Shown: positions 1 through 64,000 of the stretch, piece by piece
How positions within the stretch are numbered: the first letter of the stretch is position 1
Layout of the letters: every line of letters begins with the position of its first letter
Source: Glutamicibacter sp. B1
Lineage (GTDB): Bacteria; Actinomycetota; Actinomycetes; Actinomycetales; Micrococcaceae
Length of the DNA: 64,000 bases
NCBI RefSeq assembly: GCF_039602135.1
Contig: NZ_CP125942.1
Span: forward strand, 372,001 to 436,000
Reading direction: 5' to 3'
The notes under the pieces: model-generated
Databases searched by the model: none
Told to the model about the DNA's origin: nothing
Seen by the model: only the letters and a program-made list of their open reading frames with translations
Position numbers and translations under genes: made by a program

Positions 1-127
1 GGTCTGCGACGATCGCTTCTTGCACGGTGGCGCGGATTGCTTGTGCCTGAGTTACTAAGTGTCCCGCTGAGCTGGGTACATCGCCAAAAGTGTCGATACC
101 AAATTCGATATTCTCGATGGCGGTCAT
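1..127 (-). CDS. LLM-class flavin-dependent oxidoreductase (N-terminal fragment)
   Basis: The gene runs off the left edge; only the first 42 codons are visible. The start reads MTAIENIEFGIDTFGDV and continues through QAIRATVQEAIVAD, the typical opening of bacterial luciferase-like (LLM) FMN-dependent monooxygenases, where the first beta strand carries the G-x-D-T-F-G pattern. The ATG at 127 is preceded by a good Shine-Dalgarno GGAGG (complement of 136-140). The substrate cannot be told from this fragment. An inverted repeat resembling a MarR operator lies about 50 bp upstream of the start, so the gene may be controlled by a MarR-type repressor. Family assignment rests on memory of the N-terminal pattern. 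Confidence 0.7.
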   Translation of the reverse strand, partial: MTAIENIEFGIDTFGDVPSSAGHLVTQAQAIRATVQEAIVAD

Positions 128-178
128 GACCACTGCCTCCAATAAATTAAGCTGATGCGTCAATCATGACTCACTTAT

Positions 179-195
179 GTTGACGTGTCAACTAT
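179..195. promoter_or_regulatory. Candidate MarR-type operator upstream of LLM oxidoreductase
   Basis: GTTGAC-GT-GTCAAC is a perfect 6-bp inverted repeat, extended on the right to give TCAACTAT. The same TCAACTAT octamer occurs twice in the operator region of the MFS/MarR operon at 26.5 kb. The link to the MarR protein at 24.3 kb is an inference from this shared half-site. Confidence 0.45.
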
Positions 196-248
196 ATTGG
201 GGATGGGTTAACTAACGGATGAAACCCTGCCGATGAATCGAAGACACA

Positions 249-287
249 AAAACGGTGGCCCTCCTCATCGAGGAGAACCACCGTTTT
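249..287 (-). terminator. Rho-independent terminator after purL
   Basis: Arms AAAACGGTGG and CCACCGTTTT pair, with an inner CTCCTC/GAGGAG stem. On the minus strand the hairpin ends in a T run just downstream of the purL stop, closing the purSQL operon. Confidence 0.8.
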
Positions 288-302
288 AGCTTGACTTAGT
301 GC

Positions 303-2618
303 TTAGCCGAAGTACTTCTTCATGGTGCCTTCGTTGGCTTCGCGAAGCTCCTGCACCGAAACGGTGAATTCGCCCTGAACCTCCAACGAACCGGACTGTG
401 CATCAACGATACCCAGGCGAGCCACGGTGACACCGCGAGCGCTGGTCATATCGTTGAAACGAACCTCTTCGCTGCGTGGAACTGCAACCACTGCGCGAGC
501 CTGAGTCTCGGAGAACAGTGCGGTGAAGGAATCAACACCGTCACGATCCTTGATCTCATCCAGTGCCACGCGAGCGCCAACGCCAAAGCGCAGAACCATC
601 TCGGACAGGGCTGCCGCCAGGCCGCCTTCGGAGAGATCGTGGGCAGCGTCGATCATGCCGTCGCGGCTGGCGTTGATCAAGATCGCGCCCAGTTCCTTTT
701 CAGCAGCCAGGTCAACTACTGGTGGAACGCCACCGAGGTGACCACGCAGGTTAGCGAACTCGGAGCCATCCAACTCATCCTTGGTGGTACCGATCAGGTA
801 GATCGCCTGACCGTCAGCTTCTTCACGCCATCCCGAAGGGGTGCGGCGAGCGACGTCATCGAACTTACCCAGGGTGGCAACCACTGGGGTTGGGTGGATC
901 GCCTTGTCGCCGGTCTGGTTGTACAGCGAAACGTTACCGCCGGTCACCGGAACACCAAGCTCCATGCAAGCATCGGAGAGGCCGCGGATACCCTCGGCCA
1001 GCTGCCACATGACATCTGGATCCTCAGGGGAACCGTAGTTCAGGCAGTCAGAGACCGCTGCTGGGATGGCGCCGGAGGTGGCAACGTTACGGTAGGACTC
1101 GGCCAGAGCCAACTGGGCACCGGCGTATGGGTCCAAGTAGGTGTAACGACCGTTGGCATCGGTAGCGATGGCCACGCCCAAACCGGTGGACTCGTCGATA
1201 CGGACCACACCGGAATCATCCGGCGCCGCCAAAGCGGTGTTGCCGCCAACATAACGGTCGTACTGGTTGGTGATCCAGGACTTGTCGCACATATTCGGGC
1301 TAGCCATCAGCTCAAGCACGGCAGCCTTGAGCTCATCTCCAGTAGCTGGCAAGTTCTGGCCGGCCGCCGAGGACTTGAAGTTATCAGCCTGCAGGGCATC
1401 CTGCCATTCTGGGCGAGCGTACGGGCGATCGTAGACCGGGCCGTCGTGAGCGACGGTCTTCGGATCCACATCCACGATGACCTCACCCTTCCAGGTGATG
1501 ATCAAGCGGTCGGTGTCGGTCACCTCGCCCAGCCAGGAGTATTCCACGTTCCACTTGGCCATGACTGCCTCGAACGCTTCAACGTTCTCGGGAGTGACCA
1601 CGGCCATCATGCGTTCCTGGGACTCCGACATCAGGATTTCACCCGGGGTCAGGGTGGAGTCGCGCAGCAGTACGTCGGTCAGCTCGACCTGCATGCCGCC
1701 TTCACCGTTGGAAGCCAGCTCACTGGTAGCGCAAGAAATACCTGCGGCGCCCAGATCCTGGATACCCTCAACCAGCGAAGCCTTGAACAGCTCCAAGCAG
1801 CACTCGATCAGGACCTTCTCAGCGAAGGGGTCACCGACCTGCACTGCAGGGCGCTTGGAAGGCTTGGTGTCATCGAAGGATTCGGAAGCCAGCACCGAAG
1901 CGCCACCGATGCCATCGCCACCGGTGCGTGCACCGAAGAGCACGACCTTATTGCCCACGCCCGAAGCGTTAGCCAGGCGTAGGTCTTCGTGACGCAGTGC
2001 GCCAACAGCCAGCGCGTTGACCAGTGGATTGCCCTGGTAGATCGGGTCGAACACGGTTTCGCCACCGATGTTTGGCAGACCCAGCGAGTTGCCGTAGCCA
2101 CCGATGCCGGAGACGACACCGTGCACCACACGCTGAGAATCTTCGTGGTCGATTGCGCCGAAACGCAGTGGATCCATTACAGCGATCGGGCGGGCGCCCA
2201 TGGAGATGATGTCACGCACGATGCCACCGATGCCGGTGGCAGCACCCTGGTAGGGCTCAACGTAGGAAGGCGAGTTGTGCGATTCGATCTTGAAGGTCAC
2301 GGCCCAGCCGTCGCCCAAATCGGTGACACCGGCGTTTTCGCCCATGCCGACCATCAGGTCCTTCTTCATCTCATCGGTAACCTTCTGCCCAAACTGGCGC
2401 AGGTGGTTCTTGGTGGACTTGTAGGAGCAGTGCTCAGACCACATCACCGAGTACATTGCCAACTCTGCAGCGGTGGGACGACGGCCCAAGATCTTCACGA
2501 TCTCGGCGAATTCGTTGTCCTTCAGACCCAGTTCTGCCCAAGGCAGTTCTACATCCGGGGTGCTTGCGGCGTTATCGACGGTGTCGATGTTGAATTCTTT
2601 GGTGACTTCCTGGCTCAC
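303..2618 (-). CDS. purL: Phosphoribosylformylglycinamidine synthase subunit PurL
   Basis: Large synthetase subunit of FGAM synthase: it converts FGAR, ATP and ammonia (delivered from glutamine by PurQ) into FGAM in de novo purine synthesis, in the cytosol. The 771-aa length matches the small-PurL type that works with separate PurQ and PurS. Visible family motifs include [12 protein letters not shown] near residue 59, the [13 protein letters not shown] segment near 110, and a late ATP-site region with [14 protein letters not shown]. Its start overlaps the purQ stop by 4 nt (ATGA), which indicates translational coupling. A hairpin terminator follows the stop. Nothing suggests a defect. Confidence 0.97.
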
Positions 2619-3367
2619 TTTTTTCCTCCAACAAGGTGGCTCAGAACGCTGGTGAAGAAGGTCAGGCCATCGGTGCCACGGGCATCCGGGCCAAAGCCGA
2701 CCTCAATGGCATGCTCCGGGTGAGGCATAAGACCCACCACGTTGCCAGCCTTGTTGCTCACGCCTGCGATCGAACGGCGCGAACCATTCGGGTTCCAGCC
2801 CACGTAGGAGAACGCAATGCGGTTCTCTGCTTCAAGCTCATCCAGGGTCTTTTCATCAGCCACGTACTGGCCGTCCTGGTTCTTGAGCACGATGGTGATT
2901 TCCTGACCAGCGTCAAAACCATTGGTCCACGCGGTCTGGTTGTTTTCCACGCGCAACAGCTGGTCGCGGCAGATGAACTTCAAGTGATCGTTCTTGATCA
3001 TCGAGCCAGGCAGCAGGTGCGATTCGGTGAGGATCTGGAAACCGTTGCAAATACCCAGAACAGGCAACTTGGCATCGGAGTTCGCAGCGTCAGCGATTTT
3101 TGACATCATCGGTGCGAAGCGGGAGATCGCACCAGCGCGCAGGTAGTCGCCGTAGGAGAAGCCACCGGGGATTACCACGGCGTCAACGTCCTGCAGGTCG
3201 GTGTCGGCGTGCCACAGGGACACGGCCTCGGCGCCCGCTGCGCGCACAGCGCGGGCAGCATCACGGTCATCGAGGGTGCCCGGGAAGGTCACCACGCCAA
3301 TGCGTGCTCCTGAAAGTTCAGTCGATGGCGTTGAGTAGTCGCCAATCAGGGGGAGTTCGGTGCTCAT
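2615..3367 (-). CDS. purQ: Phosphoribosylformylglycinamidine synthase subunit PurQ (glutaminase)
   Basis: Class I glutamine amidotransferase subunit that releases ammonia from glutamine for PurL. The nucleophile elbow is LGICNGFQ with Cys at about residue 107, and the C-terminal GLMPHPEHA holds the catalytic His and Glu. The oxyanion segment is [15 protein letters not shown]. At 250 aa it carries about 20 extra residues before the usual first strand (RIGVVTFPG). The start overlaps the purS stop as TAATG (1 nt) and the stop overlaps purL by 4 nt, so all three subunits are coupled. If translation started later the extension would vanish, but the TAATG overlap favours the longer form. Confidence 0.96.
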
Positions 3368-3618
3368 TAGTCTTCGACTACCTCGACGTTGACGACATCT
3401 TCGATCACCGGGTTGGAAAGCAGGGTTTCTGCTGCCTCGCGAGCCTGGGCGAGGATTTCGTCGGTCACCTCGCCGTCCACGGTGAGTTCAAAGCGCTTGC
3501 CCTGGCGGACAGCTTCGAAGGAGGTGAAGCCTAGGCGGGGAAGTGCTCCCGCGATGGCCTTGCCCTGAGGGTCAAGGATTTCTGGCTTGAGCATGACATC
3601 TACAACGATGCGGGGCAT
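3367..3618 (-). CDS. purS: Phosphoribosylformylglycinamidine synthase subunit PurS
   Basis: Small (83 aa) structural subunit that bridges PurL and PurQ and helps channel ammonia between them. The protein has the family signature [22 protein letters not shown] followed by the second half [17 protein letters not shown], and the usual length. It is the first gene of the purSQL operon and has a Shine-Dalgarno AGGAG about 9 nt before the ATG. Together with purQ and purL it forms the Gram-positive type three-subunit FGAM synthase. The promoter must lie in the roughly 200-bp gap towards the divergent gene at 3.8 kb; no clear purine operator was recognised there. Confidence 0.96.
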
Positions 3619-3826
3619 CCGGCATATCTCCTGTTGGCGAGGTTAAGTTAAATGCCACACGGAGATGCCGTCTCACACCAGGGGGATATGGCGCTCCGCG
3701 AGCTTGCCCTACCAGTCTACCCGTGAATGTGATGGGCCAGACGTGCCTGTGCTCGATAGCACCGATATCGCGGGTTATAAGTCATGTGATCTTTGGCTCA
3801 CGGGGTGCCTGATGCTCTTAGACGAG

Positions 3827-3832
3827 TATTCT
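3827..3832 (+). promoter_or_regulatory. -10 box TATTCT, probable leaderless start
   Basis: TATTCT lies exactly 6 nt before the GTG at 3839, the spacing expected if transcription starts at the start codon. No Shine-Dalgarno is seen. The same TANNNT-N6-start layout recurs at seven other genes in this window. Confidence 0.5.
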
Positions 3833-3838
3833 GAAAGC

Positions 3839-4249
3839 GTGAAAAACTCTAGTCAAACAACCTGTTCTTGCCGGGAACTGGACTCAGTGAAGCTCAGCTA
3901 CCAAGAATGCTGCCAACCCTTTCATGACGGCCGCGCAGATCAATCGGTGCTTCCAGAAACAGCTGAACAGTTGATGCGTTCTCGCTACAGTGCCTTCGTT
4001 GAAGGTTTGGCACCATATTTGCTGGAAACCTGGCATGAGAGTACTCGGCCTCAAGAGTTAGAACTTGATCCGCAGATGCGCTGGATTGGGTTGGAAATCA
4101 TTAAGACTCGTAGCGGTGGCCCGCAAGCGAGGCGTGGTGTGGTGGAATTTGCGGCGCACTATCTCGATGGGCAACGCGAGGCTCAGCAACATGAGGTCAG
4201 CACGTTTGTGCGTGAAGATGGTGCCTGGTTTTATCTTGATGCGCTGTAA
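3839..4249 (+). CDS. YchJ-like (UPF0225) SEC-C motif protein
   Basis: Small protein (136 aa from this start) of the YchJ/UPF0225 family. An N-terminal Cys cluster CSC...ECCQPFHDG forms the SEC-C-type metal-binding element, followed by the conserved LMRSRYSAFVEG and LLETWHESTRP blocks and the NTF2-like end ARRGVVEFAAHYLDG...FVREDGAWFYLDA. The function of the family is unknown; the N-terminal cluster probably binds zinc. The first Cys group is unusual in reading CSCRELDS rather than the common CPCGSG. GTG 3839 was chosen because a TATTCT box sits 6 nt upstream; an in-frame ATG at 3812 is the alternative. Convergent with the next gene, 3 nt apart. Confidence 0.8.
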   Translation: MKNSSQTTCSCRELDSVKLSYQECCQPFHDGRADQSVLPETAEQLMRSRYSAFVEGLAPYLLETWHESTRPQELELDPQMRWIGLEIIKTRSGGPQARRGVVEFAAHYLDGQREAQQHEVSTFVREDGAWFYLDAL

Positions 4250-4252
4250 AAA

Positions 4253-5230
4253 TTAGCGGTTGCTGGCTGCCTGCAGCATGTTGAGCATTTGACTCTGCTG
4301 GCGTTCCCGGGCCAGCTTAAAAGCATCAGCTCCCGTGCGGTCTTTCAACCGTGGGTCTGCGCCATTGGTGATGAGCATCTGGGCGATATTCACCGAGGTG
4401 TTGGTGCCCTGACCCAGCACAATCGTTTCGTGCAGTGCCGTCCACCCAAGATCATTGACTTGATCAATGTTGATGTCTGTACGCAGCAGTATCCGCACGG
4501 CAGCGACCTGAGAATTTTCGCTAGCAACCGTCAAAGCGGTTCCGCCCATGCGGTTGACCTGATGAATATTGGCCCCCGCTTTAATGAAGGCTTGCAATGC
4601 ATTGGTTGAGCCGTTGGCGCTGGCTCGCAGGAATGGGGATTCCTGGTAATCGTCTTTAACATTCGGGTCAGAGCCGGCATCCAAAAGTGTTTTGGCGATT
4701 TGTTCATTCTTGACGATGACTGCGCGCATGAGCGGGGTTCTACCGGCATCGTCGGTGACGCTCAGATCCGCCCCGTCCTTTAACGCGCTCTTGACGTCTT
4801 TGAGGTTGCCGGCGTCGATGGCAGTGAACAGTTTGCGTGAAGCAGCTGGAAGTTCAGAAGTAGCGGAAGGTACCGCCTGAAGCGAGGCACCAGAGGCTGC
4901 GCCGGAAGCTAATGGCGAGAGCGTGGACTGGGAAGCAGAAGTACTCGGGGATGCGCTTGATGTAGTGCCGGTTGCGGGAGTGGTCGTGTCGGTTGCTGAG
5001 GAATCAACAGTTGATTCTGGCGCAGTTGACGCCTGCGAAGCAGAAGACTTTGGCGTAGCTGCAGTGGTGGTTTTGGTTGCACTACTTGCGGCAGGACTAC
5101 TACTCGGAGCTTCGAGGGCTTCGGGTGAGGAAGCTGCGCAGCTAGTGCAAGCGCCGATTGCGGCGGCTAACGGAAGCGCTATTAACGCGATGCCACGACG
5201 GTGCGTGGAGTGCCCGGTACGAAGTGCCAT
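4253..5230 (-). CDS. Ankyrin-repeat lipoprotein
   Basis: 325-aa predicted lipoprotein. Basic n-region, hydrophobic stretch GIALIALPLAAAIGAC with a lipobox ending in Cys near residue 28, then a roughly 100-residue Ser/Thr/Ala-rich linker typical of actinobacterial surface lipoproteins. The C-terminal half (about residues 125-325) holds ankyrin repeats: DDAGRTPLMRAVI, DDYQESPFLRAS, NRMGGTALTVAS and NDLGWTALHETIV. Ankyrin repeats bind proteins, so a role as a cell-surface or envelope binding partner is likely, but the partner is unknown. ATG 5230 has a Shine-Dalgarno-like AAAGGA. The gene stands alone, between a convergent YchJ-like gene and divergent rlmC. Confidence 0.85.
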   Translation of the reverse strand: MALRTGHSTHRRGIALIALPLAAAIGACTSCAASSPEALEAPSSSPAASSATKTTTAATPKSSASQASTAPESTVDSSATDTTTPATGTTSSASPSTSASQSTLSPLASGAASGASLQAVPSATSELPAASRKLFTAIDAGNLKDVKSALKDGADLSVTDDAGRTPLMRAVIVKNEQIAKTLLDAGSDPNVKDDYQESPFLRASANGSTNALQAFIKAGANIHQVNRMGGTALTVASENSQVAAVRILLRTDINIDQVNDLGWTALHETIVLGQGTNTSVNIAQMLITNGADPRLKDRTGADAFKLARERQQSQMLNMLQAASNR

Positions 5231-5409
5231 CTGTCCTTTCGCGGTTTCAACACCCTAACCCCTTTGGGACAAAAGCCAATTGGGGTTTTGCTCGGAAACT
5301 TTCGATTTCAATTGTGAGCTTATCTGTTTAAGCTGAAAATTTGCGGTCAATCAGCGTCAAGAGTTCTTGGCGTTCTAAGTCAGATAACTTCGCTAAAATC
5401 ATAGACACC

Positions 5410-6540
5410 ATGGAATGCCTCTACTTTTCTGCCTCTCGTTGCCGTTCGTGCACACAAATGACGGTTCCCTATGCCCGACAGTTACAAGCAAAAGTTGAGG
5501 ATTGCCAGAACCTGCTCTCCGACTTTGATTCGCTGAAGTTCCTTCCAGCCCAAGCAAGCAACGAACAAGGGTTCCGCAATAAAGCCAAAATGGTGATTTC
5601 CGGGACAACCGAAAATCCCACCATCGGCATCTTGGATACCGAAGGGCACGGAATCGACCTGCGCAATTGCGGCGTCATTGCTCCCACCCTGCGTTCACTG
5701 TTGCCGGTGATTGAGCGATTCATCAAAGAGCTAAAGCTGATCCCTTACGACGTACCGAAGCGTAAAGGCGAACTCAAGCATGTGATCCTGACGCTATCGG
5801 ATACCGGAGCCGTGATGGTTCGGTGGGTACTGCGCACCAAAAAACACTTTGTTGCGCTGCGTGATTCGCTCCCGCAATTTCTTGAACAGTTGCCACACCG
5901 TAGCGTTGTCTCGGTGAATTTCCTACCCGAACATAAGGCCGTGTTGGAAGGGGAGGAAGAAATTATTCTGACTCGTCGCACGACCTTGGAATTTGGTCTG
6001 AACGGTGTGCCCATGCACCTGCGCCCGCAAGGGTTCTTCCAAACCAATACCGAAATCGCAGCGGCACTGTATCGTCAGGCTCGCCAATGGATCAATGATG
6101 TTGACCCGGAGAGCGTGTGGGACCTGTACAGCGGTGTCGGCGGCTTTGCACTCCATTGCGCCGGCGAAAATCGTACTGTGTATGGCATTGAAACCAGCAG
6201 CGAAGCAGTGGCAGCAGCACAGACTAGCGCGCAGTCTCTGGATCTGGTTGATGCGCACTTTGTGGCCCAAGACGCTACAGAATTCGCATTGAACGCAGGC
6301 TGGGCTCCGGACGCGCTCATCGTCAATCCGCCACGGCGCGGAATTTCTGCGGAGCTCTCAGCATGGCTCAATGATTCCGATATTCAGCACGTGATCTACT
6401 CCAGCTGTAACGCAAAGTCCTTAGCACGGGACCTCGAGCGTCTGGGAAACTACACACCACAACTGGCACGCGTGATGGACATGTTCCCCCAGACTGACCA
6501 CTACGAGGTCATCGTCAAGCTGGAGCGAAAAGCAGCTTAG
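5410..6540 (+). CDS. rlmC: 23S rRNA (uracil-C5)-methyltransferase, RlmC/RumB type
   Basis: SAM-dependent rRNA m5U methyltransferase (376 aa) of the TrmA/RlmD/RlmC family. The N-terminus MECLYFSASRCRSCTQ gives Cys3, Cys11 and Cys14, which with the Cys in DLRNCGV would hold a [4Fe-4S] cluster, as in RlmC (U747 of 23S rRNA). The RNA-binding FFQTN motif, the SAM site DLYSGVGGFALHCA, the NPPRRGIS motif and the catalytic YSSCNAKSLARDL (nucleophilic Cys) are all present. The start at 5410 was chosen because it gives the family N-terminus; the open frame extends to 5341 without similarity. No good Shine-Dalgarno; TAAAAT lies 10 nt upstream. Overlaps the convergent antiporter gene by 4 nt. Confidence 0.9.
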   Translation: MECLYFSASRCRSCTQMTVPYARQLQAKVEDCQNLLSDFDSLKFLPAQASNEQGFRNKAKMVISGTTENPTIGILDTEGHGIDLRNCGVIAPTLRSLLPVIERFIKELKLIPYDVPKRKGELKHVILTLSDTGAVMVRWVLRTKKHFVALRDSLPQFLEQLPHRSVVSVNFLPEHKAVLEGEEEIILTRRTTLEFGLNGVPMHLRPQGFFQTNTEIAAALYRQARQWINDVDPESVWDLYSGVGGFALHCAGENRTVYGIETSSEAVAAAQTSAQSLDLVDAHFVAQDATEFALNAGWAPDALIVNPPRRGISAELSAWLNDSDIQHVIYSSCNAKSLARDLERLGNYTPQLARVMDMFPQTDHYEVIVKLERKAA

Positions 6541-8120
6541 CGGTCCAGCGTTGCAGTGCGTCGATCGAGGCGGCCGACAATTTCATCGACCAGGTGCGGA
6601 TCGACATTTGGCTCTCGACGGGCCTTGAGCAATTCATCGCGGGCCGCTTCCAAAGCGATGGCCTGAATCGAATCGGCCTTAGCGATGACCGCACGAATCT
6701 GGGTGTATTTCTCATCGGAAATTGCATCGTGCGGATCTGGATCCTTGGCCAGAATTGAGTGCAAAGAATTCATACGGCGGCGGACGGCTTGCTGGTAGTT
6801 CTCCGGAAGTTCCTGCAACTCAACGTTCTTACGCAGCGCGGAGAGTGCAACCGCCTCGGCCCGACGAGCTAGCGCACGGCGGGCTCGTTTGGTGTCCTGT
6901 TCGTTGTTGCGCAGCTTCAATACGCGCATCAGTGCTGGCAGGGTGAGTCCCGGTACAACTAGCGTGCACAGCAATACGGAGCAGGCCGCCACGACGACAA
7001 AGTTGCGTTCTTCGATGACCGTTCCATCGGCTGTGACATGTGGGAGCGCTAGCGCCAGCGCCAAGGTTGCCAATCCGCGCATGCCACACCAGGTCAGTAC
7101 CAATGCGTCCTTGCGAGCAGGAATCTTTGGCTTATTACGATTCGGCATGTAGTAGGTCCCGAGCATCCACAGGGCACGAACCGCAATGACAACGAAGCAA
7201 ATCGCGGCGATGCCAGGGATATAGCCGATGAGGTTACTGCCCTCTTCCTGGATGACCTGATTCATCTCGATGCCCATCAGACCAAAGGCCAGACCCGTAG
7301 CCAACAGTTCGAGAACTTCCCAGAAGGCTTGACGCGTTAGGCGCTCGGCGGAGTCCTGTGGGCGGTCTCGGCGAACCATTTCTAGTGCGGTCACCACTAC
7401 AGCGATCACGCCGGAGACGTGGACTTCTTCTGCGATCATGTACACGGCGTAGGGTGCCACGAGGGTGGCTGCACAACGGGCTGCGAGGTTAGGGACAAAG
7501 CGGTTTAGTGCACCGATCACCCAACCCATGGCTAGGCCGAGAACAACAGCGCCTGCTGCACCGATCAGGAACTGCGGGATGATTTCCAACCCGACTTCTG
7601 AATTATTCACGGTCGCCTGGACAGCCAACTGGAAGATCACAATTGCCATGGCGTCGTTGAATAGGCCTTCGGTCTCCAGCAACGAAGTCAGGCGTCGTGG
7701 CATGTTCACCTTGGTGGCGATGGCATCCACGGCTACCGGGTCAGGTGGTGCGACGATGGCGCCCAAGGCCAGCGCCAGTGGGATGGAGACGATGGGTGAA
7801 AACGCCAAGGCCGTAGCTGCTACGGTACCGGCGGTCACCACGATCAAGACCACCGCTAGACGGATTAAAGCTTTCCAACGGAACCTGAACACTGACCAAC
7901 TGCTTCGTTGAGCCGTCGCGAAAAGCAACGGAGGCAAGAAGATGGGCAAGATTAATTCTGGTTCGATATGCATTTCGGGCATGAACGGCAAGAAACCGGC
8001 CAGGGTCGCGAAAATGAGCATGAGGATCGGGTACGGCAGTTTGATGCGTTCACCTACGCCAACGATCAGAATAGTAGCGAACAGTAATCCGATAATCAGC
8101 AGGAAAAAATCCATAGTCAT
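6537..8120 (-). CDS. Na+/H+ antiporter, CPA1 (NhaP-like) family
   Basis: Integral membrane cation/proton antiporter, 527 aa, with about 12 membrane segments and a roughly 130-residue charged cytoplasmic C-terminal tail rich in Arg, Lys and Glu. Family hallmarks are the early segment LPIFLPPLLFATAQR, the ion-site region GAIVAPPDPVAVDAIA and ETEGLFNDAMAIVIF (the ND pair that coordinates the ion), and CGMRGLATLALALALP. It would exchange Na+ (or K+) for H+ for pH and salt homeostasis. Two in-frame ATGs, at 8120 and 8114, are possible starts. The 3' end overlaps rlmC by 4 nt. Confidence 0.93.
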   Translation of the reverse strand: MTMDFFLLIIGLLFATILIVGVGERIKLPYPILMLIFATLAGFLPFMPEMHIEPELILPIFLPPLLFATAQRSSWSVFRFRWKALIRLAVVLIVVTAGTVAATALAFSPIVSIPLALALGAIVAPPDPVAVDAIATKVNMPRRLTSLLETEGLFNDAMAIVIFQLAVQATVNNSEVGLEIIPQFLIGAAGAVVLGLAMGWVIGALNRFVPNLAARCAATLVAPYAVYMIAEEVHVSGVIAVVVTALEMVRRDRPQDSAERLTRQAFWEVLELLATGLAFGLMGIEMNQVIQEEGSNLIGYIPGIAAICFVVIAVRALWMLGTYYMPNRNKPKIPARKDALVLTWCGMRGLATLALALALPHVTADGTVIEERNFVVVAACSVLLCTLVVPGLTLPALMRVLKLRNNEQDTKRARRALARRAEAVALSALRKNVELQELPENYQQAVRRRMNSLHSILAKDPDPHDAISDEKYTQIRAVIAKADSIQAIALEAARDELLKARREPNVDPHLVDEIVGRLDRRTATLDR

Positions 8121-8164
8121 CTAATAGTAGTTGATTTACCCAACTAAATTGATCATTATTTCGC

Positions 8165-8608
8165 TCAAAGTCCGCGTGGGAAAAGGAATTCTGCATCATT
8201 CCATTGACTGATCAGGCAGCCATTAGAGCGAGAGAATTCGCTATGAATTGCCTGTCCCTTTAAGACGCCGGAAACTTCGGCGCGTTGTGGTCCGCCGTAT
8301 ATTTCGGTGCAGGCGGTACTCGGATCTAGCGTAGGAGTAACGAGGTTAGGGTGTTGATCGAGTTTTTCGCAGGCTTCTGGAGCGTTGGGCAATGTACTTG
8401 TCTGACTGGCTTCAGTGCTTAAACATTCCAACGTGTAGCGCGCCGAAATATTACTTCCGTCAGCCTTGATAGTGATCTCTAAAGTGCTCTGAGCCGTTGC
8501 CGATGGTTGCGCGGCGCAGGAGGACGTCACCGCAACTAGCAACAGTATGCCGCCGGCAGTGACTGCACGACGTGTACTCCCAATGATGCCCATGCGGCTA
8601 TTGTGCAC
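8165..8608 (-). CDS. Lipoprotein with subtilisin-inhibitor-like (SSI) domain
   Basis: 147 aa. A basic start followed by AGGILLLVAVTSSC gives a lipobox Cys near residue 31, so the protein is probably anchored on the outer face of the membrane. The rest resembles the Streptomyces subtilisin inhibitor fold: YTLECLSTE, EACEKLD, a Cys pair around CTEIYGGPQ, and FSRSNGCLISQWNDAEFLF at the end, with four Cys available for two disulfides. SSI proteins inhibit secreted serine proteases; whether this one does is not proven. The start is uncertain: GTG 8608 (shown) or ATG 8593, which has CACAAT 6 nt upstream and would give a shorter n-region. Confidence 0.75.
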   Translation of the reverse strand: MHNSRMGIIGSTRRAVTAGGILLLVAVTSSCAAQPSATAQSTLEITIKADGSNISARYTLECLSTEASQTSTLPNAPEACEKLDQHPNLVTPTLDPSTACTEIYGGPQRAEVSGVLKGQAIHSEFSRSNGCLISQWNDAEFLFPRGL

Positions 8609-8625
8609 TGAGCCATCATTGACTA

Positions 8626-9525
8626 CTAGCCCTTGGGTGAAAGTGGCAGGCTATTAGCAACAGCCAACAGCTTCAATCGCAATTGATCGGCACGGGTAGC
8701 GAACTGTTTTTGCAATCGAACATATTCAGCTTTGCCGGCAGGTGTCTCAATACGAATCGGTTCGTGGCCCCAATCGCCAAGATCGTAGGGTGAAGCCTGC
8801 ATGTCCATGGTCCGGATGTCCCATGCAAGCTCAAAGCAATCCATCACCAAGTCGCTGGGCACCGCGGGGGAGAGCTTATAGGCCCACTTATAAAGATCCA
8901 TGTTGGCATGCAAGCAGCCTGGCTGTTCCAGGTCACGTTGCGTTTCGCGGGTTGGCTGCAATTCGTTAAGTTCAACCGCCTGTGGCGTGTAAAAGCGGAA
9001 CGCATCAAAATGGGTGCAGCGAATCTTCTCGGATTCCACCACGGCATCGGTACCCTCGGCACCCAGTCGCAGCGGAAGGTATTCGTGGCGAATACCGTTG
9101 AGTTCCGATTTGTAGGCCATCGCCCATTCATGCAATCCAAAACAGGCAAAATTTCCTGGACGTTGCGAGGTCCCAGCAAGGATCACGCGGGCAAATTCGA
9201 TGGCCCGTGCCCGGGAATCGACGAAGCCTTGGGCATCAAACTCGTAGCCTAGTCCCTGCGCAGTCTCTACTGGGCGATAGAACTTCCACGAGGTGCGTTG
9301 CGTACCTTCTTCTCCCGTGAGTACAACATTCAACCCAGGATGCCAGCGATAGAGTTGGCCGGGTTTTTGGGTGTAATAGGTGAAAAGGAAGTCATCAATC
9401 GGATGCTTCCGACCCTTCATGCGCCGTTCTACAAAGGGTTCTCCGAACGCACGCGCACGAGCCTCATGACGGTGGGCTAAAGGCACCCACTGTGAGGCTT
9501 TCAAAACGGTGACGGTATCGGGCAT
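8626..9525 (-). CDS. Conserved protein annotated in actinobacteria as 3-methyladenine DNA glycosylase
   Basis: 299 aa. I recognise the actinobacterial family with the blocks ERRMKGRKHPIDDFLFTYY, GNFACFGLHEWAMAYKS, IRCTHFDAFRFY, EQPGCLHANMDLYKWAYKL and MDMQASPYDLGDWG. Databases usually name it 3-methyladenine DNA glycosylase, but none of the classical AlkA, Tag or AAG motifs is visible, so the enzymatic function is only an inherited annotation. ATG 9525 has AAAGGT just upstream. A stub of a diverged second copy of its N-terminus lies at 11077-11133 beyond the epimerase gene. Confidence 0.75.
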   Translation of the reverse strand: MPDTVTVLKASQWVPLAHRHEARARAFGEPFVERRMKGRKHPIDDFLFTYYTQKPGQLYRWHPGLNVVLTGEEGTQRTSWKFYRPVETAQGLGYEFDAQGFVDSRARAIEFARVILAGTSQRPGNFACFGLHEWAMAYKSELNGIRHEYLPLRLGAEGTDAVVESEKIRCTHFDAFRFYTPQAVELNELQPTRETQRDLEQPGCLHANMDLYKWAYKLSPAVPSDLVMDCFELAWDIRTMDMQASPYDLGDWGHEPIRIETPAGKAEYVRLQKQFATRADQLRLKLLAVANSLPLSPKG

Positions 9526-9701
9526 ACCTTTTATTATTCAATTCATCGCCTCGCGAGACCACTTAGGTAGTTCAACTCACACAGGTTCGTCGGGCAATAG
9601 CGTGGCCCTCTTGCAAGGCCACCAGAACCTAGAAGCAAAAGAAATTCTGTGAGTTCCCCTAGTGAGGCACGGATCAAAGGGCAGAAAAGAGATAAAGCCC
9701 T

Positions 9702-11069
9702 ATGCTGAAGCCTATGATGATTGAACGCTCCAGCCACGTGCCCGCCAGTTCTGCGGAGGTCTTCGAATGGTTTTCGCGGCCAGGGGCAATCCATCGATTA
9801 CTCCCGCCGTGGCTTCCGGTCAAAGTCATCCAGGAAGCGGCATCGCTTCGTGATTCCACCGCTGTGCTGGGATTGCCGGGCTCTTTACGATGGAACGCGC
9901 AACACCAAGCGTCAGAGTTTGTCGAGAACCGAAAATTTGTTGACAAGCTCGAACCCGAAGGTTTGCGTGGCCTACCTTTGAAGGCAGTTCGTTGGAGACA
10001 TGAGCACCTGTTTGAGGACGACGGCACCGACCAGACCCTGGTCATCGATCGTATTGAATCGAATATGCCCAAAGGACAAATACGATCGATGCTCGACTAT
10101 CGTCATCGTGCACTAGCTGCAGACCTTACTGCGCACCAGCGTGCTGCGGATGCCGGGCTGAAACCACAGGTGATTGCCGTGGCTGGGGCTAGCGGATTGG
10201 TAGGTCAGGCGCTCTGCGCTTTCCTGTCCACTGGCGGTCACCGTGTGATCAAGCTGGTGCGTCATACCCCGTCCGCGCCAGACGAACGTTTATGGGACCC
10301 AAATAATCCAGCACCGCAGTTACTTCAAGGCTGCGATGCCCTCATCCATTTGGCAGGCGCCAGCATCTTTGGTCGGTTTACCAATGCGCATCGTCAAGCG
10401 GTGCTCAACAGTCGAATCGAGCCAACTCGTGCCCTGGCCAAGCTGGCAGCTAGTAGCGGGGTGTCCACATTGATCAGTGCTTCAGCTATTGGGATCTACG
10501 GAACCGATACTGGACCTGTTGCACTGGATGAGTCTGCCGATGTGAGTGGTGAACCAGCAGATTTTCTGGCCGATGTCGTTCAGCAATGGGAGGATGCTGC
10601 GCAGGCCGGGGGAGAGCACCTACGAACCGTATGCGTCAGAACCGGCGTGGTGCTCAGCCCGCGAGGTGGCATGCTTGCGGTGATGCGTCCGCTATTCACT
10701 GCCGGGCTTGGCGGAAAGCTGGGCAGCGGCATGCAACGACTCTCGTGGATCGGGCTTGATGATTTGCTCGATATTTACCATCGTGCTTTATGGGACGAGC
10801 GACTTTCCGGACCGGTGAATGCGGTGGCTCCCAACGCGGTGACTAACGCTGAATTCACTCAAGTGCTGGCACGGACGCTTAAGCGTCCTGCAGTTATTCC
10901 GGTGCCGGGGGTTGCGCCCAAGGTAGTTCTTGGAGATGAGGGCGCTCGTTTGCTGGCTCTGGCTGACCAATGGATTGCCCCTGGCAAGCTACTTGAAATG
11001 GGTCATAGCTTCCGCAACGAACATCTTGATGCCGAGCTGGTCCACAGCCTCGGGACCGCAAGAGAATAA
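9702..11069 (+). CDS. SRPBCC domain fused to TIGR01777-family epimerase (YfcH-like)
   Basis: 455 aa with two parts. Residues 1 to about 145 form a SRPBCC/START-like ligand-binding domain (IERSSHVPASSAEVFEWF, RWRHEHLFED). From about residue 158 there is an extended SDR with the Rossmann motif VAVAGASGLVGQALCAFL, LIHLAGASIFGRF, ISASAIGIYG and CVRTGVVLSPRGGML, typical of TIGR01777 proteins. The substrate is unknown; proteins of this type bind NAD(P). Start choice is open among ATG 9702, 9714 and 9717. The gene is divergent from the glycosylase-like gene and its stop is only 7 nt from the remnant of that gene's relative. Confidence 0.88.
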   Translation: MLKPMMIERSSHVPASSAEVFEWFSRPGAIHRLLPPWLPVKVIQEAASLRDSTAVLGLPGSLRWNAQHQASEFVENRKFVDKLEPEGLRGLPLKAVRWRHEHLFEDDGTDQTLVIDRIESNMPKGQIRSMLDYRHRALAADLTAHQRAADAGLKPQVIAVAGASGLVGQALCAFLSTGGHRVIKLVRHTPSAPDERLWDPNNPAPQLLQGCDALIHLAGASIFGRFTNAHRQAVLNSRIEPTRALAKLAASSGVSTLISASAIGIYGTDTGPVALDESADVSGEPADFLADVVQQWEDAAQAGGEHLRTVCVRTGVVLSPRGGMLAVMRPLFTAGLGGKLGSGMQRLSWIGLDDLLDIYHRALWDERLSGPVNAVAPNAVTNAEFTQVLARTLKRPAVIPVPGVAPKVVLGDEGARLLALADQWIAPGKLLEMGHSFRNEHLDAELVHSLGTARE

Positions 11070-11076
11070 CCCCACG

Positions 11077-11133
11077 ACGCTGTGCCAACGGTACCCACCG
11101 CATGGCTTCCAAAACGGTGACGTTAACGGGCAT
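11077..11133 (-). pseudogene. Stub of a second glycosylase-like gene
   Basis: The minus strand reads MPVNVTVLEAMRWVPLAQR, which matches the first 19 residues of the intact gene starting at 9525 (MPDTVTVLKASQWVPLAHR). The match stops where the epimerase gene ends. In the stretch from 11079 to 11097 the differences from the intact copy fall at every third base, so both copies were under protein-level selection before this one was lost. It is a remnant, not a working gene. Confidence 0.7.
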
Positions 11134-11166
11134 ACTTTTCAACATCCAAATCAACAGGAGCTAGCC

Positions 11167-11718
11167 ATGAATGCCTTCCCTCCTTGGGAGCCTCCAATGT
11201 TCGCCAGTGACTCAGAACATCTAGTCGCCATGCTTGACCGGCTCCGCGTCACTTTCCGCTACAAGGCTGATGGTTTGAATTTGAATCAGCTTCGGTTTCG
11301 GCTACCGTCCAGTGGGTTGTCCTTGGGAGGTCTGTTGCAGCATCTGGCAACTGTAGAAGATGAGAAGTTCAGCTATTTTATTGCTCGTGAACGCCCTGAG
11401 GTGTTGCTCGAATTTCTTGAACGAGACAATGACCCTTTCATTGTTCAGGAACAGCAGAGTCCTGGGGAACTATACGAACGCTATGACAATGCGGTTCTCA
11501 AGAGCCGCGCAATTCAACAACAGGTCATCAATGACAATAAATTGGACACACCCTCGGGGCTGGAATTTGAGGGTCAGCATCTTTCGGTGCGCAGAATTAT
11601 TTGTGACCTCATAGAAGAGTATGGGCGGCATACCGGGCATGCGGATCTGTTGCGTGAGGCCGTTGACGGGCGCGTTGGTGAGGACCCTCCACACGACTAT
11701 CGGCCGATGTGGATTTAG
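11167..11718 (+). CDS. DinB/DUF664 family protein
   Basis: 183 aa four-helix-bundle protein of the DinB superfamily, DUF664 branch. The three expected metal-ligand His are visible: one in GGLLQHLATVEDEKF and two in EEYGRHTGHADLLREAVDG. The segment between has the usual SPGELYERYDNAV. Related proteins include mycothiol- and bacillithiol-dependent S-transferases, so a thiol-dependent enzymatic role in an actinobacterium that makes mycothiol is plausible but unproven. The start at 11167 is fixed by the AGGAG at 11157-11161; the open frame further upstream runs through the epimerase gene and is not used. A hairpin terminator follows. Confidence 0.85.
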   Translation: MNAFPPWEPPMFASDSEHLVAMLDRLRVTFRYKADGLNLNQLRFRLPSSGLSLGGLLQHLATVEDEKFSYFIARERPEVLLEFLERDNDPFIVQEQQSPGELYERYDNAVLKSRAIQQQVINDNKLDTPSGLEFEGQHLSVRRIICDLIEEYGRHTGHADLLREAVDGRVGEDPPHDYRPMWI

Positions 11719-11728
11719 GGGTTAAATG

Positions 11729-11769
11729 CCTCATCCCGTGAGGCTCGGTATGAGACTCACGGGATGAGG
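11729..11769. terminator. Bidirectional hairpin terminator
   Basis: Perfect 14-bp arms CCTCATCCCGTGAG and CTCACGGGATGAGG around a 13-nt loop, between the convergent DinB and citrate-transporter genes. It lacks a long T run on either side, but its position fits a shared terminator. Confidence 0.65.
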
Positions 11770-11798
11770 TTGACGAATGACCGTTAGGTCTTTGGGTG

Positions 11799-13223
11799 TT
11801 AGCCCATGGAGATCGCGCCGAGTAGCACGCCCGAGGCGAGCATGACCAGGCTGACCACCAACGCACGCCACAGTACCTTCTTGTGGTGATCGCCCAAGTC
11901 CACACGAGAGAGCGATACCAGCAGCAGGATTGCTGGAACGAGCGGAGACTGCATGTGTACCGGCTGACCGGTGATCGAAGCGCGAGCCATGTCTACGGCT
12001 GGAACTCCGAAGTGTGCACCGGCTTCGGTGAGTACTGGCAAGATGCCGAAGTAGAAGGCGTCGTTGCTCATCAAGAAGGTGGCTGGGATGGAGATCAAAC
12101 CGGTGATCACTGCCATGAATGGACCCATGGAGTCAGGAATGATTGCTACCAGCCACTGGCTCATGGCATCAACCATGCCGGTACCCGAGAGTACGCCGGT
12201 GAGTACCGCAGCACCCAGAACCATGGACACCACGGCGATGATTTCGCTGGAGTGCGCTGCAATCATCTTGACCTGGTCGGAGACCTTCGGGAAGTTGACC
12301 ACGAGGGCAATAGCGGTACCAACCATGAACAGGTAGGACAGTGGAAGTACGTCAACAACCAGCAACACCATGATCGCTACGGTCAGTACCAGGTTGAAGT
12401 AGAAAGTCTTAGGACGCAGGGTCTCACGGTTCGGATCCAGCACGGTGCCGTCCATGGTGGCTGCTTCGGTGCCATCGCCCTTACGCGCAACTGCTTCCAA
12501 GACTGCCAGGTGGCCACCCTTCGGAGCGGTGCCAGCTGGGGAGGTACCGCCGGAAGGCGAAGTGATGTTGCCACCACCGAGTTCGGTGCCCCACAGTTCG
12601 GGACGTTCGCGCTGTAGGCGGCGACGCTCGGAGATGCCCAGCTGCCAAGCGAAGAGACCAATAACCACCAGTGCGATACCCAGTGATGGGAGCATTGGGA
12701 CGAAGACGTCGGCAGCTTCAACGTGCAGTGCTGCTGCAGCGCGTGCGGTAGGACCGCCCCATGGCACGATGTTCAACGTACCGTTGGTCAAACCGGCCAC
12801 ACAGGTCAGAACCACTGGGCTCAGGCCCAGACGCTGGTAGATCGGCAGCAGTGCCGCGGTGACCACGATGAAGGTGGTGGAGCCATCGCCATCCAGTGAG
12901 ATGACGGCGGTCAGTAGTGAGGTGCCCAGAACAACTTTGGCTGGGTCATTGCCCACAAGCTTCTGAATGCCTGCGACCAGACGGTCGAAGAGTCCAACAT
13001 CGATCATGATGCCGAAGTACATGATGGCGAACATCAGCAGTGCTGCAGTGCCGGACATGTCCTTGATGGCGTCCATGATCATGTCGCCCAGTCCAAAGCC
13101 TGCGCCGGTGAACAGCCCGAAGATGGTGGGGACGAGTATCAATGCCAGTAGTGGCGTCATGCGTTTGGTCATGATCAGCGCCATAAAGGTGGCGACCATG
13201 AGGAATCCGAGTGCAACTAGCAT
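11799..13223 (-). CDS. Citrate-Mg2+:H+ symporter, CitMHS family
   Basis: 474-aa secondary transporter with about 11-12 membrane segments. The CitMHS family takes up citrate complexed with a divalent metal, driven by protons. Family features seen: FGIMIDVGLFDRLV, SLDGDGSTTFIVV, NGTLNIVPWGGPTARAA and SNDAFYFGILPV. A central hydrophilic loop (about residues 210-275) carries a Gly/Pro-rich stretch. The start ATG 13223 is chosen because GGAGGT lies 7 nt upstream; the frame is open 15 codons further but begins without a ribosome site. It is divergent from a CitA/CitB-like two-component pair, the usual arrangement for citrate-induced expression. Confidence 0.92.
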   Translation of the reverse strand: MLVALGFLMVATFMALIMTKRMTPLLALILVPTIFGLFTGAGFGLGDMIMDAIKDMSGTAALLMFAIMYFGIMIDVGLFDRLVAGIQKLVGNDPAKVVLGTSLLTAVISLDGDGSTTFIVVTAALLPIYQRLGLSPVVLTCVAGLTNGTLNIVPWGGPTARAAAALHVEAADVFVPMLPSLGIALVVIGLFAWQLGISERRRLQRERPELWGTELGGGNITSPSGGTSPAGTAPKGGHLAVLEAVARKGDGTEAATMDGTVLDPNRETLRPKTFYFNLVLTVAIMVLLVVDVLPLSYLFMVGTAIALVVNFPKVSDQVKMIAAHSSEIIAVVSMVLGAAVLTGVLSGTGMVDAMSQWLVAIIPDSMGPFMAVITGLISIPATFLMSNDAFYFGILPVLTEAGAHFGVPAVDMARASITGQPVHMQSPLVPAILLLVSLSRVDLGDHHKKVLWRALVVSLVMLASGVLLGAISMG

Positions 13224-13397
13224 TGCCCCGACCTCCATTTCGGTGAGTGTACGTCGTTGTGGCACCCAAAAGCTTCAGGGCACTCATTCAAGGTACGTGG
13301 CGAGGCTCACGTTGCGCGCCTTGTGCTGATTATTGAAGGGTTAAGCTCATAACCATCTTTTTGCTCTTTAAAATCGCGTTGAGTCGCCAGTGAGTCT

Positions 13398-15098
13398 ATG
13401 CTGGAGGTCATGTTCCGTTCTGGGTCTCGCGCGAGGCATTTCGCATCCCGCATCATGCGTTTGCAGTTCCTCGTTGTCGGCGTACTCATCGTGCTGGTCA
13501 CCGCCGGAACCCTCTATGCCAGTTATGACCGCGTGTATGCGCGCGCTGAAGACACCTCGTTGACCATCGCTCGATCTGTGGCTGTCCTGCCCGAAGTGGT
13601 CCGTGACGTCACAAGATACGCTGCCATGGAAGATTTGGATGAGAAAGAGCTGGCTTCAGGGGAATTGCAACGCTTGGCCAACGCCATCCTGGAGCAGAAG
13701 CAAGCCTACTTTGTGGTGATTACCGAGGACCGCGGCTTGCGCCTGAGCCATCCGAATCCCGCTGAACTAGGGCAGATGGTCTCTACCGATCCGGTGGGCT
13801 TAGATGGTGTTGAAGCTGTCTCTAGAGAGCATGGCACGCTCGGGGAGTCGGTACGTGCCAAGGTGCCGGTTCGCAACGATGCCGGGCAGGTGATCGGTGA
13901 GGTCTCGGTGGGTGTGACCACTCAGTCGCTCACGGGTGCACTCTTGCAATCCTTTAGTTGGATTGTGCTCTTTGCCCTGTTGGCTGCCGGGTTAGCTACC
14001 GTGGCGGGCCGGGTGACCGTGCGCCGACTCAAGCGCCAGACCTTAGGTCTTGAACCGACCGAAATTGCCCAGCTGGTGCGGGACCAACAGGCGGTTCTGT
14101 ACGGTGTCACCGAAGGTGTGATGGGTATCGGTGTTGATCATCGGATCACCGTGCGCAATAAGGCGGCTCGACAACTTTTGGGTCTGCCACACCGCACCGA
14201 GTTGCAAGATGTAGTTGGTCGGCATTTTGAATCTGCTGGTCTGGACCGGCGACTGGTTAAAGCTATCAAGGAGCGAGACCCGGCGCCGGTGCGTCTGGAA
14301 GTCAACGGCAATTCACTGATCGCCCGAGTTAATGATGTGAACCGGGACGGTTTAGATCTGGGCCAGGTGGTACTGCTGCACGATGTGACTACCATCGAAG
14401 CTCTTGGTACCAAATTGGATGCGGTTCAAGACATGGCAGATGCCCTGCGAGCACAACGCCATGAGTTTGCTAATCGGATGCATGCAGTACTGGGACTCAT
14501 TGACCTGGGCAAAATAGAGCAGGCCGAAGCCTACCTGCGTGAGGTCATGGAAACCGGGCCGAAGATCGCTCAAGTCCCCGGGCTTGAAGCGATCCAAGAT
14601 GCTTACCTTGCGGCATTCATTTCAGCCAAAGCTGTCCGTGCCCATGAGCAGGGTATCGAGCTACGGGTGTCGAACCAGTCGATGCTTTACGGGCAGATCG
14701 CCTCAGCTCATGACGCTCAAGATGCCACTGCGGTACTCGGCAATCTGTTGGACAATGCCTTTACCGCAGCCTTGCGCGGTACCGGGAAGCCCTGGGTGGA
14801 AATTGATTTGCTCTCCGAAGGAACTACGTTGCACCTTGCTGTGGCTGATTCAGGACCCGGCATCACCACTACCGAAGACATTTTTGCTCGCGATGTCAGC
14901 ACGGGTTCCCATCTAGGCAATGAACATGGTCGCGGGGTTGGCCTGCCACTGATCAAGCGATTAGCGCAGGCCCGAAGCGGGGATGTGTGGATCGCAGACC
15001 CGGGCGCTGGAACAGAGGGAGCGGTATTTGCCGCCCGCTTGCCGGCCGTCCTAGTTGAACCTGCCATCCCAGAAAACAACAAGATTGAAGGGGCGTAA
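13398..15098 (+). CDS. Sensor histidine kinase, CitA/DcuS family
   Basis: 566 aa. Two membrane segments (about residues 23-45 and 182-204) flank an extracellular PAS-like (PASC) ligand domain; an inner PAS domain follows (about 220-340), then a SpoOB-type dimerisation helix with phospho-acceptor His355 in RAQRHEFANRMHAV, and a HATPase domain with VLGNLLDNAFTAA, ADSGPGI and NEHGRGVGLPLIKRL. The family senses citrate or C4-dicarboxylates outside the cell. It is divergent from CitMHS and sits 2 nt before its response regulator. The start may be ATG 13398 or ATG 13410; the GGAGG between them is too close to the second. Confidence 0.92.
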   Translation: MLEVMFRSGSRARHFASRIMRLQFLVVGVLIVLVTAGTLYASYDRVYARAEDTSLTIARSVAVLPEVVRDVTRYAAMEDLDEKELASGELQRLANAILEQKQAYFVVITEDRGLRLSHPNPAELGQMVSTDPVGLDGVEAVSREHGTLGESVRAKVPVRNDAGQVIGEVSVGVTTQSLTGALLQSFSWIVLFALLAAGLATVAGRVTVRRLKRQTLGLEPTEIAQLVRDQQAVLYGVTEGVMGIGVDHRITVRNKAARQLLGLPHRTELQDVVGRHFESAGLDRRLVKAIKERDPAPVRLEVNGNSLIARVNDVNRDGLDLGQVVLLHDVTTIEALGTKLDAVQDMADALRAQRHEFANRMHAVLGLIDLGKIEQAEAYLREVMETGPKIAQVPGLEAIQDAYLAAFISAKAVRAHEQGIELRVSNQSMLYGQIASAHDAQDATAVLGNLLDNAFTAALRGTGKPWVEIDLLSEGTTLHLAVADSGPGITTTEDIFARDVSTGSHLGNEHGRGVGLPLIKRLAQARSGDVWIADPGAGTEGAVFAARLPAVLVEPAIPENNKIEGA

Positions 15099-15100
15099 CC

Positions 15101-15772
15101 ATGGGCGAAGGTGCCAATGGAAATTACCAAGTGATGATCGTCGACGATGACTTTCGTGTCGGTGCACTGCACGCTGACATGGTCAATTCCATACCGGGGT
15201 TCCAAGCTCTGGAACCAGTCCAAGATCCGCGAATGGTGCCTAAACTCGTCGCCTCTCTCAAACCCGACCTGTTGCTCTTGGATGCGTACTTGCCACATGT
15301 CAGCGGCATTGAGTTGCTGCGCGAATTAGATGTGGACGCGATTATGATCTCTGCAGCCACCGAGCCGAAGAATATTTCCAACGCTATTCGCCACGGTGCG
15401 CTGGCATTTATTATCAAGCCTTTTGACGCTAAAACGCTCAGTTCTAAACTCAAGGGATGGGCAAGGTATCGCAGGCAACTGACCGGAGTGACTGAGTTTA
15501 ATCAGCAGGGCGTTGACCGACTTTTTAAGGCTTTGCAAGGTGGCGAAGAGACGGTGCCAAGTGTCGGAACTGCCCCTACGGAACAGGCCGTACTCAGCTG
15601 TGTTAAGGAAGCTTCGGAACCTCTAAGCGTTGCTGAGGTGGCAGAAGCTGTGGGTGTTGCCAGGGCTACGGCCCAGCGGTATTTGGCTGCGCTGGTGGCC
15701 AATGATGCTTTGGAACTTCAGTTGGGTTACGGTACCCGCGGTCGCCCGGAGCACCGTTATGTAGCACGGTAG
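15101..15772 (+). CDS. Response regulator, CitB/DcuR family
   Basis: 223 aa. Receiver domain (residues 8-125) with acidic pocket IVDDD, phospho-acceptor Asp61 in LLLLDAYLP and the conserved Lys in FIIKPFDA. The C-terminal part carries a helix-turn-helix (EPLSVAEVAEAVGVARATAQRYL) of the type used by CitB/DcuR regulators, ending GTRGRPEHRYV. It starts 2 nt after the kinase stop, so the two genes are co-transcribed. By context it should switch on the divergent citrate transporter when the kinase senses its ligand. Confidence 0.93.
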   Translation: MGEGANGNYQVMIVDDDFRVGALHADMVNSIPGFQALEPVQDPRMVPKLVASLKPDLLLLDAYLPHVSGIELLRELDVDAIMISAATEPKNISNAIRHGALAFIIKPFDAKTLSSKLKGWARYRRQLTGVTEFNQQGVDRLFKALQGGEETVPSVGTAPTEQAVLSCVKEASEPLSVAEVAEAVGVARATAQRYLAALVANDALELQLGYGTRGRPEHRYVAR

Positions 15773-15782
15773 AAAGTCTCGT

Positions 15783-16538
15783 TTAGGTAGCGTCCCAGAC
15801 CCGCCGGTAGAACTCGATTTTCTTCTGATCTGGCTCTATTCCGTAACCGGCATATACCAGTTCTTCATAACCTGCGCCGTAGTTCCATTCGGTGCTCCAG
15901 GCCGCAATGGCAAGATCGGCCCATCGGTCAGCGACCCCCAAATTCCCCATGTCGACATGACCCAAGAAGTCGCCCTTGGCATTCAATAGTGTATTGGGCA
16001 GGCACGCATCTCCGTGGCAGACCACGGGATCGACCGGTGGAGCATCGGAGAGCAGTTCGGATTGTTGATCACGAGGTAGGCCGCTGATGCGCGAAGTCAG
16101 GTCCCACGTGAAGGGGCAACTGTCTACCGGCAGGAGATCATGTAGTTGACGTAGCCCTTGACCGAGAGCATAAGCCGAACGCTCAGGGTTGCTCTTGCCG
16201 AGTTCACTCACTGCACTATGCCCATATAACGCCGCGGTGAGCATTAGTTGTCCTTCTTCGAATTGCTCGCAGGAAAGTACGACGGGAACGTTGATAAATT
16301 CTCCAGCCCACTGCATACGCTGAGCTTCCATGAGGAGGTCGGCTTCTCTTTCCGGTGGGTTTCCTGGCGAGAATTTAGCGAAGCGCCTGTTGTCGCCGGT
16401 TCCGATTTTGTAGGTGAGTCCACCCAACGCGTTGAGCCAAATACCTTCGATCTTGCTTCCCTCGGCCGCATCGCGCACTCGGATTGGTATGGGGAGATCC
16501 TCGGGTGGCGGTCCAGAAATAACTTGAGGTGAGCTCAT
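15783..16538 (-). CDS. Aminoglycoside O-phosphotransferase, APH(3')-like
   Basis: 251-aa small-molecule kinase of the APH family. The catalytic loop VCHGDACLPNTLL has the HGD..xxN pattern, followed by GHVDMGNLGVADRWADLA, which supplies the Mg-binding DxG. The wording is close to the APH(3') enzymes that phosphorylate kanamycin or neomycin (HGDACLPN and GVADR are shared). The N-lobe has KIGTGDNRRFAKFSP with a candidate ATP-binding Lys, and the C-terminus KIEFYRRVWD resembles the APH(3') end. Resistance is inferred from similarity only. The gene faces the CitB-like gene 10 nt away, and CAGACT 6 nt before the ATG may be its -10 box. Confidence 0.8.
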   Translation of the reverse strand: MSSPQVISGPPPEDLPIPIRVRDAAEGSKIEGIWLNALGGLTYKIGTGDNRRFAKFSPGNPPEREADLLMEAQRMQWAGEFINVPVVLSCEQFEEGQLMLTAALYGHSAVSELGKSNPERSAYALGQGLRQLHDLLPVDSCPFTWDLTSRISGLPRDQQSELLSDAPPVDPVVCHGDACLPNTLLNAKGDFLGHVDMGNLGVADRWADLAIAAWSTEWNYGAGYEELVYAGYGIEPDQKKIEFYRRVWDAT

Positions 16539-16701
16539 TGCACTAGTCTGCCAGTTAATTTTGCTCTGGGGTCATCCATCAGAACGTTGGAATGCCCGGC
16601 AATCCAGTTGGCCATTGTTGGAATCAGCGTCGCATGCTCTCGTTGGCAACTGGCCGTCTTTAACGGCGCACCGACGCCCTCCAGTATTAGATCGAAGTTG
16701 C

Positions 16702-16989
16702 TTACACTCCGTAGTGGACAACAATACGATCTCCGACTTCTTGCTGCACGTCGTGGGCTAGCTTCTTGCCGGTTTCGGTCCATGCATCCTCATCGAACCC
16801 TGGAGCCCACCCCCGATCCCAATGCATGTGCTGCTGAAACTCATCGTTCCACTCAGCAAGCCTATTGCTGAGCGATTCCGACAATCCATAATCACTGGGG
16901 TATTGAAGACCGTGTTCCCATAGGGGCCATTCCGCCCCATAGTCGCAAAAGATCTTTAGTACACGATTCGACGGCTCTTCCTTTTCCAT
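16702..16989 (-). CDS. Small hypothetical protein
   Basis: About 95 aa, acidic and rich in Trp (AEWPLWEHG, LAEWNDEF, HWDRGWAPGFDEDAWTETG). It has no signal peptide or membrane segment. I do not recognise a named family. The pattern of Trp and acidic residues resembles small uncharacterised actinobacterial proteins sometimes found beside toxin systems, but nothing here shows such a role. The ATG at 16989 is preferred over the GTG at 16995 because TAAACT lies exactly 6 nt before it. Confidence 0.55.
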   Translation of the reverse strand: MEKEEPSNRVLKIFCDYGAEWPLWEHGLQYPSDYGLSESLSNRLAEWNDEFQQHMHWDRGWAPGFDEDAWTETGKKLAHDVQQEVGDRIVVHYGV

Positions 16990-16995
16990 GCCCAC

Positions 16996-17001
16996 AGTTT
17001 A
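16996..17001 (-). promoter_or_regulatory. -10 box TAAACT, probable leaderless start
   Basis: On the minus strand TAAACT is followed after 6 nt by the ATG at 16989. This decides the start of the small hypothetical gene. Confidence 0.45.
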
Positions 17002-17198
17002 CGGATCATCTGCGAAACAATGCCAAACAATAACGGTAGGTTTGCACGGTATTGCGGGTGTAATTACCATCCAGCTGAATTCCTGTTGCCTGCAATTTTC
17101 GTTTTCTGCAGAGAAAGATCGGGCATCCTGACATGAGCCTTTGGAGCAAGTGTTGTTAGGGGTTTATGGGTGGGCCGTATTGCTGGTATCAAACGGCA

Positions 17199-17221
17199 AC
17201 TAGTAGTCATCGACTAATAGT
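17199..17221. promoter_or_regulatory. Operator of the PadR gene (imperfect palindrome)
   Basis: A 23-bp near-palindrome: left arm ACTAGTAGTC, 3-nt centre, right arm GACTAATAGT; only one pair in the arms is mismatched. It lies just upstream of a weak -10 (AATGAT at 17227-17232) and 18 bp before the PadR start codon, where a bound repressor would block the promoter. Autoregulation is inferred from PadR family behaviour. Confidence 0.6.
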
Positions 17222-17238
17222 TGTGGAATGATAGCCGT

Positions 17239-17631
17239 ATGGAACAAGATATCGCTCCACACGACCCTCAATTGCTTAGAGGGGTGTTGCCGATGCTCAT
17301 ACTTACTCTCCTTCAACGTCAAGAATCCTATGGATATGAGTTGGTGGAACGCTTGCGCTCGTTAGGACTATCGGGCTTGGCCACCGGCGTTGTATATCCG
17401 GTGCTAAGCCGATTCGAACGTGACGGTTGGCTGAGTAGCAATATGCAGCCAGCAGTATCTGGGCCACCGCGAAAGTACTACGCGCTCACTGAGAAAGGAG
17501 AACGCGCTCGATTGGGCATGGTTAGCCGGTGGCAAGAAATTGTTGCCGTCGCCGAACGTGGACTATCCGACGACGACAGTGAACCAGACGTGAGCAGGAA
17601 CGGAGCATCTAAAGATGAAGACCAAGAATAG
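17239..17631 (+). CDS. PadR-family transcriptional regulator
   Basis: 130-aa repressor of the PadR family. The winged-helix N-terminal domain is clear: LRGVLPMLILTLLQRQESYGYELVERL, then GVVYPVLSRFERDGWL and GPPRKYYALTEKG. The C-terminal part is short and acidic. It overlaps the next gene by 17 nt and forms a PadR/HAAS-type pair, in which the membrane partner is normally co-expressed and repressed by the regulator. A strong near-palindrome lies directly upstream. Start ATG 17239 was chosen because it follows the operator and AATGAT with 6-nt spacing; no Shine-Dalgarno is seen. Confidence 0.9.
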   Translation: MEQDIAPHDPQLLRGVLPMLILTLLQRQESYGYELVERLRSLGLSGLATGVVYPVLSRFERDGWLSSNMQPAVSGPPRKYYALTEKGERARLGMVSRWQEIVAVAERGLSDDDSEPDVSRNGASKDEDQE

Positions 17632-18217
17632 GAACCCTGATCCGATGGCTCAGCCTCAACCAAACCAAAAGGCAGTTCGGACCAAAAAGTCGAATCTCGG
17701 TATATGGGATTCGGTCGCCAGGGAACGCTATCTTTTCATGGTGGACCTTCACCTCGACGGAAGAGTCCCGACGCGAACTCGTAAGCAAATTCTTGCTGAC
17801 TTGCGCAACGCCATTGATGTCGAAGCGGGAAGAACCAGCTTGAGCGAAGCTCTGGAAGGACTGGGAAGACCAAACGAGTTGGCGAGCAGTTACGCCGAAG
17901 GGACTGATCGATCACGACCACTGTGGACGGTGGGAGTGGTGGCTGCATTAGGCATACTTCTTGTGTATTGGGTCTTTCTGTGCCTTTACACCTTCGGGAT
18001 GCTGGCCGTGGTCACACAGGTTGGTGGCGAATTCAGCGCTCATTTCTTCTTTGTGGAGGTGATGGCATTTTCCCAAAATGAAAGTGTAGGGATTGGATGG
18101 GCCGGCGGAGCTGCTCTGTGGTTCCCGTTGATGCTTGCCTTCATAGCTTTTATCTCCGGGAGTAGAGCTTGGCGAATGCTAGGGAGTCGGCGAGGGCAAG
18201 GCGACAAACATCTGTGA
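17615..18217 (+). CDS. Membrane protein with HAAS-like N-terminal domain
   Basis: 200 aa. The N-terminal half is cytoplasmic and resembles the HAAS/DUF1700 signalling domain: ARERYLFMVDLHLDGRVPTRTRKQILADLRNAID...EALEGLGRPNELASSYAEG, two helices ending in the typical G-P/N-x-x-LA pattern. Two or three membrane segments follow (WTVGVVAALGILLVYWVFL, a central one, and ALWFPLMLAFIAFISG). Such proteins are regularly encoded directly after a PadR regulator, as here with a 17-nt overlap. The molecular role is unknown; envelope stress sensing is one possibility. Confidence 0.75.
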   Translation: MKTKNRNPDPMAQPQPNQKAVRTKKSNLGIWDSVARERYLFMVDLHLDGRVPTRTRKQILADLRNAIDVEAGRTSLSEALEGLGRPNELASSYAEGTDRSRPLWTVGVVAALGILLVYWVFLCLYTFGMLAVVTQVGGEFSAHFFFVEVMAFSQNESVGIGWAGGAALWFPLMLAFIAFISGSRAWRMLGSRRGQGDKHL

Positions 18218-18288
18218 TGAATGCAGTAGCGTCAGACCCCATACATACGTGACTAGCGCTTCGGCGCAGCCTGCATTGTGGTGCCTAT

Positions 18289-18294
18289 TAGACT
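18289..18294 (+). promoter_or_regulatory. -10 box TAGACT, probable leaderless start
   Basis: TAGACT followed by exactly 6 nt and the ATG at 18301. The identical hexamer and spacing precede the genes starting at 24164 and 46301 on the other strand. Confidence 0.5.
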
Positions 18295-18300
18295 GAATCA

Positions 18301-18762
18301 ATGATTTCTATCCGCGCTGCCGTTGATGTCGATTTTCCTGAGCTGCTTGAGATCTGGCGTCGCTCAGTTGAAACAACACACGAGTTCTTAACCCCAGAAG
18401 ACATTGATGCTATCGAGCAAGATGTGGCGACGTACTTACCTCAGATGTCGGACTTACGCGTCGCCGAGAAAGACGGACAACTGGCGGGTTTTATCGCGAT
18501 TGAAAACGACACTATTGAGATGCTTTTCGTTGACGCCGTTATGCAAGGTCTGGGCATTGGTAGCGCCTTGCTTAGTGCAGTTATCGAAGGCCGACTAGCC
18601 GTACGAGTCGACGTCAATGAACAGAATCCGTCGGGACGGAAGTTTTATGCGGCAAAGGGATTCGTGAAAATAGGCCGCTCAGAAGTTGACGGAGAGGGCC
18701 GTCCGTTTCCGATCCTGCATCTACTAAAAACTCAGGGATTCGAATCAACTGATAACGAGTAG
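18301..18762 (+). CDS. GNAT-family N-acetyltransferase (YjaB-like)
   Basis: 153 aa. Acetyl-CoA-dependent N-acetyltransferase fold. The acetyl-CoA loop appears as FVDAVMQGLGIGSALLSAVIEG (the usual Q/R-x-x-G-x-G/A in slightly altered form, QGLGIG). Upstream is RRSVETTHEFLTPEDIDAIE and downstream VDVNEQNPSGRKFYAAKGF, all typical of the YjaB/YiaC-like branch. The substrate is unknown; candidates are protein N-termini or small amines. It is monocistronic and appears to be transcribed without a leader, from TAGACT 6 nt before the ATG. Confidence 0.88.
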   Translation: MISIRAAVDVDFPELLEIWRRSVETTHEFLTPEDIDAIEQDVATYLPQMSDLRVAEKDGQLAGFIAIENDTIEMLFVDAVMQGLGIGSALLSAVIEGRLAVRVDVNEQNPSGRKFYAAKGFVKIGRSEVDGEGRPFPILHLLKTQGFESTDNE

Positions 18763-19008
18763 TCTCGTGAAACTCAATAGCACTGTATGACCGTCGGTTT
18801 ACGTGGCCTCAACTCTTGGCTCTGGAAGCTTTCCACAACGCTGAATCTTCAAGCATCGAAAAACACAAGTCTTTACCGAAAACCAACTAGTAAGGTTTTC
18901 GTTCTGGAGCTGCCCTAGTCCAGGTAGCGATGGGCGTAGAGCATCAATTTTCTTGGTATTCATCTCAGCTCAAGGAAGAGTCTGATTTGGCCATGAACAC
19001 TGAACCCC

Positions 19009-20619
19009 ATGACTAATATTTCGCGTCGTAATTTGCTCACTGGTGCTCTGGGCGCCGGAGCCCTCGGTCTTGTTGGCCCCACAGGTGCAGCGCTGGCATC
19101 AAGTAGCCCGCGCCTGGTTCGTTCACGATTGGGGCTCACTAGCGGTTTTTCTATGGGAGATGTGTCCACCAACAGTGCAGTCCTCTGGGCTCGAAGCTCG
19201 GGAGAAGGACGACTGCGAGCACAGCTGCGAGCAGTTGATGAAGCAGGCCAGATCATTCGTGGGCGTGGATCTTTTGCCCGCACCCTGCGTGGTGCCCATG
19301 CTTCCGAGTCGAGTGATTTCACGGCAAAAATTAGCGCTGCGAATCTGCCAGCAGGGACACGCTTCTCGGTCAGTATCGGTTTCGAAGATGAAAACGGAAC
19401 TCTTGGTCAAACCCAGCAGGGCTGGTTCAGCACAGCTCCGTCAAACACCGGCAGGCGCAATCACGAGGCATCCCGTGCTCAAAGTTTCGTGTGGTCTGGA
19501 GATACTGCCGGGCAAGGGTGGGGCATCAACGAGGACATCGGCGGTATGCGGGCCTACGCCGCAATGCACGCCACCAACCCCGACTTCTTTGTCCATAGCG
19601 GTGACACGATCTATGCCGATGGACCAATCCTGGCCGAGGTCGAAGAGGCTGACGGTCAGATTTGGCGCAACCTGGTGACCGAAGAAGTCTCCAAAGTTGC
19701 CGAAACTTTGGATGAGTTCCGTGGACGCCATCGCTACAACATGATGGATACCAACGTACGAGCGTTGTATGCCGAAGTGCCGGTCATTGCTCAGTGGGAT
19801 GACCACGAAACACACAATAACTGGTGGCCGGGCGAGACCATCACCGATGAACGCTACACGGTGCGTGACATCAACACTTTAGCGGCTCGTGGACGCCAAG
19901 CATGGCAGGAATATCAACCTATCGCTGATCCCCGTGCGATGCGAGGTGGAAACGGCTTTGAAGCGGCGCGTGTTTACCGCAAGATCTCCCGCGGCCCGGC
20001 GTTGGACTTGTTCGCTTTGGACATGCGTACCTTTAAGTCCGAAAACACTGAAGGACTGGAATCCAAAGAAACTGCGATTTTCGGCGAAGAGCAATTGAAT
20101 TGGCTGGTTGATGGCTTAGAAAAGTCGAAGGCCACTTGGAAAGTTGTCCTCAACGACCTTCCTTTAGGAATTATCGTTCCTGATGGCAAAGCCCAAGAGT
20201 CCATTTCTAACGCTGACCATGGCGCTCCACTGGGCCGTGAGCTGGAACTGGCGCGTCTGCTCAAGGCCATCAAGGACCGCCGTATAAAGAACGTCGTCTT
20301 CTTAACAGCTGATGTGCATTATTGCGCGGCGCACCACTATTCCCCGGAACGAGCAGCCTTCACCGACTTCAATGAGTTCTGGGAATTCGTGGCCGGCCCG
20401 GTTAACGCTGGCTCATTCGGTCCCAACGAGATGGATGGGACCTTTGGGCCCCGCGTAGATTTCGCATTAGCAGGTACCGTCGCTAATCAGTCGCCACGTG
20501 ATGGAAAGAGCCAATTCTTTGGACATGTGGATCTCGACGAGCATGATCGATTCACGGTCAGCTTGCGTAATGGCTTGGGGGAGACGGTGTATTCCAAGAC
20601 CTTAGAGCCGACGAAGTAG
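19009..20619 (+). CDS. phoD: Alkaline phosphatase D (PhoD), Tat-exported
   Basis: 536 aa. The signal peptide starts MTNISRRNLLTGALGAGALG, a twin-arginine motif (SRRNLL), then a typical A-rich cleavage region; the mature enzyme works outside the membrane as a phosphodi- and monoesterase needing Fe3+/Ca2+. PhoD features are GDVSTNSAVLWAR, FVWSGDTAGQGWG, HSGDTIYADGP, AQWDDHETHNNWWPGE and FLTADVHYCAAHHY, covering the metal ligands, and the late block FWEFVAGPVNAGSFGPNE. The last codons and about 30 bp after the stop are repeated at 22.0 kb, so the natural terminator has been separated from the gene. No phosphate-control box was recognised. Confidence 0.93.
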   Translation: MTNISRRNLLTGALGAGALGLVGPTGAALASSSPRLVRSRLGLTSGFSMGDVSTNSAVLWARSSGEGRLRAQLRAVDEAGQIIRGRGSFARTLRGAHASESSDFTAKISAANLPAGTRFSVSIGFEDENGTLGQTQQGWFSTAPSNTGRRNHEASRAQSFVWSGDTAGQGWGINEDIGGMRAYAAMHATNPDFFVHSGDTIYADGPILAEVEEADGQIWRNLVTEEVSKVAETLDEFRGRHRYNMMDTNVRALYAEVPVIAQWDDHETHNNWWPGETITDERYTVRDINTLAARGRQAWQEYQPIADPRAMRGGNGFEAARVYRKISRGPALDLFALDMRTFKSENTEGLESKETAIFGEEQLNWLVDGLEKSKATWKVVLNDLPLGIIVPDGKAQESISNADHGAPLGRELELARLLKAIKDRRIKNVVFLTADVHYCAAHHYSPERAAFTDFNEFWEFVAGPVNAGSFGPNEMDGTFGPRVDFALAGTVANQSPRDGKSQFFGHVDLDEHDRFTVSLRNGLGETVYSKTLEPTK

Positions 20620-20648
20620 ACGAATTCTGAAAGACAAAAAGATCGTGC
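20570..20648 (+). repeat. 79-bp direct repeat, copy 1 (phoD 3' end)
   Basis: Covers the last codons of phoD, its stop and the left flank of a hairpin. It matches 22022-22100 with two mismatches in 79 bp by eye. After 20648 the sequence departs from copy 2, so the second hairpin arm is missing here. Confidence 0.85.
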
Positions 20649-20894
20649 CTGGGCCGCAGGAAATCGTGTCAGGATTCTAGCGGGTGTCTTTGAAAATATG
20701 AATTAAGGCATGCAACTGACGCAAGAATGTTGCTCAGTTGGATTCTGATTCAGTCTCTCTTGAGAGCGTTGGACCATCCATGTTTGTCAGGGTGAATAGT
20801 GCTGCTATGAAGGACTGGTCTCACTCAACCCTGACATGCAGGACTCCACGAAGCTGACAGGCTTTAGTATAGGTAAGTCGTCAATCGGAATCTC

Positions 20895-21308
20895 ATGGAA
20901 TACGAGCAGCAGCCTATGGCAGAAATCAAGTCAAGCAGGGTCTTATCGATGCTAGGAGGCAATTGGGGGCGGGCCATAGCGCTTACTTCTCTTGCTTTAG
21001 TGCTGGCCGCTTGTACAAACCCCGGAGTAAAGTCGACCATCTCAGTGGAGGCGGTCATGGATGTCTGCTCAGGGGATGAGTGCTTCTCTGCAACCATTCC
21101 CGCGGAACTGTCAGCGACAGTCAATGGCGAAGAAACAAAAATCCCTTCTTCGGGTGGAGGTGGGTCAATCACCCTAGACAAAGTAGGTAGTGTGCAAGTC
21201 ACAGCACGCTGGGGCACTCTTGTGAAGAAGATCGACATCTTGACGAGCGATGGCTCTACTCAAACTGTCACTATCAAATTTGATGAAACGGCGAGAGTAG
21301 CTGAATGA
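20895..21308 (+). CDS. Small lipoprotein of unknown function
   Basis: 137 aa. The signal region ends in ALTSLALVLAACTN, a clean lipobox (LAAC, Cys near residue 40), so the mature protein of about 98 residues should be lipid-anchored outside. It contains a Cys pair (DVCSGDECF), a Gly-rich turn (SSGGGGS) and alternating beta-like strands, suggesting a small beta-sandwich domain. No family was recognised. The start is uncertain: ATG 20895, ATG 20916 or ATG 20949. It lies inside the segment bracketed by the phoD-end repeats and is followed by its own hairpin terminator. Confidence 0.7.
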   Translation: MEYEQQPMAEIKSSRVLSMLGGNWGRAIALTSLALVLAACTNPGVKSTISVEAVMDVCSGDECFSATIPAELSATVNGEETKIPSSGGGGSITLDKVGSVQVTARWGTLVKKIDILTSDGSTQTVTIKFDETARVAE

Positions 21309-21312
21309 CTAA

Positions 21313-21347
21313 GAATGGCCACAGACAGGAACTGTGGCCATTCTGTT
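21313..21347 (+). terminator. Hairpin terminator after the lipoprotein gene
   Basis: Perfect 12-bp arms GAATGGCCACAG and CTGTGGCCATTC around a 7-nt loop, followed by TGTTT. It begins 4 nt after the stop codon. Confidence 0.8.
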
Positions 21348-22021
21348 TACTCGCATCTTAAGAATTATTATGGTGGCTGATTTCCTGTTCGTGGCAGAAA
21401 CCACGACAGATCTAGATGTAGACGAACGGGCTTTTGCATTGCTGGGGTTTATAGAAAAGCCCAGAGAACAACTCAGGCAAAGCATGAAAGCCCCTGAGCA
21501 TTGAGTGCACGCTTGCTAGCAGGACGGCCACTGCGTGTTGTGCGCACGAAATCCCCTTCTAGCACCCGACATTAGCTGGGCCCTTCAACCGGCTGGTAGA
21601 CAGTGTATCCATGAATCTGACGTCATGGGTCAGCGCTTTGGGAACCTTGGTTGGGCGCTTATCGCCGGTAGCCCACCAGCTCAATGGTGCCGCAAAGATT
21701 TATCTGGAAAAGGGCCAGGATCCTGAGCCTGTCACGGTGCCCGGCAAGTTGCAGGTCCATACGATCTAGGAAGGCAAGCTGGTTCTCATGTGTCTTGGTA
21801 TGAATGAACCCCGCGGTACACCCATCCGTAGACGCTCTCACTCTTGGTCGGGTACTTGCGATCCACCAGCCAAATGATGCCATCAGTAAGGTGCGCCGGT
21901 GGGCGGTGTAAAGGGCGAGCGCTATCCCGCTGTCGATGCGTGAGATCTGGACCGCGAGGGTTACAAAGCGGCCTAATCGTCTCCAGTGACGTCCCACGGT
22001 CTAGTGATCCTTTAACAAGGT
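21348..22021. other. Gene-poor segment with coding-like fragments
   Basis: About 670 bp without a recognisable full gene. On the plus strand 21611-21769 encodes 52 aa (from MNLTSWVSALGTLVG to the end LQVHTI) with codon use like a real gene, but the upstream frame is closed by a stop and no ribosome site is seen. On the minus strand, codons ending at about 21786 read IIWLVDRKYPTKSESVYGWV and look like the tail of a protein whose 5' part is cut off near the repeat junction at 22021. The segment looks like debris of a decayed insertion. Confidence 0.45.
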
Positions 22022-22100
22022 ATGGCCTGGGGGAGACGGTGTATTCCAAGACCTTAGAGCCGACGAAGTAGACGAATACTGAAAGACAAAAAGATCGTGC
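22022..22100 (+). repeat. 79-bp direct repeat, copy 2 (displaced phoD 3' end)
   Basis: Copy of the phoD end including GLGETVYSKTLEPTK in the same frame, the stop and the flank. This copy runs straight into a complete hairpin terminator, so it is likely the ancestral position of the phoD 3' end. Confidence 0.85.
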
Positions 22101-22139
22101 TTGCGACACTAGAAATCTAGTGTCGCAAGCACGATCTTT
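22090..22139. terminator. Long bidirectional terminator (lysC / former phoD end)
   Basis: A perfect 24-bp stem (AAAGATCGTGCTTGCGACAC... paired with its complement ending in ATCTTT) around a 2-nt centre. It lies just after lysC on the minus strand and directly after the displaced phoD end on the plus strand. Confidence 0.85.
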
Positions 22140-22153
22140 AGTAGAGCGAAACC

Positions 22154-23440
22154 TTAGCGGCCGGTGCCGCCGTAAACGGTGGCTTCGACTTCGGTATCCA
22201 AATCAAACGCGGTGTGGATTGCGCGTACGGCATCGTTCAGTTTGTCAGCGTCGGTGACCACCGAGATACGAATTTCGGAAGTGGAGATCATATCTACGTT
22301 CACGCCAGCGCTGTGCAGGGCTTCGAAGAAAGTGAATGAGACACCTGGATTCGAGCGCATGCCGGCACCGATGAGCGAAAGCTTACCGACTTCGTCGTTG
22401 TGCTCGATATCTTCAAAACCGATTTCGCCCTGAGCGGTGGTCAATGCGCCGAGCACGTTCTTGGTTTCGGTCATTGGCAGGGTGAAGGAGATATCGGTCT
22501 TACCCGAACCGCGGGTAGAGATGTTCTGGACAATCATGTCGATATTGGCCTGAGCGGCGGCAATAACACCGAAGATCTGGGCTGCCTTGCCAGGGATATC
22601 TGGCACGCCGATGACGGTGACCTTGGCTTCGGAGTGGTCGTGGGCGACACCTGAGATGATTGGCTGTTCCAAGGGTTCTCCCTCTTGAATTTTGATTTTG
22701 TCGTCGGGGTTCGGGAGCACCCAAGTGCCCTCGTGAGTGCTGAATGAAGAGCGCACATGCAGTGGCACGCCAAAACGGCGTGCGTATTCCACGCAGCGCA
22801 GGTGCAGGATCTTGGATCCGCTGGCGGCCATTTCCAGCATTTCTTCGCTGGTGATCTTATCGATCTTCTTAGCCGAAGCAACTACACGTGGATCAGCGGT
22901 GTAAACGCCGTCTACGTCAGTGTAAATTTCGCAGACATCGGCGCCCAAAGCAGCGGCCAACGCCACTGCGGTGGTGTCGGAACCACCACGGCCCATGGTC
23001 GTGATGTTTTTGGATTCCTTGCTCATACCCTGGAAACCAGCAACAATCGCGATGAAGCCGCGGTCAATGGCACGGCGAATACGCTGAGGGGAAACCTCCA
23101 TAATGCGCGCTTTGCCGTGGGTTGAGTCGGTGATCAGACCTGCCTGCGAACCGGTGAAAGAAGCAGCCTGTTCACCAAATTGGTCGATGGCCATGGCCAG
23201 TAGCGACATAGAGATGCGCTCTCCAGCGGAAAGCAACATGTCCATTTCTCGTGCTGGTGCATCGTCGGTGAGCTGTCCAGCCAAATCTAGAAGATCATCG
23301 GTGGTATCACCCATCGCGGAGACAACTACAACGACATCGTGGCCCTGAGATTTGGTGTCAATAATTCGACGCGCCACACGTTTGATGCCTTCGGCATCTG
23401 ATACTGACGAACCGCCAAATTTTTGAACAATTAGGCCCAT
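22154..23440 (-). CDS. lysC: Aspartate kinase
   Basis: 428 aa. Phosphorylates aspartate in the first step towards lysine, threonine, methionine and diaminopimelate. The kinase domain has MGLIVQKFGGSSVSD, AMGDTTDDLLDL, LLSAGERISMSLLAMA, IVAGFQG and MGRGGSDTTAVALAAAL; two ACT domains follow (VTVIGVPDIPGKAAQIFG and LSLIGAGMRSNPGVSFTFFEAL), which mediate feedback inhibition, typically by lysine plus threonine in actinobacteria. ATG 23440 is preferred over GTG 23446 because AGGTGGAG lies 9 nt upstream of the former. The usual partner asd is not downstream; a strong terminator follows instead. Confidence 0.97.
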   Translation of the reverse strand: MGLIVQKFGGSSVSDAEGIKRVARRIIDTKSQGHDVVVVVSAMGDTTDDLLDLAGQLTDDAPAREMDMLLSAGERISMSLLAMAIDQFGEQAASFTGSQAGLITDSTHGKARIMEVSPQRIRRAIDRGFIAIVAGFQGMSKESKNITTMGRGGSDTTAVALAAALGADVCEIYTDVDGVYTADPRVVASAKKIDKITSEEMLEMAASGSKILHLRCVEYARRFGVPLHVRSSFSTHEGTWVLPNPDDKIKIQEGEPLEQPIISGVAHDHSEAKVTVIGVPDIPGKAAQIFGVIAAAQANIDMIVQNISTRGSGKTDISFTLPMTETKNVLGALTTAQGEIGFEDIEHNDEVGKLSLIGAGMRSNPGVSFTFFEALHSAGVNVDMISTSEIRISVVTDADKLNDAVRAIHTAFDLDTEVEATVYGGTGR

Positions 23441-23612
23441 GGGCACTCACTCCACCTGTTGAAAGCTGTGTCTCGTTATTGGCGCAAAGCACAACGCGAG
23501 GCACCTACCAAATAAATATTGTGACAGCTACGGGCCAACATCTCCTACTTATGACGGTAAACATTGGTCATATTGCCTAGAAAGATTAGTGGGAGTTGTT
23601 GAAAATCACGGG

Positions 23613-24164
23613 CTATGCCTTGATTTCTGCCAAGATTTGTCGCCAAAAGCTCTTCCATTCAGACACCTGATCTGGAGTTTTAGCCTTAGTAATGTTAATG
23701 GCTATCGAGCATTTATCCACCTTAAGGCCAATGTCCACTTGGGCCTTGGTTCCGTCACTGAAACTGGCACGCCAATAACGCCAGCGTTCAGAGGCGCTGG
23801 TACGCGCTGGTTCAACAAGGGTCTGACCATTAAAAAGCTTTAGGCCGCTGACCTGTTTTTCCCAGCGGGCTAGCGCACCGTCGAGGTCTTCAGCGAGTGT
23901 CGTACTCACCGAACCTTGGAAGGTGCCATCTTGAGCTTGCCCCGGCAGGCGGCGACCAATTTGTTGCTCGTAGGCGACCGCCACCGATTGAGCCCACCAA
24001 CCTGGGTTCTCCAACGCCGGTGGCATGAACGTGAACGCGAGTTCAGCGATTTCTTTATGTGTTAGTTCGTCCGCTTTAGCGTTCTCTAATCGTGCGCTCC
24101 AGGTTTCCCACGGGGTGCCGGTGGCCTTGGCAATGGCCGAAGTGTTGCTGCTCTTAGTTCCCAT
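23613..24164 (-). CDS. Conserved protein, DUF4287-like with SRPBCC-like end
   Basis: 183 aa, soluble. The N-terminal half has the DUF4287-like pattern ATGTPWETWSARLENA, LTHKEIAELAF and NPGWWAQSVAVAYEQQIGRR. The C-terminal half (FNGQTLVEPARTSASERWRYWRA to SEWKSFWRQILAEI) resembles the end of AHSA1/SRPBCC proteins. Biochemical function is not known. It stands alone between lysC and the MarR gene, and its start is supported by TAGACT placed exactly 6 nt before the ATG. Confidence 0.75.
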   Translation of the reverse strand: MGTKSSNTSAIAKATGTPWETWSARLENAKADELTHKEIAELAFTFMPPALENPGWWAQSVAVAYEQQIGRRLPGQAQDGTFQGSVSTTLAEDLDGALARWEKQVSGLKLFNGQTLVEPARTSASERWRYWRASFSDGTKAQVDIGLKVDKCSIAINITKAKTPDQVSEWKSFWRQILAEIKA

Positions 24165-24170
24165 GATCGA

Positions 24171-24176
24171 AGTCTA
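24171..24176 (-). promoter_or_regulatory. -10 box TAGACT, probable leaderless start
   Basis: On the minus strand TAGACT is followed after 6 nt by the ATG at 24164. Same hexamer and spacing as at 18289 and 46308. Confidence 0.5.
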
Positions 24177-24204
24177 AACAACAAAGCAACTTTAGACAGG
24201 AAAC

Positions 24205-24242
24205 GGCCGGGCGGCACGGGATGATTCCCGTACCGCCCGGCC
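24205..24242 (-). terminator. Terminator of the MFS/MarR operon
   Basis: GC-rich hairpin: GGCCGGGCGG pairs with CCGCCCGGCC, extended inward by ACGGG/CCCGT. It lies 25 bp after the MarR stop. On the minus strand it is followed by GTTTCC rather than a long T run. Confidence 0.7.
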
Positions 24243-24267
24243 TATCGCACCGTAATGGAAAAACTTA

Positions 24268-24744
24268 CTAGATCGCCTGAATTTCCAGATTTAGTCGGCC
24301 TAGCAGTTCTACTAGTGTGTCCAAATCGTGGTCATCCCAATTGGTCATGCGTGCCCGAAGCTCACCACGCCACTCTTCAAAGCCGCTGTGCCACCGCTGC
24401 TTTGCATGTTCCGTGGGGAGCAAGTCGAAGGCCCTGCGGTCTTCGGCGTTGACCTCACGAACCACCAGATCAAGCTTTTCGAGCTTGGCGGTCATGCGAG
24501 AAAGTGTCGCCTTGTCGGTCAGTAGCTTCTCGCAGATTTCGGATTGTGTGATGCGACCATTGCGCAAGATGAGTCCGAGGACCGGCAAATAGGCTGGGGT
24601 CAATTGACCGTTAAGCCGATGCGCCATCTCGCGCTTGAACCGTCCGGTGACTGCCATTAAGGAAAACAGTTCTTGTTCCGCCAGTGAATAGCGGTCTGTT
24701 CGATCCTTAGTGCACTCAGAAGCATCCGTTTTGGTGATATCCAC
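24268..24744 (-). CDS. MarR-family transcriptional regulator
   Basis: 158 aa. Winged-helix repressor of the MarR family: LTPAYLPVLGLILRNGRITQSEICEKLLTDKATLSRMTAKLEKLDLVVREVNAEDRRAF contains the recognition helix and the D-R wing motif. It is co-transcribed with the MFS exporter 10 nt upstream, the common layout for a repressor that releases its operon when it binds the exported compound. GTG start at 24744 with AGGATAG upstream. Candidate operators containing TCAACTAT lie before the MFS gene, and a third before the LLM oxidoreductase at 0.2 kb. Confidence 0.92.
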   Translation of the reverse strand: MDITKTDASECTKDRTDRYSLAEQELFSLMAVTGRFKREMAHRLNGQLTPAYLPVLGLILRNGRITQSEICEKLLTDKATLSRMTAKLEKLDLVVREVNAEDRRAFDLLPTEHAKQRWHSGFEEWRGELRARMTNWDDHDLDTLVELLGRLNLEIQAI

Positions 24745-24754
24745 GTGAACTATC

Positions 24755-26455
24755 CTAGTTGTCTGCCGACTTCATCGCCGTTCTGGGCGCATGGTCGCTG
24801 ACGTTAGCTTGCTCTAGATTTGCTGCGTCAACATTTTCTTGGCCGGAAGTCGCAGCCGTGGTCTCACTTTCGGTCTCGGCTTCGATATCCTGCATGCGCT
24901 CGGTAGCGGTCTGGGTGGTCAAAACCTGGTTAGGAATGAGGCAGACAGCGATCACTACGATCAGCGACAGTGGAGCTGCGAAGGTGAACAGCGATGGTAC
25001 CGCGTCACCATAGATGGACTCGAAAATCACACGTACCGGTTCTGGCAGGGTGGAAATGGTTGGCAGGTTGCCCGAGGAGAGTACCTGAGCAACGGCCTGA
25101 CCCTTTTCACCCAGCGACCCGATAGCTTGCATCAAGTCGGCCTGGCGGTCAGCAATCATATTAGGAATGGTCGCTGCCAAGATGGCGCCTAGGCCTGCCG
25201 TACCAGCGGTACCACCCAAGGTACGGAAGAAGTTGACCGAGGATGACGCAACACCCAGTTCCTTAACATCCACGGAGTTCTGCACGACCAAGACCATGTT
25301 CTGCATGACTAGACCCATGCCGGCACCCAGGATGAACATGAACGTAGCAACCAGTGCGTAGTTGGTGTCGTAGTGAATGGTTCCCAGCAAGAACAGTCCA
25401 ATAACGATCAGTACCGAGCCGGTGACCACCAGTGGCTTCCACTTGCCGGTACGCGAGATGATCTGGCCACCGATGGTGGAGATGATCAGCAGGCCACCCA
25501 TCAGTGGGAAGGTCATCAGTCCGGCCATGGTGGCTGACGCGCCACGAGCCATGATCATGTACTGGCTTAGGAAGACCGAAGTACCGAACATCGAAACGCC
25601 GACAGCCAGCGAGGCGATCACGGCGAAAGTGAAGGTGCGGTTCTTGAACAGCGACATGCTCAACAGTGGTTCAGGAGACTTGATTTCAACCAGGATGAAG
25701 GCGGCTAGAAGAATTACTGCGCCAGCGACCATCATCAAGCTGGTGCTTGAAGCCCACTCGAATTGGGAGCCACCAAGAGACATCCAGATGAGCAGCAAGG
25801 ATACGCCACCAGAAAGCAATAGGATGCCCCAGTAGTCAATCTTCACCTTGCGCTTGGCAATGGCTGGAAGATGCAAAGTGCGCTGAATCAGAGCAACTGC
25901 TGCGATGGCAAAGGGTAGTGCGATGAAGAAGTTCCAACGCCAGTTGATGGTGTCGGTGACAAAACCACCGATCAATGGGCCACCCACGGTACCGACGGCC
26001 ATCACAGCACCAAACAGGCCCATGTACTTGCCGCGTTCACGTGGCGAGAGGAAGTCGGCCATGACGATCTGTGCCAGGGCGCCAACGCCACCGCCGGCCA
26101 GCCCCTGAACAACGCGCATGGCGATCAAGAAGCCGGTGGTCTGCGAGAATCCTGCGGCAGCGGATGCGAGCACGAAGATCGCCAGCGAAATCTGCAGCAG
26201 TAGTTTACGGTTGCCGAGGTCGGCGAGTTTGCCCCAGATCGGGGTTGAGATGGTGGTTGCCAGCAGGGTTGCGGTAACGACCCAGGTATAGGAGGTTTGG
26301 CTGCCGTGCAGATCGGAGACGATTACGGGCAGTGAACTAGATACTACGGTGTTGGCCAAGATCGAGACGAACATGCCCATGAGAATGCCGGTGAGGGCGG
26401 TGAGAATTTCACGGTGCGTCATCTTGGGCTTGGCGACCGGTGCGATTGCGGTCAT
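24755..26455 (-). CDS. MFS multidrug exporter, DHA2 (14-TM) family
   Basis: 566 aa with about 14 membrane segments. Drug:H+ antiporter-2 features: motif A GKLADLGNRKLLLQ after the second helix, SWVVTATLLATTISTP-like start of motif D1 (TYTWVVTATLL), and motif C FGAVMAVGTVGGPLIGG in helix 5. The C-terminal 60 residues are a soluble acidic tail. It should export a toxic or antibiotic compound. ATG 26455 has GGAG 5 nt upstream; the open frame to 26539 runs through the operator region and is not used. First gene of an operon with the MarR regulator. Confidence 0.93.
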   Translation of the reverse strand: MTAIAPVAKPKMTHREILTALTGILMGMFVSILANTVVSSSLPVIVSDLHGSQTSYTWVVTATLLATTISTPIWGKLADLGNRKLLLQISLAIFVLASAAAGFSQTTGFLIAMRVVQGLAGGGVGALAQIVMADFLSPRERGKYMGLFGAVMAVGTVGGPLIGGFVTDTINWRWNFFIALPFAIAAVALIQRTLHLPAIAKRKVKIDYWGILLLSGGVSLLLIWMSLGGSQFEWASSTSLMMVAGAVILLAAFILVEIKSPEPLLSMSLFKNRTFTFAVIASLAVGVSMFGTSVFLSQYMIMARGASATMAGLMTFPLMGGLLIISTIGGQIISRTGKWKPLVVTGSVLIVIGLFLLGTIHYDTNYALVATFMFILGAGMGLVMQNMVLVVQNSVDVKELGVASSSVNFFRTLGGTAGTAGLGAILAATIPNMIADRQADLMQAIGSLGEKGQAVAQVLSSGNLPTISTLPEPVRVIFESIYGDAVPSLFTFAAPLSLIVVIAVCLIPNQVLTTQTATERMQDIEAETESETTAATSGQENVDAANLEQANVSDHAPRTAMKSADN

Positions 26456-26501
26456 TAAAGCTCCAAAAATTAGGTTCAGGTCAGAACGCCTGAATGGTTG
26501 A

Positions 26502-26543
26502 TTGATATCAACTATACGCCGATAGTTGACGTTCATCAACTAT
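26502..26543. promoter_or_regulatory. Tandem MarR-type operators before the MFS gene
   Basis: Two dyads: TTGATATCAA (26502-26511), and ATAGTTGA-N6-TCAACTAT (26522-26543) with perfect 8-bp arms. Both contain TCAACTAT on the right. They sit about 50-90 bp before the MFS start codon, where a promoter is expected. Assignment to the adjacent MarR protein is an inference. Confidence 0.65.
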
Positions 26544-26570
26544 AGTGTTCCATTGCACACCGATGTATTA

Positions 26571-26617
26571 AAAAACGAGCCCCGCACCTCCCTTTGATCA
26601 GGGAAATGCGAGGCTCG
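26571..26617 (-). terminator. Terminator after recR
   Basis: CGAGCC...GGCTCG hairpin with AGGG pairing inside and a run of A on the left, which reads as a T run on the minus strand, 12 bp after the recR stop. Confidence 0.75.
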
Positions 26618-26628
26618 CTCGAAAGCGT

Positions 26629-27426
26629 TTATCGGCTGCGGTGGTTATCCATCTCGGGAACCACCGGATGTGATGGGCTTTGTGCCTCATCCTTGGGGGC
26701 CTGTGCCGGATCCACGGCCTTGAAGAGTTTGGGCTTAGTGGCTGCGGCCTGATTTTCCGGGGTCTCAGGTTTCTGCGAAGCCTCGGGCTCCTCAGAGGCA
26801 ACGGCCGGACGTCGGGCATTGGACGCATTGGAACCGGCAGTACGTCGACCTTCAAAGGCGCGTGCCAAAGTCACTTCATCGGCATATTCCAGATCTCCAC
26901 CCACCGGAAGGCCCGAAGCTAGGCGAGTGATCCGGATGCCCAAAGGTGCCAGCGCGCGAACCAGATACACGGCCGTAGCTTCACCTTCAAGGTTCGGATC
27001 GGTCGCCAGAATCAGTTCGGTAATGGACTCATCGGCCAGACGAGTGACCAGTTCACGAATGTGTAGCTGCTCCGGGCCGATGCCAGCCAACGGATTAATG
27101 GAGCCACCAAGCACGTGGTACTTGCCACCAAATGCACGAGTACGCTCGATAGCCATCACGTCTTTGGACTCTTCAACGATGCAGATCTTGGTTCCATCGC
27201 GACGTTCGTCCCGGCAGATGGCACAGATCTCTTGCTCCGAGATGTTGAAGCAGATCTCGCAGAACTTGACCTTTTCCTTGACCAGTTGGATGGACGCGGC
27301 CAGTCGTGTCATGTCTTCGGCGTCGGCATCAAGAATATGAAAAGCAATGCGCTGAGCCGACTTTGGGCCGATGCCAGGCAAGCGACCGAGCTCGTCGATC
27401 AGTTCCTGTACAGCACCTTCGTACAC
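26629..27426 (-). CDS. recR: Recombination mediator RecR with long C-terminal tail
   Basis: 265 aa. RecR works with RecF/RecO to load RecA on gapped DNA. The core (residues 1 to about 200) is complete: helix-hairpin-helix [17 protein letters not shown], Cys4 zinc finger [19 protein letters not shown], Toprim domain [16 protein letters not shown] to [17 protein letters not shown], and the Walker-like [17 protein letters not shown]. The remaining 65 residues are a low-complexity tail rich in Ala, Pro, Glu and Lys, absent from typical 200-residue RecR. GTG start. It lies 90 bp downstream of dnaX, the common order. Confidence 0.95.
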
Positions 27427-27516
27427 GTGCGCCTTCTTTCTTTCTTGCTGTGATACCGAGAAATTGTTCCGTGGTACACCCTAGTGTCTCACCCCGACAT
27501 GATGCCGTGGCTTGAG

Positions 27517-31059
<3,543 letters not shown>

Positions 31060-31068
31060 ACCGGTTCC

Positions 31069-31989
31069 CTATCGGTTGCGTGATGCTGGAGGCATCAGCT
31101 GTTGGACGATCTTTTCAGGTTCTACGATCCACGGTTCACGGGGTAAGTTCACCGGATCGAAAGCTTCAAGGGCTGCTTGCAAACTTGTACTTGGCAAGCC
31201 CAACGACTCTAGCAAAATCGCCACAACATCGGCTGGATGTACCCCATGTTCGGTGATCTCTTCGAGTGTTACCGCACCATCGCGTTTGGCAAGTCGCTGC
31301 CCCTTGGTATTTAGTGCCAGTGGCACGTGAACGTAGTCCGGAACTTCGTAGCTCAAAAGCGTGGCAAGGTATGCCTGTCGGGGTGCGGACGAGAGCAGGT
31401 CATCTCCACGCACTACCTGATCAATTCCGCACAATGCGTCATCAAGCACGACCGCCAAGTTATACGCCGGTGCCCCATCGTTGCGAACCAACACAAAATC
31501 ATCAACGACGCCTGTGTAGTCGCCAGCCAGCTGGTCGTGTACTGAGAATTCTGTAACTTCCGAGCGTAGCCGCAAAGCCGCGGGACGCTCTTTTGCCTTC
31601 ACCTCGCGTTCGGCTGAGCTCAAGTTCCGGCAGGTTCCCGGGTAAGCCCCGGGTGCTGCATGCGGCGCACTTGCCGCTTCTGCAATATCTTTCCGAGAGC
31701 AGAAGCAGGGGAACACCAGTCCCCGCTCTTCCAGCTGCTTGACGGCTTCAAAGTACAGGGGGAGGCGTTCGGATTGACGCAAGAGCGAACCGTCGAATTG
31801 CAGTCCAAGGGATTCCAATTCAAAGATCTGTGTCGCTTCGGCACCGGAACGTACACGGTCAAGATCTTCGATACGCAACAAGAAATCGCGCTGCGTAGAA
31901 CGGGCAAAAAGCCAGGCAAGGATGGCCGTGCGCAAATTGCCAAGGTGGAGTGGCCCGGAAGGGCTAGGGGCGAAACGGCCAGCGCCCAC
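31069..31989 (-). CDS. gluQ: Glutamyl-Q tRNA(Asp) synthetase
   Basis: 306 aa, a GluRS paralogue lacking the anticodon-binding domain. It attaches glutamate to queuosine at position 34 of tRNA(Asp). Seen: the class I signature APSPSGPLHLGNLRTA, the zinc site CFCSRKD...YPGTC, and KMSKS-like QRLAKRDGAVTLEE. The length matches the family. GTG start with GGAG 5 nt upstream. Whether this organism makes queuosine cannot be told from the window. It sits 9 nt upstream of dnaX on the same strand and may be co-transcribed with it. Confidence 0.92.
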   Translation of the reverse strand: MGAGRFAPSPSGPLHLGNLRTAILAWLFARSTQRDFLLRIEDLDRVRSGAEATQIFELESLGLQFDGSLLRQSERLPLYFEAVKQLEERGLVFPCFCSRKDIAEAASAPHAAPGAYPGTCRNLSSAEREVKAKERPAALRLRSEVTEFSVHDQLAGDYTGVVDDFVLVRNDGAPAYNLAVVLDDALCGIDQVVRGDDLLSSAPRQAYLATLLSYEVPDYVHVPLALNTKGQRLAKRDGAVTLEEITEHGVHPADVVAILLESLGLPSTSLQAALEAFDPVNLPREPWIVEPEKIVQQLMPPASRNR

Positions 31990-32022
31990 GTGGACTCCAT
32001 TCGGCTTGCGTGAAAAAGTAAA

Positions 32023-32110
32023 GACCCCTCATGCACCTGCCAGAGCCCATCTACCCTTGCTACCTTCCGGTCCTGGGGGAGTTCAACAGGATGACACCAC
32101 ACGAGGGGTC
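32023..32110 (-). ncRNA. ffs: Signal recognition particle RNA (small bacterial type)
   Basis: The minus strand carries the conserved SRP RNA apical domain: CAGGACCGGAAGGTAGCAAG with the GGAA tetraloop, followed by GGGTAGATGGGCTCTGGCAGG. The ends GACCCCTCGTG and CATGAGGGGTC pair to close the hairpin. A TTTACTTTTT tail follows on the minus strand. It partners Ffh for membrane targeting of nascent proteins. Exact ends are estimated from the closing stem. Confidence 0.93.
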
Positions 32111-32169
32111 ATCGAAAATACTACCCGAGGGTGGTGCTTGGACAAAAATCGGGGAGCGTGCGCTTGCTC

Positions 32170-33702
32170 TCAACCGGTCTCCTGATCTGTCGGTTCAAAC
32201 CATCCCAAAACCTTGCGCACCCGTTCATTGAGCGCAACTGTCGGAAGCATTGGCGTCTGCTCTTTTTCAAAGTCGAAGTTCTGCACATTGGTGACGCTTC
32301 CGGGAAGTTCGATGCACACCACACCATGTGGTGAGCGCCAGTTCACCGAACCATCGGGCAGATAGGTAGCTTGCCATCCCAAGGCATGCTTGAACATTTG
32401 ATGCCGCTTGCATAGTAGGTGTGTGTTGGTCCGTGAGGTGTGACCTCCGGTTTCCCAAGCCTCAATGTGATCTATTTCTGAAGTTTCCGCAGGACGATTG
32501 CAACCGGGGAACCGACAACAAATATCGCGATTGCGTAATAGGTCCCTCAAAGCCTTAGAGGGCCGGTACTTTTCACGACCGACATCTATCACGGCACCAG
32601 ACCATGGGTCGGTGAGGACCTTCATGAAGGATGGCGCATCTTTGGCAATACGTAATGCGGTGCCGATGGGTATCGGTCCGTAGCCTTCTAGGTCTGCTAG
32701 GGCTCGTTTGGGATCGGTGAGCATTTCCAATGCAGGGATGGTCACCGCGACTCGTGCTTTGAGTGGGGTGCCTTTTGTCGCCGGCCATCCGTCGATTAAA
32801 GCATCGCAAATGATGTCGAGGCGCCGTTGTTGTTCGGTTCGTTCATCCTCAGGATCATCGTGCTGCGAGGCATGCCAGTTGACGGTGTTGATGATGCTCA
32901 GAGTATTTTCGGCGGGCATGAACAACTGGATTACCGACATCCCGTTAGGCTCGTTCCAGTAAGTGACCTTTCGGTCTTCGGCGCTTTTCTTATGGCGCTC
33001 CTCAATTGGACGTGGGTGAAGTCGTTCGTGGATCTTGCGTGCGCGATGAGCGACGGCGGCATCCGTAGCGGTCCGAGCAATAGGTAACAATGTTTGCTGC
33101 ATATGCCGCACATCTTCAGGTTCAAGATCTTGAGACTGCCTCACGATCTCTTGGGCAGTTCTGGTGGTGATTTCGCCACGACTTAATTCTTCAAGGGTTT
33201 CAGGACATAGATGGCGAAGTCCTTCAGCGATAAATAGTCGATCTCTGACATTGGCCTCGGAAGTCCGCAATGCCATGGCAGCTTCAGCGACAAATGAAGA
33301 TCGGACGACCGCTTCCTCTGAAGGATCGACACCGTAGTAACGAGAAGACTGCTCTTGAGCCGCACTATCAGAGATCTCAATGAGTGAATCTTGAGTTCCC
33401 TGTTCAGAAGTTGCTTTCACCGCTTGCTCAAAAGAATCGGCCATGACAGCGGCCTCTGCTGCATCCAGCATGCTGCGCAAACGCGAAATGATTTTTAGCG
33501 TATCCAAGCCCTGATCTGTTGAGGTTGCAGGCGGCCGTTCGTAGAGTTGCCGCCCTGTGGCAGCAATCTGTGCGAAAAGATTGTCTTGATCAAGATTGGC
33601 GGCCCAATGGCCGAAATCCCCTGGAGTAGCGCGAGTTCCGGGAGGGCCAATATGTAGGCGGCGAGGATCATCGCTGCTGTGAAATACCTCTCTTTTGCTC
33701 AT
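32170..33702 (-). CDS. DUF222-HNH endonuclease family protein
   Basis: 510 aa. Central and N-terminal part match the DUF222 domain common in actinobacteria (MLDAAEAAVMADSF, ITTRTAQEIVRQSQDL, HRARKIHERLHPRP). The C-terminal HNH domain is ICCRFPGCNRPAETSEIDHIEAW, then GGHTSRTNTHLLCKRHQMFKHALGW, with two Cys pairs for zinc and the DH of the ββα-metal catalytic site. The family is multicopy in actinobacteria (13E12 repeat type); its biological role is unclear and it may be mobile. ATG 33702, monocistronic, downstream of the divergent tRNA-Ser region. Confidence 0.92.
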   Translation of the reverse strand: MSKREVFHSSDDPRRLHIGPPGTRATPGDFGHWAANLDQDNLFAQIAATGRQLYERPPATSTDQGLDTLKIISRLRSMLDAAEAAVMADSFEQAVKATSEQGTQDSLIEISDSAAQEQSSRYYGVDPSEEAVVRSSFVAEAAMALRTSEANVRDRLFIAEGLRHLCPETLEELSRGEITTRTAQEIVRQSQDLEPEDVRHMQQTLLPIARTATDAAVAHRARKIHERLHPRPIEERHKKSAEDRKVTYWNEPNGMSVIQLFMPAENTLSIINTVNWHASQHDDPEDERTEQQRRLDIICDALIDGWPATKGTPLKARVAVTIPALEMLTDPKRALADLEGYGPIPIGTALRIAKDAPSFMKVLTDPWSGAVIDVGREKYRPSKALRDLLRNRDICCRFPGCNRPAETSEIDHIEAWETGGHTSRTNTHLLCKRHQMFKHALGWQATYLPDGSVNWRSPHGVVCIELPGSVTNVQNFDFEKEQTPMLPTVALNERVRKVLGWFEPTDQETG

Positions 33703-33889
33703 GATTAGTAGTATTCATCCGCTGCTGAGGGGCAAAACGGGAAAGCAACGAGATGGGTATAACCTCCAGAATCGCCGGGATTCAGGGAAATTACTCTGAA
33801 TGACGGTGCGGGAAACGGCAGGAGAACTCTCGATTCGTGATTGAGCGAGAATTTAGATATGCTGGATCCTGCTCCACGGAGCAAACTGA

Positions 33890-33977
33890 GGAGGATTCGC
33901 CTAGCGGCCTATGGCGCACGCCTGGAACGCGTGTTGGGTTAACGCCCTCAGGGGTTCAAATCCCCTATCCTCCGCCA
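33890..33977 (+). tRNA. tRNA-Ser(GGA)
   Basis: Acceptor arms GGAGGAT and ATCCTCC pair perfectly, discriminator G, CCA encoded at 33975-33977. D arm GCC/GGC, anticodon stem CACGC/GCGTG with loop CTGGAAC (anticodon GGA, reads UCC/UCU), a long variable arm typical of tRNA-Ser, and T arm AGGGG-TTCAAAT-CCCCT. Confidence 0.96.
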
Positions 33978-33982
33978 TTTTT

Positions 33983-34029
33983 AATGTCCTGATTCGTCGT
34001 ATACGCGGTGAATCAGGACATTATTTTTT
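33983..34029 (+). terminator. Terminator after tRNA-Ser
   Basis: Perfect 13-bp arms AATGTCCTGATTC and GAATCAGGACATT around a 14-nt loop, followed by ATTTTTTG. Confidence 0.9.
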
Positions 34030-34105
34030 GCCCTTTGACTCCGAGAGATTGTTTGCCGGTATGATCCGAACCAACTGACGATCAATCTTTCGACGAGGCA
34101 AGATC

Positions 34106-34471
34106 ATGGCAAGTGTGTTGAGCGAGATTTCCGTGGACTGCACGAACCCGATGCTTCTGGCTCGCTTCTGGTGCGAAGTATTGGACTTTAAGGTGCAGGA
34201 AGAAGAAGTCGGATTAGTCACCATTGGCGCTCCCGATGAGAATAGCGCGACCATTGTTTTGACCTTCGCACAGGTTCCCGAACCGAAATTAGGCAAGAAT
34301 CGGCTACACCTCGATGTACGACCGCATGGCACTGATCAGCAACAAGAAGTCGATCGACTGCTTTCTCTCGGCGCCTCCTACACAGACGTTGGTCAGGATG
34401 AGGACGTGAGTTGGGTCGTGCTCGCCGATCCTGAAGGCAATGAATTCTGTGTCCTTGCGGGCGCGATCTAG
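34106..34471 (+). CDS. VOC-family (glyoxalase-like) protein
   Basis: 121 aa. Single vicinal-oxygen-chelate module pair: LSEISVDCTNPMLLARFWCEVLDFKV at the start, RLHLDVRP in the middle and WVVLADPEGNEFCVLAG at the end, the usual Glyoxalase_6 layout. Metal-ligand candidates are the Asp/His in HLDVRP and the final Glu of EGNEF. The natural substrate is unknown; relatives take part in fosfomycin or bleomycin resistance and in ring cleavage. GAGG lies 7 nt before the ATG. Shares a downstream terminator with the convergent oxygenase gene. Confidence 0.87.
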   Translation: MASVLSEISVDCTNPMLLARFWCEVLDFKVQEEEVGLVTIGAPDENSATIVLTFAQVPEPKLGKNRLHLDVRPHGTDQQQEVDRLLSLGASYTDVGQDEDVSWVVLADPEGNEFCVLAGAI

Positions 34472-34484
34472 GTCGATAAACGGC

Positions 34485-34545
34485 AAAAGACCTGCTGACC
34501 TCAACTCGAAAATTGCTTTCGAGAAGAGACCAACAGGTCTTTTTC
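34485..34545. terminator. Bidirectional branched terminator
   Basis: Outer arms AAAAGACCTG and CAGGTCTTTT enclose a second hairpin CTCGAAA/TTTCGAG. T runs are present in both directions, matching its position between convergent genes. Confidence 0.75.
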
Positions 34546-34582
34546 TAGTTTGCCTCCCCGGCAGGCTAGCGGGGCAGAGGAG

Positions 34583-35623
34583 CTATGCGCTCTTCTTTGC
34601 CTTGAGTACCTCGGGGTAGTGGATTGCCGCGGTCTGTGGGTGAGCGCGCAACCAGCCCTTGAGTACGTTGGCTCCGTAAGAAGCCAGCATTGGATTTTCT
34701 GGATCATCGGAAACGCCACGTGCTTCAGCGGCCAATTCTGCCGGCAACTCAACCTTGTCAATGACTGCATCCAGACGAGGTGAGTAGAAGAACGGTACCG
34801 AGTAACGATCAACGCCAGCAGGCGGTGCGATGACACGGTGAATGGTGGCCATCAGGTAACCGTCAGTGGCAACTTCCAACATTTCACCAAGGTTGACGAC
34901 CAAAGCGCCCGGAGTTGGTGGAACTTCAATCCACTCTTCCTGACCATAAGGCTGTACTTGCAGGCCGCCTACCTGGTCCTGCAGCAAGAGCGTGACGAAG
35001 CCGTAATCGGCGTGCAGACCAACACCCTGGTTGCCGGATTCTGGAACAACGTCGCCGGATACGTAATGAACCAGCTTGCCCATCCACGAAGGAGTGTCAG
35101 CGAAAGGCTCGTCGAAGTGGTTCTCGGACAAGCCCAGACCCACGGCAATTGCTGAGAGCAATTCGTGACCGGTCTTGTTCATCAGCTCAGCCCAAGCCAT
35201 GGCACGTTCTTCGAGCTGTGGGAAATCTTCTGGGAACTGGTTTGGTCCCTGCAGGTTCAGGTATGGCTTATCGGCTGGCACGACTGCCAGGGGCTCGCGC
35301 TCCGGTCCGTAGTCAATCTGTTCGCGAGCATCTGCACGTCCGCGGGTGATTTCGGTGCCCATGCGGGTGTAACCACGGAATTGGGCGCTATTGCGGTTAT
35401 CAAGCTTGATCTTCTGCTCGACTGGCTTGTTGAAGAACTCTGCGATGGTGTCCAACAGCTCTTGGTCTTGACCTTCTTGGGAGCTGTAGCCAACGATTTG
35501 GAAGAATCCAACACGATGCGCCGCGTCACGAAGGGCGGCGACGAAATCTTCGTTAAAGCTGCCGTCTGCATTGCGTGAGGTAGAAATGTCGAGGACTGGG
35601 ATCTCGGTGACTACATTTTTCAT
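34583..35623 (-). CDS. 2-oxoglutarate/Fe(II)-type oxygenase, isopenicillin N synthase-like
   Basis: 346 aa. Non-haem iron dioxygenase fold with an N-terminal DIOX_N region (IPVLDISTS, RVGFFQIVGY) and a catalytic jelly roll: Fe ligands His and Asp in VGLHADYGFVTLLLQDQVGGLQV and the distal His in ATIHRVIAPP, followed by RYSVPFFYSPR with the Arg-x-Ser that holds 2-oxoglutarate. Relatives hydroxylate or cyclise varied small molecules; the substrate here is unknown. ATG 35623 is chosen because CACTCT sits 6 nt upstream; a GTG at 35638 is the alternative. Monocistronic. Confidence 0.87.
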   Translation of the reverse strand: MKNVVTEIPVLDISTSRNADGSFNEDFVAALRDAAHRVGFFQIVGYSSQEGQDQELLDTIAEFFNKPVEQKIKLDNRNSAQFRGYTRMGTEITRGRADAREQIDYGPEREPLAVVPADKPYLNLQGPNQFPEDFPQLEERAMAWAELMNKTGHELLSAIAVGLGLSENHFDEPFADTPSWMGKLVHYVSGDVVPESGNQGVGLHADYGFVTLLLQDQVGGLQVQPYGQEEWIEVPPTPGALVVNLGEMLEVATDGYLMATIHRVIAPPAGVDRYSVPFFYSPRLDAVIDKVELPAELAAEARGVSDDPENPMLASYGANVLKGWLRAHPQTAAIHYPEVLKAKKSA

Positions 35624-35639
35624 ATCCTCAGAGTGCACC

Positions 35640-36126
35640 TTATGACGTGATTGTTACCAGCCTAAGTTACGCCCGGTTCCTTCACGTTTCTTGCCGTGTA
35701 ACAATCCTTGCGAAGAACAAAAATGAGGTTCATAATGAGTGTTTTCACAAAATTTGAGGCGTTTGTCTGCGACGCGCGTTACCCTCAGGAGGCGTATCGG
35801 CCCCAGTGCGTAAACAGGATACGACGTTGAATCATTCTCAGCGCTTGGATGACGCCCAGAGCTCCCTTTTTGACGCGGCGAAGGTGCAGCTAGGAGCTGG
35901 CTTTCGCTGATCGCGACAATTCTCCCTGCCGGGGCCTCCAGTACTTCGGGACTAGTGTTGCTGTCACTTTCAAAAGAACTGAAAATGATCCCGTGATCTG
36001 GCGACGGGCTTTGCCCCATCGTTCAGGCAGTTGTGCTCGGCAAGCAGTTGCTATGACGGATAAAACTTATCCAAGCGCACACGGGCGCAGCGGCAGGTAA
36101 TTCCAGCGATCGCACTACCGTGAGCT
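35640..36126. other. Intergenic region without recognisable gene
   Basis: About 490 bp. Open frames exist on both strands but none has a ribosome site, family pattern or gene-like codon use that I can support. The left end should hold the promoter of the oxygenase gene and the right end that of the small gene at 36139. No RNA gene was recognised. Confidence 0.5.
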
Positions 36127-36132
36127 TATGCT
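36127..36132 (+). promoter_or_regulatory. -10 box TATGCT, probable leaderless start
   Basis: TATGCT followed by exactly 6 nt and the GTG at 36139; the purine-rich spacer is too close to act as a ribosome site. Confidence 0.5.
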
Positions 36133-36138
36133 GGAAGG

Positions 36139-36450
36139 GTGATATTTCGAGCAATAGGTGACAAGCGCCCATACCCAGAGCACGGGTTGGTCTCCTCACG
36201 TGACTGGAGTGAACTAGCACCCCAACAGGTAAAGCTGGATCAGCTGGTTACGACTAAGTCCACGCTCGATCTTGAAACTTTGCTCTCCGAAGACTCCACT
36301 TTTTATGGCGACCTCTTCCCGCACGTCGTGCGCTATCAGGGAGTTCTATATCTTGAAGACGGGGTGCACCGCGCATTGCGTTCGGCACTTCATCATCGTT
36401 CCGTAATACACGCGCGGATATTGGATTTGGACGACGATTCGATAAGCTAA
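36139..36450 (+). CDS. Small conserved protein annotated as VapB-type antitoxin; ParB/sulfiredoxin-like pattern
   Basis: 103 aa. Starts MIFRAIGDKRPYPEHGL and continues QVKLDQLVTTKSTLDLETLL, FPHVVRYQGVLYLEDGVHRAL, HARILDLD. I recall relatives in Micrococcaceae named VapB family antitoxin, but no ribbon-helix-helix or SpoVT/AbrB motif is visible and no PIN toxin is next to it. The pattern of a target-strand segment followed by LEDGVHRAL resembles the ParB/sulfiredoxin fold, where D-G-x-H-R binds a nucleotide. Function is open. GTG start with TATGCT 6 nt upstream. The LytR_C protein follows 71 nt downstream. Confidence 0.65.
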   Translation: MIFRAIGDKRPYPEHGLVSSRDWSELAPQQVKLDQLVTTKSTLDLETLLSEDSTFYGDLFPHVVRYQGVLYLEDGVHRALRSALHHRSVIHARILDLDDDSIS

Positions 36451-36521
36451 CTGCCACGGGGATGACAAGGTAGTTATCCCGGCTGGCCGTAGCCCAGTGC
36501 TACCCGGAGCTAGGTGGGAAG

Positions 36522-37148
36522 ATGCGTCAAAGCGAAGACCCGGCCGACTGGCACGGTGCACATATCGTTAATGAACAAGACCTGAGCTTCAGTTCGGATC
36601 GTAAAGCTAAGAAGCGTGCGCGTAGACGGCAGAACGCCGTGTTCACAGTGATGGCCCTACTTGTCATTGCAGTCACCGCAGGTGCCGTGCTGATTGTCAC
36701 CGGAAACTTGAAACTCGGAGCGGACGCCACGAGCGCCGAAACTGCAGCTCCGACGCCAGTAAAAATTGAAAACGCTACGTGCCCTGACGTGAACTTCACT
36801 TACCAAGACCCGCAGAGTTTCAAAATACGGGTTCTGAACACCACGAATATTGCCGGGCTCGCTTCGGACACCGGAAAGTCGCTGGAAGATCGCGGTTTTA
36901 AGATTTCCTCACTGACCTCTGGGTGGAGCTCCCTTGCGGAGACAACAGGCGCCGTCATTGCCGGTCCAGATGGCTATGCGCAGGCTTTTACCGTTCAGCG
37001 CCAGGTGCCAGGGACAGTGTTTATCTTTGATGCAGAAAAATGGGGAACCACTGTAGATCTGGCCGTCGGGGAGAAATTTGAGGGACTGCAGAAGGAACGT
37101 AAATTGGATACTTCTGCCGGCAAGCTGGTGTGCGCACCGGCAGAGTAG
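36522..37148 (+). CDS. Membrane-anchored LytR_C-domain protein
   Basis: 208 aa. Basic cytoplasmic N-terminus (KAKKRARRRQ), one membrane segment (AVFTVMALLVIAVTAGAVLIV, about residues 39-60), then an extracellular LytR_C domain: FKIRVLNTTNIAGLASDTGKSLEDRGFKI...VFIFDAEKWGTTVDLAVGEKF. The LytR_C domain occurs alone or after LytR-CpsA-Psr domains in cell-wall enzymes, so a role in wall assembly is likely but unproven. Shine-Dalgarno GGGAAG before ATG 36522. The gene is the probable partner of the small gene upstream. Confidence 0.82.
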   Translation: MRQSEDPADWHGAHIVNEQDLSFSSDRKAKKRARRRQNAVFTVMALLVIAVTAGAVLIVTGNLKLGADATSAETAAPTPVKIENATCPDVNFTYQDPQSFKIRVLNTTNIAGLASDTGKSLEDRGFKISSLTSGWSSLAETTGAVIAGPDGYAQAFTVQRQVPGTVFIFDAEKWGTTVDLAVGEKFEGLQKERKLDTSAGKLVCAPAE

Positions 37149-37166
37149 CCACGTCGGATTTCCTGG

Positions 37167-37856
37167 TTACTGAGTTTTCACATTCTCCGCGTAGACCTGA
37201 GTCAGTGCGTTAGCGAAAACTTCGGCTGGTTGTGCCCCGGAAATACCGTATTTTCCATCGAGCACAAAGAAGGGAACTCCGGTAATACCGAGCTGCTGTG
37301 CTTGAGAAATATCGGCATTCACTTCATCGGTGTAGGCCCCAGATTCAAGCTGCTTACTCAACTCCTGAGTATTCAGGCCCAATGAGTCTGCAATTTCCAA
37401 GAGAGTTGAAAGCTCTCCAGTATTTAGGCCCTTTTCAAAGTGTGCCGAGAGTAGCGCTTCCTTCATTTCATCGCCGGCTCCGTGCTGCTTTGCAAACTCC
37501 AGAACACGCAGTGCGGTAAAGGAATTGGCGACCTTGAGATTCTCGAAGTCGTACTTCAAGCCTTCCTCAGCAGCTTGAGCAGTCACGTGCTGCAGCATCT
37601 GCTGAACCTGCGCCTGATCTAGTCCCTTCATCTTCGAGAGATATTCTGCTTCGCTACCGTCGTAGTTATCGGGCAGGGAAGGATCTAATTGATAGGCATG
37701 CCAATACACATCAATGTTCTGTGAGAATTCGAATGCTTCAACACCTTTTTCAAAGCGTCGTTTGCCAATGAAGCACCACGGGCAGGCAATATCGGAAAAG
37801 ATGTCGACGCGTAGGCGCTTTGATTCGGTTGGCTGTTCGCCAGAAATTTCACTCAT
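37167..37856 (-). CDS. DsbA-family oxidoreductase (FrnE-like)
   Basis: 229 aa without signal peptide, so cytosolic. Thioredoxin fold with an inserted helical domain: redox motif ACPWCFIGKRRFE (CPWC) near the N-terminus, VDVYWHAYQLDP-like strand (IDVYWHAYQLDPSLP) and the cis-Pro GITGVPFFVLDGKYGISGAQ near the end. This is the FrnE / 2-hydroxychromene-2-carboxylate isomerase-like branch; a disulfide or thiol-dependent redox role is expected. Convergent with the LytR_C gene, 18 nt apart. Confidence 0.92.
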   Translation of the reverse strand: MSEISGEQPTESKRLRVDIFSDIACPWCFIGKRRFEKGVEAFEFSQNIDVYWHAYQLDPSLPDNYDGSEAEYLSKMKGLDQAQVQQMLQHVTAQAAEEGLKYDFENLKVANSFTALRVLEFAKQHGAGDEMKEALLSAHFEKGLNTGELSTLLEIADSLGLNTQELSKQLESGAYTDEVNADISQAQQLGITGVPFFVLDGKYGISGAQPAEVFANALTQVYAENVKTQ

Positions 37857-37987
37857 ACTCGGGCTAACAATATTTCACTGCGTTGCATTCCACTGTCGGT
37901 GCGAATTGGTCGCGAACATTAAATGGAATAGTTAGGAAACGGGCGAACGCGTCCAAAAACACGGATCAAAGCAGAAAGCAGTTGCAG

Positions 37988-38710
37988 GTGGCAAAGAATC
38001 TTCGCTGGCGAGGTATCCTCTTTGCCGGAACCATTACCGCCATGGCCGGTTTTGTGGACGGCGTCGGTTTTGTGCACTTTGGCGGCTATTTCTTGTCATT
38101 TATGTCGGGCAACTCTACGCGCTCTTCCGCGGCGCTCATGACCGGTGACATCACCGGGTGGATTACCGCAATGTCCCTGGTGTCGAGCTTTGTCGCCGGT
38201 GTGGTCGTTGCGACGCTACTGACGGCTCCTCTGGCCGCGTTGCGCAGACCTGTTGCGATGTACCTCAGTGCAGCCTTACTGCTCACTGCCACTGCCACCG
38301 CGATCATCCAGCCCCATCTCACTGCACTTTTGTTGGCAGCCGCCATGGGTGTGGTGAACGTGTCCTATACGCGTTCAGGGGAGGTCTCTTTGGGCCTGAC
38401 CTACATGACGGGCACACTGGTAAAACTCGGACAGGCCTTGGGCGGAGCCATCCTTGGACTGGTGACCGGTTCCAACCAAGGAGTCAGCAGATTGCTGTGG
38501 CTGCGTTATGCGGTGTTGTGGGCCATGATCACCGTGGGTTCGCTCGGTGGCGTGTTGGCTTATTTGCACCTGGGATTGGGCAGTTTATGGATTGTCGGAG
38601 CTGGTATGTTGCTGTGGGCCACTATAGCCCTGGTCCAAGAATTGCGTGCTCAAGCTGACCCACAACTTCGGGTTAGGAACCGGCGTTCTGATCGGCAGAG
38701 AATCGACTAG
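37988..38710 (+). CDS. YoaK/DUF1275 family membrane protein
   Basis: 240 aa from this start, six predicted membrane segments. DUF1275 pattern: ITAMAGFVDGVGFVHFGGYFLSFMSGNSTRSSAAL, MGVVNVSYTRSGEVSLGLTYMTGTLVKLGQALG. Function unknown; some relatives are proposed to be small-molecule transporters. The start is uncertain. GTG 37988 (shown) has AGAAAG 9 nt upstream; the frame is open to TTG 37883. A strong hairpin terminator follows the stop. Confidence 0.82.
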   Translation: MAKNLRWRGILFAGTITAMAGFVDGVGFVHFGGYFLSFMSGNSTRSSAALMTGDITGWITAMSLVSSFVAGVVVATLLTAPLAALRRPVAMYLSAALLLTATATAIIQPHLTALLLAAAMGVVNVSYTRSGEVSLGLTYMTGTLVKLGQALGGAILGLVTGSNQGVSRLLWLRYAVLWAMITVGSLGGVLAYLHLGLGSLWIVGAGMLLWATIALVQELRAQADPQLRVRNRRSDRQRID

Positions 38711-38724
38711 AAGCGACCGGATAT

Positions 38725-38773
38725 GACAACGGCGCCCAGACATCACGAAAATGAGTGTCTGGGCGCCGTTGTC
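38725..38773. terminator. Bidirectional hairpin terminator
   Basis: Perfect 18-bp stem (GACAACGGCGCCCAGACA and complement) with a 13-nt loop between the convergent DUF1275 and permease genes. Confidence 0.85.
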
Positions 38774-38781
38774 ACTGAAAT

Positions 38782-40191
38782 TTAGTTCAGCAACGAGTCG
38801 TTGTTCTTTTGATCGATCGCAGCCGTAGGGCGGACCAGGAGCTTGTACAGCACGCCTAGTATCACCAGCCAGATAACGCCGGTGTACAAGGCCACGCGAG
38901 TTTCAGCACTCAGCGCTAGTAGCACCACAACAAAGGCCATGAATACCAGGGCCGACCAGGCAGCAATGGTTCCGCCAGGTACCGCATATTCGCGAGCAAC
39001 CGATCCATCAATGCCTTCCTTAGCTTCTCGGCGACGCATCGCTAGGTAGGAAGCCAAGATCATGATCCACACCCAGACGGTAGCGAAGGTCGCGATCGAA
39101 GCAATGATGGTGAACAGTGCTTCAGGCAACAGCGCGTTGAGCACCACGCCCAAGAGCAGCACCACAGCCATAATGACCACGGTCATCCATGGCACGCCAT
39201 TACGCGAAACCCGGCCGAAGGACTTGGGTGCATGGCCGGCCACCGACATGGCGTAGAGCATACGACCGGCGCCGAAGGTATCAGCATTAATGGCTGAGAC
39301 TGCTGCCGTGATCACCACGGCGTTCAGCACGTGAGCCACTGCTGGGAGGCCGAGCCCGTCAAAAATCTGCACAAATGGTGAGGCCGAACCATCGATCTGA
39401 CGCCAGTCAAAGAGCATCATGACCACGGCTAGCGAGGCTACGTAGAACAGCAGGATACGCCAAGGCACGGTGTTGATCGCTGCCGGTACGGACTTGGAAG
39501 GATCATCGGCTTCGCCTGCAGTGATACCGATGGTTTCAATGCCGCCGAAGGCAAACATCACCACGGCGAAGGACAGCAACAGACCCATGAACCCGTTGGG
39601 GAAGAGCGTGCCGGCGCTCATCAGCGTGGCGAATCCTGTGGCGGTCTCGGTGTCAGGGGCGTTAAAACCGAAGATGATTAGGGCCGCGCCACCGACGATC
39701 ATGGCAATAATTGCCGTAACCTTCACGACGGCCAACCAGAATTCGGTTTCGCCGAAGACCTTGACCTTCATCAGGTTGATTGTGGCGATCAGTAATACCA
39801 CGGTCAGCACCCAGATCCATTGCGGTACCTGCGGGAACCAAAAGCCCATATAGATTCCGAAGGCTGTCACGTCAGCAATAGCCACAATGGCCATTTCAAA
39901 GCTGAAGGTCCACCCGGTAACAAAGCCGGCAAAGTTGCCCAGATAGCGCGAGGCATAGTGTGCAAATGACCCGGAGACCGGATGCTTCACTGCCATCTCG
40001 CCCATGGCACGCATGACGATGAAGACGGCAGCACCGCCGATCATGTAGGCAAAGAGGACTGCTGGTCCGGCGGCTTGGATAGCGGAGGAGGAGCCATAAA
40101 ACAGGCCCGTTCCGATCGCTGAGCCCAGGGCCATGAAGCGAATGTGGCGGGCCGTGAGCCCGCGGGCTAGTGAGGCCTTAATATCGGTCAC
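38782..40191 (-). CDS. Amino-acid permease, APC superfamily (AAT family)
   Basis: 469 aa with 12 membrane segments. AAT-family signatures: [23 protein letters not shown] at the start, [41 protein letters not shown] and [16 protein letters not shown]. The family takes up amino acids with protons; the pattern is closest, by memory, to proline-, aromatic- or GABA-type permeases, but the substrate cannot be fixed. GTG start at 40191 without a clear ribosome site. Terminator shared with the DUF1275 gene. Confidence 0.9.
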
Positions 40192-40378
40192 GATGGTATT
40201 GCTCGGATCCTTTTCGGGGGCATTCGATCTGGGGCTTATCTACGGTTGAAAACAAGAAACAGCCCAGAAAATCCTATGTTCTATGTGGTCTTTGAGGCGA
40301 AGAACGTGTCACAGATCTACCGTGAGCTTAACCACCAGCGGTTGCCGATGCCTACCCACCCAGTGGGAGAATGGGCTC

Positions 40379-40948
40379 ATGAAACTAGGATTCGTCCGCC
40401 ATGGACAGACGCAATGGAACCTCGAAGGCCGACTGCAGGGCTCCAGTGATATTCCGTTGAACGACACCGGTCGGAACCAAGCCCGAGAGGCAGTGAAGGT
40501 TCTGGAGACCGGAGGCTGGGACGTTATTGTTTCTTCCCCTCTATCGCGAGCCCGCGAAACCGCACAAATCATTGCCGATGGCCTGGGCATGGAATTGGGC
40601 CCCAGCTATGACCTGCTAATCGAGCGTGACTACGCGCAGGGCGAGGGCATGGTGGAAACCGAAGCGCTGGAGAAGTGGCCAGAGAAAAACGGCGGTGGCA
40701 TCGAGCCACTGGATTCCGTGGTGGATCGCGGATTGCGCGCCATCGAGCAGATCGCGGCCGATTACCCAGGTAAAAACGTTGCCATCGTTTGCCACGGCAC
40801 GATCATTCGCTACACCCTCTCACACTTAGCCGGCTACAAACTGGACACCATTCGTAACGGCTCGGTGGCCATTGTGGGCCGTGACAAGGCCGGGGAATGG
40901 CAACTAGAACTCGTCAACGACGAGGTTCCGCAGAAGCTGATCCACTAA
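40379..40948 (+). CDS. Histidine phosphatase (phosphoglycerate-mutase-like)
   Basis: 189 aa. Catalytic motif LGFVRHGQTQWNLEGRLQG (phospho-histidine in RHG), SSPLSRARETAQII, the acid/base region LLIERDYAQGEG and the second catalytic His in VAIVCHGTIIRYTL. It removes phosphate from an unknown small molecule; annotation as phosphoglycerate mutase would overstate it. ATG 40379 matches the family N-terminus, with GGGAGA upstream; longer open frames upstream lack similarity. Overlaps the convergent hydrolase gene by 4 nt. Confidence 0.92.
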   Translation: MKLGFVRHGQTQWNLEGRLQGSSDIPLNDTGRNQAREAVKVLETGGWDVIVSSPLSRARETAQIIADGLGMELGPSYDLLIERDYAQGEGMVETEALEKWPEKNGGGIEPLDSVVDRGLRAIEQIAADYPGKNVAIVCHGTIIRYTLSHLAGYKLDTIRNGSVAIVGRDKAGEWQLELVNDEVPQKLIH

Positions 40949-42024
40949 GAATCTAGGAACTGGCTGCCTTCGGGCAACACCGTGCGAATGCAGTTAACCA
41001 ATTGCGAATCGCGTTGACGGGTCTTGAGCGCAGCCAGCCAGGAACCCAGCGAGCGGTAGGCTTTGGCGCGCACCGCGGGGGCGGAGAGAAAGATGTCATG
41101 CAGCGCCCCGGGCAAACGTACTACGTGTAGTTCTCTGCCCAAATCTAGGCTGCGTTGCGCCACAACCTGCACATTTAAGGCAACATCGGCACGCGTGGCA
41201 GTGTCATGCCAGCGGGGCAGCAGGTAGTCCTCTGCCGAAAGCATCACCAAGGTGGGCATCTGCAGGTCTAGGCCCTTTTTCACCTTGGCTTGTGCGTTGA
41301 AAACCGCCCCGATGAATCCGGCGGTGAGTTTAAAACCATTCACCGGCCGCCAGCTCAGGTCGTAGTCCCATTCACCGGAGAATTGGTTGGACACAGTGCG
41401 GGTATAAAAACCTGGATCCACCGTGGGCAGGTAACGGTGTGGGTTGCGTGCGCTGGCCGCCTGAATGATGCGCGCCAGGGCGGTGCGCCCGATTTCACTC
41501 GCCTGAAATTCGAGCCACGGGCTGTTCAAGGCCAGCGCATCCACCTTGTTCGGATTAGCGGCCGCATACATGGACGCACTGAGCCCGCCAGTGGAATGTG
41601 CCAGCATGACAAACCGGGTGCCCGGATGTGCGCTGGTGATGATCCGATGTGCAGCATCAAATTCTTCAAAGTACTCTTGCAAGTCCGTGGTGAATCCGGG
41701 GCTTGTACTTTCAGAGAGGCCACTGGCGTGATCTGTGGGCAGATTGCGTCCGTAATGTCGTAGATCCAAGGCATAAAAATCCGCACCGGCTTCGGAGAGG
41801 AACTCGGCCAATTCCTTCTGGAAGAAGTAGTCGGACCAGCCATGGACGTAGAGCACTGCAATGGAGCGCAGCGGTGGTGGCAGGCGCAGTTTTTTGCGCG
41901 GACGGTGTCGCACCAGTGTTGCGGTAGAGCCATCGGCCATCGGCAGTGGCCTATAAGAGAAGTCTTCCCCTAGTAAGTCGGGCTGCCAAAGGTCTTCGGC
42001 GGGGCTCTTGAACTGAAATGCCAT
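40945..42024 (-). CDS. Alpha/beta hydrolase (serine lipase/lysophospholipase-like)
   Basis: 359 aa. Alpha/beta hydrolase fold with IAVLYVHGWSDYF (oxyanion), YALDLRHYGRN, the nucleophile elbow FVMLAHSTGGLSASMYA, an Asp in MLSAEDYLLP and the catalytic His in LPGALHDIFLS. The elbow reads A-H-S-T-G, Ala replacing the first Gly of G-x-S-x-G, as in some monoglyceride-lipase-like proteins. No signal peptide, so cytosolic. Substrate unknown. TAGGCT lies exactly 6 nt before the ATG. Confidence 0.87.
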   Translation of the reverse strand: MAFQFKSPAEDLWQPDLLGEDFSYRPLPMADGSTATLVRHRPRKKLRLPPPLRSIAVLYVHGWSDYFFQKELAEFLSEAGADFYALDLRHYGRNLPTDHASGLSESTSPGFTTDLQEYFEEFDAAHRIITSAHPGTRFVMLAHSTGGLSASMYAAANPNKVDALALNSPWLEFQASEIGRTALARIIQAASARNPHRYLPTVDPGFYTRTVSNQFSGEWDYDLSWRPVNGFKLTAGFIGAVFNAQAKVKKGLDLQMPTLVMLSAEDYLLPRWHDTATRADVALNVQVVAQRSLDLGRELHVVRLPGALHDIFLSAPAVRAKAYRSLGSWLAALKTRQRDSQLVNCIRTVLPEGSQFLDS

Positions 42025-42030
42025 GGCTAC

Positions 42031-42036
42031 AGCCTA
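42031..42036 (-). promoter_or_regulatory. -10 box TAGGCT, probable leaderless start
   Basis: On the minus strand TAGGCT, 6 nt, then the ATG at 42024 of the hydrolase gene. Confidence 0.45.
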
Positions 42037-42047
42037 GTCACTGCGCA

Positions 42048-42100
42048 CAAAAAACGGCATCCGCCCGCTGGACTGGTTACCAACGGATGAATGCCGCTTT
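42048..42100 (-). terminator. Terminator after aceB
   Basis: Stem CGGCAT...ATGCCG with an additional CCG/CGG pairing inside; the minus strand ends in a TTTTTT run. Confidence 0.7.
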
Positions 42101-42153
42101 TCGTGGCCGATCTTTCGGACGACTGGTGACAATCGGCCCGGTCTAGTAGGGGC

Positions 42154-43791
42154 TTAGCCTGCCATTTCAAGGGTGCGAGCTGGCGCATCCAGGTAACGCA
42201 GGTAAGCATTCTTGGTCAGGAAGGTCGGGAAGTCATCACGCAGGGCGCAAGCTTCGAAGATTTCCATCGCTTCCTCGAAGCGGTCTCCTTCAAAACGCTC
42301 CATGCGGTCCATGGTTTCCTCGGCCAGTTCCTGTACCCAACGACGGGTGATGATTTCACCCTCATCGGTGATGGCGGACTGGTGGATCCACTGCCACAGC
42401 TGTGAACGGGAGATCTCAGCGGTAGCTGCATCTTCCATCAGGTTACGCAGGGCCACTGCACCATTGCCGCGCAGCCAGGACTCGATGTAGCGGATACCGA
42501 TCTCGATGTTGTCTCGGATGCCGCGTTCGGTGATCTTGCCGGTTACGCTCTGAATGTTCAGCAAAGCGGTGTCCGAAACCTCAACATCTTCACGGGTGCG
42601 CTGCAACTGGTTCGGGTTTTCACCCAGTACCTCGTCGTATACCTCACGAGCCACGGATACCAGATCCGGGTGAGCCACCCAGGATCCGTCAAAACCGTCG
42701 GCAGCTTCACGAGCCTTGTCCTCACGAACCTTGCTGAAGGCGATCTCATTGATCGATGCATCCTTGCGGCTAGGAACAAAGGCGCTCATTCCGCCGATGG
42801 CCGATGCCCCACGACGATGGCAAGCACGAACCAACTGCTCGGTGTAAGCCCGCATAAACGGTGCACTCATGGTCACGGTGTCACGATCAGGGAAGACAAA
42901 GCGTGGTCCGCGGGAACGGAAATTCTTGATGATCGAGAAGATGTAGTCCCAGCGTCCTGCGTTCAAGCCCGAGGAGTGTTCACGCAACTCGTACAGGATC
43001 TCTTCCATTTCGAAAGCTGCGGTAATGGTTTCAATCAGCACCGTGGCACGAATGGTTCCGCGCTCGATTCCCAACAGATCCTGAGCCATGTTGAACACGT
43101 CGTTCCACAAGCGTGCTTCCAGGTGGTTCTCCAGCTTTGGCAGGTAGTAGTACGGGCCTCGGCCGGCTGCCAGCAGACGCTTGGCATTGTGGAAGAAGTG
43201 CAGTCCGAAGTCCACCAATGCGCCGGAGATCGGGGTGCCAGCAACCAGCAGGTGCTTTTCTGGCAGGTGCCAGCCGCGGGGACGAACCACGATGGTGGGC
43301 AGTTCGCTCAGTTCGTAGCTGTTCAGCTTGTACTCACGACCGTCGGGTGCGGTGAAGTCCAGCTCCTGATCCAGGATGCGGATCAGGTTGACCTGGTTCT
43401 TGATCACGTTTTGCCAGGTTGGGGAGCAAGCATCCTCCATGTCGGCCAGCCATACGCTAGCGCCGGAGTTCAGTGCATTGATCGCCATTTTGCGTTCGAT
43501 CGGACCGGTGATTTCTACTCGGCGATCTTCCAGCCCTGGGGCGATCGGGGCGACCTGCCATGAATCATCTTCGCGAATGCTGCGGGTCTCTTCCAAGAAC
43601 TTTGGATCACGACCATTGGCGATGCGTGCCCGGTTGACCTGTCGACGCTGCATGAGTTCGGCACGGCGGGATTCAAATGCGCTGTGCAAGGAAGACAAGA
43701 AGTCTAGTGCGTCGCTGGTCAGGATCTGCTCCTGGTAGCGAACTGGGGTAGCCGTGATGGTGATGTTGTTGAGGGTGATGGGGGAGTTCAT
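42154..43791 (-). CDS. aceB: Malate synthase A
   Basis: 545 aa. Condenses glyoxylate and acetyl-CoA to malate, the second step of the glyoxylate shunt. Malate synthase A features: FLEETRSIREDDSWQVAPIAPGLEDRRVEITGP, the signature VWLADMEDACSPTWQN, VVRPRGWHLPEKH, RATVLIETITAAFEMEEIL with Mg-binding Glu, LNAGRWDYIFS, and DGSWVAHPDLV. Length and motifs match the family. It lies 79 nt downstream of aceA on the same strand, separated by a hairpin, so each may also be expressed alone. The RamB-type regulator that controls these genes in relatives lies 3 kb away. Confidence 0.97.
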   Translation of the reverse strand: MNSPITLNNITITATPVRYQEQILTSDALDFLSSLHSAFESRRAELMQRRQVNRARIANGRDPKFLEETRSIREDDSWQVAPIAPGLEDRRVEITGPIERKMAINALNSGASVWLADMEDACSPTWQNVIKNQVNLIRILDQELDFTAPDGREYKLNSYELSELPTIVVRPRGWHLPEKHLLVAGTPISGALVDFGLHFFHNAKRLLAAGRGPYYYLPKLENHLEARLWNDVFNMAQDLLGIERGTIRATVLIETITAAFEMEEILYELREHSSGLNAGRWDYIFSIIKNFRSRGPRFVFPDRDTVTMSAPFMRAYTEQLVRACHRRGASAIGGMSAFVPSRKDASINEIAFSKVREDKAREAADGFDGSWVAHPDLVSVAREVYDEVLGENPNQLQRTREDVEVSDTALLNIQSVTGKITERGIRDNIEIGIRYIESWLRGNGAVALRNLMEDAATAEISRSQLWQWIHQSAITDEGEIITRRWVQELAEETMDRMERFEGDRFEEAMEIFEACALRDDFPTFLTKNAYLRYLDAPARTLEMAG

Positions 43792-43821
43792 GGCAGCGTC
43801 CTTAAAGATTAAAAATGGTGG

Positions 43822-43855
43822 TGGTGCTAGCCGGCGACACTGCCGGCTAGCACCA
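43822..43855 (-). terminator. Hairpin between aceA and aceB
   Basis: Perfect 14-bp arms TGGTGCTAGCCGGC and its complement, followed on the minus strand by ATTTTTAATC. Probably attenuates read-through from aceA to aceB. Confidence 0.85.
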
Positions 43856-43870
43856 TCGACCCATCAGGGT

Positions 43871-45184
43871 CTAATGGAATTGGCCTTCTTCGGTGGATCC
43901 CACCAGGGCCAGGGTGGAGGCGTTCGGGTTCAGCGCCGTGGAGATTGCGTCGAAGTAGCCGGTGCCGACTTCGCGCTGGTGCTTGGTGGCGGTGTAGCCA
44001 GCAGCCTCGGAAGCGAATTCGCGTTCCTGCAGTTCGACGTAGGCGCTCATGCCGTCCTTCGCGTAGCCCTGAGCCAGATCGAACATTGAGTGGTTCAATG
44101 CGTGGAAGCCAGCCAAGGTGATGAACTGGAAGCTGAAGCCCATGGCGCCCAGTTCGCGCTGGAACTTGGCGATGGTTGCATCATCCAGGTGCTTCTTCCA
44201 GTTGAAGGAAGGCGAGCAGTTGTAGGAGAGCATCTGATCAGGGAAGTCCTTCTTGACTGCCTCAGCGAACTTGCGAGCCAATTCCAGATCAGGAGTTCCG
44301 GTCTCCATCCAGATCAGATCCGAATATGGTGCGTAAGCCTTGGCACGGGCGATGCATGGTTCGATACCGTTGGTGACCTTGTAGAAACCTTCGGGGGTGC
44401 GCTCGCCGGTGATGAACTGCTGATCTCGTTCATCAACATCCGAAGTGATCAGGGTTGCTGCTTCAGCATCGGTGCGGGCAATGACCACGGAGGGTGTGCC
44501 AGCCACGTCGGCGGCCAGGCGGGCCGCGTTCAGGGTGCGGATATGTTGTTGAGTTGGGATCAGCACCTTGCCGCCGAGGTGGCCGCACTTCTTTTCGCTG
44601 GCCAGCTGGTCTTCCCAGTGAACGCCTGAGGCGCCGGCCGCAATCATGGATTTCATCAGCTCGTAAGCGTTCAGTGGGCCACCGAAGCCAGCTTCTGCAT
44701 CAGCAACAATCGGGACCATCCAGTCCTCGACGCTTTGGATGCCTTCAGAGAATTCGATCTGATCGGCACGCTGTAGAGCGTTGTTGATGCGACGAACTAC
44801 CTGTGGGACCGAGTTTGCTGGGTAGAGCGACTGGTCCGGGTAGGTCTGGCCCGAGAGGTTTGCATCGGCTGCGACCTGCCAACCTGAAAGGTAGATGGCA
44901 CGAAGTCCGGCCTTGACCTGCTGTACTGCCTGGTTACCGGTCAGTGCGCCCAGTGCGTTGGTGTAGCCGCCGGTCGGGGTTTCTTCGGTGAGCTGCTTCC
45001 ACAGCTTCTCCGAACCACGCTTTGCTAGGGTGTGCTCTTCCTGAACTCGACCCTGCAGTTTTACGACATCGGCTGCGGTGTAGTCACGGGTGACGCCACT
45101 CCAACGAGGGTTGTTTTCCCAATCGGTTTCGATGGCTGCGATGCGGTTGTCGATCGAGGTTTCGTTGGTGTTCTCGGTAGTCAT
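43871..45184 (-). CDS. aceA: Isocitrate lyase
   Basis: 437 aa. Splits isocitrate into succinate and glyoxylate, first step of the glyoxylate shunt needed for growth on acetate or fatty acids. Motifs: [50 protein letters not shown], the catalytic [19 protein letters not shown] with Cys base and [10 protein letters not shown]. The length fits the short actinobacterial form. ATG 45184 was chosen for its GGAG about 8 nt upstream and the family N-terminus; the frame is open 7 codons further. The long upstream region probably carries RamB and carbon-control sites. Confidence 0.97.
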
Positions 45185-45205
45185 TTCCTTGGCTCCTTCG
45201 CACAA

Positions 45206-45590
45206 GTTCCGGGTTCATGTTGATCGCTAGGTGATCTTGTGAACTTCTTCGTGACAACTACTTTTCCTCAAGCGCAAGGGCAGAAATAGAGGTTTTTGAG
45301 ATTAAGATCCGCACTTCTTAACAAAAGTGAAAGATTTGAACTTCTTCCGCCCGAAGTGAGCCAGAACCTAAAAAATTGGCCAAATCTGGATATTTGACCA
45401 AGAAAAAGTGGCAAATTTTAGAAGCACTCGTGTGTTTACGGGGAAAATGCGCCGTCGCGGACGCCTGGTAGAACACGTTTGAGTGCCAGCTGATTAGGGA
45501 TTTTGCCGCGGGAAGCTGAAAATAGGAACCCAGGTGCGGCTGCAATCAAGAGCGCTGTTAGCCCCGGGGTTGCGGGATGTTCAGTGCGCT
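45206..45590 (-). promoter_or_regulatory. aceA upstream control region with candidate RamB sites
   Basis: About 385 AT-rich bp without a convincing gene. On the minus strand TAAAATTTGCCAC (45420-45408) and AGATTTGGCCAATTT (about 45387-45373) resemble, from memory, the TTTGC-centred sites bound by RamB upstream of glyoxylate genes in Corynebacterium. No experimental link exists for this organism. Confidence 0.4.
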
Positions 45591-45592
45591 AA

Positions 45593-45628
45593 AAAAGGGA
45601 GCTACGCGCTCCGTGACTGCGCGTAGCT
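45593..45628 (-). terminator. Terminator after the gene at 45699
   Basis: Perfect 10-bp arms AGCTACGCGC and GCGCGTAGCT with a 9-nt loop, followed on the minus strand by CCCTTTTTT. Confidence 0.85.
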
Positions 45629-45698
45629 GGATGTCACGACGTAAAAATCTTCGGTTTTTGTTTTGAGAGACCGGGCGCGCACTGATGCTCGTGGTCGA

Positions 45699-46301
45699 TC
45701 AAGCTAGATCGAAAGAAACAACCGCCATGACACCGCGACCGGAAATGCGCGGTTCCTGAGCATCTGATCCAGCAACAGTGTCGCGAAGATTTATCGCCTG
45801 CTGCTGATCTCCAAGCAATAGCACTGCGGAACCTTGAACAAGGATGCCAAGTTGACCATCAAAGAGGTACTGTTCACGCTTCTTCGATAACTCAACGACT
45901 CGAACGGTCGGGCGAACCTTCTGCGGATCCGCGGCAACATAAACCGTGAGCAGTTCTTCGGTGGGTTGGCTGGCTTCTACTGGGGCGGAGGACGTGAACT
46001 TCAGTGGACGCAATGGTTCTAGACCATGTGGCTCACCTTCGACCTCCAGCTGCACGAAGTCTCCAGCAATCAGGGTCATCACTTGCGCAGGTAGAGCTGC
46101 GGTGAAGGATGCTTCCTTTTCGATGGAGCGAATGGATACCTGCCAGGTAGCTTCGGCCTCGGAACTGCGCTGCAAGGTGCCAGCATCAGAGAGGGTGCCC
46201 GCGGCGATGAGGCGGACCTGCCCTAGCTCCCATTGCTTCTTAGCGCTCTTGGACAATTCAAGAATGGATTCCGGCGCAAAAGTAGCCTGTGCTTCGCTCA
46301 T
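45699..46301 (-). CDS. Hypothetical soluble protein
   Basis: 200 aa, no signal peptide or membrane segment, mixed beta-rich composition (WQVSIRSIEKEASFTAALP, TVYVAADPQKVRPTVRVVEL, GILVQGSAVLLLGDQQQAINL). I do not recognise a family. TAGACT stands exactly 6 nt before the ATG, so it is probably a leaderless monocistronic gene; a hairpin terminator follows. It lies between aceA and ramB, but nothing in the sequence ties it to the glyoxylate shunt. Confidence 0.7.
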   Translation of the reverse strand: MSEAQATFAPESILELSKSAKKQWELGQVRLIAAGTLSDAGTLQRSSEAEATWQVSIRSIEKEASFTAALPAQVMTLIAGDFVQLEVEGEPHGLEPLRPLKFTSSAPVEASQPTEELLTVYVAADPQKVRPTVRVVELSKKREQYLFDGQLGILVQGSAVLLLGDQQQAINLRDTVAGSDAQEPRISGRGVMAVVSFDLA

Positions 46302-46307
46302 GGTTCG

Positions 46308-46313
46308 AGTCTA
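46308..46313 (-). promoter_or_regulatory. -10 box TAGACT, probable leaderless start
   Basis: On the minus strand TAGACT, 6 nt, then the ATG at 46301. Identical to the boxes at 18289 and 24171. Confidence 0.5.
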
Positions 46314-46630
46314 CTTGCCTGTGACCATGCGCAACTGACCAACCAGTTGTGTCGTGTCATCGGCACGAATGGGGCCAGTTAATTTTGTTGTTGCACACGA
46401 TGAAAGCACTCCAGGATTTCTGCACCTCCGCGCAGCTGGATGCTAACTCCGGGGGCTCATTTATGGGGTGGTCAGAGTGCTAGATTCCGTCGGCAAGCAT
46501 TAGATGTGACATGAAAAGCTACAGCGATCCTCAGTGGAAGAACTAAGAATTTTTCGCGCTGGGAAGGACCTAAAGCCCTAGAAAAGTAACTGAACGTACA
46601 GAGTTCTGGAAAATTTCTACGTTCTTCGCT
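46314..46630. other. Divergent intergenic region upstream of ramB
   Basis: About 320 bp without a supported gene. It separates the hypothetical gene and ramB. GAACGTA and TACGTTC form a 7-bp inverted repeat spaced by 19 nt (about 46592-46624) just before the ramB -10 and could be an autoregulatory site. Confidence 0.35.
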
Positions 46631-46636
46631 TACTCT
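46631..46636 (+). promoter_or_regulatory. -10 box TACTCT of ramB, probable leaderless start
   Basis: TACTCT, 6 nt, then GTG 46643. No Shine-Dalgarno is present. Confidence 0.55.
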
Positions 46637-46642
46637 GGGTAT

Positions 46643-48133
46643 GTGACTGCAACCACATGGAACCGTGCGACGACGCCGGAAAATGGCAATGGCTCCGGAG
46701 AAACACCGGAGATGGATGCTATTGCCTTGGGACGTAGGATTCGCTTCCTTCGCAAGAGCAAACAGATGACTTTGGACGATGTATCGGCCGTGGTCGATAC
46801 CGCGCCGAGCCAACTTTCCCTCATTGAAAACGGAAAGCGTGAGCCGAAACTCTCTCTGCTCAAAGCCTTAGCCGGAGTTTTCGATGTTGGCGTTGATGAC
46901 CTTTTGGGCACTGAACCTCCCTCACGCCGAGCTGCTTTGGAAATTGAACTTGAGCGCGCGCAGCGTGGCCCGCTCTACGAGTCTTTGGGTCTTCCAACAG
47001 TGCGCGTAGGCACCCGTCTTCCTATGGACGTGCTCGAATCATTGGTGGGACTGCAACACGAACTCGAACGACGACTGAATGAACAGGCTGCGACTCCGGA
47101 AGAAGCCCGACGAGCTAATACTGCGTTGCGCCAGGAGATGCGACGTCGCAATAACTATTACAAGGATATTGAGCAGGAAGCTGCCAAAGTGCTCTCGGCC
47201 GTCGGTCACGATGCCGGACCACTTTCTCATCACCGTGCAGCAGACATTGCCGAGCATTTAGGCTTCAGCTTGCGTTTTGTGGGAAATTTGCCGCACTCCA
47301 CACGATCCGTGACCGATCTGAAAAACATGCGTATTTACCTGACTCAGGCTAATCGGACTGAGCATGATCCGCGGTCGGTTCTACTGCAGGCCTTGGGGCA
47401 TCACGTTCTGGGGCATAAGACCCCTACGGATTATTTTGATTTCCTCTCCCAACGCGTGGCCACCAACTACTTTGCAGCGGCGTTGATGTTGCCGGAGAAA
47501 TCAACAGTTGAGTATCTGCGCAGGGCCAAGAATAACCGAGAGTTGGCTATTGAGGATTTGCGCGATGCTTTTGCGGTGTCTTATGAATCCGCCGCGCACC
47601 GATTCACGAATCTCGCCACCGAACACCTTGGTATGACCTGTCACTTCCAAAAGGTTCATGAGTCCGGAATTTTGCATAAGGCCTATGAGAATGATCGTGT
47701 GAACTTCCCTGCGGACCACACCGGCGCTATCGAAGGGCAGACTATCTGCCGATATTGGACCAGCCGTGTCGTCTTTGAACAGATGGATAAATTCCGATCT
47801 TTTGAGCAATATACCGATACCGTCAACGGCACCTTTTGGTGTTCTGCACGTACCGAACGGCACTCATCAGGATTGTATTCGCTTTCTATTGGTGTCCCTT
47901 TTGAGCACGTGAAATGGTTCCGTGGGCGCGATACCAAGGAACGCTGTCAGTCCACCTGCCCTGACGAAAATTGCTGCCGTCGTCCACCAGCCCACCTCTC
48001 TGACCAGTGGTTTGGAAATGCTTGGCCAGCTACGCGTGCCAACACTCACCTGCTGGCGGCGATGCCCACGGGAGCTTTCCCCGGTGTGGATGAAACTGAG
48101 GTTTATAGTTTCTTGCAACGCCAGGAAGGGTGA
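46643..48133 (+). CDS. ramB: RamB-family transcriptional regulator (XRE plus ImmA/IrrE-like)
   Basis: 496 aa. N-terminal XRE helix-turn-helix (LGRRIRFLRKSKQMTLDDVSAVVDTAPSQLSLIENGKREP), a central region with an IrrE/ImmA-like zinc motif relic (LQALGHHVLGHK), and a C-terminal short-chain-fatty-acyl regulator domain ending in the Cys cluster RCQSTCPDENCCRRPP. In Corynebacterium RamB controls aceA, aceB and acetate activation genes; here aceBA lie 1.5-4.5 kb away. GTG start supported by TACTCT at the leaderless spacing. An ATPase gene follows 4 nt after its stop. Confidence 0.88.
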   Translation: MTATTWNRATTPENGNGSGETPEMDAIALGRRIRFLRKSKQMTLDDVSAVVDTAPSQLSLIENGKREPKLSLLKALAGVFDVGVDDLLGTEPPSRRAALEIELERAQRGPLYESLGLPTVRVGTRLPMDVLESLVGLQHELERRLNEQAATPEEARRANTALRQEMRRRNNYYKDIEQEAAKVLSAVGHDAGPLSHHRAADIAEHLGFSLRFVGNLPHSTRSVTDLKNMRIYLTQANRTEHDPRSVLLQALGHHVLGHKTPTDYFDFLSQRVATNYFAAALMLPEKSTVEYLRRAKNNRELAIEDLRDAFAVSYESAAHRFTNLATEHLGMTCHFQKVHESGILHKAYENDRVNFPADHTGAIEGQTICRYWTSRVVFEQMDKFRSFEQYTDTVNGTFWCSARTERHSSGLYSLSIGVPFEHVKWFRGRDTKERCQSTCPDENCCRRPPAHLSDQWFGNAWPATRANTHLLAAMPTGAFPGVDETEVYSFLQRQEG

Positions 48134-48137
48134 GTCT

Positions 48138-48863
48138 GTGGATTTTTCACAGATGTTCTTGCCGGTCAGACGCGTCGAAGCTATTGATCCGGACGCACTG
48201 CTCAGAAACCAGCAGTGGCCCTTTGTTTTACCGGTGGTGCGTCAGTTGCTTCATGAAGGTCTGGATTTTGGGCAAGTGACCATCATTGTTGGTGAGAACG
48301 GAACTGGAAAATCGACGCTCGTTGAAGCCTTGGCGATGGCTTATGGAATGAACGCCGAGGGTGGATCAACCGGTGCCATGAATGCGACGCGACCCAGCGA
48401 ATCAGAATTATGGCAACAGTTGAAACTTGAGCGTGGTGCCGCTGCCTCGCGCAAGGGATTCTTCTTGCGTGCTGAAACCATGCATAATTTTTATACCTAT
48501 CTTGAAGAGTCAAGATTCCAAACTAGATTGCACGAGCGTAGCCACGGTGAGTCATTCCTTGATCTCGTGGAAGAGCGAGTCCCATTTATCCAGGGCTTAT
48601 GGATCTTGGATGAGCCGGAATCCGCGTTGTCTCTTGCTGGCTGCGCAAGACTGATGAAGCTACTGCGAACCATCGCTGATGGGGGATCACAGATCATCAT
48701 TTCCACCCATTCCCCGATGCTCGCTACGTTCCCAGAGGCGCAGATTCTGGAAGTTGGAGCGTGGGGATTACGGGAGAGCCAGTTTGAACACTTACAGCTC
48801 GTGCGTCAGTGGCAAGAGTTCTTCGATAACCCACACGGTTATTGGTTGCGCGACTCAGACTAG
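48138..48863 (+). CDS. AAA-family (SMC/ABC-like) ATPase
   Basis: 241 aa. ATPase with Walker A VTIIVGENGTGKSTLVEALAMAYGMN, a central region FLRAETMHNFYTYLE, Walker B LWILDEPESALSLAGCARLM and a switch His in IIISTHSPMLATFPEA, the layout of stand-alone AAA_21-type ATPases. No partner nuclease or membrane protein is adjacent. GTG 48138 lies 4 nt after the ramB stop and follows AGGAAGGG; the frame further upstream is inside ramB. It overlaps the convergent hydrolase gene by 4 nt. Its role beside ramB is unknown. Confidence 0.85.
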   Translation: MDFSQMFLPVRRVEAIDPDALLRNQQWPFVLPVVRQLLHEGLDFGQVTIIVGENGTGKSTLVEALAMAYGMNAEGGSTGAMNATRPSESELWQQLKLERGAAASRKGFFLRAETMHNFYTYLEESRFQTRLHERSHGESFLDLVEERVPFIQGLWILDEPESALSLAGCARLMKLLRTIADGGSQIIISTHSPMLATFPEAQILEVGAWGLRESQFEHLQLVRQWQEFFDNPHGYWLRDSD

Positions 48864-49522
48864 AGTGCGTATCGGGAGATGAAGTCGACGGACGCACTGG
48901 CCAGCCAGGCGCCATCTTGTGCCACTGTTCGTTTGGAACGAGCTACTTTGAAGGAGTGATTACCGCCTTCAAACCAAACTAGTTCGGCCGATTCATTGAG
49001 GTTCGCAACGACTGCTTCCATTTTTGATGGGTTGGCGAAGGGATCCTTGGTACCTTCCAAAAACAGCATGGGAACCGTCAATGGGTAGAGATGCTCGTCG
49101 CGAAGCTTGTCTTCCTTCTTTGGAGCGTGCAGCGGATAACCCAAGAAGATCAAAGCTTTTGCTGGCATCCCCTCGGCGATAGCCAACGAAGCCATCCGTC
49201 CACCAAAGGACTTGCCAGCAACGACTACTGGAAGCCCGCTGGCTAAATGATCATCAACCCATGCACGTACCTGATGCCAAACGGCAATTGCGGTCGGTGC
49301 TTTATCGGGGAACTTCTTTCCGGCATCCATATATGGAAAATTGAAGCTCAAGACGCTGATTCCCAGGTCCGCGACGGCTTGTGCATAACCAGTCATGAAC
49401 TCATGATTCTTACCGGCACCAGATCCGTGAGCCAGAATCATGAACGCGCGAGCTTTCTCTGCCGGGTACAAGAGGGCGCTGAGCTCGGAGTCATTAAACG
49501 GAATCGATAGTTCTTGGGTCAT
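48860..49522 (-). CDS. Alpha/beta hydrolase (KANL3/Tex30-like)
   Basis: 220 aa, cytosolic. Alpha/beta hydrolase with LAHGSGAGKNHEFM near the N-terminus, ISVLSFNFPYMDAGKKFPD, the nucleophile elbow VVAGKSFGGRMASLAIAEG and the acid/His region MLFLEGTKDPFANPSKM...WFEGGNHSF. This is the KANL3/Tex30 or dienelactone-hydrolase-like branch; no substrate is known. TAGGGT lies 7 nt upstream of the ATG. Confidence 0.87.
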   Translation of the reverse strand: MTQELSIPFNDSELSALLYPAEKARAFMILAHGSGAGKNHEFMTGYAQAVADLGISVLSFNFPYMDAGKKFPDKAPTAIAVWHQVRAWVDDHLASGLPVVVAGKSFGGRMASLAIAEGMPAKALIFLGYPLHAPKKEDKLRDEHLYPLTVPMLFLEGTKDPFANPSKMEAVVANLNESAELVWFEGGNHSFKVARSKRTVAQDGAWLASASVDFISRYAL

Positions 49523-49582
49523 AACGTCAACCCTAGAGCGTGCTCTTTCCGCTCAAAGAATCTATGGGGTAGATGTTGGTGC

Positions 49583-50494
49583 TTATTGCAGCCATTCTTC
49601 CCGTGGGGAGGTGGTCGTATCTTCACCGCCTCGGGCGATGACGGTGAGCTTTTCAACTTGCTCCCCAACGGCAGCTTTGTCATTGATCTTGATGAGCATG
49701 TTTGAGGCGACGAAACCCGACGCAGGCATGTCGTAAGTACCATCCATCCAAGGACCGTCTTTGATCGTGACAACAAGTTCACCGAAGGCAGGTGAGGTTA
49801 CTTTATCTACGTAGGCGTGTGGGTCGTCGGGAAGGCAGCTGCGGTACACCTCTAGGGTGGTAATTTCTGCGTGGCACATCGACTCGTATACGTCGTTCAT
49901 GCCCGATAGCCACTGCACGTATTTTTCGTTGGCCCAGGCTTTGCGGTCGTTGGGATCTGCGCCGGTGCGAGCTCGCGAGTAAGTTCCTGAATTCTTGCCG
50001 TCCTCGGTGGCGAAAGTGACGCTTTCAAACTCTGGCGATTTCTCGCCGACGCTCTCGAACATTATTCGACCCATGAAACGCAGTTCATCCTCGCGTGTCT
50101 CATAACTTTCCTGCATTCCGTCCCGGTTAAAGATCATGCTGTTATCCAAATAAATATTCAGAACGCCCTCTTTTGGAGACTCCCACGAGGTCATCAAATT
50201 ATAGGGATACAGGAATCCTTGCGTGGATTTGATGCCAGAATTGTCTTTCCACATTTGAATTTTTGAGTCAGCCCAGGCTTGGCCGGTGAGGGGCGTTGAC
50301 GTTGCCTCTGTAGGAGACGGGGCGAGCGAGTTTTCGGCCAGCTCAACGTCAGCAGTCGTAGCTGTTGCGCTGGAAACTGCTGGCGTGGTTGCGGCGCTTG
50401 TCGGTTCTGCAGGAGATTCTGGGCTTTGGGTTGCGCTACATCCAGTCATCAAGATGGCCGCCAAGGATAAGGTCATGAGACTTCGGACGCGCAA
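49583..50494 (-). CDS. Lipoprotein of unknown function
   Basis: 303 aa. Signal peptide MRVRSLMTLSLAAILMTGC with the lipobox Cys at residue 19, then a Ser/Thr/Ala-rich linker of about 50 residues. The mature domain (residues 70-303) has one Cys pair (ESMCHAEIT and YRSCLPDD) and several Trp-rich turns (QAWADSKIQMWKDNSG, PWMDGTYDMP), suggesting an extracellular beta-rich domain. No family was recognised. The start is TTG 50494, supported by AGGAG 8 nt upstream. Confidence 0.8.
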   Translation of the reverse strand: MRVRSLMTLSLAAILMTGCSATQSPESPAEPTSAATTPAVSSATATTADVELAENSLAPSPTEATSTPLTGQAWADSKIQMWKDNSGIKSTQGFLYPYNLMTSWESPKEGVLNIYLDNSMIFNRDGMQESYETREDELRFMGRIMFESVGEKSPEFESVTFATEDGKNSGTYSRARTGADPNDRKAWANEKYVQWLSGMNDVYESMCHAEITTLEVYRSCLPDDPHAYVDKVTSPAFGELVVTIKDGPWMDGTYDMPASGFVASNMLIKINDKAAVGEQVEKLTVIARGGEDTTTSPREEWLQ

Positions 50495-50661
50495 GATTAG
50501 CTCCTAGTAGAGTGATGAATTCTCAGTCTATTAGGAATGAATCAACAAAAGCTATTAATTAGAGAAACTGAGCGAAAACCCTAATGATTCCATGTTCGAA
50601 ATCTGATCCTTCGGTGAGCCCCAATGAACTCGGTTAACTGATGTGCTCAGGGCGCACAAAA

Positions 50662-50703
50662 GGGGCTTGTTGCCCGGGGCAAAAGCCCCGGGCAACAAGC
50701 CCC
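50662..50703 (-). terminator. Terminator after the ClpC-like gene
   Basis: Perfect 19-bp stem (GGGGCTTGTTGCCCGGGGC and complement) with an AAAA loop; T-rich on the minus strand. Confidence 0.9.
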
Positions 50704-50720
50704 CTTGAAGCTGGCGCTAC

Positions 50721-53279
50721 CTAGTTATTGAAGAAGCTAGGTACCTGCTCGCTCTGCGCCGGTGGGGTTGGCGCATCAACCTTCTTGCGCACCACCAACT
50801 TGTCCTCAGCAAAGTCCACCAAGACGGTGTCGCCGGCAGTCAGCGAATCATCGATCAGCAGATCGGCGATGGCATCTTGTACCTTACGCTGAACCAGTCG
50901 GCGTAGTGGTCGAGCACCAAACTCAGGGTCGTATCCCTCGGACGCCAACCAGTTCACGGCTGCTTCGCTGACTTCCAGATCCAGTTCCTGATCTGCCAGG
51001 TGCTGCTGCGTATCAGCGATGACCAGTTTGACGATCTGGCCGATCTCCGACTGCGACAGCTTGGAGAAGAGCAGGACCTCATCAAGACGGTTCAAGAACT
51101 CGGGGCGCATGAACTCGCGCACCTTGCTCATCACCTTGGCGCGGATCTCGCTGGCTTCGCTACCGGCCTTGGCCGAGGTGAAGCCGAAGTTACCGGCCCG
51201 GTTAGCCAGGTACTCACCACCGAGGTTACTGGTCATCAGGATCAGCGTGTTCGAGAAGTCCACGGTGCGGCCTGAAGAGTCGGTCAAACGGCCGTCATCG
51301 AGCACCTGCAACAGCACGTTGAACACATCCGGATGGGCCTTCTCAATCTCGTCAAGCAGGATCACCGAGTATGGGTTACGTCGTACCTTCTCGGTCAACT
51401 GGCCTGGTTCGTCGTGGCCAACATAGCCCGGAGGGGCACCAATCAGGCGTGCAACGGTGTGCTTCTCTCCGTACTCGCTCATATCCACGCGCACCAACGA
51501 ATCGGACGAACCGAAGAGGTTGGTAGCTAGCGCCTTGGCCAATTCGGTCTTACCCACGCCAGTTGGGCCCAGGAAGAGGAACGAACCGATCGGACGTCCT
51601 GCCGGGGATAGCCCGGTGCGGTTACGGCGCACGGCACGAGCCACTGCGGACACCGCATCCTTCTGGCCGATAACCGAAGCATGTAGGGCCTGTTCCAGCG
51701 TTGCCAGACGCGACTTGTCATCGCCCGTGATCCGGGAGGTCGGAATGCCCGTGGAACGGGAGATGACCTCAGAGATCTGAGCCTCGTCTACCACTCGCGT
51801 GATCCCGGCATCGCCGGCCTCTTCAGCAGCGTTAATCCGCGCCGTGAGCTCGGCGATGTGATCGCGCCAGGCACTAGCATCTTCATAACGTTCCTCGCCG
51901 ATGGCACGAGACTTCTCACGTTCGGCTTCCACCAGATCGGCGCGCAGGGACTGCACGTCTTCGGTATCGCCAGCAGCGATGGAACGACGAGCACCAGCGA
52001 TATCGATCAGATCGATGGCCTTGTCCGGAAGCTGGCGATCGGTCAGGTAGCGAGCCGACAGTGCCACGGCTGCCTTGAGAGCTGCCGGGGTGTACTGCAC
52101 CTGGTGGTGATCCTCGTAGGACTCACGCAGGCCTTCCAAAATAGCCAGGGCGACTTCCTGAGATGGCTCGTCAACCATGACCTTGCCGAAGCGGCGGGCC
52201 AGAGCGCTGTCCTTCTCTACCTTGCGGAATTCGTCGAGGGTGGTGGCGCCGATCAGGTGCAGCTCTCCACGAGCCAACCGTGGCTTGAGGATATTGGCGG
52301 CATCCATGTTTCCGGACTCGCCGGAACCTGCCCCTACGAGCAGATGCATCTCGTCGATGAATACCAGTACCTGACCTTCTGCGTCGGCAATTTCCTCCAG
52401 TAGGCCGGTGAGGCGCTGTTCGAAATCACCGCGGTATCGGGTGCCGGCCAACATTCCGGGCAGATCGATGGAGATCAGTCGGGAACCACGAATTTGCTCG
52501 GGGACCTCGTCATCAACGATGGCACGCGCCAGGCCCTCGGCAATGGCGGTCTTACCTACGCCAGCTTCACCGATGAGCACCGGATTGTTCTTGGTACGGC
52601 GAGCAAGGATCTCAACAACCTGATCCAGCTCGTCATCACGCCCGATGACCGGATCAATTTGTCCGTCAGCAGCCAGTGCGGTCAGATCAGTACCGTAGCG
52701 TTCGAGCATGGAAGCATCGGAGTCTTCCTGGCCCTGATCCTGGCCGCCATTTTGGGCGCGCTGCGCCTGTTCCATGGCTGCCTGCTGGAGGGACTGGCCG
52801 GTGATTCCGTGTTGGGCCAGCAGGTGACTGACCGGGGATTCCGGGTTGAACACAAAAGCGAGGAAGAGGTGGTCCGGGTCGATGTAGGTCGAACCGTAGT
52901 TACGGGCTACCTGGTAGGCATCGAAGAGACTGCGCTGGGCAGCCGAGGATAGCCGGGTTGGCTTTTCGCCTTTTTCTTGGCTCTTTGGCATGTGCGCGAT
53001 GGTATCCTGGCTTAGAGCTTCGATGTCGATGCCCATGGCGGTGAGGTGTTCACCGATAGGTTCGGTACGAATCAGGGCAGCGAGCAGGTGCAGGGAGTCA
53101 ATTTCGTCGTGCCCGTGCTCGTGCGAGATGGCCGCAGCCGTTGCTACTGCTTCGTGCGTACGCGTGGAAAGCAGGCGAGTAATGTCGATGGGACGCGCTG
53201 CCTGAGCCCGTGACGAGAGGAACCGAGAGAGGAATTCCTCAAACGAGCCGTCTGAGGGTGCACCAAAAAATGCTGGCAA
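50721..53279 (-). CDS. ClpC-like AAA+ unfoldase
   Basis: 852 aa. N-terminal Clp repeat domains ([32 protein letters not shown] and a second copy near residue 115), then AAA1 with [18 protein letters not shown] and [15 protein letters not shown], a short middle region with a UVR-like segment ([17 protein letters not shown]), AAA2 with [15 protein letters not shown] and [16 protein letters not shown]. The short middle region argues for ClpC rather than ClpB. An FGF tripeptide in the loop NFGFTS may dock to ClpP. Start TTG 53279 is supported by AGGAGG 5 nt upstream. It delivers proteins to ClpP or remodels them. Confidence 0.93.
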
Positions 53280-53404
53280 GTGAGCCTCCTAGTAGAAACT
53301 TGAGCGGTCTATGCTCATGTTCAACGCTGTAGGCTTCAGGATATTCCCGTGGCTCGCAAAATATCTTTCTGAGCGTCGGATGTCACACTGCCAGTGAACG
53401 AAAT

Positions 53405-54079
53405 TTAGTCTTTGTGGATTTCGACAATTCCCATGCGCGCCGCTGCCACGAGTGCTTGCACGCGATCGCGAACTTCAAGCTTGGCGAAGATTTTTGCCAT
53501 GTGAGTCTTGACCGTAGTTTCGGTGATGCCCAGAGTTTTAGAGATTTCTGGGTTATTTAATCCCTGAGCAAGTAATTTAAGAATTTGAATTTCTCTACTG
53601 GTAATCCCCAGATCATAAATGAGATCTTCGACGGTTTGCGAATTATCGACATACGCATTGCGAACGGCCGAAATTAGGTCCGAAGAAACCGAAGGTGAAA
53701 TGGCGGCGGTACCCTGATGAACTGCATGAACCGCATTAATAATTTCATCCGGCTCAGAATCTTTAACAAGGTATCCGCTGGCGCCAGCGGTGAGGACTGG
53801 AATCAGATATTCATCCGATGAAAATGCCGTAATTGCAAGGATTGCTGGGCTGTCTATGTGGGATTTGATGGCGCGAGTAGCGCTAACCCCATCCATGATT
53901 GGCATCTGCAAATCCATCAGAACTACGTCGACCTCATGGTCCGAACAATACTCGATTGCCTGCTTCCCATTTTCTGCAGAAAATACGGTTACAATTCCGT
54001 GATCCGTTGCTAGGATTGTGCTCAACGCATGTCGAATAAGGGGTTCATCATCGACGATTAGGACCTTGATTTGTTCCAT
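53405..54079 (-). CDS. NarL/FixJ-type response regulator
   Basis: 224 aa. Receiver domain with IKVLIVDDEPLIRHALS, phospho-acceptor Asp56 in VVLMDLQMPIMDG, and a Lys in GYLVKDSEPDEI. The C-terminal LuxR-type helix-turn-helix reads LTSREIQILKLLAQGLNNPEISKTLGITETTVKTHMAKI. ATG 54079 has AAAGGA 6 nt upstream; the open frame beyond it runs through the divergent promoter and is not used. The gene is divergent from a 59-aa secreted peptide and its cognate-looking histidine kinase. Confidence 0.93.
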   Translation of the reverse strand: MEQIKVLIVDDEPLIRHALSTILATDHGIVTVFSAENGKQAIEYCSDHEVDVVLMDLQMPIMDGVSATRAIKSHIDSPAILAITAFSSDEYLIPVLTAGASGYLVKDSEPDEIINAVHAVHQGTAAISPSVSSDLISAVRNAYVDNSQTVEDLIYDLGITSREIQILKLLAQGLNNPEISKTLGITETTVKTHMAKIFAKLEVRDRVQALVAAARMGIVEIHKD

Positions 54080-54124
54080 TTGTTTCCTTTGAGTCGATGT
54101 TTTTGACCGCCAATCGGCCTGTTC

Positions 54125-54134
54125 ACTTGAAAGT
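54125..54134. promoter_or_regulatory. ACTTGAAAGT box, copy 1 (divergent promoter region)
   Basis: ACTTGAAAGT is a short dyad (ACTT-GA-AAGT). This copy lies between the response-regulator gene and the peptide gene, 45 bp before the former and 29 bp before the latter. The identical decamer is found before the kinase gene. Candidate site for the response regulator. Confidence 0.5.
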
Positions 54135-54163
54135 ATATAAGTTAACGAGATTTGGGGTTCGTT

Positions 54164-54343
54164 ATGAAGGCTTTGAAGATGCTGGCTGTCGCCGCATTGG
54201 TTTTGACACCTTTGACTGCAGTTGCGGCTCCCGCATCTGCGGACTCGGGGCAGATCGGCTCTGGTTCGGTGGCCACACCAGCGGGTTGGGGTGCAGACTT
54301 CGGCATGTGGCTCTGCAAGCACTACGGTGTGAGTTGTCCGTAA
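54164..54343 (+). CDS. Small secreted peptide with two cysteines
   Basis: 59 aa. Clear signal peptide: basic KALK, hydrophobic MLAVAALVLTPLTAVAA and cleavage motif ASA before Asp27. The predicted mature peptide has 33 residues, is Gly- and Trp-rich in its middle (TPAGWGADFGMW) and ends CKHYGVSCP, where Cys51 and Cys58 could close an eight-residue disulfide ring. No family was recognised. It lies between a response regulator (divergent) and a histidine kinase (45 nt downstream, same strand), so it may be the signal sensed by the kinase or a small bacteriocin. ATG 54164 is preferred; an upstream GTG would add MGFV. Confidence 0.65.
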   Translation: MKALKMLAVAALVLTPLTAVAAPASADSGQIGSGSVATPAGWGADFGMWLCKHYGVSCP

Positions 54344-54355
54344 CCGATCTATTTG

Positions 54356-54365
54356 ACTTGAAAGT
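54356..54365. promoter_or_regulatory. ACTTGAAAGT box, copy 2 (upstream of kinase)
   Basis: Second exact copy of ACTTGAAAGT, overlapping a possible -35 TTGACT at 54353 and 23 bp before the kinase ATG. Its recurrence at both promoters of the locus suggests one shared regulator. Confidence 0.5.
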
Positions 54366-54388
54366 CGTTGCCGTGAATTATTCGGCAT

Positions 54389-55573
54389 ATGAGTGAACGA
54401 CTAAAAGGCACCCTGACCAAGCACCTTGCTGGCCGGGGTGTCATCATTTGGGCTGGAATGGCGATTCTCATTGCCGTCTCCAGCAGTGAATTCGTTACCC
54501 TTCTGCAAGAGGGATTTAGCGGTTCCTCAGACGTATCTATTCGCGGTGCCCTTGTTGGGGTGGGGCTCTGCGTAGCTCTAGCGTTAGGGTTTCGCTGGAT
54601 CGCCGTATCTCTTGGCCTTTTCGTCGCGGGCGCATACTTCTTCTTGAATGATGCCTCGTTATTCTTCTGGACCATAGTTTCATTCATGGTGTTCGCATCA
54701 CTAGCGGCCACTGTTAGTGCACGCAGCGTCCGAGGTCTTTTCCTGACGTTGACTGTTGCATGGATGGTGCAATTTGGAATTCAGGCTGGAAGCGATGCGG
54801 TACTGCTCGTGGCGTTGGTGCCGTTGACGCTCCTGGCCTACTTTTTAACGCGAAGTATCTATGTCTTGCGCGAGAAAAACACTGAAGCGGTACGACAAAT
54901 GCAGAAAGCTCAGCAACAGACTCAACTAGCCATTGAGAGGGAGCGGAAGAACATCGCTCGCGATCTTCATGACATCGTCGCCCACGACATCACCATCGTG
55001 GTAATGCAATCAAAGGCCGCCAAGTTTGCTAATGATGGACAAATGGCTCTGGAGACCCTCGATGTCATATCCAAACTGAGTTCCGAGACCCTGCACGACT
55101 TGCGTCTGATGCTAAACGTTTTGAGAGCCGACGGAACGATGTCCGATGAGGCCGGGTCTGCTGTCGATAAACCTGCCGCAACGACGGTATATGCACTTCA
55201 GGGTGTGGATTTATTTGCTCAACGACTTCGAGACGCAAACTTTAAAGTGACCTCAACCACGGATGAGAAGATTTCGGAACTTCCTCGTTCGGCACAAACC
55301 GCGATCTATCGCGTGATGCAAGAAGGTACAACGAATGTCATAAAACACGGTGCCCCCGATACATCGTGCACTCTTGAGCTGGTGTCCAACGGAACTGAAG
55401 CTGTACTAGAAATTACTAATCAGATCGATGTTTCGGGTACGAAATCAAAGGGATTGCCTGAGGGTGGAAGCGGTTTGGTTGGAATGTCCGACCGAATGCG
55501 CGCTTTTGGAGGAAAGTTCTCGACCCGCGCCGAAAAAGGGCAGTGGATCCTTCGGGCCAGCATCCCGTTCTAA
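54389..55573 (+). CDS. Sensor histidine kinase, HisKA_3 (NarL-partner) type
   Basis: 394 aa. Five or six membrane segments in residues 17-153 with very short loops, so no large extracellular sensor domain; a coiled-coil linker (AVRQMQKAQQQTQLAIERE) follows. The dimerisation/phospho-acceptor helix reads RKNIARDLHDIVAHDITIVV with His194. The HATPase has QEGTTNVIKHG (N box) and GGSGLVGMSDRMRAFGG (G box). The partner is very likely the NarL-type regulator encoded divergently 300 bp upstream. Sensing within the membrane fits ligands such as small peptides or envelope stress. Confidence 0.92.
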   Translation: MSERLKGTLTKHLAGRGVIIWAGMAILIAVSSSEFVTLLQEGFSGSSDVSIRGALVGVGLCVALALGFRWIAVSLGLFVAGAYFFLNDASLFFWTIVSFMVFASLAATVSARSVRGLFLTLTVAWMVQFGIQAGSDAVLLVALVPLTLLAYFLTRSIYVLREKNTEAVRQMQKAQQQTQLAIERERKNIARDLHDIVAHDITIVVMQSKAAKFANDGQMALETLDVISKLSSETLHDLRLMLNVLRADGTMSDEAGSAVDKPAATTVYALQGVDLFAQRLRDANFKVTSTTDEKISELPRSAQTAIYRVMQEGTTNVIKHGAPDTSCTLELVSNGTEAVLEITNQIDVSGTKSKGLPEGGSGLVGMSDRMRAFGGKFSTRAEKGQWILRASIPF

Positions 55574-55860
55574 GCCCTGCCCTCCTACTAAAGTATGATT
55601 TCGAAATTCTTGTGAACGCGATAGGTTAGACATGTATCGGTGAAGACCGATCACCAATGAGGTACTTGGTGGTGTTTTGCGAGTGGCATCATGAAGGACC
55701 TGAGGTGATTAAAAGGTGCGTTGCATTGTTTGAACGGACTGATCTTTCATCGGCGGTTGCGCCCCCATCGCCCCGCCGTTGTCTGTCAGCAGTGCAGCGT
55801 ACCTTTTATAACTTAAGTGCGAACTCTCAAAGGTTGCACGGATAGTAAATAATCTCTTCA

Positions 55861-55901
55861 AATAGTGATGGCTCCGGAGAACCTCCGGAGCCATCACTAT
55901 T
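55861..55901. terminator. Bidirectional hairpin terminator
   Basis: Perfect 19-bp stem (AATAGTGATGGCTCCGGAG and complement) with a 3-nt loop, between the convergent kinase and hypothetical genes. Confidence 0.9.
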
Positions 55902-55916
55902 CAATTACTGCAAGAC

Positions 55917-57122
55917 TTACGCTTCTGGTGTTTCGGAAGCCGCATCGTGCTTCAGCACATGATCCGAGACCTTACCCAGCGCGCGCTCCAACGACGAGCG
56001 AAGCACGAGTGGAACGGTGATCAGATCGTCGATTTCCACAAGGCCTTCACGTTCAAAGATACGAAGCAGGGATTCAACCTGTGGCACAACCTCTTCCAAG
56101 CTCGGGATCAGGTGATGCTGCTCTGCTGGAAGATCATCCTGGGTAGGGATCTGCAGAGCAAACTCGGTGCGCGGAGGAGTGGACGAAGCGGCGTTGCTCA
56201 GAACACCAGCAACCATTTCGGCGATCTGCGCTTGGCCTGGCTTTTCCAAGGTGTTGATCAGGATGTGCGAGTACAGCACTTCCGCGATCAGTTCCTTAAC
56301 TACGCGCGAACCTGCCCCGCTTGAAGCAAGCAATGCTTCGCTCAATGATTCGGTCGGCTTAGCGTTAGGTGCTTGGTAGGTCAGCATGGCGGTGCCGATC
56401 AGCGCGTCCCAGTACGCGGAAAGCCGGGGGATGTCGGCCAGCGCGGGAACTACAGTTCCATCCTCTGGCTCCCAGGCGCTCTCTTCAGGCGCGTCAGCAC
56501 TTTCATCGACCTTGATGAATAGGCCCAATGCTTGGGCAGCGTCCTGCAAGGTTTCGCCGGTCAGCACGCCGGCGGGAGTGCTCGGCTTGCCCGCGCCAAC
56601 CCACTGGATCAGTTCACGAGCGGCAAACACAAATGGCATCGATTCGAATGCGCCATTGGCTTCATCGTCTTCTAGGAAAGGTGCGACGATCGGCGAATCT
56701 CCAGCCATACGTGAGAGGAACTCAAAAGTCTGTTTGAAGTCCTCGACGCTGCCGCCAAAGTTAGCGGTGGTCCCTAGGAACGTGAGGTAGTGCTTGAGGA
56801 TCGCGGCGCTGGTTGCTGCGACCTCTTTACCCAAGGACGATAGGTGACCAAGCTGCTCACCAAGAATCGTTGGATCCAGCGACTGGACATCAACACTTTT
56901 GCGCAACTGAGCGTGCACCGTCAGCAAGGTGGTTAACCCTTCGATGGCTGCACGCGTTTCGCTGGCTGGCTGACCTTCTTCTTGGAAATGGCGGAAGAGC
57001 TGAGACTTAAACGGTTGAAGCGCCTGACGTACTTCAGTCTCGAAAGGCACGGAGCTAGCTCCTGCTCGGCGGGCCGGGTGTCCCTGCGCTGATTTCTTTT
57101 TGGCTGGTTTACGTGAGGCCAT
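55917..57122 (-). CDS. Hypothetical protein
   Basis: 401 aa, soluble, with a basic Lys/Arg/Pro N-terminus (ASRKPAKKKSAQGHPARRAG) and then a mostly helical acidic body (TTLLTVHAQLRKSV, ELIAEVLYSHILINTLEKPGQAQIAEM, FEREGLVEIDDLITVPLVLRSSLERAL). No signal peptide and no known motif were recognised. It might be a cytosolic or nucleoid-associated protein given its basic tail, but this is a guess. Monocistronic, with a terminator after its stop. Confidence 0.7.
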   Translation of the reverse strand: MASRKPAKKKSAQGHPARRAGASSVPFETEVRQALQPFKSQLFRHFQEEGQPASETRAAIEGLTTLLTVHAQLRKSVDVQSLDPTILGEQLGHLSSLGKEVAATSAAILKHYLTFLGTTANFGGSVEDFKQTFEFLSRMAGDSPIVAPFLEDDEANGAFESMPFVFAARELIQWVGAGKPSTPAGVLTGETLQDAAQALGLFIKVDESADAPEESAWEPEDGTVVPALADIPRLSAYWDALIGTAMLTYQAPNAKPTESLSEALLASSGAGSRVVKELIAEVLYSHILINTLEKPGQAQIAEMVAGVLSNAASSTPPRTEFALQIPTQDDLPAEQHHLIPSLEEVVPQVESLLRIFEREGLVEIDDLITVPLVLRSSLERALGKVSDHVLKHDAASETPEA

Positions 57123-57449
57123 GTGTGTGGTGATGTTCCTTTGTGCTGGTTGGTCGGGGTGGGGCGATGATGATGCACTTGTTTTCAGTGTACGCAGACG
57201 GTGATTGGGCGGTGGGGCTCAGGGGTCAGCTACTTGGTCACGCGTAGCTAAACTTTTCGCGTTCCACTGGAGAACTGTTAAAAATACGGTGAAAAGTTCC
57301 AGATTCCGCAGAAAACGCAAATCACACAACAGTGTGGTGGCTATCACTGTTGAATCCTCAGAACGCGTTGAATTTCATCGTAGATCGCGCGACAGTGAAC
57401 ACATACAACCTCGTGCATAGAGGCCAAGGAATTGCTAGGAGAGTGGGTC
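57123..57449. other. Divergent intergenic region before the FAD oxidoreductase
   Basis: About 330 bp without a supported gene. It must contain the promoters of the hypothetical gene (minus) and of the oxidoreductase (plus), and holds the inverted repeat at 57327-57352. Confidence 0.5.
57327..57352. promoter_or_regulatory. Inverted repeat CAACAGTG-N10-CACTGTTG
   Basis: Perfect 8-bp arms with one-turn spacing, about 97 bp before the FAD oxidoreductase start codon. The spacing and symmetry suit a dimeric repressor or activator; the protein that binds is not known. Confidence 0.5.
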
Positions 57450-58727
57450 ATGGCAGCGGTAACTGCGCCAGATCATGTTGTCATTGTCGGCGCCGGATTC
57501 GTCGGTTTGTCCACGGCTTGGTACCTACAAGAAGCCGGTGTCAAAGTCACCGTTGTTGACCGTGGCGGCGTAGCCTCGGGATCTTCCTGGGGTAACGCCG
57601 GATGGCTGACCCCGGCGCTCACCCTACCGATTGCCGAGCCATCGATCTTCTCGCAGGGTTTGAAGATGATGCTGGATCCTGCTTCGCCGCTGTACATCCC
57701 GCTGAAGGCCGATGCTAAGCTGCTGCGCTTCCTGCTCGGCTTCACCTGGCACTCCACCCCCAAGAAGTGGGAAGAAGCCATGCGCATCTTCTCCGAGGTG
57801 GGACACACCGGCCTGGATGCCTTCGATGAGATCGCCGAAGACACTGCTGCGGGACCGGGGACCAAGGAGAAGACCAAGCCTGCCGACCCATTCCTGACCG
57901 GCTTCATCTCCATGAAGGATCGTGACGCGTTGCTGCACGAGTTCGAGATGATCCACAAGACCGGCGGGCACGTCGACTTTGACCTGCTCAGTGGCGATCG
58001 GCTGCGCGACATCGAACCGACCCTGTCCGACAACGTTGTTGCTGGCGTGGCCATTAAGGGCCAGCGCTACATCAACCCGCCGAAGTTCATGGAGTCGCTG
58101 GCCGAGTCCGTGATCGCTCGTGGTGGGGACATCATCGGCACCTTCAACGTCACCGACGTGCGCGACAACGGTTCCTCCGTGACGGTCATCGGCTCCGAGG
58201 GCCGTGCCATCACCGCCGACCACGTAGTGCTCGCCACCGGTGCCTGGATGACTGATATCGCCAGCAAGTTCGGTGTGAAGGTCGTCGTCCAGGCTGGCCG
58301 TGGCTACTCCTTCACGGTTGAGCCAGAAGACATGCCAACTCACCCGATTTACTTCCCTACCCAGCGTGTGGCCTGCACCCCGCTGGGCGACCGCTTCCGC
58401 ATCGCCGGCACCATGGAGTTCCGCGACGTCAACCACAAGCTGGAGCCCAAGCGCATCGAGGCCATCGTTGCCGCTGCAACCCCGGTTTACAAGGGCATCA
58501 ACTGGGAGAACCGCAAGGAAGAGTGGGTTGGCGGGCGCCCCTGCACCGCCGACGGCCTGCCGCTGGTCGGCCAGACCGCTTCCTCACGCGTCTCGGTGGG
58601 CGGCGGACACGGCATGTGGGGCGTGGCCCTTGGCCCGCTGACCGGCAAGATTCTGGCTGCCCAGATCACCGGACAGTCTGTGCCAGCCATCGCGCGCCAC
58701 TTCAACCCGCTGCGCAACGGCTTCTAA
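57450..58727 (+). CDS. FAD-dependent amino-acid oxidoreductase (DadA-like)
   Basis: 425 aa. FAD-binding Rossmann motif DHVVIVGAGFVGLSTAWYLQ then VTVVDRGGVASGSSWGNAGWL, a DAO-type substrate domain (FSVE-like region RGYSFTVEPEDMPTHP, GTMEFRDVNHKLEPKRI) and the C-terminal FAD motif VGGRPCTADGLPLVGQ...GGGHGMWGVALGPLTGK. It resembles D-amino-acid dehydrogenase DadA or related sarcosine/D-amino-acid oxidases. Codon use is visibly more GC-rich at third positions and more uniform than in its neighbours, suggesting high expression or foreign origin. AGGAGAG 7 nt before ATG 57450 decides the start. Confidence 0.88.
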   Translation: MAAVTAPDHVVIVGAGFVGLSTAWYLQEAGVKVTVVDRGGVASGSSWGNAGWLTPALTLPIAEPSIFSQGLKMMLDPASPLYIPLKADAKLLRFLLGFTWHSTPKKWEEAMRIFSEVGHTGLDAFDEIAEDTAAGPGTKEKTKPADPFLTGFISMKDRDALLHEFEMIHKTGGHVDFDLLSGDRLRDIEPTLSDNVVAGVAIKGQRYINPPKFMESLAESVIARGGDIIGTFNVTDVRDNGSSVTVIGSEGRAITADHVVLATGAWMTDIASKFGVKVVVQAGRGYSFTVEPEDMPTHPIYFPTQRVACTPLGDRFRIAGTMEFRDVNHKLEPKRIEAIVAAATPVYKGINWENRKEEWVGGRPCTADGLPLVGQTASSRVSVGGGHGMWGVALGPLTGKILAAQITGQSVPAIARHFNPLRNGF

Positions 58728-58764
58728 CCAGTTCTGCTCCACATCAGGAACCTGAGTAAAGTGA

Positions 58765-58814
58765 ATCGGCGCGAACTCAAACCATGGTGGGATCGCGCCG
58801 GTTCGTTCTTTTAA
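58765..58814 (+). terminator. Terminator after the FAD oxidoreductase
   Basis: Stem CGGCGCGA/TCGCGCCG followed by GTTCGTTCTTTT. Confidence 0.8.
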
Positions 58815-59665
58815 GCGTGTCGCGTGGATTCGCCGGCCAACACCGATCGGTACCCTTCACGGTATCCGGGGAACTGCAAAGTGAAGCCCGTGGCCAATAG
58901 CTTGTCATTGCGGATGCGCCGGTTGGCCGCGCGACGCACTGCTGGTTCGGTGGCTTGCTGTGGGACCGGCAGACTTAGCTGTTGGGCGAGGAAGGTATAG
59001 ATCTCGCCGATCTGCGCAGGCTCGTTGTCGGTGACCATGTAGATCTGCGTGCCGGTTTCGTCCAGGGCGGCGCTGTGTACGATTGCCTGGGCCAGATCGT
59101 CGCGGTGGATGCGATTGGTCCAATGCGATTCGAGCGGTGTTCGAGCGCTGGCATCACGTACCTGATTGATCAGATGGTTACGACCCGGTCCGTAAATTCC
59201 GGAAGCGCGCAGGATGGTCACCGGCAAACCCGAATCGAGTAGCACCTGCTCGGTATCGGCCAGCACCTGTGAAGTTGGGCGGTTGGGCGCTACCTCGGTG
59301 GACTCATCGATCCATTCGCCCTCGCCACCACCCGAAACGGCCGAAGAAGAAACATAAATGAAGCGCCTGAGCTGCGGTGCCTGCACCTTCAACCGGGAAA
59401 CCAGCTCCTTAGCCACTTCCAAGTAACTGCGGGTGTAAGCCTCCACGGTGCGAGCCGCCGGGACCGGAGTGAACACCACGACCTCGGTCTCGGGGTTGAA
59501 TTGTGGCCAAGAAGCGGGTTGGAGCAGGTCGACATCCTGACCGGTGAAACTTGTCGGCAGCTTAGCGCTATTGCGTCGCCAGCCGGTGACCTGATCTCCA
59601 GCACGGGCAAAACGTAAGCCCGCCTCGATGGCGACATCACCGGCACTGACTAGTAAAACCTGCAC
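58811..59665 (-). CDS. NAD-dependent epimerase/SDR-family protein
   Basis: 284 aa. Atypical/extended SDR: VQVLLVSAGDVAIEAGLRFARAGDQVTGWRR is the nucleotide-binding start with a degenerate Gly motif, VVVFTPVPAARTVEAY, IYVSSSAVSGGGEGEW, ILRASGIYGPGRNHLI and DDLAQAIVHSAAL follow, all usual for YeeZ/GalE-like proteins. Substrate unknown. GTG 59665 chosen for GGAG 4-5 nt upstream; the open frame extends 20 codons further without similarity. Its stop falls inside the terminator of the convergent gene. Confidence 0.85.
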   Translation of the reverse strand: MQVLLVSAGDVAIEAGLRFARAGDQVTGWRRNSAKLPTSFTGQDVDLLQPASWPQFNPETEVVVFTPVPAARTVEAYTRSYLEVAKELVSRLKVQAPQLRRFIYVSSSAVSGGGEGEWIDESTEVAPNRPTSQVLADTEQVLLDSGLPVTILRASGIYGPGRNHLINQVRDASARTPLESHWTNRIHRDDLAQAIVHSAALDETGTQIYMVTDNEPAQIGEIYTFLAQQLSLPVPQQATEPAVRRAANRRIRNDKLLATGFTLQFPGYREGYRSVLAGESTRHA

Positions 59666-59933
59666 GTGACTCCTTGACCGAAAACAAAAGATCGTTCCTT
59701 CTAGGGTAGAACGCTGGCGGGTCAAGGCGCTGCACTAGAGTTCATATATGTCGGCCCGAGCCAGCGAAGTGGCACGCGAACCCCAAACGGGCTATCAACT
59801 AAACGCGATCTAGCGACCTAAATTCTCCGGAATGCTAAGTCCTTCCCGGGGTGGAACACGGGGTGCGAAAACCGAGTACAATTCTAAATGTTCGAAAGTT
59901 TGTACTAGTTTTGGGTAATGGTGAGGTGGAGCT

Positions 59934-60350
59934 TTGAGCAACGCAGAGCCTTTTGTGCCGGAGCCTTCTAGCGCAGGTCCGGTGCAGGCCGTATCAGCGA
60001 TGGGATTCCCTTCGCCTGCCCGGGACTATTTTGACGGTGGTCTGGATCTGAACAGGTTGCTGGTCAAGGATCGAGTGTCAACCTTCATTATGCGCGTTAG
60101 TGGCAATGCCATGCGCTCTGCAGGAATTCACGATGGCGACGAAGTCATTGTGGACCGTTCACTCTCCGTCCGTGATGGCTCGGTGGTCATCGTCAATCTT
60201 AACGGCCAGATGCTGGTGCGACGCTGGCACATTGATGGACCCAAAGTCGGATTACTCAGCGACGAATCACCATTACCTGTGTGGCTAACCGAAGGCGATG
60301 AAGTCGGTGTCTTCGGAGTGATTACAAGGTGTCTACATTATGTCCGTTGA
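59934..60350 (+). CDS. UmuD-like protein lacking the protease residues
   Basis: 138 aa, same length and layout as E. coli UmuD, the SOS-mutagenesis partner of Umu[21 protein letters not shown] matches the UmuD region around the self-cleavage site. However, the catalytic GDSM block reads SGNAM, so the nucleophilic Ser is Ala, and the Lys dyad region reads LVRRW, so the Lys is Arg. Self-cleavage should be impossible. An internal ATG at 60000 encodes MGFPSP, exactly the start of the processed form UmuD'. The TTG 59934 start has GAGGTG 5 nt upstream. Overlaps umuC by 11 nt. Confidence 0.85.
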
Positions 60351-61629
60351 CCACGTGTCCCTAGTGGACGTGAACAACTTTTATGTCTCCTGCGAGCGAG
60401 CCTTCGACTACTCCTTACGTAACCGACCGGTCGTCGTGCTTTCGAACAATGATGGGTGTGTTGTCGCGCGATCCCAAGAAGCCAAAGACCTAGGTATCGC
60501 CACCGGTGAACCGTTCTTTAAGATCCAGCGGCTCATGGATAGCCACAACCTGGCGGTACGTTCGAGCAACTATGAGCTCTACGGCGATATGTCCGCGCGA
60601 GTTATGGAATTGCTGGGCCGCTATGGAACTTGGCATGAGGTCTACTCCATTGATGAATCATTCATCGGTTTGGAAGGCAACCTCGAACAGGTGCGTAGCA
60701 CCGCGGCTCAGATTCGAAAGGCCATTGATAAGAGTATCGGTGTCCCTGTTTGTGTGGGGGTCTCTTCGACAAAAACACTGGCCAAGTTGGCTAACCACAT
60801 CGCCAAGCACAATCCAGGACTTGGTGGCGTATGTGTTCAGCAACTGATGGATCGTTCTGTGTTGGACAATATTCTCTCCCGCGTTCCAGTCACTGATGTT
60901 TGGGGCGTCGGAAGGAAATCCGGGGCCAAGCTCACGAGCATGGGTATTGAAACGATCGCGGACTTACGGGATGCCGACCCGTTGCTTATCCGCAAAAAGT
61001 TTTCCGTGGTTCTTCAACGTACCGTTTTTGAACTCAACGGGCAGCGTTGCATCGGGCCCGTGGAAGAACGCGCCGACCGTGGACAGGTCATGTTCACCAG
61101 GTCCTTTTCGACTCCGGTACGAACTTACGAGGCAATGGAAGAAGTCATGTCCATCTACGCGCAAAAGGCCGCCAGCCGATTGGCCAGTGAAGGACGCTAT
61201 GCCACGTTATTAACCGTCACTGCAGGCACCAGCAGGTTTGCTCAGGGCGAGGCCTCGTTCCCCAGCGCCCAAGTACGCCTCCCACGACCGACACGAGATC
61301 CAATTCTGCTCAGCAAACTAGCCATCGCAGCCATGCGGGACTTGATGCAGCCAGGAATGGACTATGTGCGCGGGGGAGTAATCCTATCGGGGCTCAGCGA
61401 TTCGCCAGGAGAAAAACAACTAGACCTATTTGAACTTGGAGACGGGCAAGAGGAAGAACAGAAGAATGTTTCTTCGGTAGTCCAGGATATTTCCGCACGC
61501 TTCGGCGCAAAGTCCATCGGCTTGGGGCCTGCAGGAATGGCGCAGAGTCCGCAGTGGACGATGAAACGCGAACACATATCCCAGCGCTACACCACCGAAT
61601 GGGATGAGCTTTTAGAAGTTCGCGCCTAG
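60340..61629 (+). CDS. umuC: UmuC-type Y-family DNA polymerase
   Basis: 429 aa. Error-prone translesion polymerase (DNA polymerase V catalytic subunit type). Y-family motifs: [42 protein letters not shown], the catalytic [14 protein letters not shown] with metal-binding Asp/Glu, [20 protein letters not shown], and the helix-hairpin-helix [24 protein letters not shown] UmuC-specific C-terminal domain follows (DUF4113-like end [15 protein letters not shown]). It overlaps the UmuD-like gene by 11 nt, so the two are translationally coupled. Only one GTTCGA half-site is seen upstream of the pair; a full SOS box was not found. Confidence 0.94.
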
Positions 61630-61698
61630 AACTGGGAAGATCATCCGCGCCACAGAAACTTTCGGCGTCTTCGCAGAACGGAGTGGGAGGATAAAAAG

Positions 61699-62964
61699 AT
61701 GGCTACTCACGTCAGACAGCTCATGTCGTTTGGAATGCTCGCGATGCTCCTGCTGAGCAGTTGCAGTGCGCCCGGTTCGCCAACAGATACGTCAAGTACC
61801 AACGAGCCGTCATCGTCGGCGTCCTCTTCGGTGTCGTCTTCAGCTAGCAGCCAATCACCGCGAACTAGCCCGAACACCTCGCCGACAGCAACGCCCACAC
61901 CAACTCCGAGCCAAGAGCCGACGGTGCGAGCGCAGGCTGAAGAACTTGTGGACCAGATGACGGTAGAGCAACAGGCCGCAAGTTTGGTGATGGCGGGCGT
62001 TCCGGCGACCGGCGCGAGTACCGGTGAACTGAAGGCAATGAAAGAGCAGGGGATCTCTAACGTCTTCTTACGGGGCCGTTCGCAGCTGTCACTCAAGCAG
62101 ACCGCTACGAAAGTCGGGGCTATAACTAAAACCCTCAAATCCAATGTCCCTGAGGACCTTGCGGTATGGGTGGCCACCGACCAAGAAGGCGGATTTGTCA
62201 GGGTGTTACAGGGTTCTGGATTTACTGAATTGCCTACCGCCACAAAACAAGGGCAATGGAGCAGTGAGAAATTAGCCTCGAACATCACGCAAGTCGGCGA
62301 AGAACTGGCTGAAGCCGGCATTAACGTGAACCTCGCCCCGGTGGCAGATGTAGTTCCCGCAAAAATCGGTACCAAGAACGCACCCATCCGGTATTTTGGT
62401 AGGCAGTATGGCAACACCGCTGAAACGGTGACTTCCGCTATTACTACCGTCACCGATGCTCTGAATTCTGCCGGGGTGCAACCAGTCGTCAAACACTTCC
62501 CAGGATTGGGTCGGGTAGCAAAGAATACTGATACTTCTAGCGGAGTTACCGACACCGTGATTGGCACGGACGCCACCGACCTTGAGCCTTTTAAAGAGGC
62601 AATCGATCAAGGAAATTCGTGGATTATGATCTCCAACGCCCGTTATACAGAACTTGATGCTCAAAACGATGCGCCCTTCTCAGAGAAGATCATCACCGGG
62701 CTACTGCGCCAGGACATGGGATATGAGGGAGTGGTAATTTCCGATGACCTCTGCGAGGCTAAGCAAATTGCCTCGGTAGATATGGGACAACGAGCCGTGA
62801 AATTTGTGGAGGCCGGAGGCACTGTGCCACTTTGTGTTAATTCCGATCAGGCAATCGTCATGGCCAAGGCACTGAGCAATGAAGCCAAAAAAGACCAGAA
62901 GTTCGCAGACAAGGTCCGTGAAGCAGCGGTGGTGGAGCTAGAAGCGAAACTTCGCCAACAGTGA
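61699..62964 (+). CDS. Lipoprotein glycoside hydrolase family 3 (NagZ-like)
   Basis: 421 aa. Signal peptide with lipobox LLLSSC (Cys about residue 22) and a Ser/Thr/Pro linker to about residue 75. The GH3 barrel has DQMTVEQQAASLVMAGVP, VWVATDQEGGFVRVLQG, NVNLAPVADV, VVKHFPGLGRVAKNTD and the nucleophile Asp in GVVISDDLCEAK. NagZ-type enzymes release N-acetylglucosamine from wall fragments; in them the acid/base His-Asp pair lies in the loop after KHFPGHG, which here has no His. Shine-Dalgarno GGGAGG before ATG 61699. Wall turnover is the likely role. Confidence 0.88.
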   Translation: MATHVRQLMSFGMLAMLLLSSCSAPGSPTDTSSTNEPSSSASSSVSSSASSQSPRTSPNTSPTATPTPTPSQEPTVRAQAEELVDQMTVEQQAASLVMAGVPATGASTGELKAMKEQGISNVFLRGRSQLSLKQTATKVGAITKTLKSNVPEDLAVWVATDQEGGFVRVLQGSGFTELPTATKQGQWSSEKLASNITQVGEELAEAGINVNLAPVADVVPAKIGTKNAPIRYFGRQYGNTAETVTSAITTVTDALNSAGVQPVVKHFPGLGRVAKNTDTSSGVTDTVIGTDATDLEPFKEAIDQGNSWIMISNARYTELDAQNDAPFSEKIITGLLRQDMGYEGVVISDDLCEAKQIASVDMGQRAVKFVEAGGTVPLCVNSDQAIVMAKALSNEAKKDQKFADKVREAAVVELEAKLRQQ

Positions 62965-62993
62965 TTAGACGTCGACTCCGACATCAATAAGAA

Positions 62994-63037
62994 AGGTCCG
63001 GGGCACATTCCTACTCGCTAGGATGCGTCCCGGACCT
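62994..63037. terminator. Bidirectional terminator
   Basis: Arms AGGTCCGGG and CCCGGACCT with an additional imperfect inner stem, between the convergent GH3 and peptidase-like genes. Confidence 0.75.
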
Positions 63038-63058
63038 GGTCTTATGGAAAGCTAAGAA

Positions 63059-64000
63059 CTACTTGGTCTTTGGCTTTCCGGTGTTACCGGACACGATGTC
63101 CAGTACCTGTGCACGGTCTTCGCTGGCGTTGTGCAGGTGAAGCAACAGCGCCTTGGAATCCTTAGTGCTATCGGCAACCGTGACCGGAATCTTGTTGCCC
63201 TTCAGATCGGTGAACAGTGAGCCTTCTGCACCAAAATCAACCTGTGGCGTTGCCACATTGAAGTTGATCCAGTCGGTCTGGTCCACTGGAACCATTGAGC
63301 CAGCGTCATCGGTGTTGTACCAGGAGTAGCCAAGGACACGGTAGGAAATCTCGGCCGCGTCATCGCTCAGGCCCAGGGCCGAAAGCGAGACCGGCAAGAT
63401 TGCCGTGTTGGTGTCGTAGCTGTTGGTATCAACATCGCCGAGCACGCCATTCACTGGCTGCAAATCGACCTGCTTGCCGGTGGCAAGATCGAAGGTCGCT
63501 GCCAGATCCAGATCCAATTCATCGATGACGGTGGTGAAGGTGACAAAGTCGGCCTTACCATCAGCGTTCGTATCGATCTCAACGTCCAGTTCACTGCCAC
63601 CAGCTAAGTGAGCCCAGTTCTCCCAGGTTGAGATACCGATGTTCAACTGACCATCAGCCACGCCGGTACGGCCAGCGGTGCTCGATGCGCCCACATACTG
63701 CAGGTCCATGGACCGTGCTGCAGGGATCGAATCCAAGGAAGCATCGCCACGGTCGCTCGAAGCGCCGAGTTCAAAGGCACCGAGTAGGGAGGTCACTTCG
63801 GTAGCGCCTTCGCCAGCGGTAATGCCCTTGCCCTTCAGATCGAGGGTCGTGGTGTTTGAACCCTTCTTCAGCTTCTTGACCTTGCCGGACATATCAGCGA
63901 CCAGCTTAGGAGCTGCCTGAACTGGAACACGCAAGGTTGGAGCGGTGCTACTGGTCAGCTCGACACGACCGGTGGCATCGGCAAGCCATGCACGCGACAG
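63059..64000 (-). CDS. Secreted protein C-terminal part, probably S8-type peptidase
   Basis: Only the last 313 codons are in the window; the frame continues past 64000. The visible part has no catalytic triad. It consists of beta-rich modules: AWLADATGRVELTSSTAPTLRVPVQAAPK, GQLNIGISTWENWAHLAGGSELDVEIDTNADGKADFVTFT and a terminal Fn3-like segment. The Asp-rich NTNADGKADF motif looks like a calcium-binding dockerin-type turn. I recall this arrangement at the C-terminus of large actinobacterial subtilase-family (S8) exoproteins, so that is the best guess. The protease domain would be outside the window. Confidence 0.6.
   Translation of the reverse strand: MSRAWLADATGRVELTSSTAPTLRVPVQAAPKLVADMSGKVKKLKKGSNTTTLDLKGKGITAGEGATEVTSLLGAFELGASSDRGDASLDSIPAARSMDLQYVGASSTAGRTGVADGQLNIGISTWENWAHLAGGSELDVEIDTNADGKADFVTFTTVIDELDLDLAATFDLATGKQVDLQPVNGVLGDVDTNSYDTNTAILPVSLSALGLSDDAAEISYRVLGYSWYNTDDAGSMVPVDQTDWINFNVATPQVDFGAEGSLFTDLKGNKIPVTVADSTKDSKALLLHLHNASEDRAQVLDIVSGNTGKPKTK

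Follow-up and report, generated by a model that had tools for sequence, protein, structure and literature searches.

What does a short secreted peptide do when its gene lies between those of a response regulator and a histidine kinase? In Glutamicibacter sp. B1, such a trio occupies positions 53405-55573 of the window, by which we mean the whole 64,000-nucleotide stretch of DNA analyzed here. A first-pass annotation of this DNA had described a 59-residue secreted peptide flanked on one side by a NarL-type regulator, transcribed divergently, and on the other by a HisKA_3 kinase. Our analysis confirmed this arrangement, with a Sec-type signal on the peptide (Table 1). The annotation had also proposed that the peptide is either the ligand of the kinase or a small bacteriocin, and we argue below that the cassette most likely carries a chemical message between cells.

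Table 1. Features of the regulator-peptide-kinase locus (positions within the window)
Feature	Position	Strand	Details
NarL/LuxR-type response regulator, 224 aa	53405..54079	-	Receiver and GerE HTH; Response_reg 3e-30, GerE 2e-18 (Pfam)
Putative regulator phospho-acceptor			Asp56 by count, motif VVLMDLQMP; from sequence and family knowledge
Promoter-like element TTGAAAGTATATAAGTT	54127..54143	+	Conserved, ahead of peptide gene
Secreted peptide precursor, 59 aa	54164..54343	+	ATG start; stop codon included
Sec signal peptide, residues 1-26	54164..54241	+	Ends in ASA; from alignment; pN/pS 0.22
Hypervariable spacer, residues 27-35	54242..54268	+	Length and sequence vary; pN/pS 0.80, near neutral
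Conserved core, residues 36-58	54269..54337	+	Genus consensus roughly V.xPAGxGxxFxxWxCxxYGxxC; pN/pS 0.31
C-terminal ring C51-KHYGVS-C58	54314..54337	+	Octapeptide; putative disulfide closure
Polytopic HisKA_3 sensor histidine kinase, 394 aa	54389..55573	+	HisKA_3 7e-15 (Pfam)
Kinase membrane domain, about residues 14-155	54428..54853	+	From hydropathy; candidate peptide receptor

The window's intergenic gaps are 84 nt between regulator and peptide and 45 nt between peptide and kinase. The three genes were found in the same order and place in 18 of 18 Glutamicibacter genomes searched, with the divergent regulator as conserved partner in each (the start codon of one kinase, L017, was left open in this comparison). 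The peptide reading frame was intact in all 18, so the absence or frameshift in close relatives that would have counted against the locus does not occur within the genus. When the regulator-kinase intervals of 48 loci were shuffled, an ORF that looked signal-like and carried a C-terminal Cys pair arose in a mean of 0.9% of trials, with a rate of 2% for the window's interval and a maximum of 5%, reached in one locus. The pooled pN/pS of 0.35, obtained with synonymous sites close to saturation, indicates purifying selection. Together, the shuffled-interval rates and this selection rule out a chance ORF.

The precursor is composed of parts that evolve differently. An alternative TTG start would yield 63 residues, and the alignments fit the ATG start. 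Based on the A-x-A motif, the signal peptide is predicted to be cleaved after ASA, which would leave 33 residues. Beyond the spacer, residues P39, A40, G41, W49, C51, Y54, and C58 are invariant among 28 aligned sequences. At the loci inspected in five genera, all 50 peptides have six residues separating their two cysteines, a count that leaves out the g13 genus, the order-level loci, and L210, the second kinase of G180, which has a Cys-pair ORF; two of the peptides (L161 and L162) are one residue short near the start, in the signal region, with the ring unaffected. The same spacing was observed in 86 of 90 database homologues, and the deviants have four residues (three Citricoccus homologues) or five (one Georgenia homologue). 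Within this near-fixed size, the 50 inspected loci encode 38 distinct rings, which read, for example, CKHYGVSC, CRNYGVAC, or CRNLGALC in different species. Gly occupies ring position 4 at 46 of the 50 loci, and an aromatic residue usually lies two positions ahead of the first ring Cys.

In Paeniglutamicibacter, Neomicrococcus, Micrococcus, and Citricoccus, the regulator and kinase genes likewise flank related peptides that share a homologous protein core. Every full-length peptide match that we inspected in other genera sits between regulator and kinase, and seven inspected weak matches (G051, G064, G167, G304, G354, G456, and G580, with that of G304 at a contig end) have neither partner nearby; G210, one of the 15 peptide-profile matches in g44, was not counted as locus-checked. 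Searches that started from the kinase gave the same picture, with a peptide beside nine of nine orthologous kinases in Micrococcus and seven of seven checkable ones in Citricoccus, where an eighth kinase is truncated by a contig end. Two Micrococcus genomes without an orthologous kinase have no such peptide beside their sole, distant kinase match, which is weak evidence because the profile missed five peptide-bearing Micrococcus genomes. The carriers among the Micrococcaceae include a common skin bacterium.

The peptide thus travels with the kinase across five genera, the co-conservation that the annotation had suggested checking, and the pattern breaks down in one more distant genus, g13. There, 13 kinases have a divergent regulator and no adjacent peptide (g13A), which is the kind of absence that would count against the locus and indicates that the kinase can exist without the peptide, and seven have an unrelated Cys-pair peptide (g13B) with a hydrophobic N-terminus and no evident cleavage site; two of the latter (L193 and L198) were missed by the hydropathy filter and identified by eye. 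In the kinase tree, one side of a branch (support 92/95, just under the starred level) groups 70 kinases, drawn from g13 and the five genera. This clade includes 12 of the 13 peptide-less g13 kinases, and the thirteenth was mis-extracted (L185, 11% of columns filled), so its position was ignored. We also considered a ligand fused to the N-terminus of the g13A kinases (from FWSCR), which looks like the usual stretch ahead of the first helix.

Outside the Micrococcaceae, eight related kinases have a divergent regulator immediately upstream; in four of these, the gap contains a secreted Cys-pair ORF, and in one of these four loci (L117) the peptide core reads W.C[KR]..G..C. A search with the peptide profile listed nothing outside the family; it omitted the L117 peptide, whose genome (G611) was probably among those searched, and the result therefore reflects a limit of the profile. 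A class-wide kinase search of 296 genomes yielded matches in five, of which the two new ones lack the regulator-peptide-kinase arrangement. The plasmid search for the kinase returned only four Streptomyces records, which cover about half of the kinase at 31-33% identity.

We also examined the kinase. His194, the catalytic histidine, is invariant among 34 kinases, and the catalytic part matches solved DesK structures. NCBIfam scores reach 62 bits for UhpB and 48 bits for LiaS, far under the respective equivalog cut-offs of 408 and 450 bits. In nine kinases, a crude hydropathy scan detected four to six membrane helices with short loops and no large extracellular domain, and it counted five helices in the window's kinase. 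Within the genus, the mean p-distance is 0.47 for the membrane domain, the candidate receptor, versus 0.27 for the catalytic part. Tests of kinase-peptide coevolution gave no specific support: the partial Mantel correlation between peptide and membrane domain within the genus is 0.065 (p = 0.27), and over 50 loci the membrane domain yields -0.03 with the core (p = 0.75) and 0.125 with the ring (p = 0.004), and the ring's correlation with the catalytic part is higher (0.26).

Upstream of the peptide gene, the element TTGAAAGTATATAAGTT is a possible -10 and/or regulator site, and GTATATAAGT was found in 15 of 18 intergenic regions of the genus. The promoter element is the sole site in the genome at up to three mismatches, and in the absence of a second copy no regulon is visible by this search. 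Conserved inverted repeats that might serve as regulator sites at the peptide promoter are present in some loci only; for example, the clear repeat is seen in 4 of the 13 loci that we examined in Paeniglutamicibacter.

No transporter, peptidase, modifying enzyme, or immunity gene is common to the genera as part of the unit; ORF calling in the high-GC flanks of the loci is unreliable. The 11 neighboring proteins scanned in the window comprise a Clp ATPase, an alpha/beta hydrolase, an FAD oxidoreductase, a glycosyl hydrolase, an S24 peptidase with a Y-family polymerase, HTH and AAA-ATPase proteins, and two with no family assignment. The window's peptide has no Pfam match at 1e-3.

Based on these findings, we propose that the peptide is probably a self-contained signal that needs no maturation enzyme, is exported by Sec, forms a disulfide loop, and is sensed by the polytopic kinase. 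After Sec export, cleavage behind ASA would release a mature 33-residue peptide, which may be trimmed further through the near-neutral spacer. The two cysteines would then close a disulfide to form an eight-residue loop, which would bind the membrane domain of the neighboring kinase and either activate or repress it, perhaps in a manner that depends on cell density. The kinase would transfer phosphate from its His194 to the divergent regulator of the NarL type, which would control the peptide-kinase promoter and genes elsewhere.

Other explanations bear on the same observations. The peptide could be an accessory sensor part that does not diffuse, such as a membrane-proximal or secreted subunit, in which the Cys pair reports redox, export, or envelope stress to the cell that makes it. 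DesK and LiaS sense the state of the membrane or envelope, and the resemblance of the catalytic part to DesK, and weakly to LiaS, is consistent with such a role, as are the invariance of both cysteines, the short loops of the membrane domain, and the g13B peptides that have a hydrophobic N-terminus without an evident cleavage site. However, a redox reporter has no need of 38 ring sequences at a near-fixed ring size, and the near-neutral spacer is what would be expected of a tail that is cut away or ignored, so we consider an accessory sensor unlikely. We give almost no credence to an ORF that is untranslated or non-functional and conserved through promoter or RNA constraints: it is short and has a promoter close by, but its pN/pS is relaxed in the spacer alone, its frame is intact in 18 of 18 species, and its protein core is homologous over five genera.

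In the remaining explanation, the kinase-regulator pair controls expression of a public effector, such as a small bacteriocin. Small size, secretion, and divergence between species all suit a bacteriocin, and so does a sub-threshold resemblance to lactococcin 972 (E = 0.062 for the window's peptide; best 0.011 among 21 peptides, three of which match with an E of at most 1). The profile scored the window's peptide at 13.6 bits against a curated cut-off of 32.1, for which we rejected membership in this family; the match covers residues 1-45 and thus mostly the signal and spacer rather than the ring. A bacteriocin would also leave the tracking of one kinase clade unexplained, and the lack of an immunity or transporter gene common to the genera led us to reject it as first choice; we regard it as highly unlikely. 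Of the two roles initially proposed, the ligand gained from the tracking of the kinase over five genera, and the bacteriocin lost for want of a shared immunity, export, or maturation gene. Comparative genomics favors the reading of the peptide as a putative ligand.

If the peptide is such a signal, three genes would suffice for a modification-free message that is accessible by solid-phase synthesis and directly testable, and natural ligand-receptor pairs would be at hand for study of how specificity evolves. Here, a candidate ligand comes with its candidate receptor and regulator, and Micrococcus luteus belongs to one of the genera concerned. We see about even chances that these loci represent an undescribed class of actinobacterial pheromone systems, in which a stand-alone cassette with an enzyme-free, Sec-exported disulfide octapeptide has undergone pherotype-like diversification and is replaced across the order by unrelated Cys-pair (or leaderless) peptides beside related kinases. 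In G158, which we take to be strain NCTC 2665, the divergent pair lies near 0.32 Mb. The M. luteus genes Mlut_14100/14110 are described in the accessible part of PMC8467076 as an operon in which a mutation lies at position 1541663 and the regulator was linked to competence. They are probably not this locus, as the pair here is divergent and lies at the different position just given. The cassette was undescribed in the literature searched, which included accessible parts of PMC8467076, PMC4748050, PMC4008528, and PMC13136126 and covered subscription journals and preprints thinly.

For Firmicutes, it is textbook knowledge that membrane kinases sense peptide pheromones, and the cassette shares the general organization of such systems, a secreted peptide encoded and conserved with a polytopic kinase and a regulator, with g13A as the exception. 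In ComCDE and Pln-type systems, the peptide gene likewise adjoins its own kinase and regulator. Double-glycine class II bacteriocins and competence pheromones carry a GG leader and are then exported by a dedicated ABC transporter, whereas the peptide here has a Sec signal and the cassettes have no transporter in common. DesK, LiaS, and UhpB kinases with NarL regulators resemble the pair in kinase catalytic family and regulator family, and we know of none encoded with a secreted peptide. Agr combines a kinase of about six helices with a variable small C-terminal ring; the ring is a thiolactone made by AgrB, the kinase is of the HPK10 type, and the regulator has a LytTR domain. The cassette is similar in its about six-helix kinase without a large sensor domain and in a small C-terminal ring of variable residues, but has HisKA_3 and GerE domains and no AgrB-like gene among the scanned neighbors. 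We rejected Agr membership because no AgrB or AgrD was detected in Pfam and NCBIfam scans of the peptides or in Pfam scans of the 11 neighbors, and the regulator is of the GerE/NarL rather than the LytTR type.

A further close parallel is ComQXPA, the ComX-ComP-ComA system of Bacillus subtilis. ComP is a HisKA_3-type kinase, and the cassette likewise combines a HisKA_3 kinase that has a polytopic membrane domain with a NarL-type regulator. In both, a short peptide gene lies directly upstream of a polytopic kinase and a Trp lies near the peptide C-terminus; this Trp is prenylated in ComX, in contrast to the Sec signal and Cys ring here. As far as the accessible part of PMC4008528 describes ComQXPA, both have a regulator with receiver and GerE-type HTH (PF00196, named for ComA) that is more conserved than the kinase, with the kinase membrane part most variable, but the regulator is co-directional there and divergent here. 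The same part of that paper reports a census with no comQXPA in any phylum outside Firmicutes. We rejected membership because the four families listed when 21 peptides were scanned at E up to 1 do not include ComX, no ComQ-like polyprenyl synthetase domain was found in the 11 neighboring window proteins scanned, and the divergent regulator departs from four genes on one strand. On our best reading, the cassette would work like ComX-ComP-ComA, with an unrelated ligand.

A secreted peptide between a divergent regulator and a HisKA_3 kinase had been proposed in the first-pass annotation, and this observation was confirmed, with 18 of 18 Glutamicibacter genomes in agreement. The host genome (3.6 Mb, one contig) encodes the precursor as signal, spacer and core (MKALKMLAVAALVLTPLTAVAAPASA / DSGQIGSGS / VATPAGWGADFGMWLCKHYGVSCP), and no curated family matched the cassette peptides.

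Genes of the regulator-peptide-kinase cassette (window coordinates)
Feature	Position	Strand
NarL-type response regulator	within 53405-55573	-
59-aa peptide gene	within 53405-55573, between regulator and kinase	+
HisKA_3 kinase	within 53405-55573	+

When 58 relatives were searched, every one of the 18 Glutamicibacter genomes, the window's own included, proved to encode the peptide, always with the divergent regulator on one side (78-86 nt away) and the kinase on the other (41-59 nt); matches outside the genus were weak throughout, with E values of 0.009 or worse. Across 28 aligned peptide sequences, P39-A40-G41, W49, C51, Y54 and C58 are invariant, and the spacer behind the signal peptide varies in both length and sequence. 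The ring, which comprises the two C-terminal cysteines and the residues between them, occurs in 17 distinct versions among the 18 Glutamicibacter peptides. Pooled pN/pS ratios, which are rough because synonymous sites are near saturation, were 0.35 for the peptide overall (signal 0.22, core 0.31, spacer 0.80), 0.42 and 0.27 for the membrane and catalytic parts of the kinase, and 0.22 for the regulator. Correlation with kinase and regulator distances was r of about 0.4 for the peptide core versus 0.7 for the signal peptide.

Using a peptide profile on 395 Micrococcaceae genomes, and again on 394 after enlarging it with new members, we found full-length relatives in Paeniglutamicibacter, Neomicrococcus, Micrococcus and Citricoccus, genera recognised through named entries in the databases. 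The peptide lies between the same two genes at every inspected locus of these genera (for Paeniglutamicibacter, 14 of the 15 matches from the 394-genome search), and none of seven inspected weak matches has either partner gene next to it. Order-wide (396 genomes), the matches listed outside Micrococcaceae all stop short of the C-terminal Cys pair. The reach of the profile is limited, since it missed five Micrococcus peptides in the 394-genome search and, probably, the peptide of L117, a kinase locus outside the family. Among 50 peptides from inspected loci of the five genera, which carry 38 distinct rings, the cysteines are six residues apart in every case; Gly occupies the fourth ring position in 46, one of Y/L/F/W the third in 49, and the residue two before the first Cys is Trp in 38 and aromatic in 45. 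The 90 database homologues returned have six residues between the cysteines in 86 cases, four in three (Citricoccus-type) and five in one (Georgenia). The three Citricoccus-type sequences (P0064, P0073, P0075; FFCWFGFCG type) are the sole non-six Micrococcaceae homologues among those returned. Another homologue, P0010, is labelled 'methionine-rich copper-binding protein CopC' at its source, a likely mis-annotation that its sequence does not support.

Because a peptide-led search would find only peptide carriers, we also searched with a kinase profile (A4). Nine of 11 Micrococcus genomes encode an orthologous kinase (350-470 bits), and all nine have a secreted Cys-pair peptide between it and a divergent regulator; in the other two (G105, G186) the sole match is a distant kinase (184 bits), differently arranged and without a peptide of this kind adjoining. 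In eight Citricoccus genomes, the peptide is present at 7/7 checkable kinases, the eighth being cut by a contig end. In a further Micrococcaceae genus (g13), 21 of 23 genomes gave a kinase match. Thirteen g13 kinases have a divergent regulator and no peptide found beside them, seven have an unrelated small hydrophobic peptide with a C-x8-C end (e.g., FFCAAFPRSSSC; five found by script, two by eye), one match is a distant kinase only, and an additional locus in one genome carries FFCQYVDPFYCD. The FFCAAFPRSSSC-type peptides, with hydrophobic N-termini, adjoin the kinases of L192-L198; L201 has C-x7-C instead. In a midpoint-rooted kinase tree, the 70 kinases of the five peptide genera and g13 fall on one side of a branch with support just under the starred level (92/95), and 12 peptide-less g13 kinases are placed beside g13 kinases having Cys-pair peptides. 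The different peptides beside related g13 kinases suggest ligand replacement, and the simplest history would be an old peptide-kinase unit followed by loss and replacement in g13.

An order-wide A4 search (356 genomes, E <= 1e-50) returned 17 kinases, two from Glutamicibacter; nine of the remaining 15 have a divergent regulator directly upstream, one being the g13 kinase L116. At four of the eight loci outside Micrococcaceae, the regulator-kinase gap contains a secreted Cys-pair ORF: L117 (..GRWACKRLGLFC, with the same core as the cassette peptides), L118 (..LNCFFFKRC, identical to a Georgenia faecalis protein), L120 (..LMCVVLKKRC, full-length in one of five congeners at 91% identity) and L123 (..LCDLIPELCPPHLR). 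L130 also has such an ORF, but its regulator is co-directional. Under fixed criteria, a secreted Cys-pair ORF arose in 0.9% of shuffled-interval trials on average, and the same script passed three of the nine divergent-regulator loci, L118 lying outside its interval. Of the 24 genomes searched from the family of L117, its own among them, only its own gave the L117 peptide in full, and five others gave weak partial matches; a class-wide search of 296 genomes yielded no further locus with the cassette arrangement. The non-Micrococcaceae kinases have long branches and lie outside the 70-kinase clade; their gap ORFs are therefore suggestive, not established, cases. Tiny leaderless ORFs were also seen between regulator and kinase, with a Cys pair at L127 (G631, MFGVVPMGFWTWLCEASGFCK) and L129 (G550, MFASSIWTALCKLLRACS) and as a conserved Cys-free MGIFY[VI]FGKMIGIFR at L124 (G661) and L125 (G563); these are possible ligands of the related kinases.

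A promoter-like element, GTATATAAGT, precedes the peptide in 15/18 Glutamicibacter genomes, but the longer form of the element occurs just once in the genome. Elsewhere, -10-like elements were seen in Micrococcus (CATAAT or CATACT at six of nine, L157-L165) and Citricoccus (GATAAT at six of seven, L202-L208) very close upstream of the peptide's ATG, at a distance of roughly 6-7 bases, which fits leaderless transcripts; in two Micrococcus loci the repeat TGACGnnCGTCA lies just upstream.

The cassette largely stands alone. In Glutamicibacter it is flanked by a Clp ATPase and an unknown 401-aa gene, and the 11 neighbouring window proteins scanned include no prenyltransferase, AgrB-like protein or dedicated peptide exporter; the gene at 47922-48860, 5 kb away, encodes an ATPase domain of the AAA/ABC type, with AAA_21 as its best match. 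In a comparison with 12-18-kb neighbourhoods of other genera, Glutamicibacter, Paeniglutamicibacter and Neomicrococcus were not found to share any further gene immediately adjoining the cassette; ORF calling in high-GC flanks is too poor for a firm statement. Relatives of window genes 55920-57122 and 46643-48130 lie <10 kb from the cassette in Paeniglutamicibacter, and Citricoccus G020 and Micrococcus-type G172 have two further gene clusters in common within about 6-8 kb. Judged from sequence starts only, oligopeptide ABC transporter-like genes adjoin the cassette at Neomicrococcus L148 and L152; the other genera compared showed none there. In the window, an S24 peptidase-like gene precedes a Y-family polymerase gene (59934-61626, a UmuDC-like pair) on the cassette's kinase side.

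Beyond the conservation, the signal peptide and the pairing with the kinase, we infer the whole mechanism. The precursor would be exported by Sec and cleaved after ASA, a disulfide would close the C-terminal ring, and the ring peptide would bind the kinase membrane domain, which has short loops and 4-6 predicted helices. The kinase would then autophosphorylate at His194, which is invariant in the kinase alignment, and pass the phosphate to the regulator, which would control the divergent promoter. The earlier reading of the peptide as ligand of the kinase gains from co-occurrence and ring geometry; the ring and the membrane domain were expected to coevolve more than phylogeny alone would explain, and a search for this found it in no specific form. 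The four ring-size exceptions, the weaker co-absence in Micrococcus and some shared neighbours are small matters against the co-occurrence counts. On these comparisons of sequence and gene order, the peptide's role as kinase ligand is well supported, though short of proof.

In the open-access papers searched on peptide quorum sensing in Actinobacteria, Micrococcus and Glutamicibacter, we found no description of the cassette. The nearest analogue is ComQXPA, which, according to PMC4008528, likewise pairs a peptide with a NarL-type regulator and a polytopic kinase, and is reported from Firmicutes only. In contrast to the cassette, with no prenyltransferase among the 11 neighbouring window proteins scanned, ComQXPA needs ComQ (PMC4008528). 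We read the cassette as a probable variant of the peptide-pheromone two-component kind, one of which those papers gave no account.
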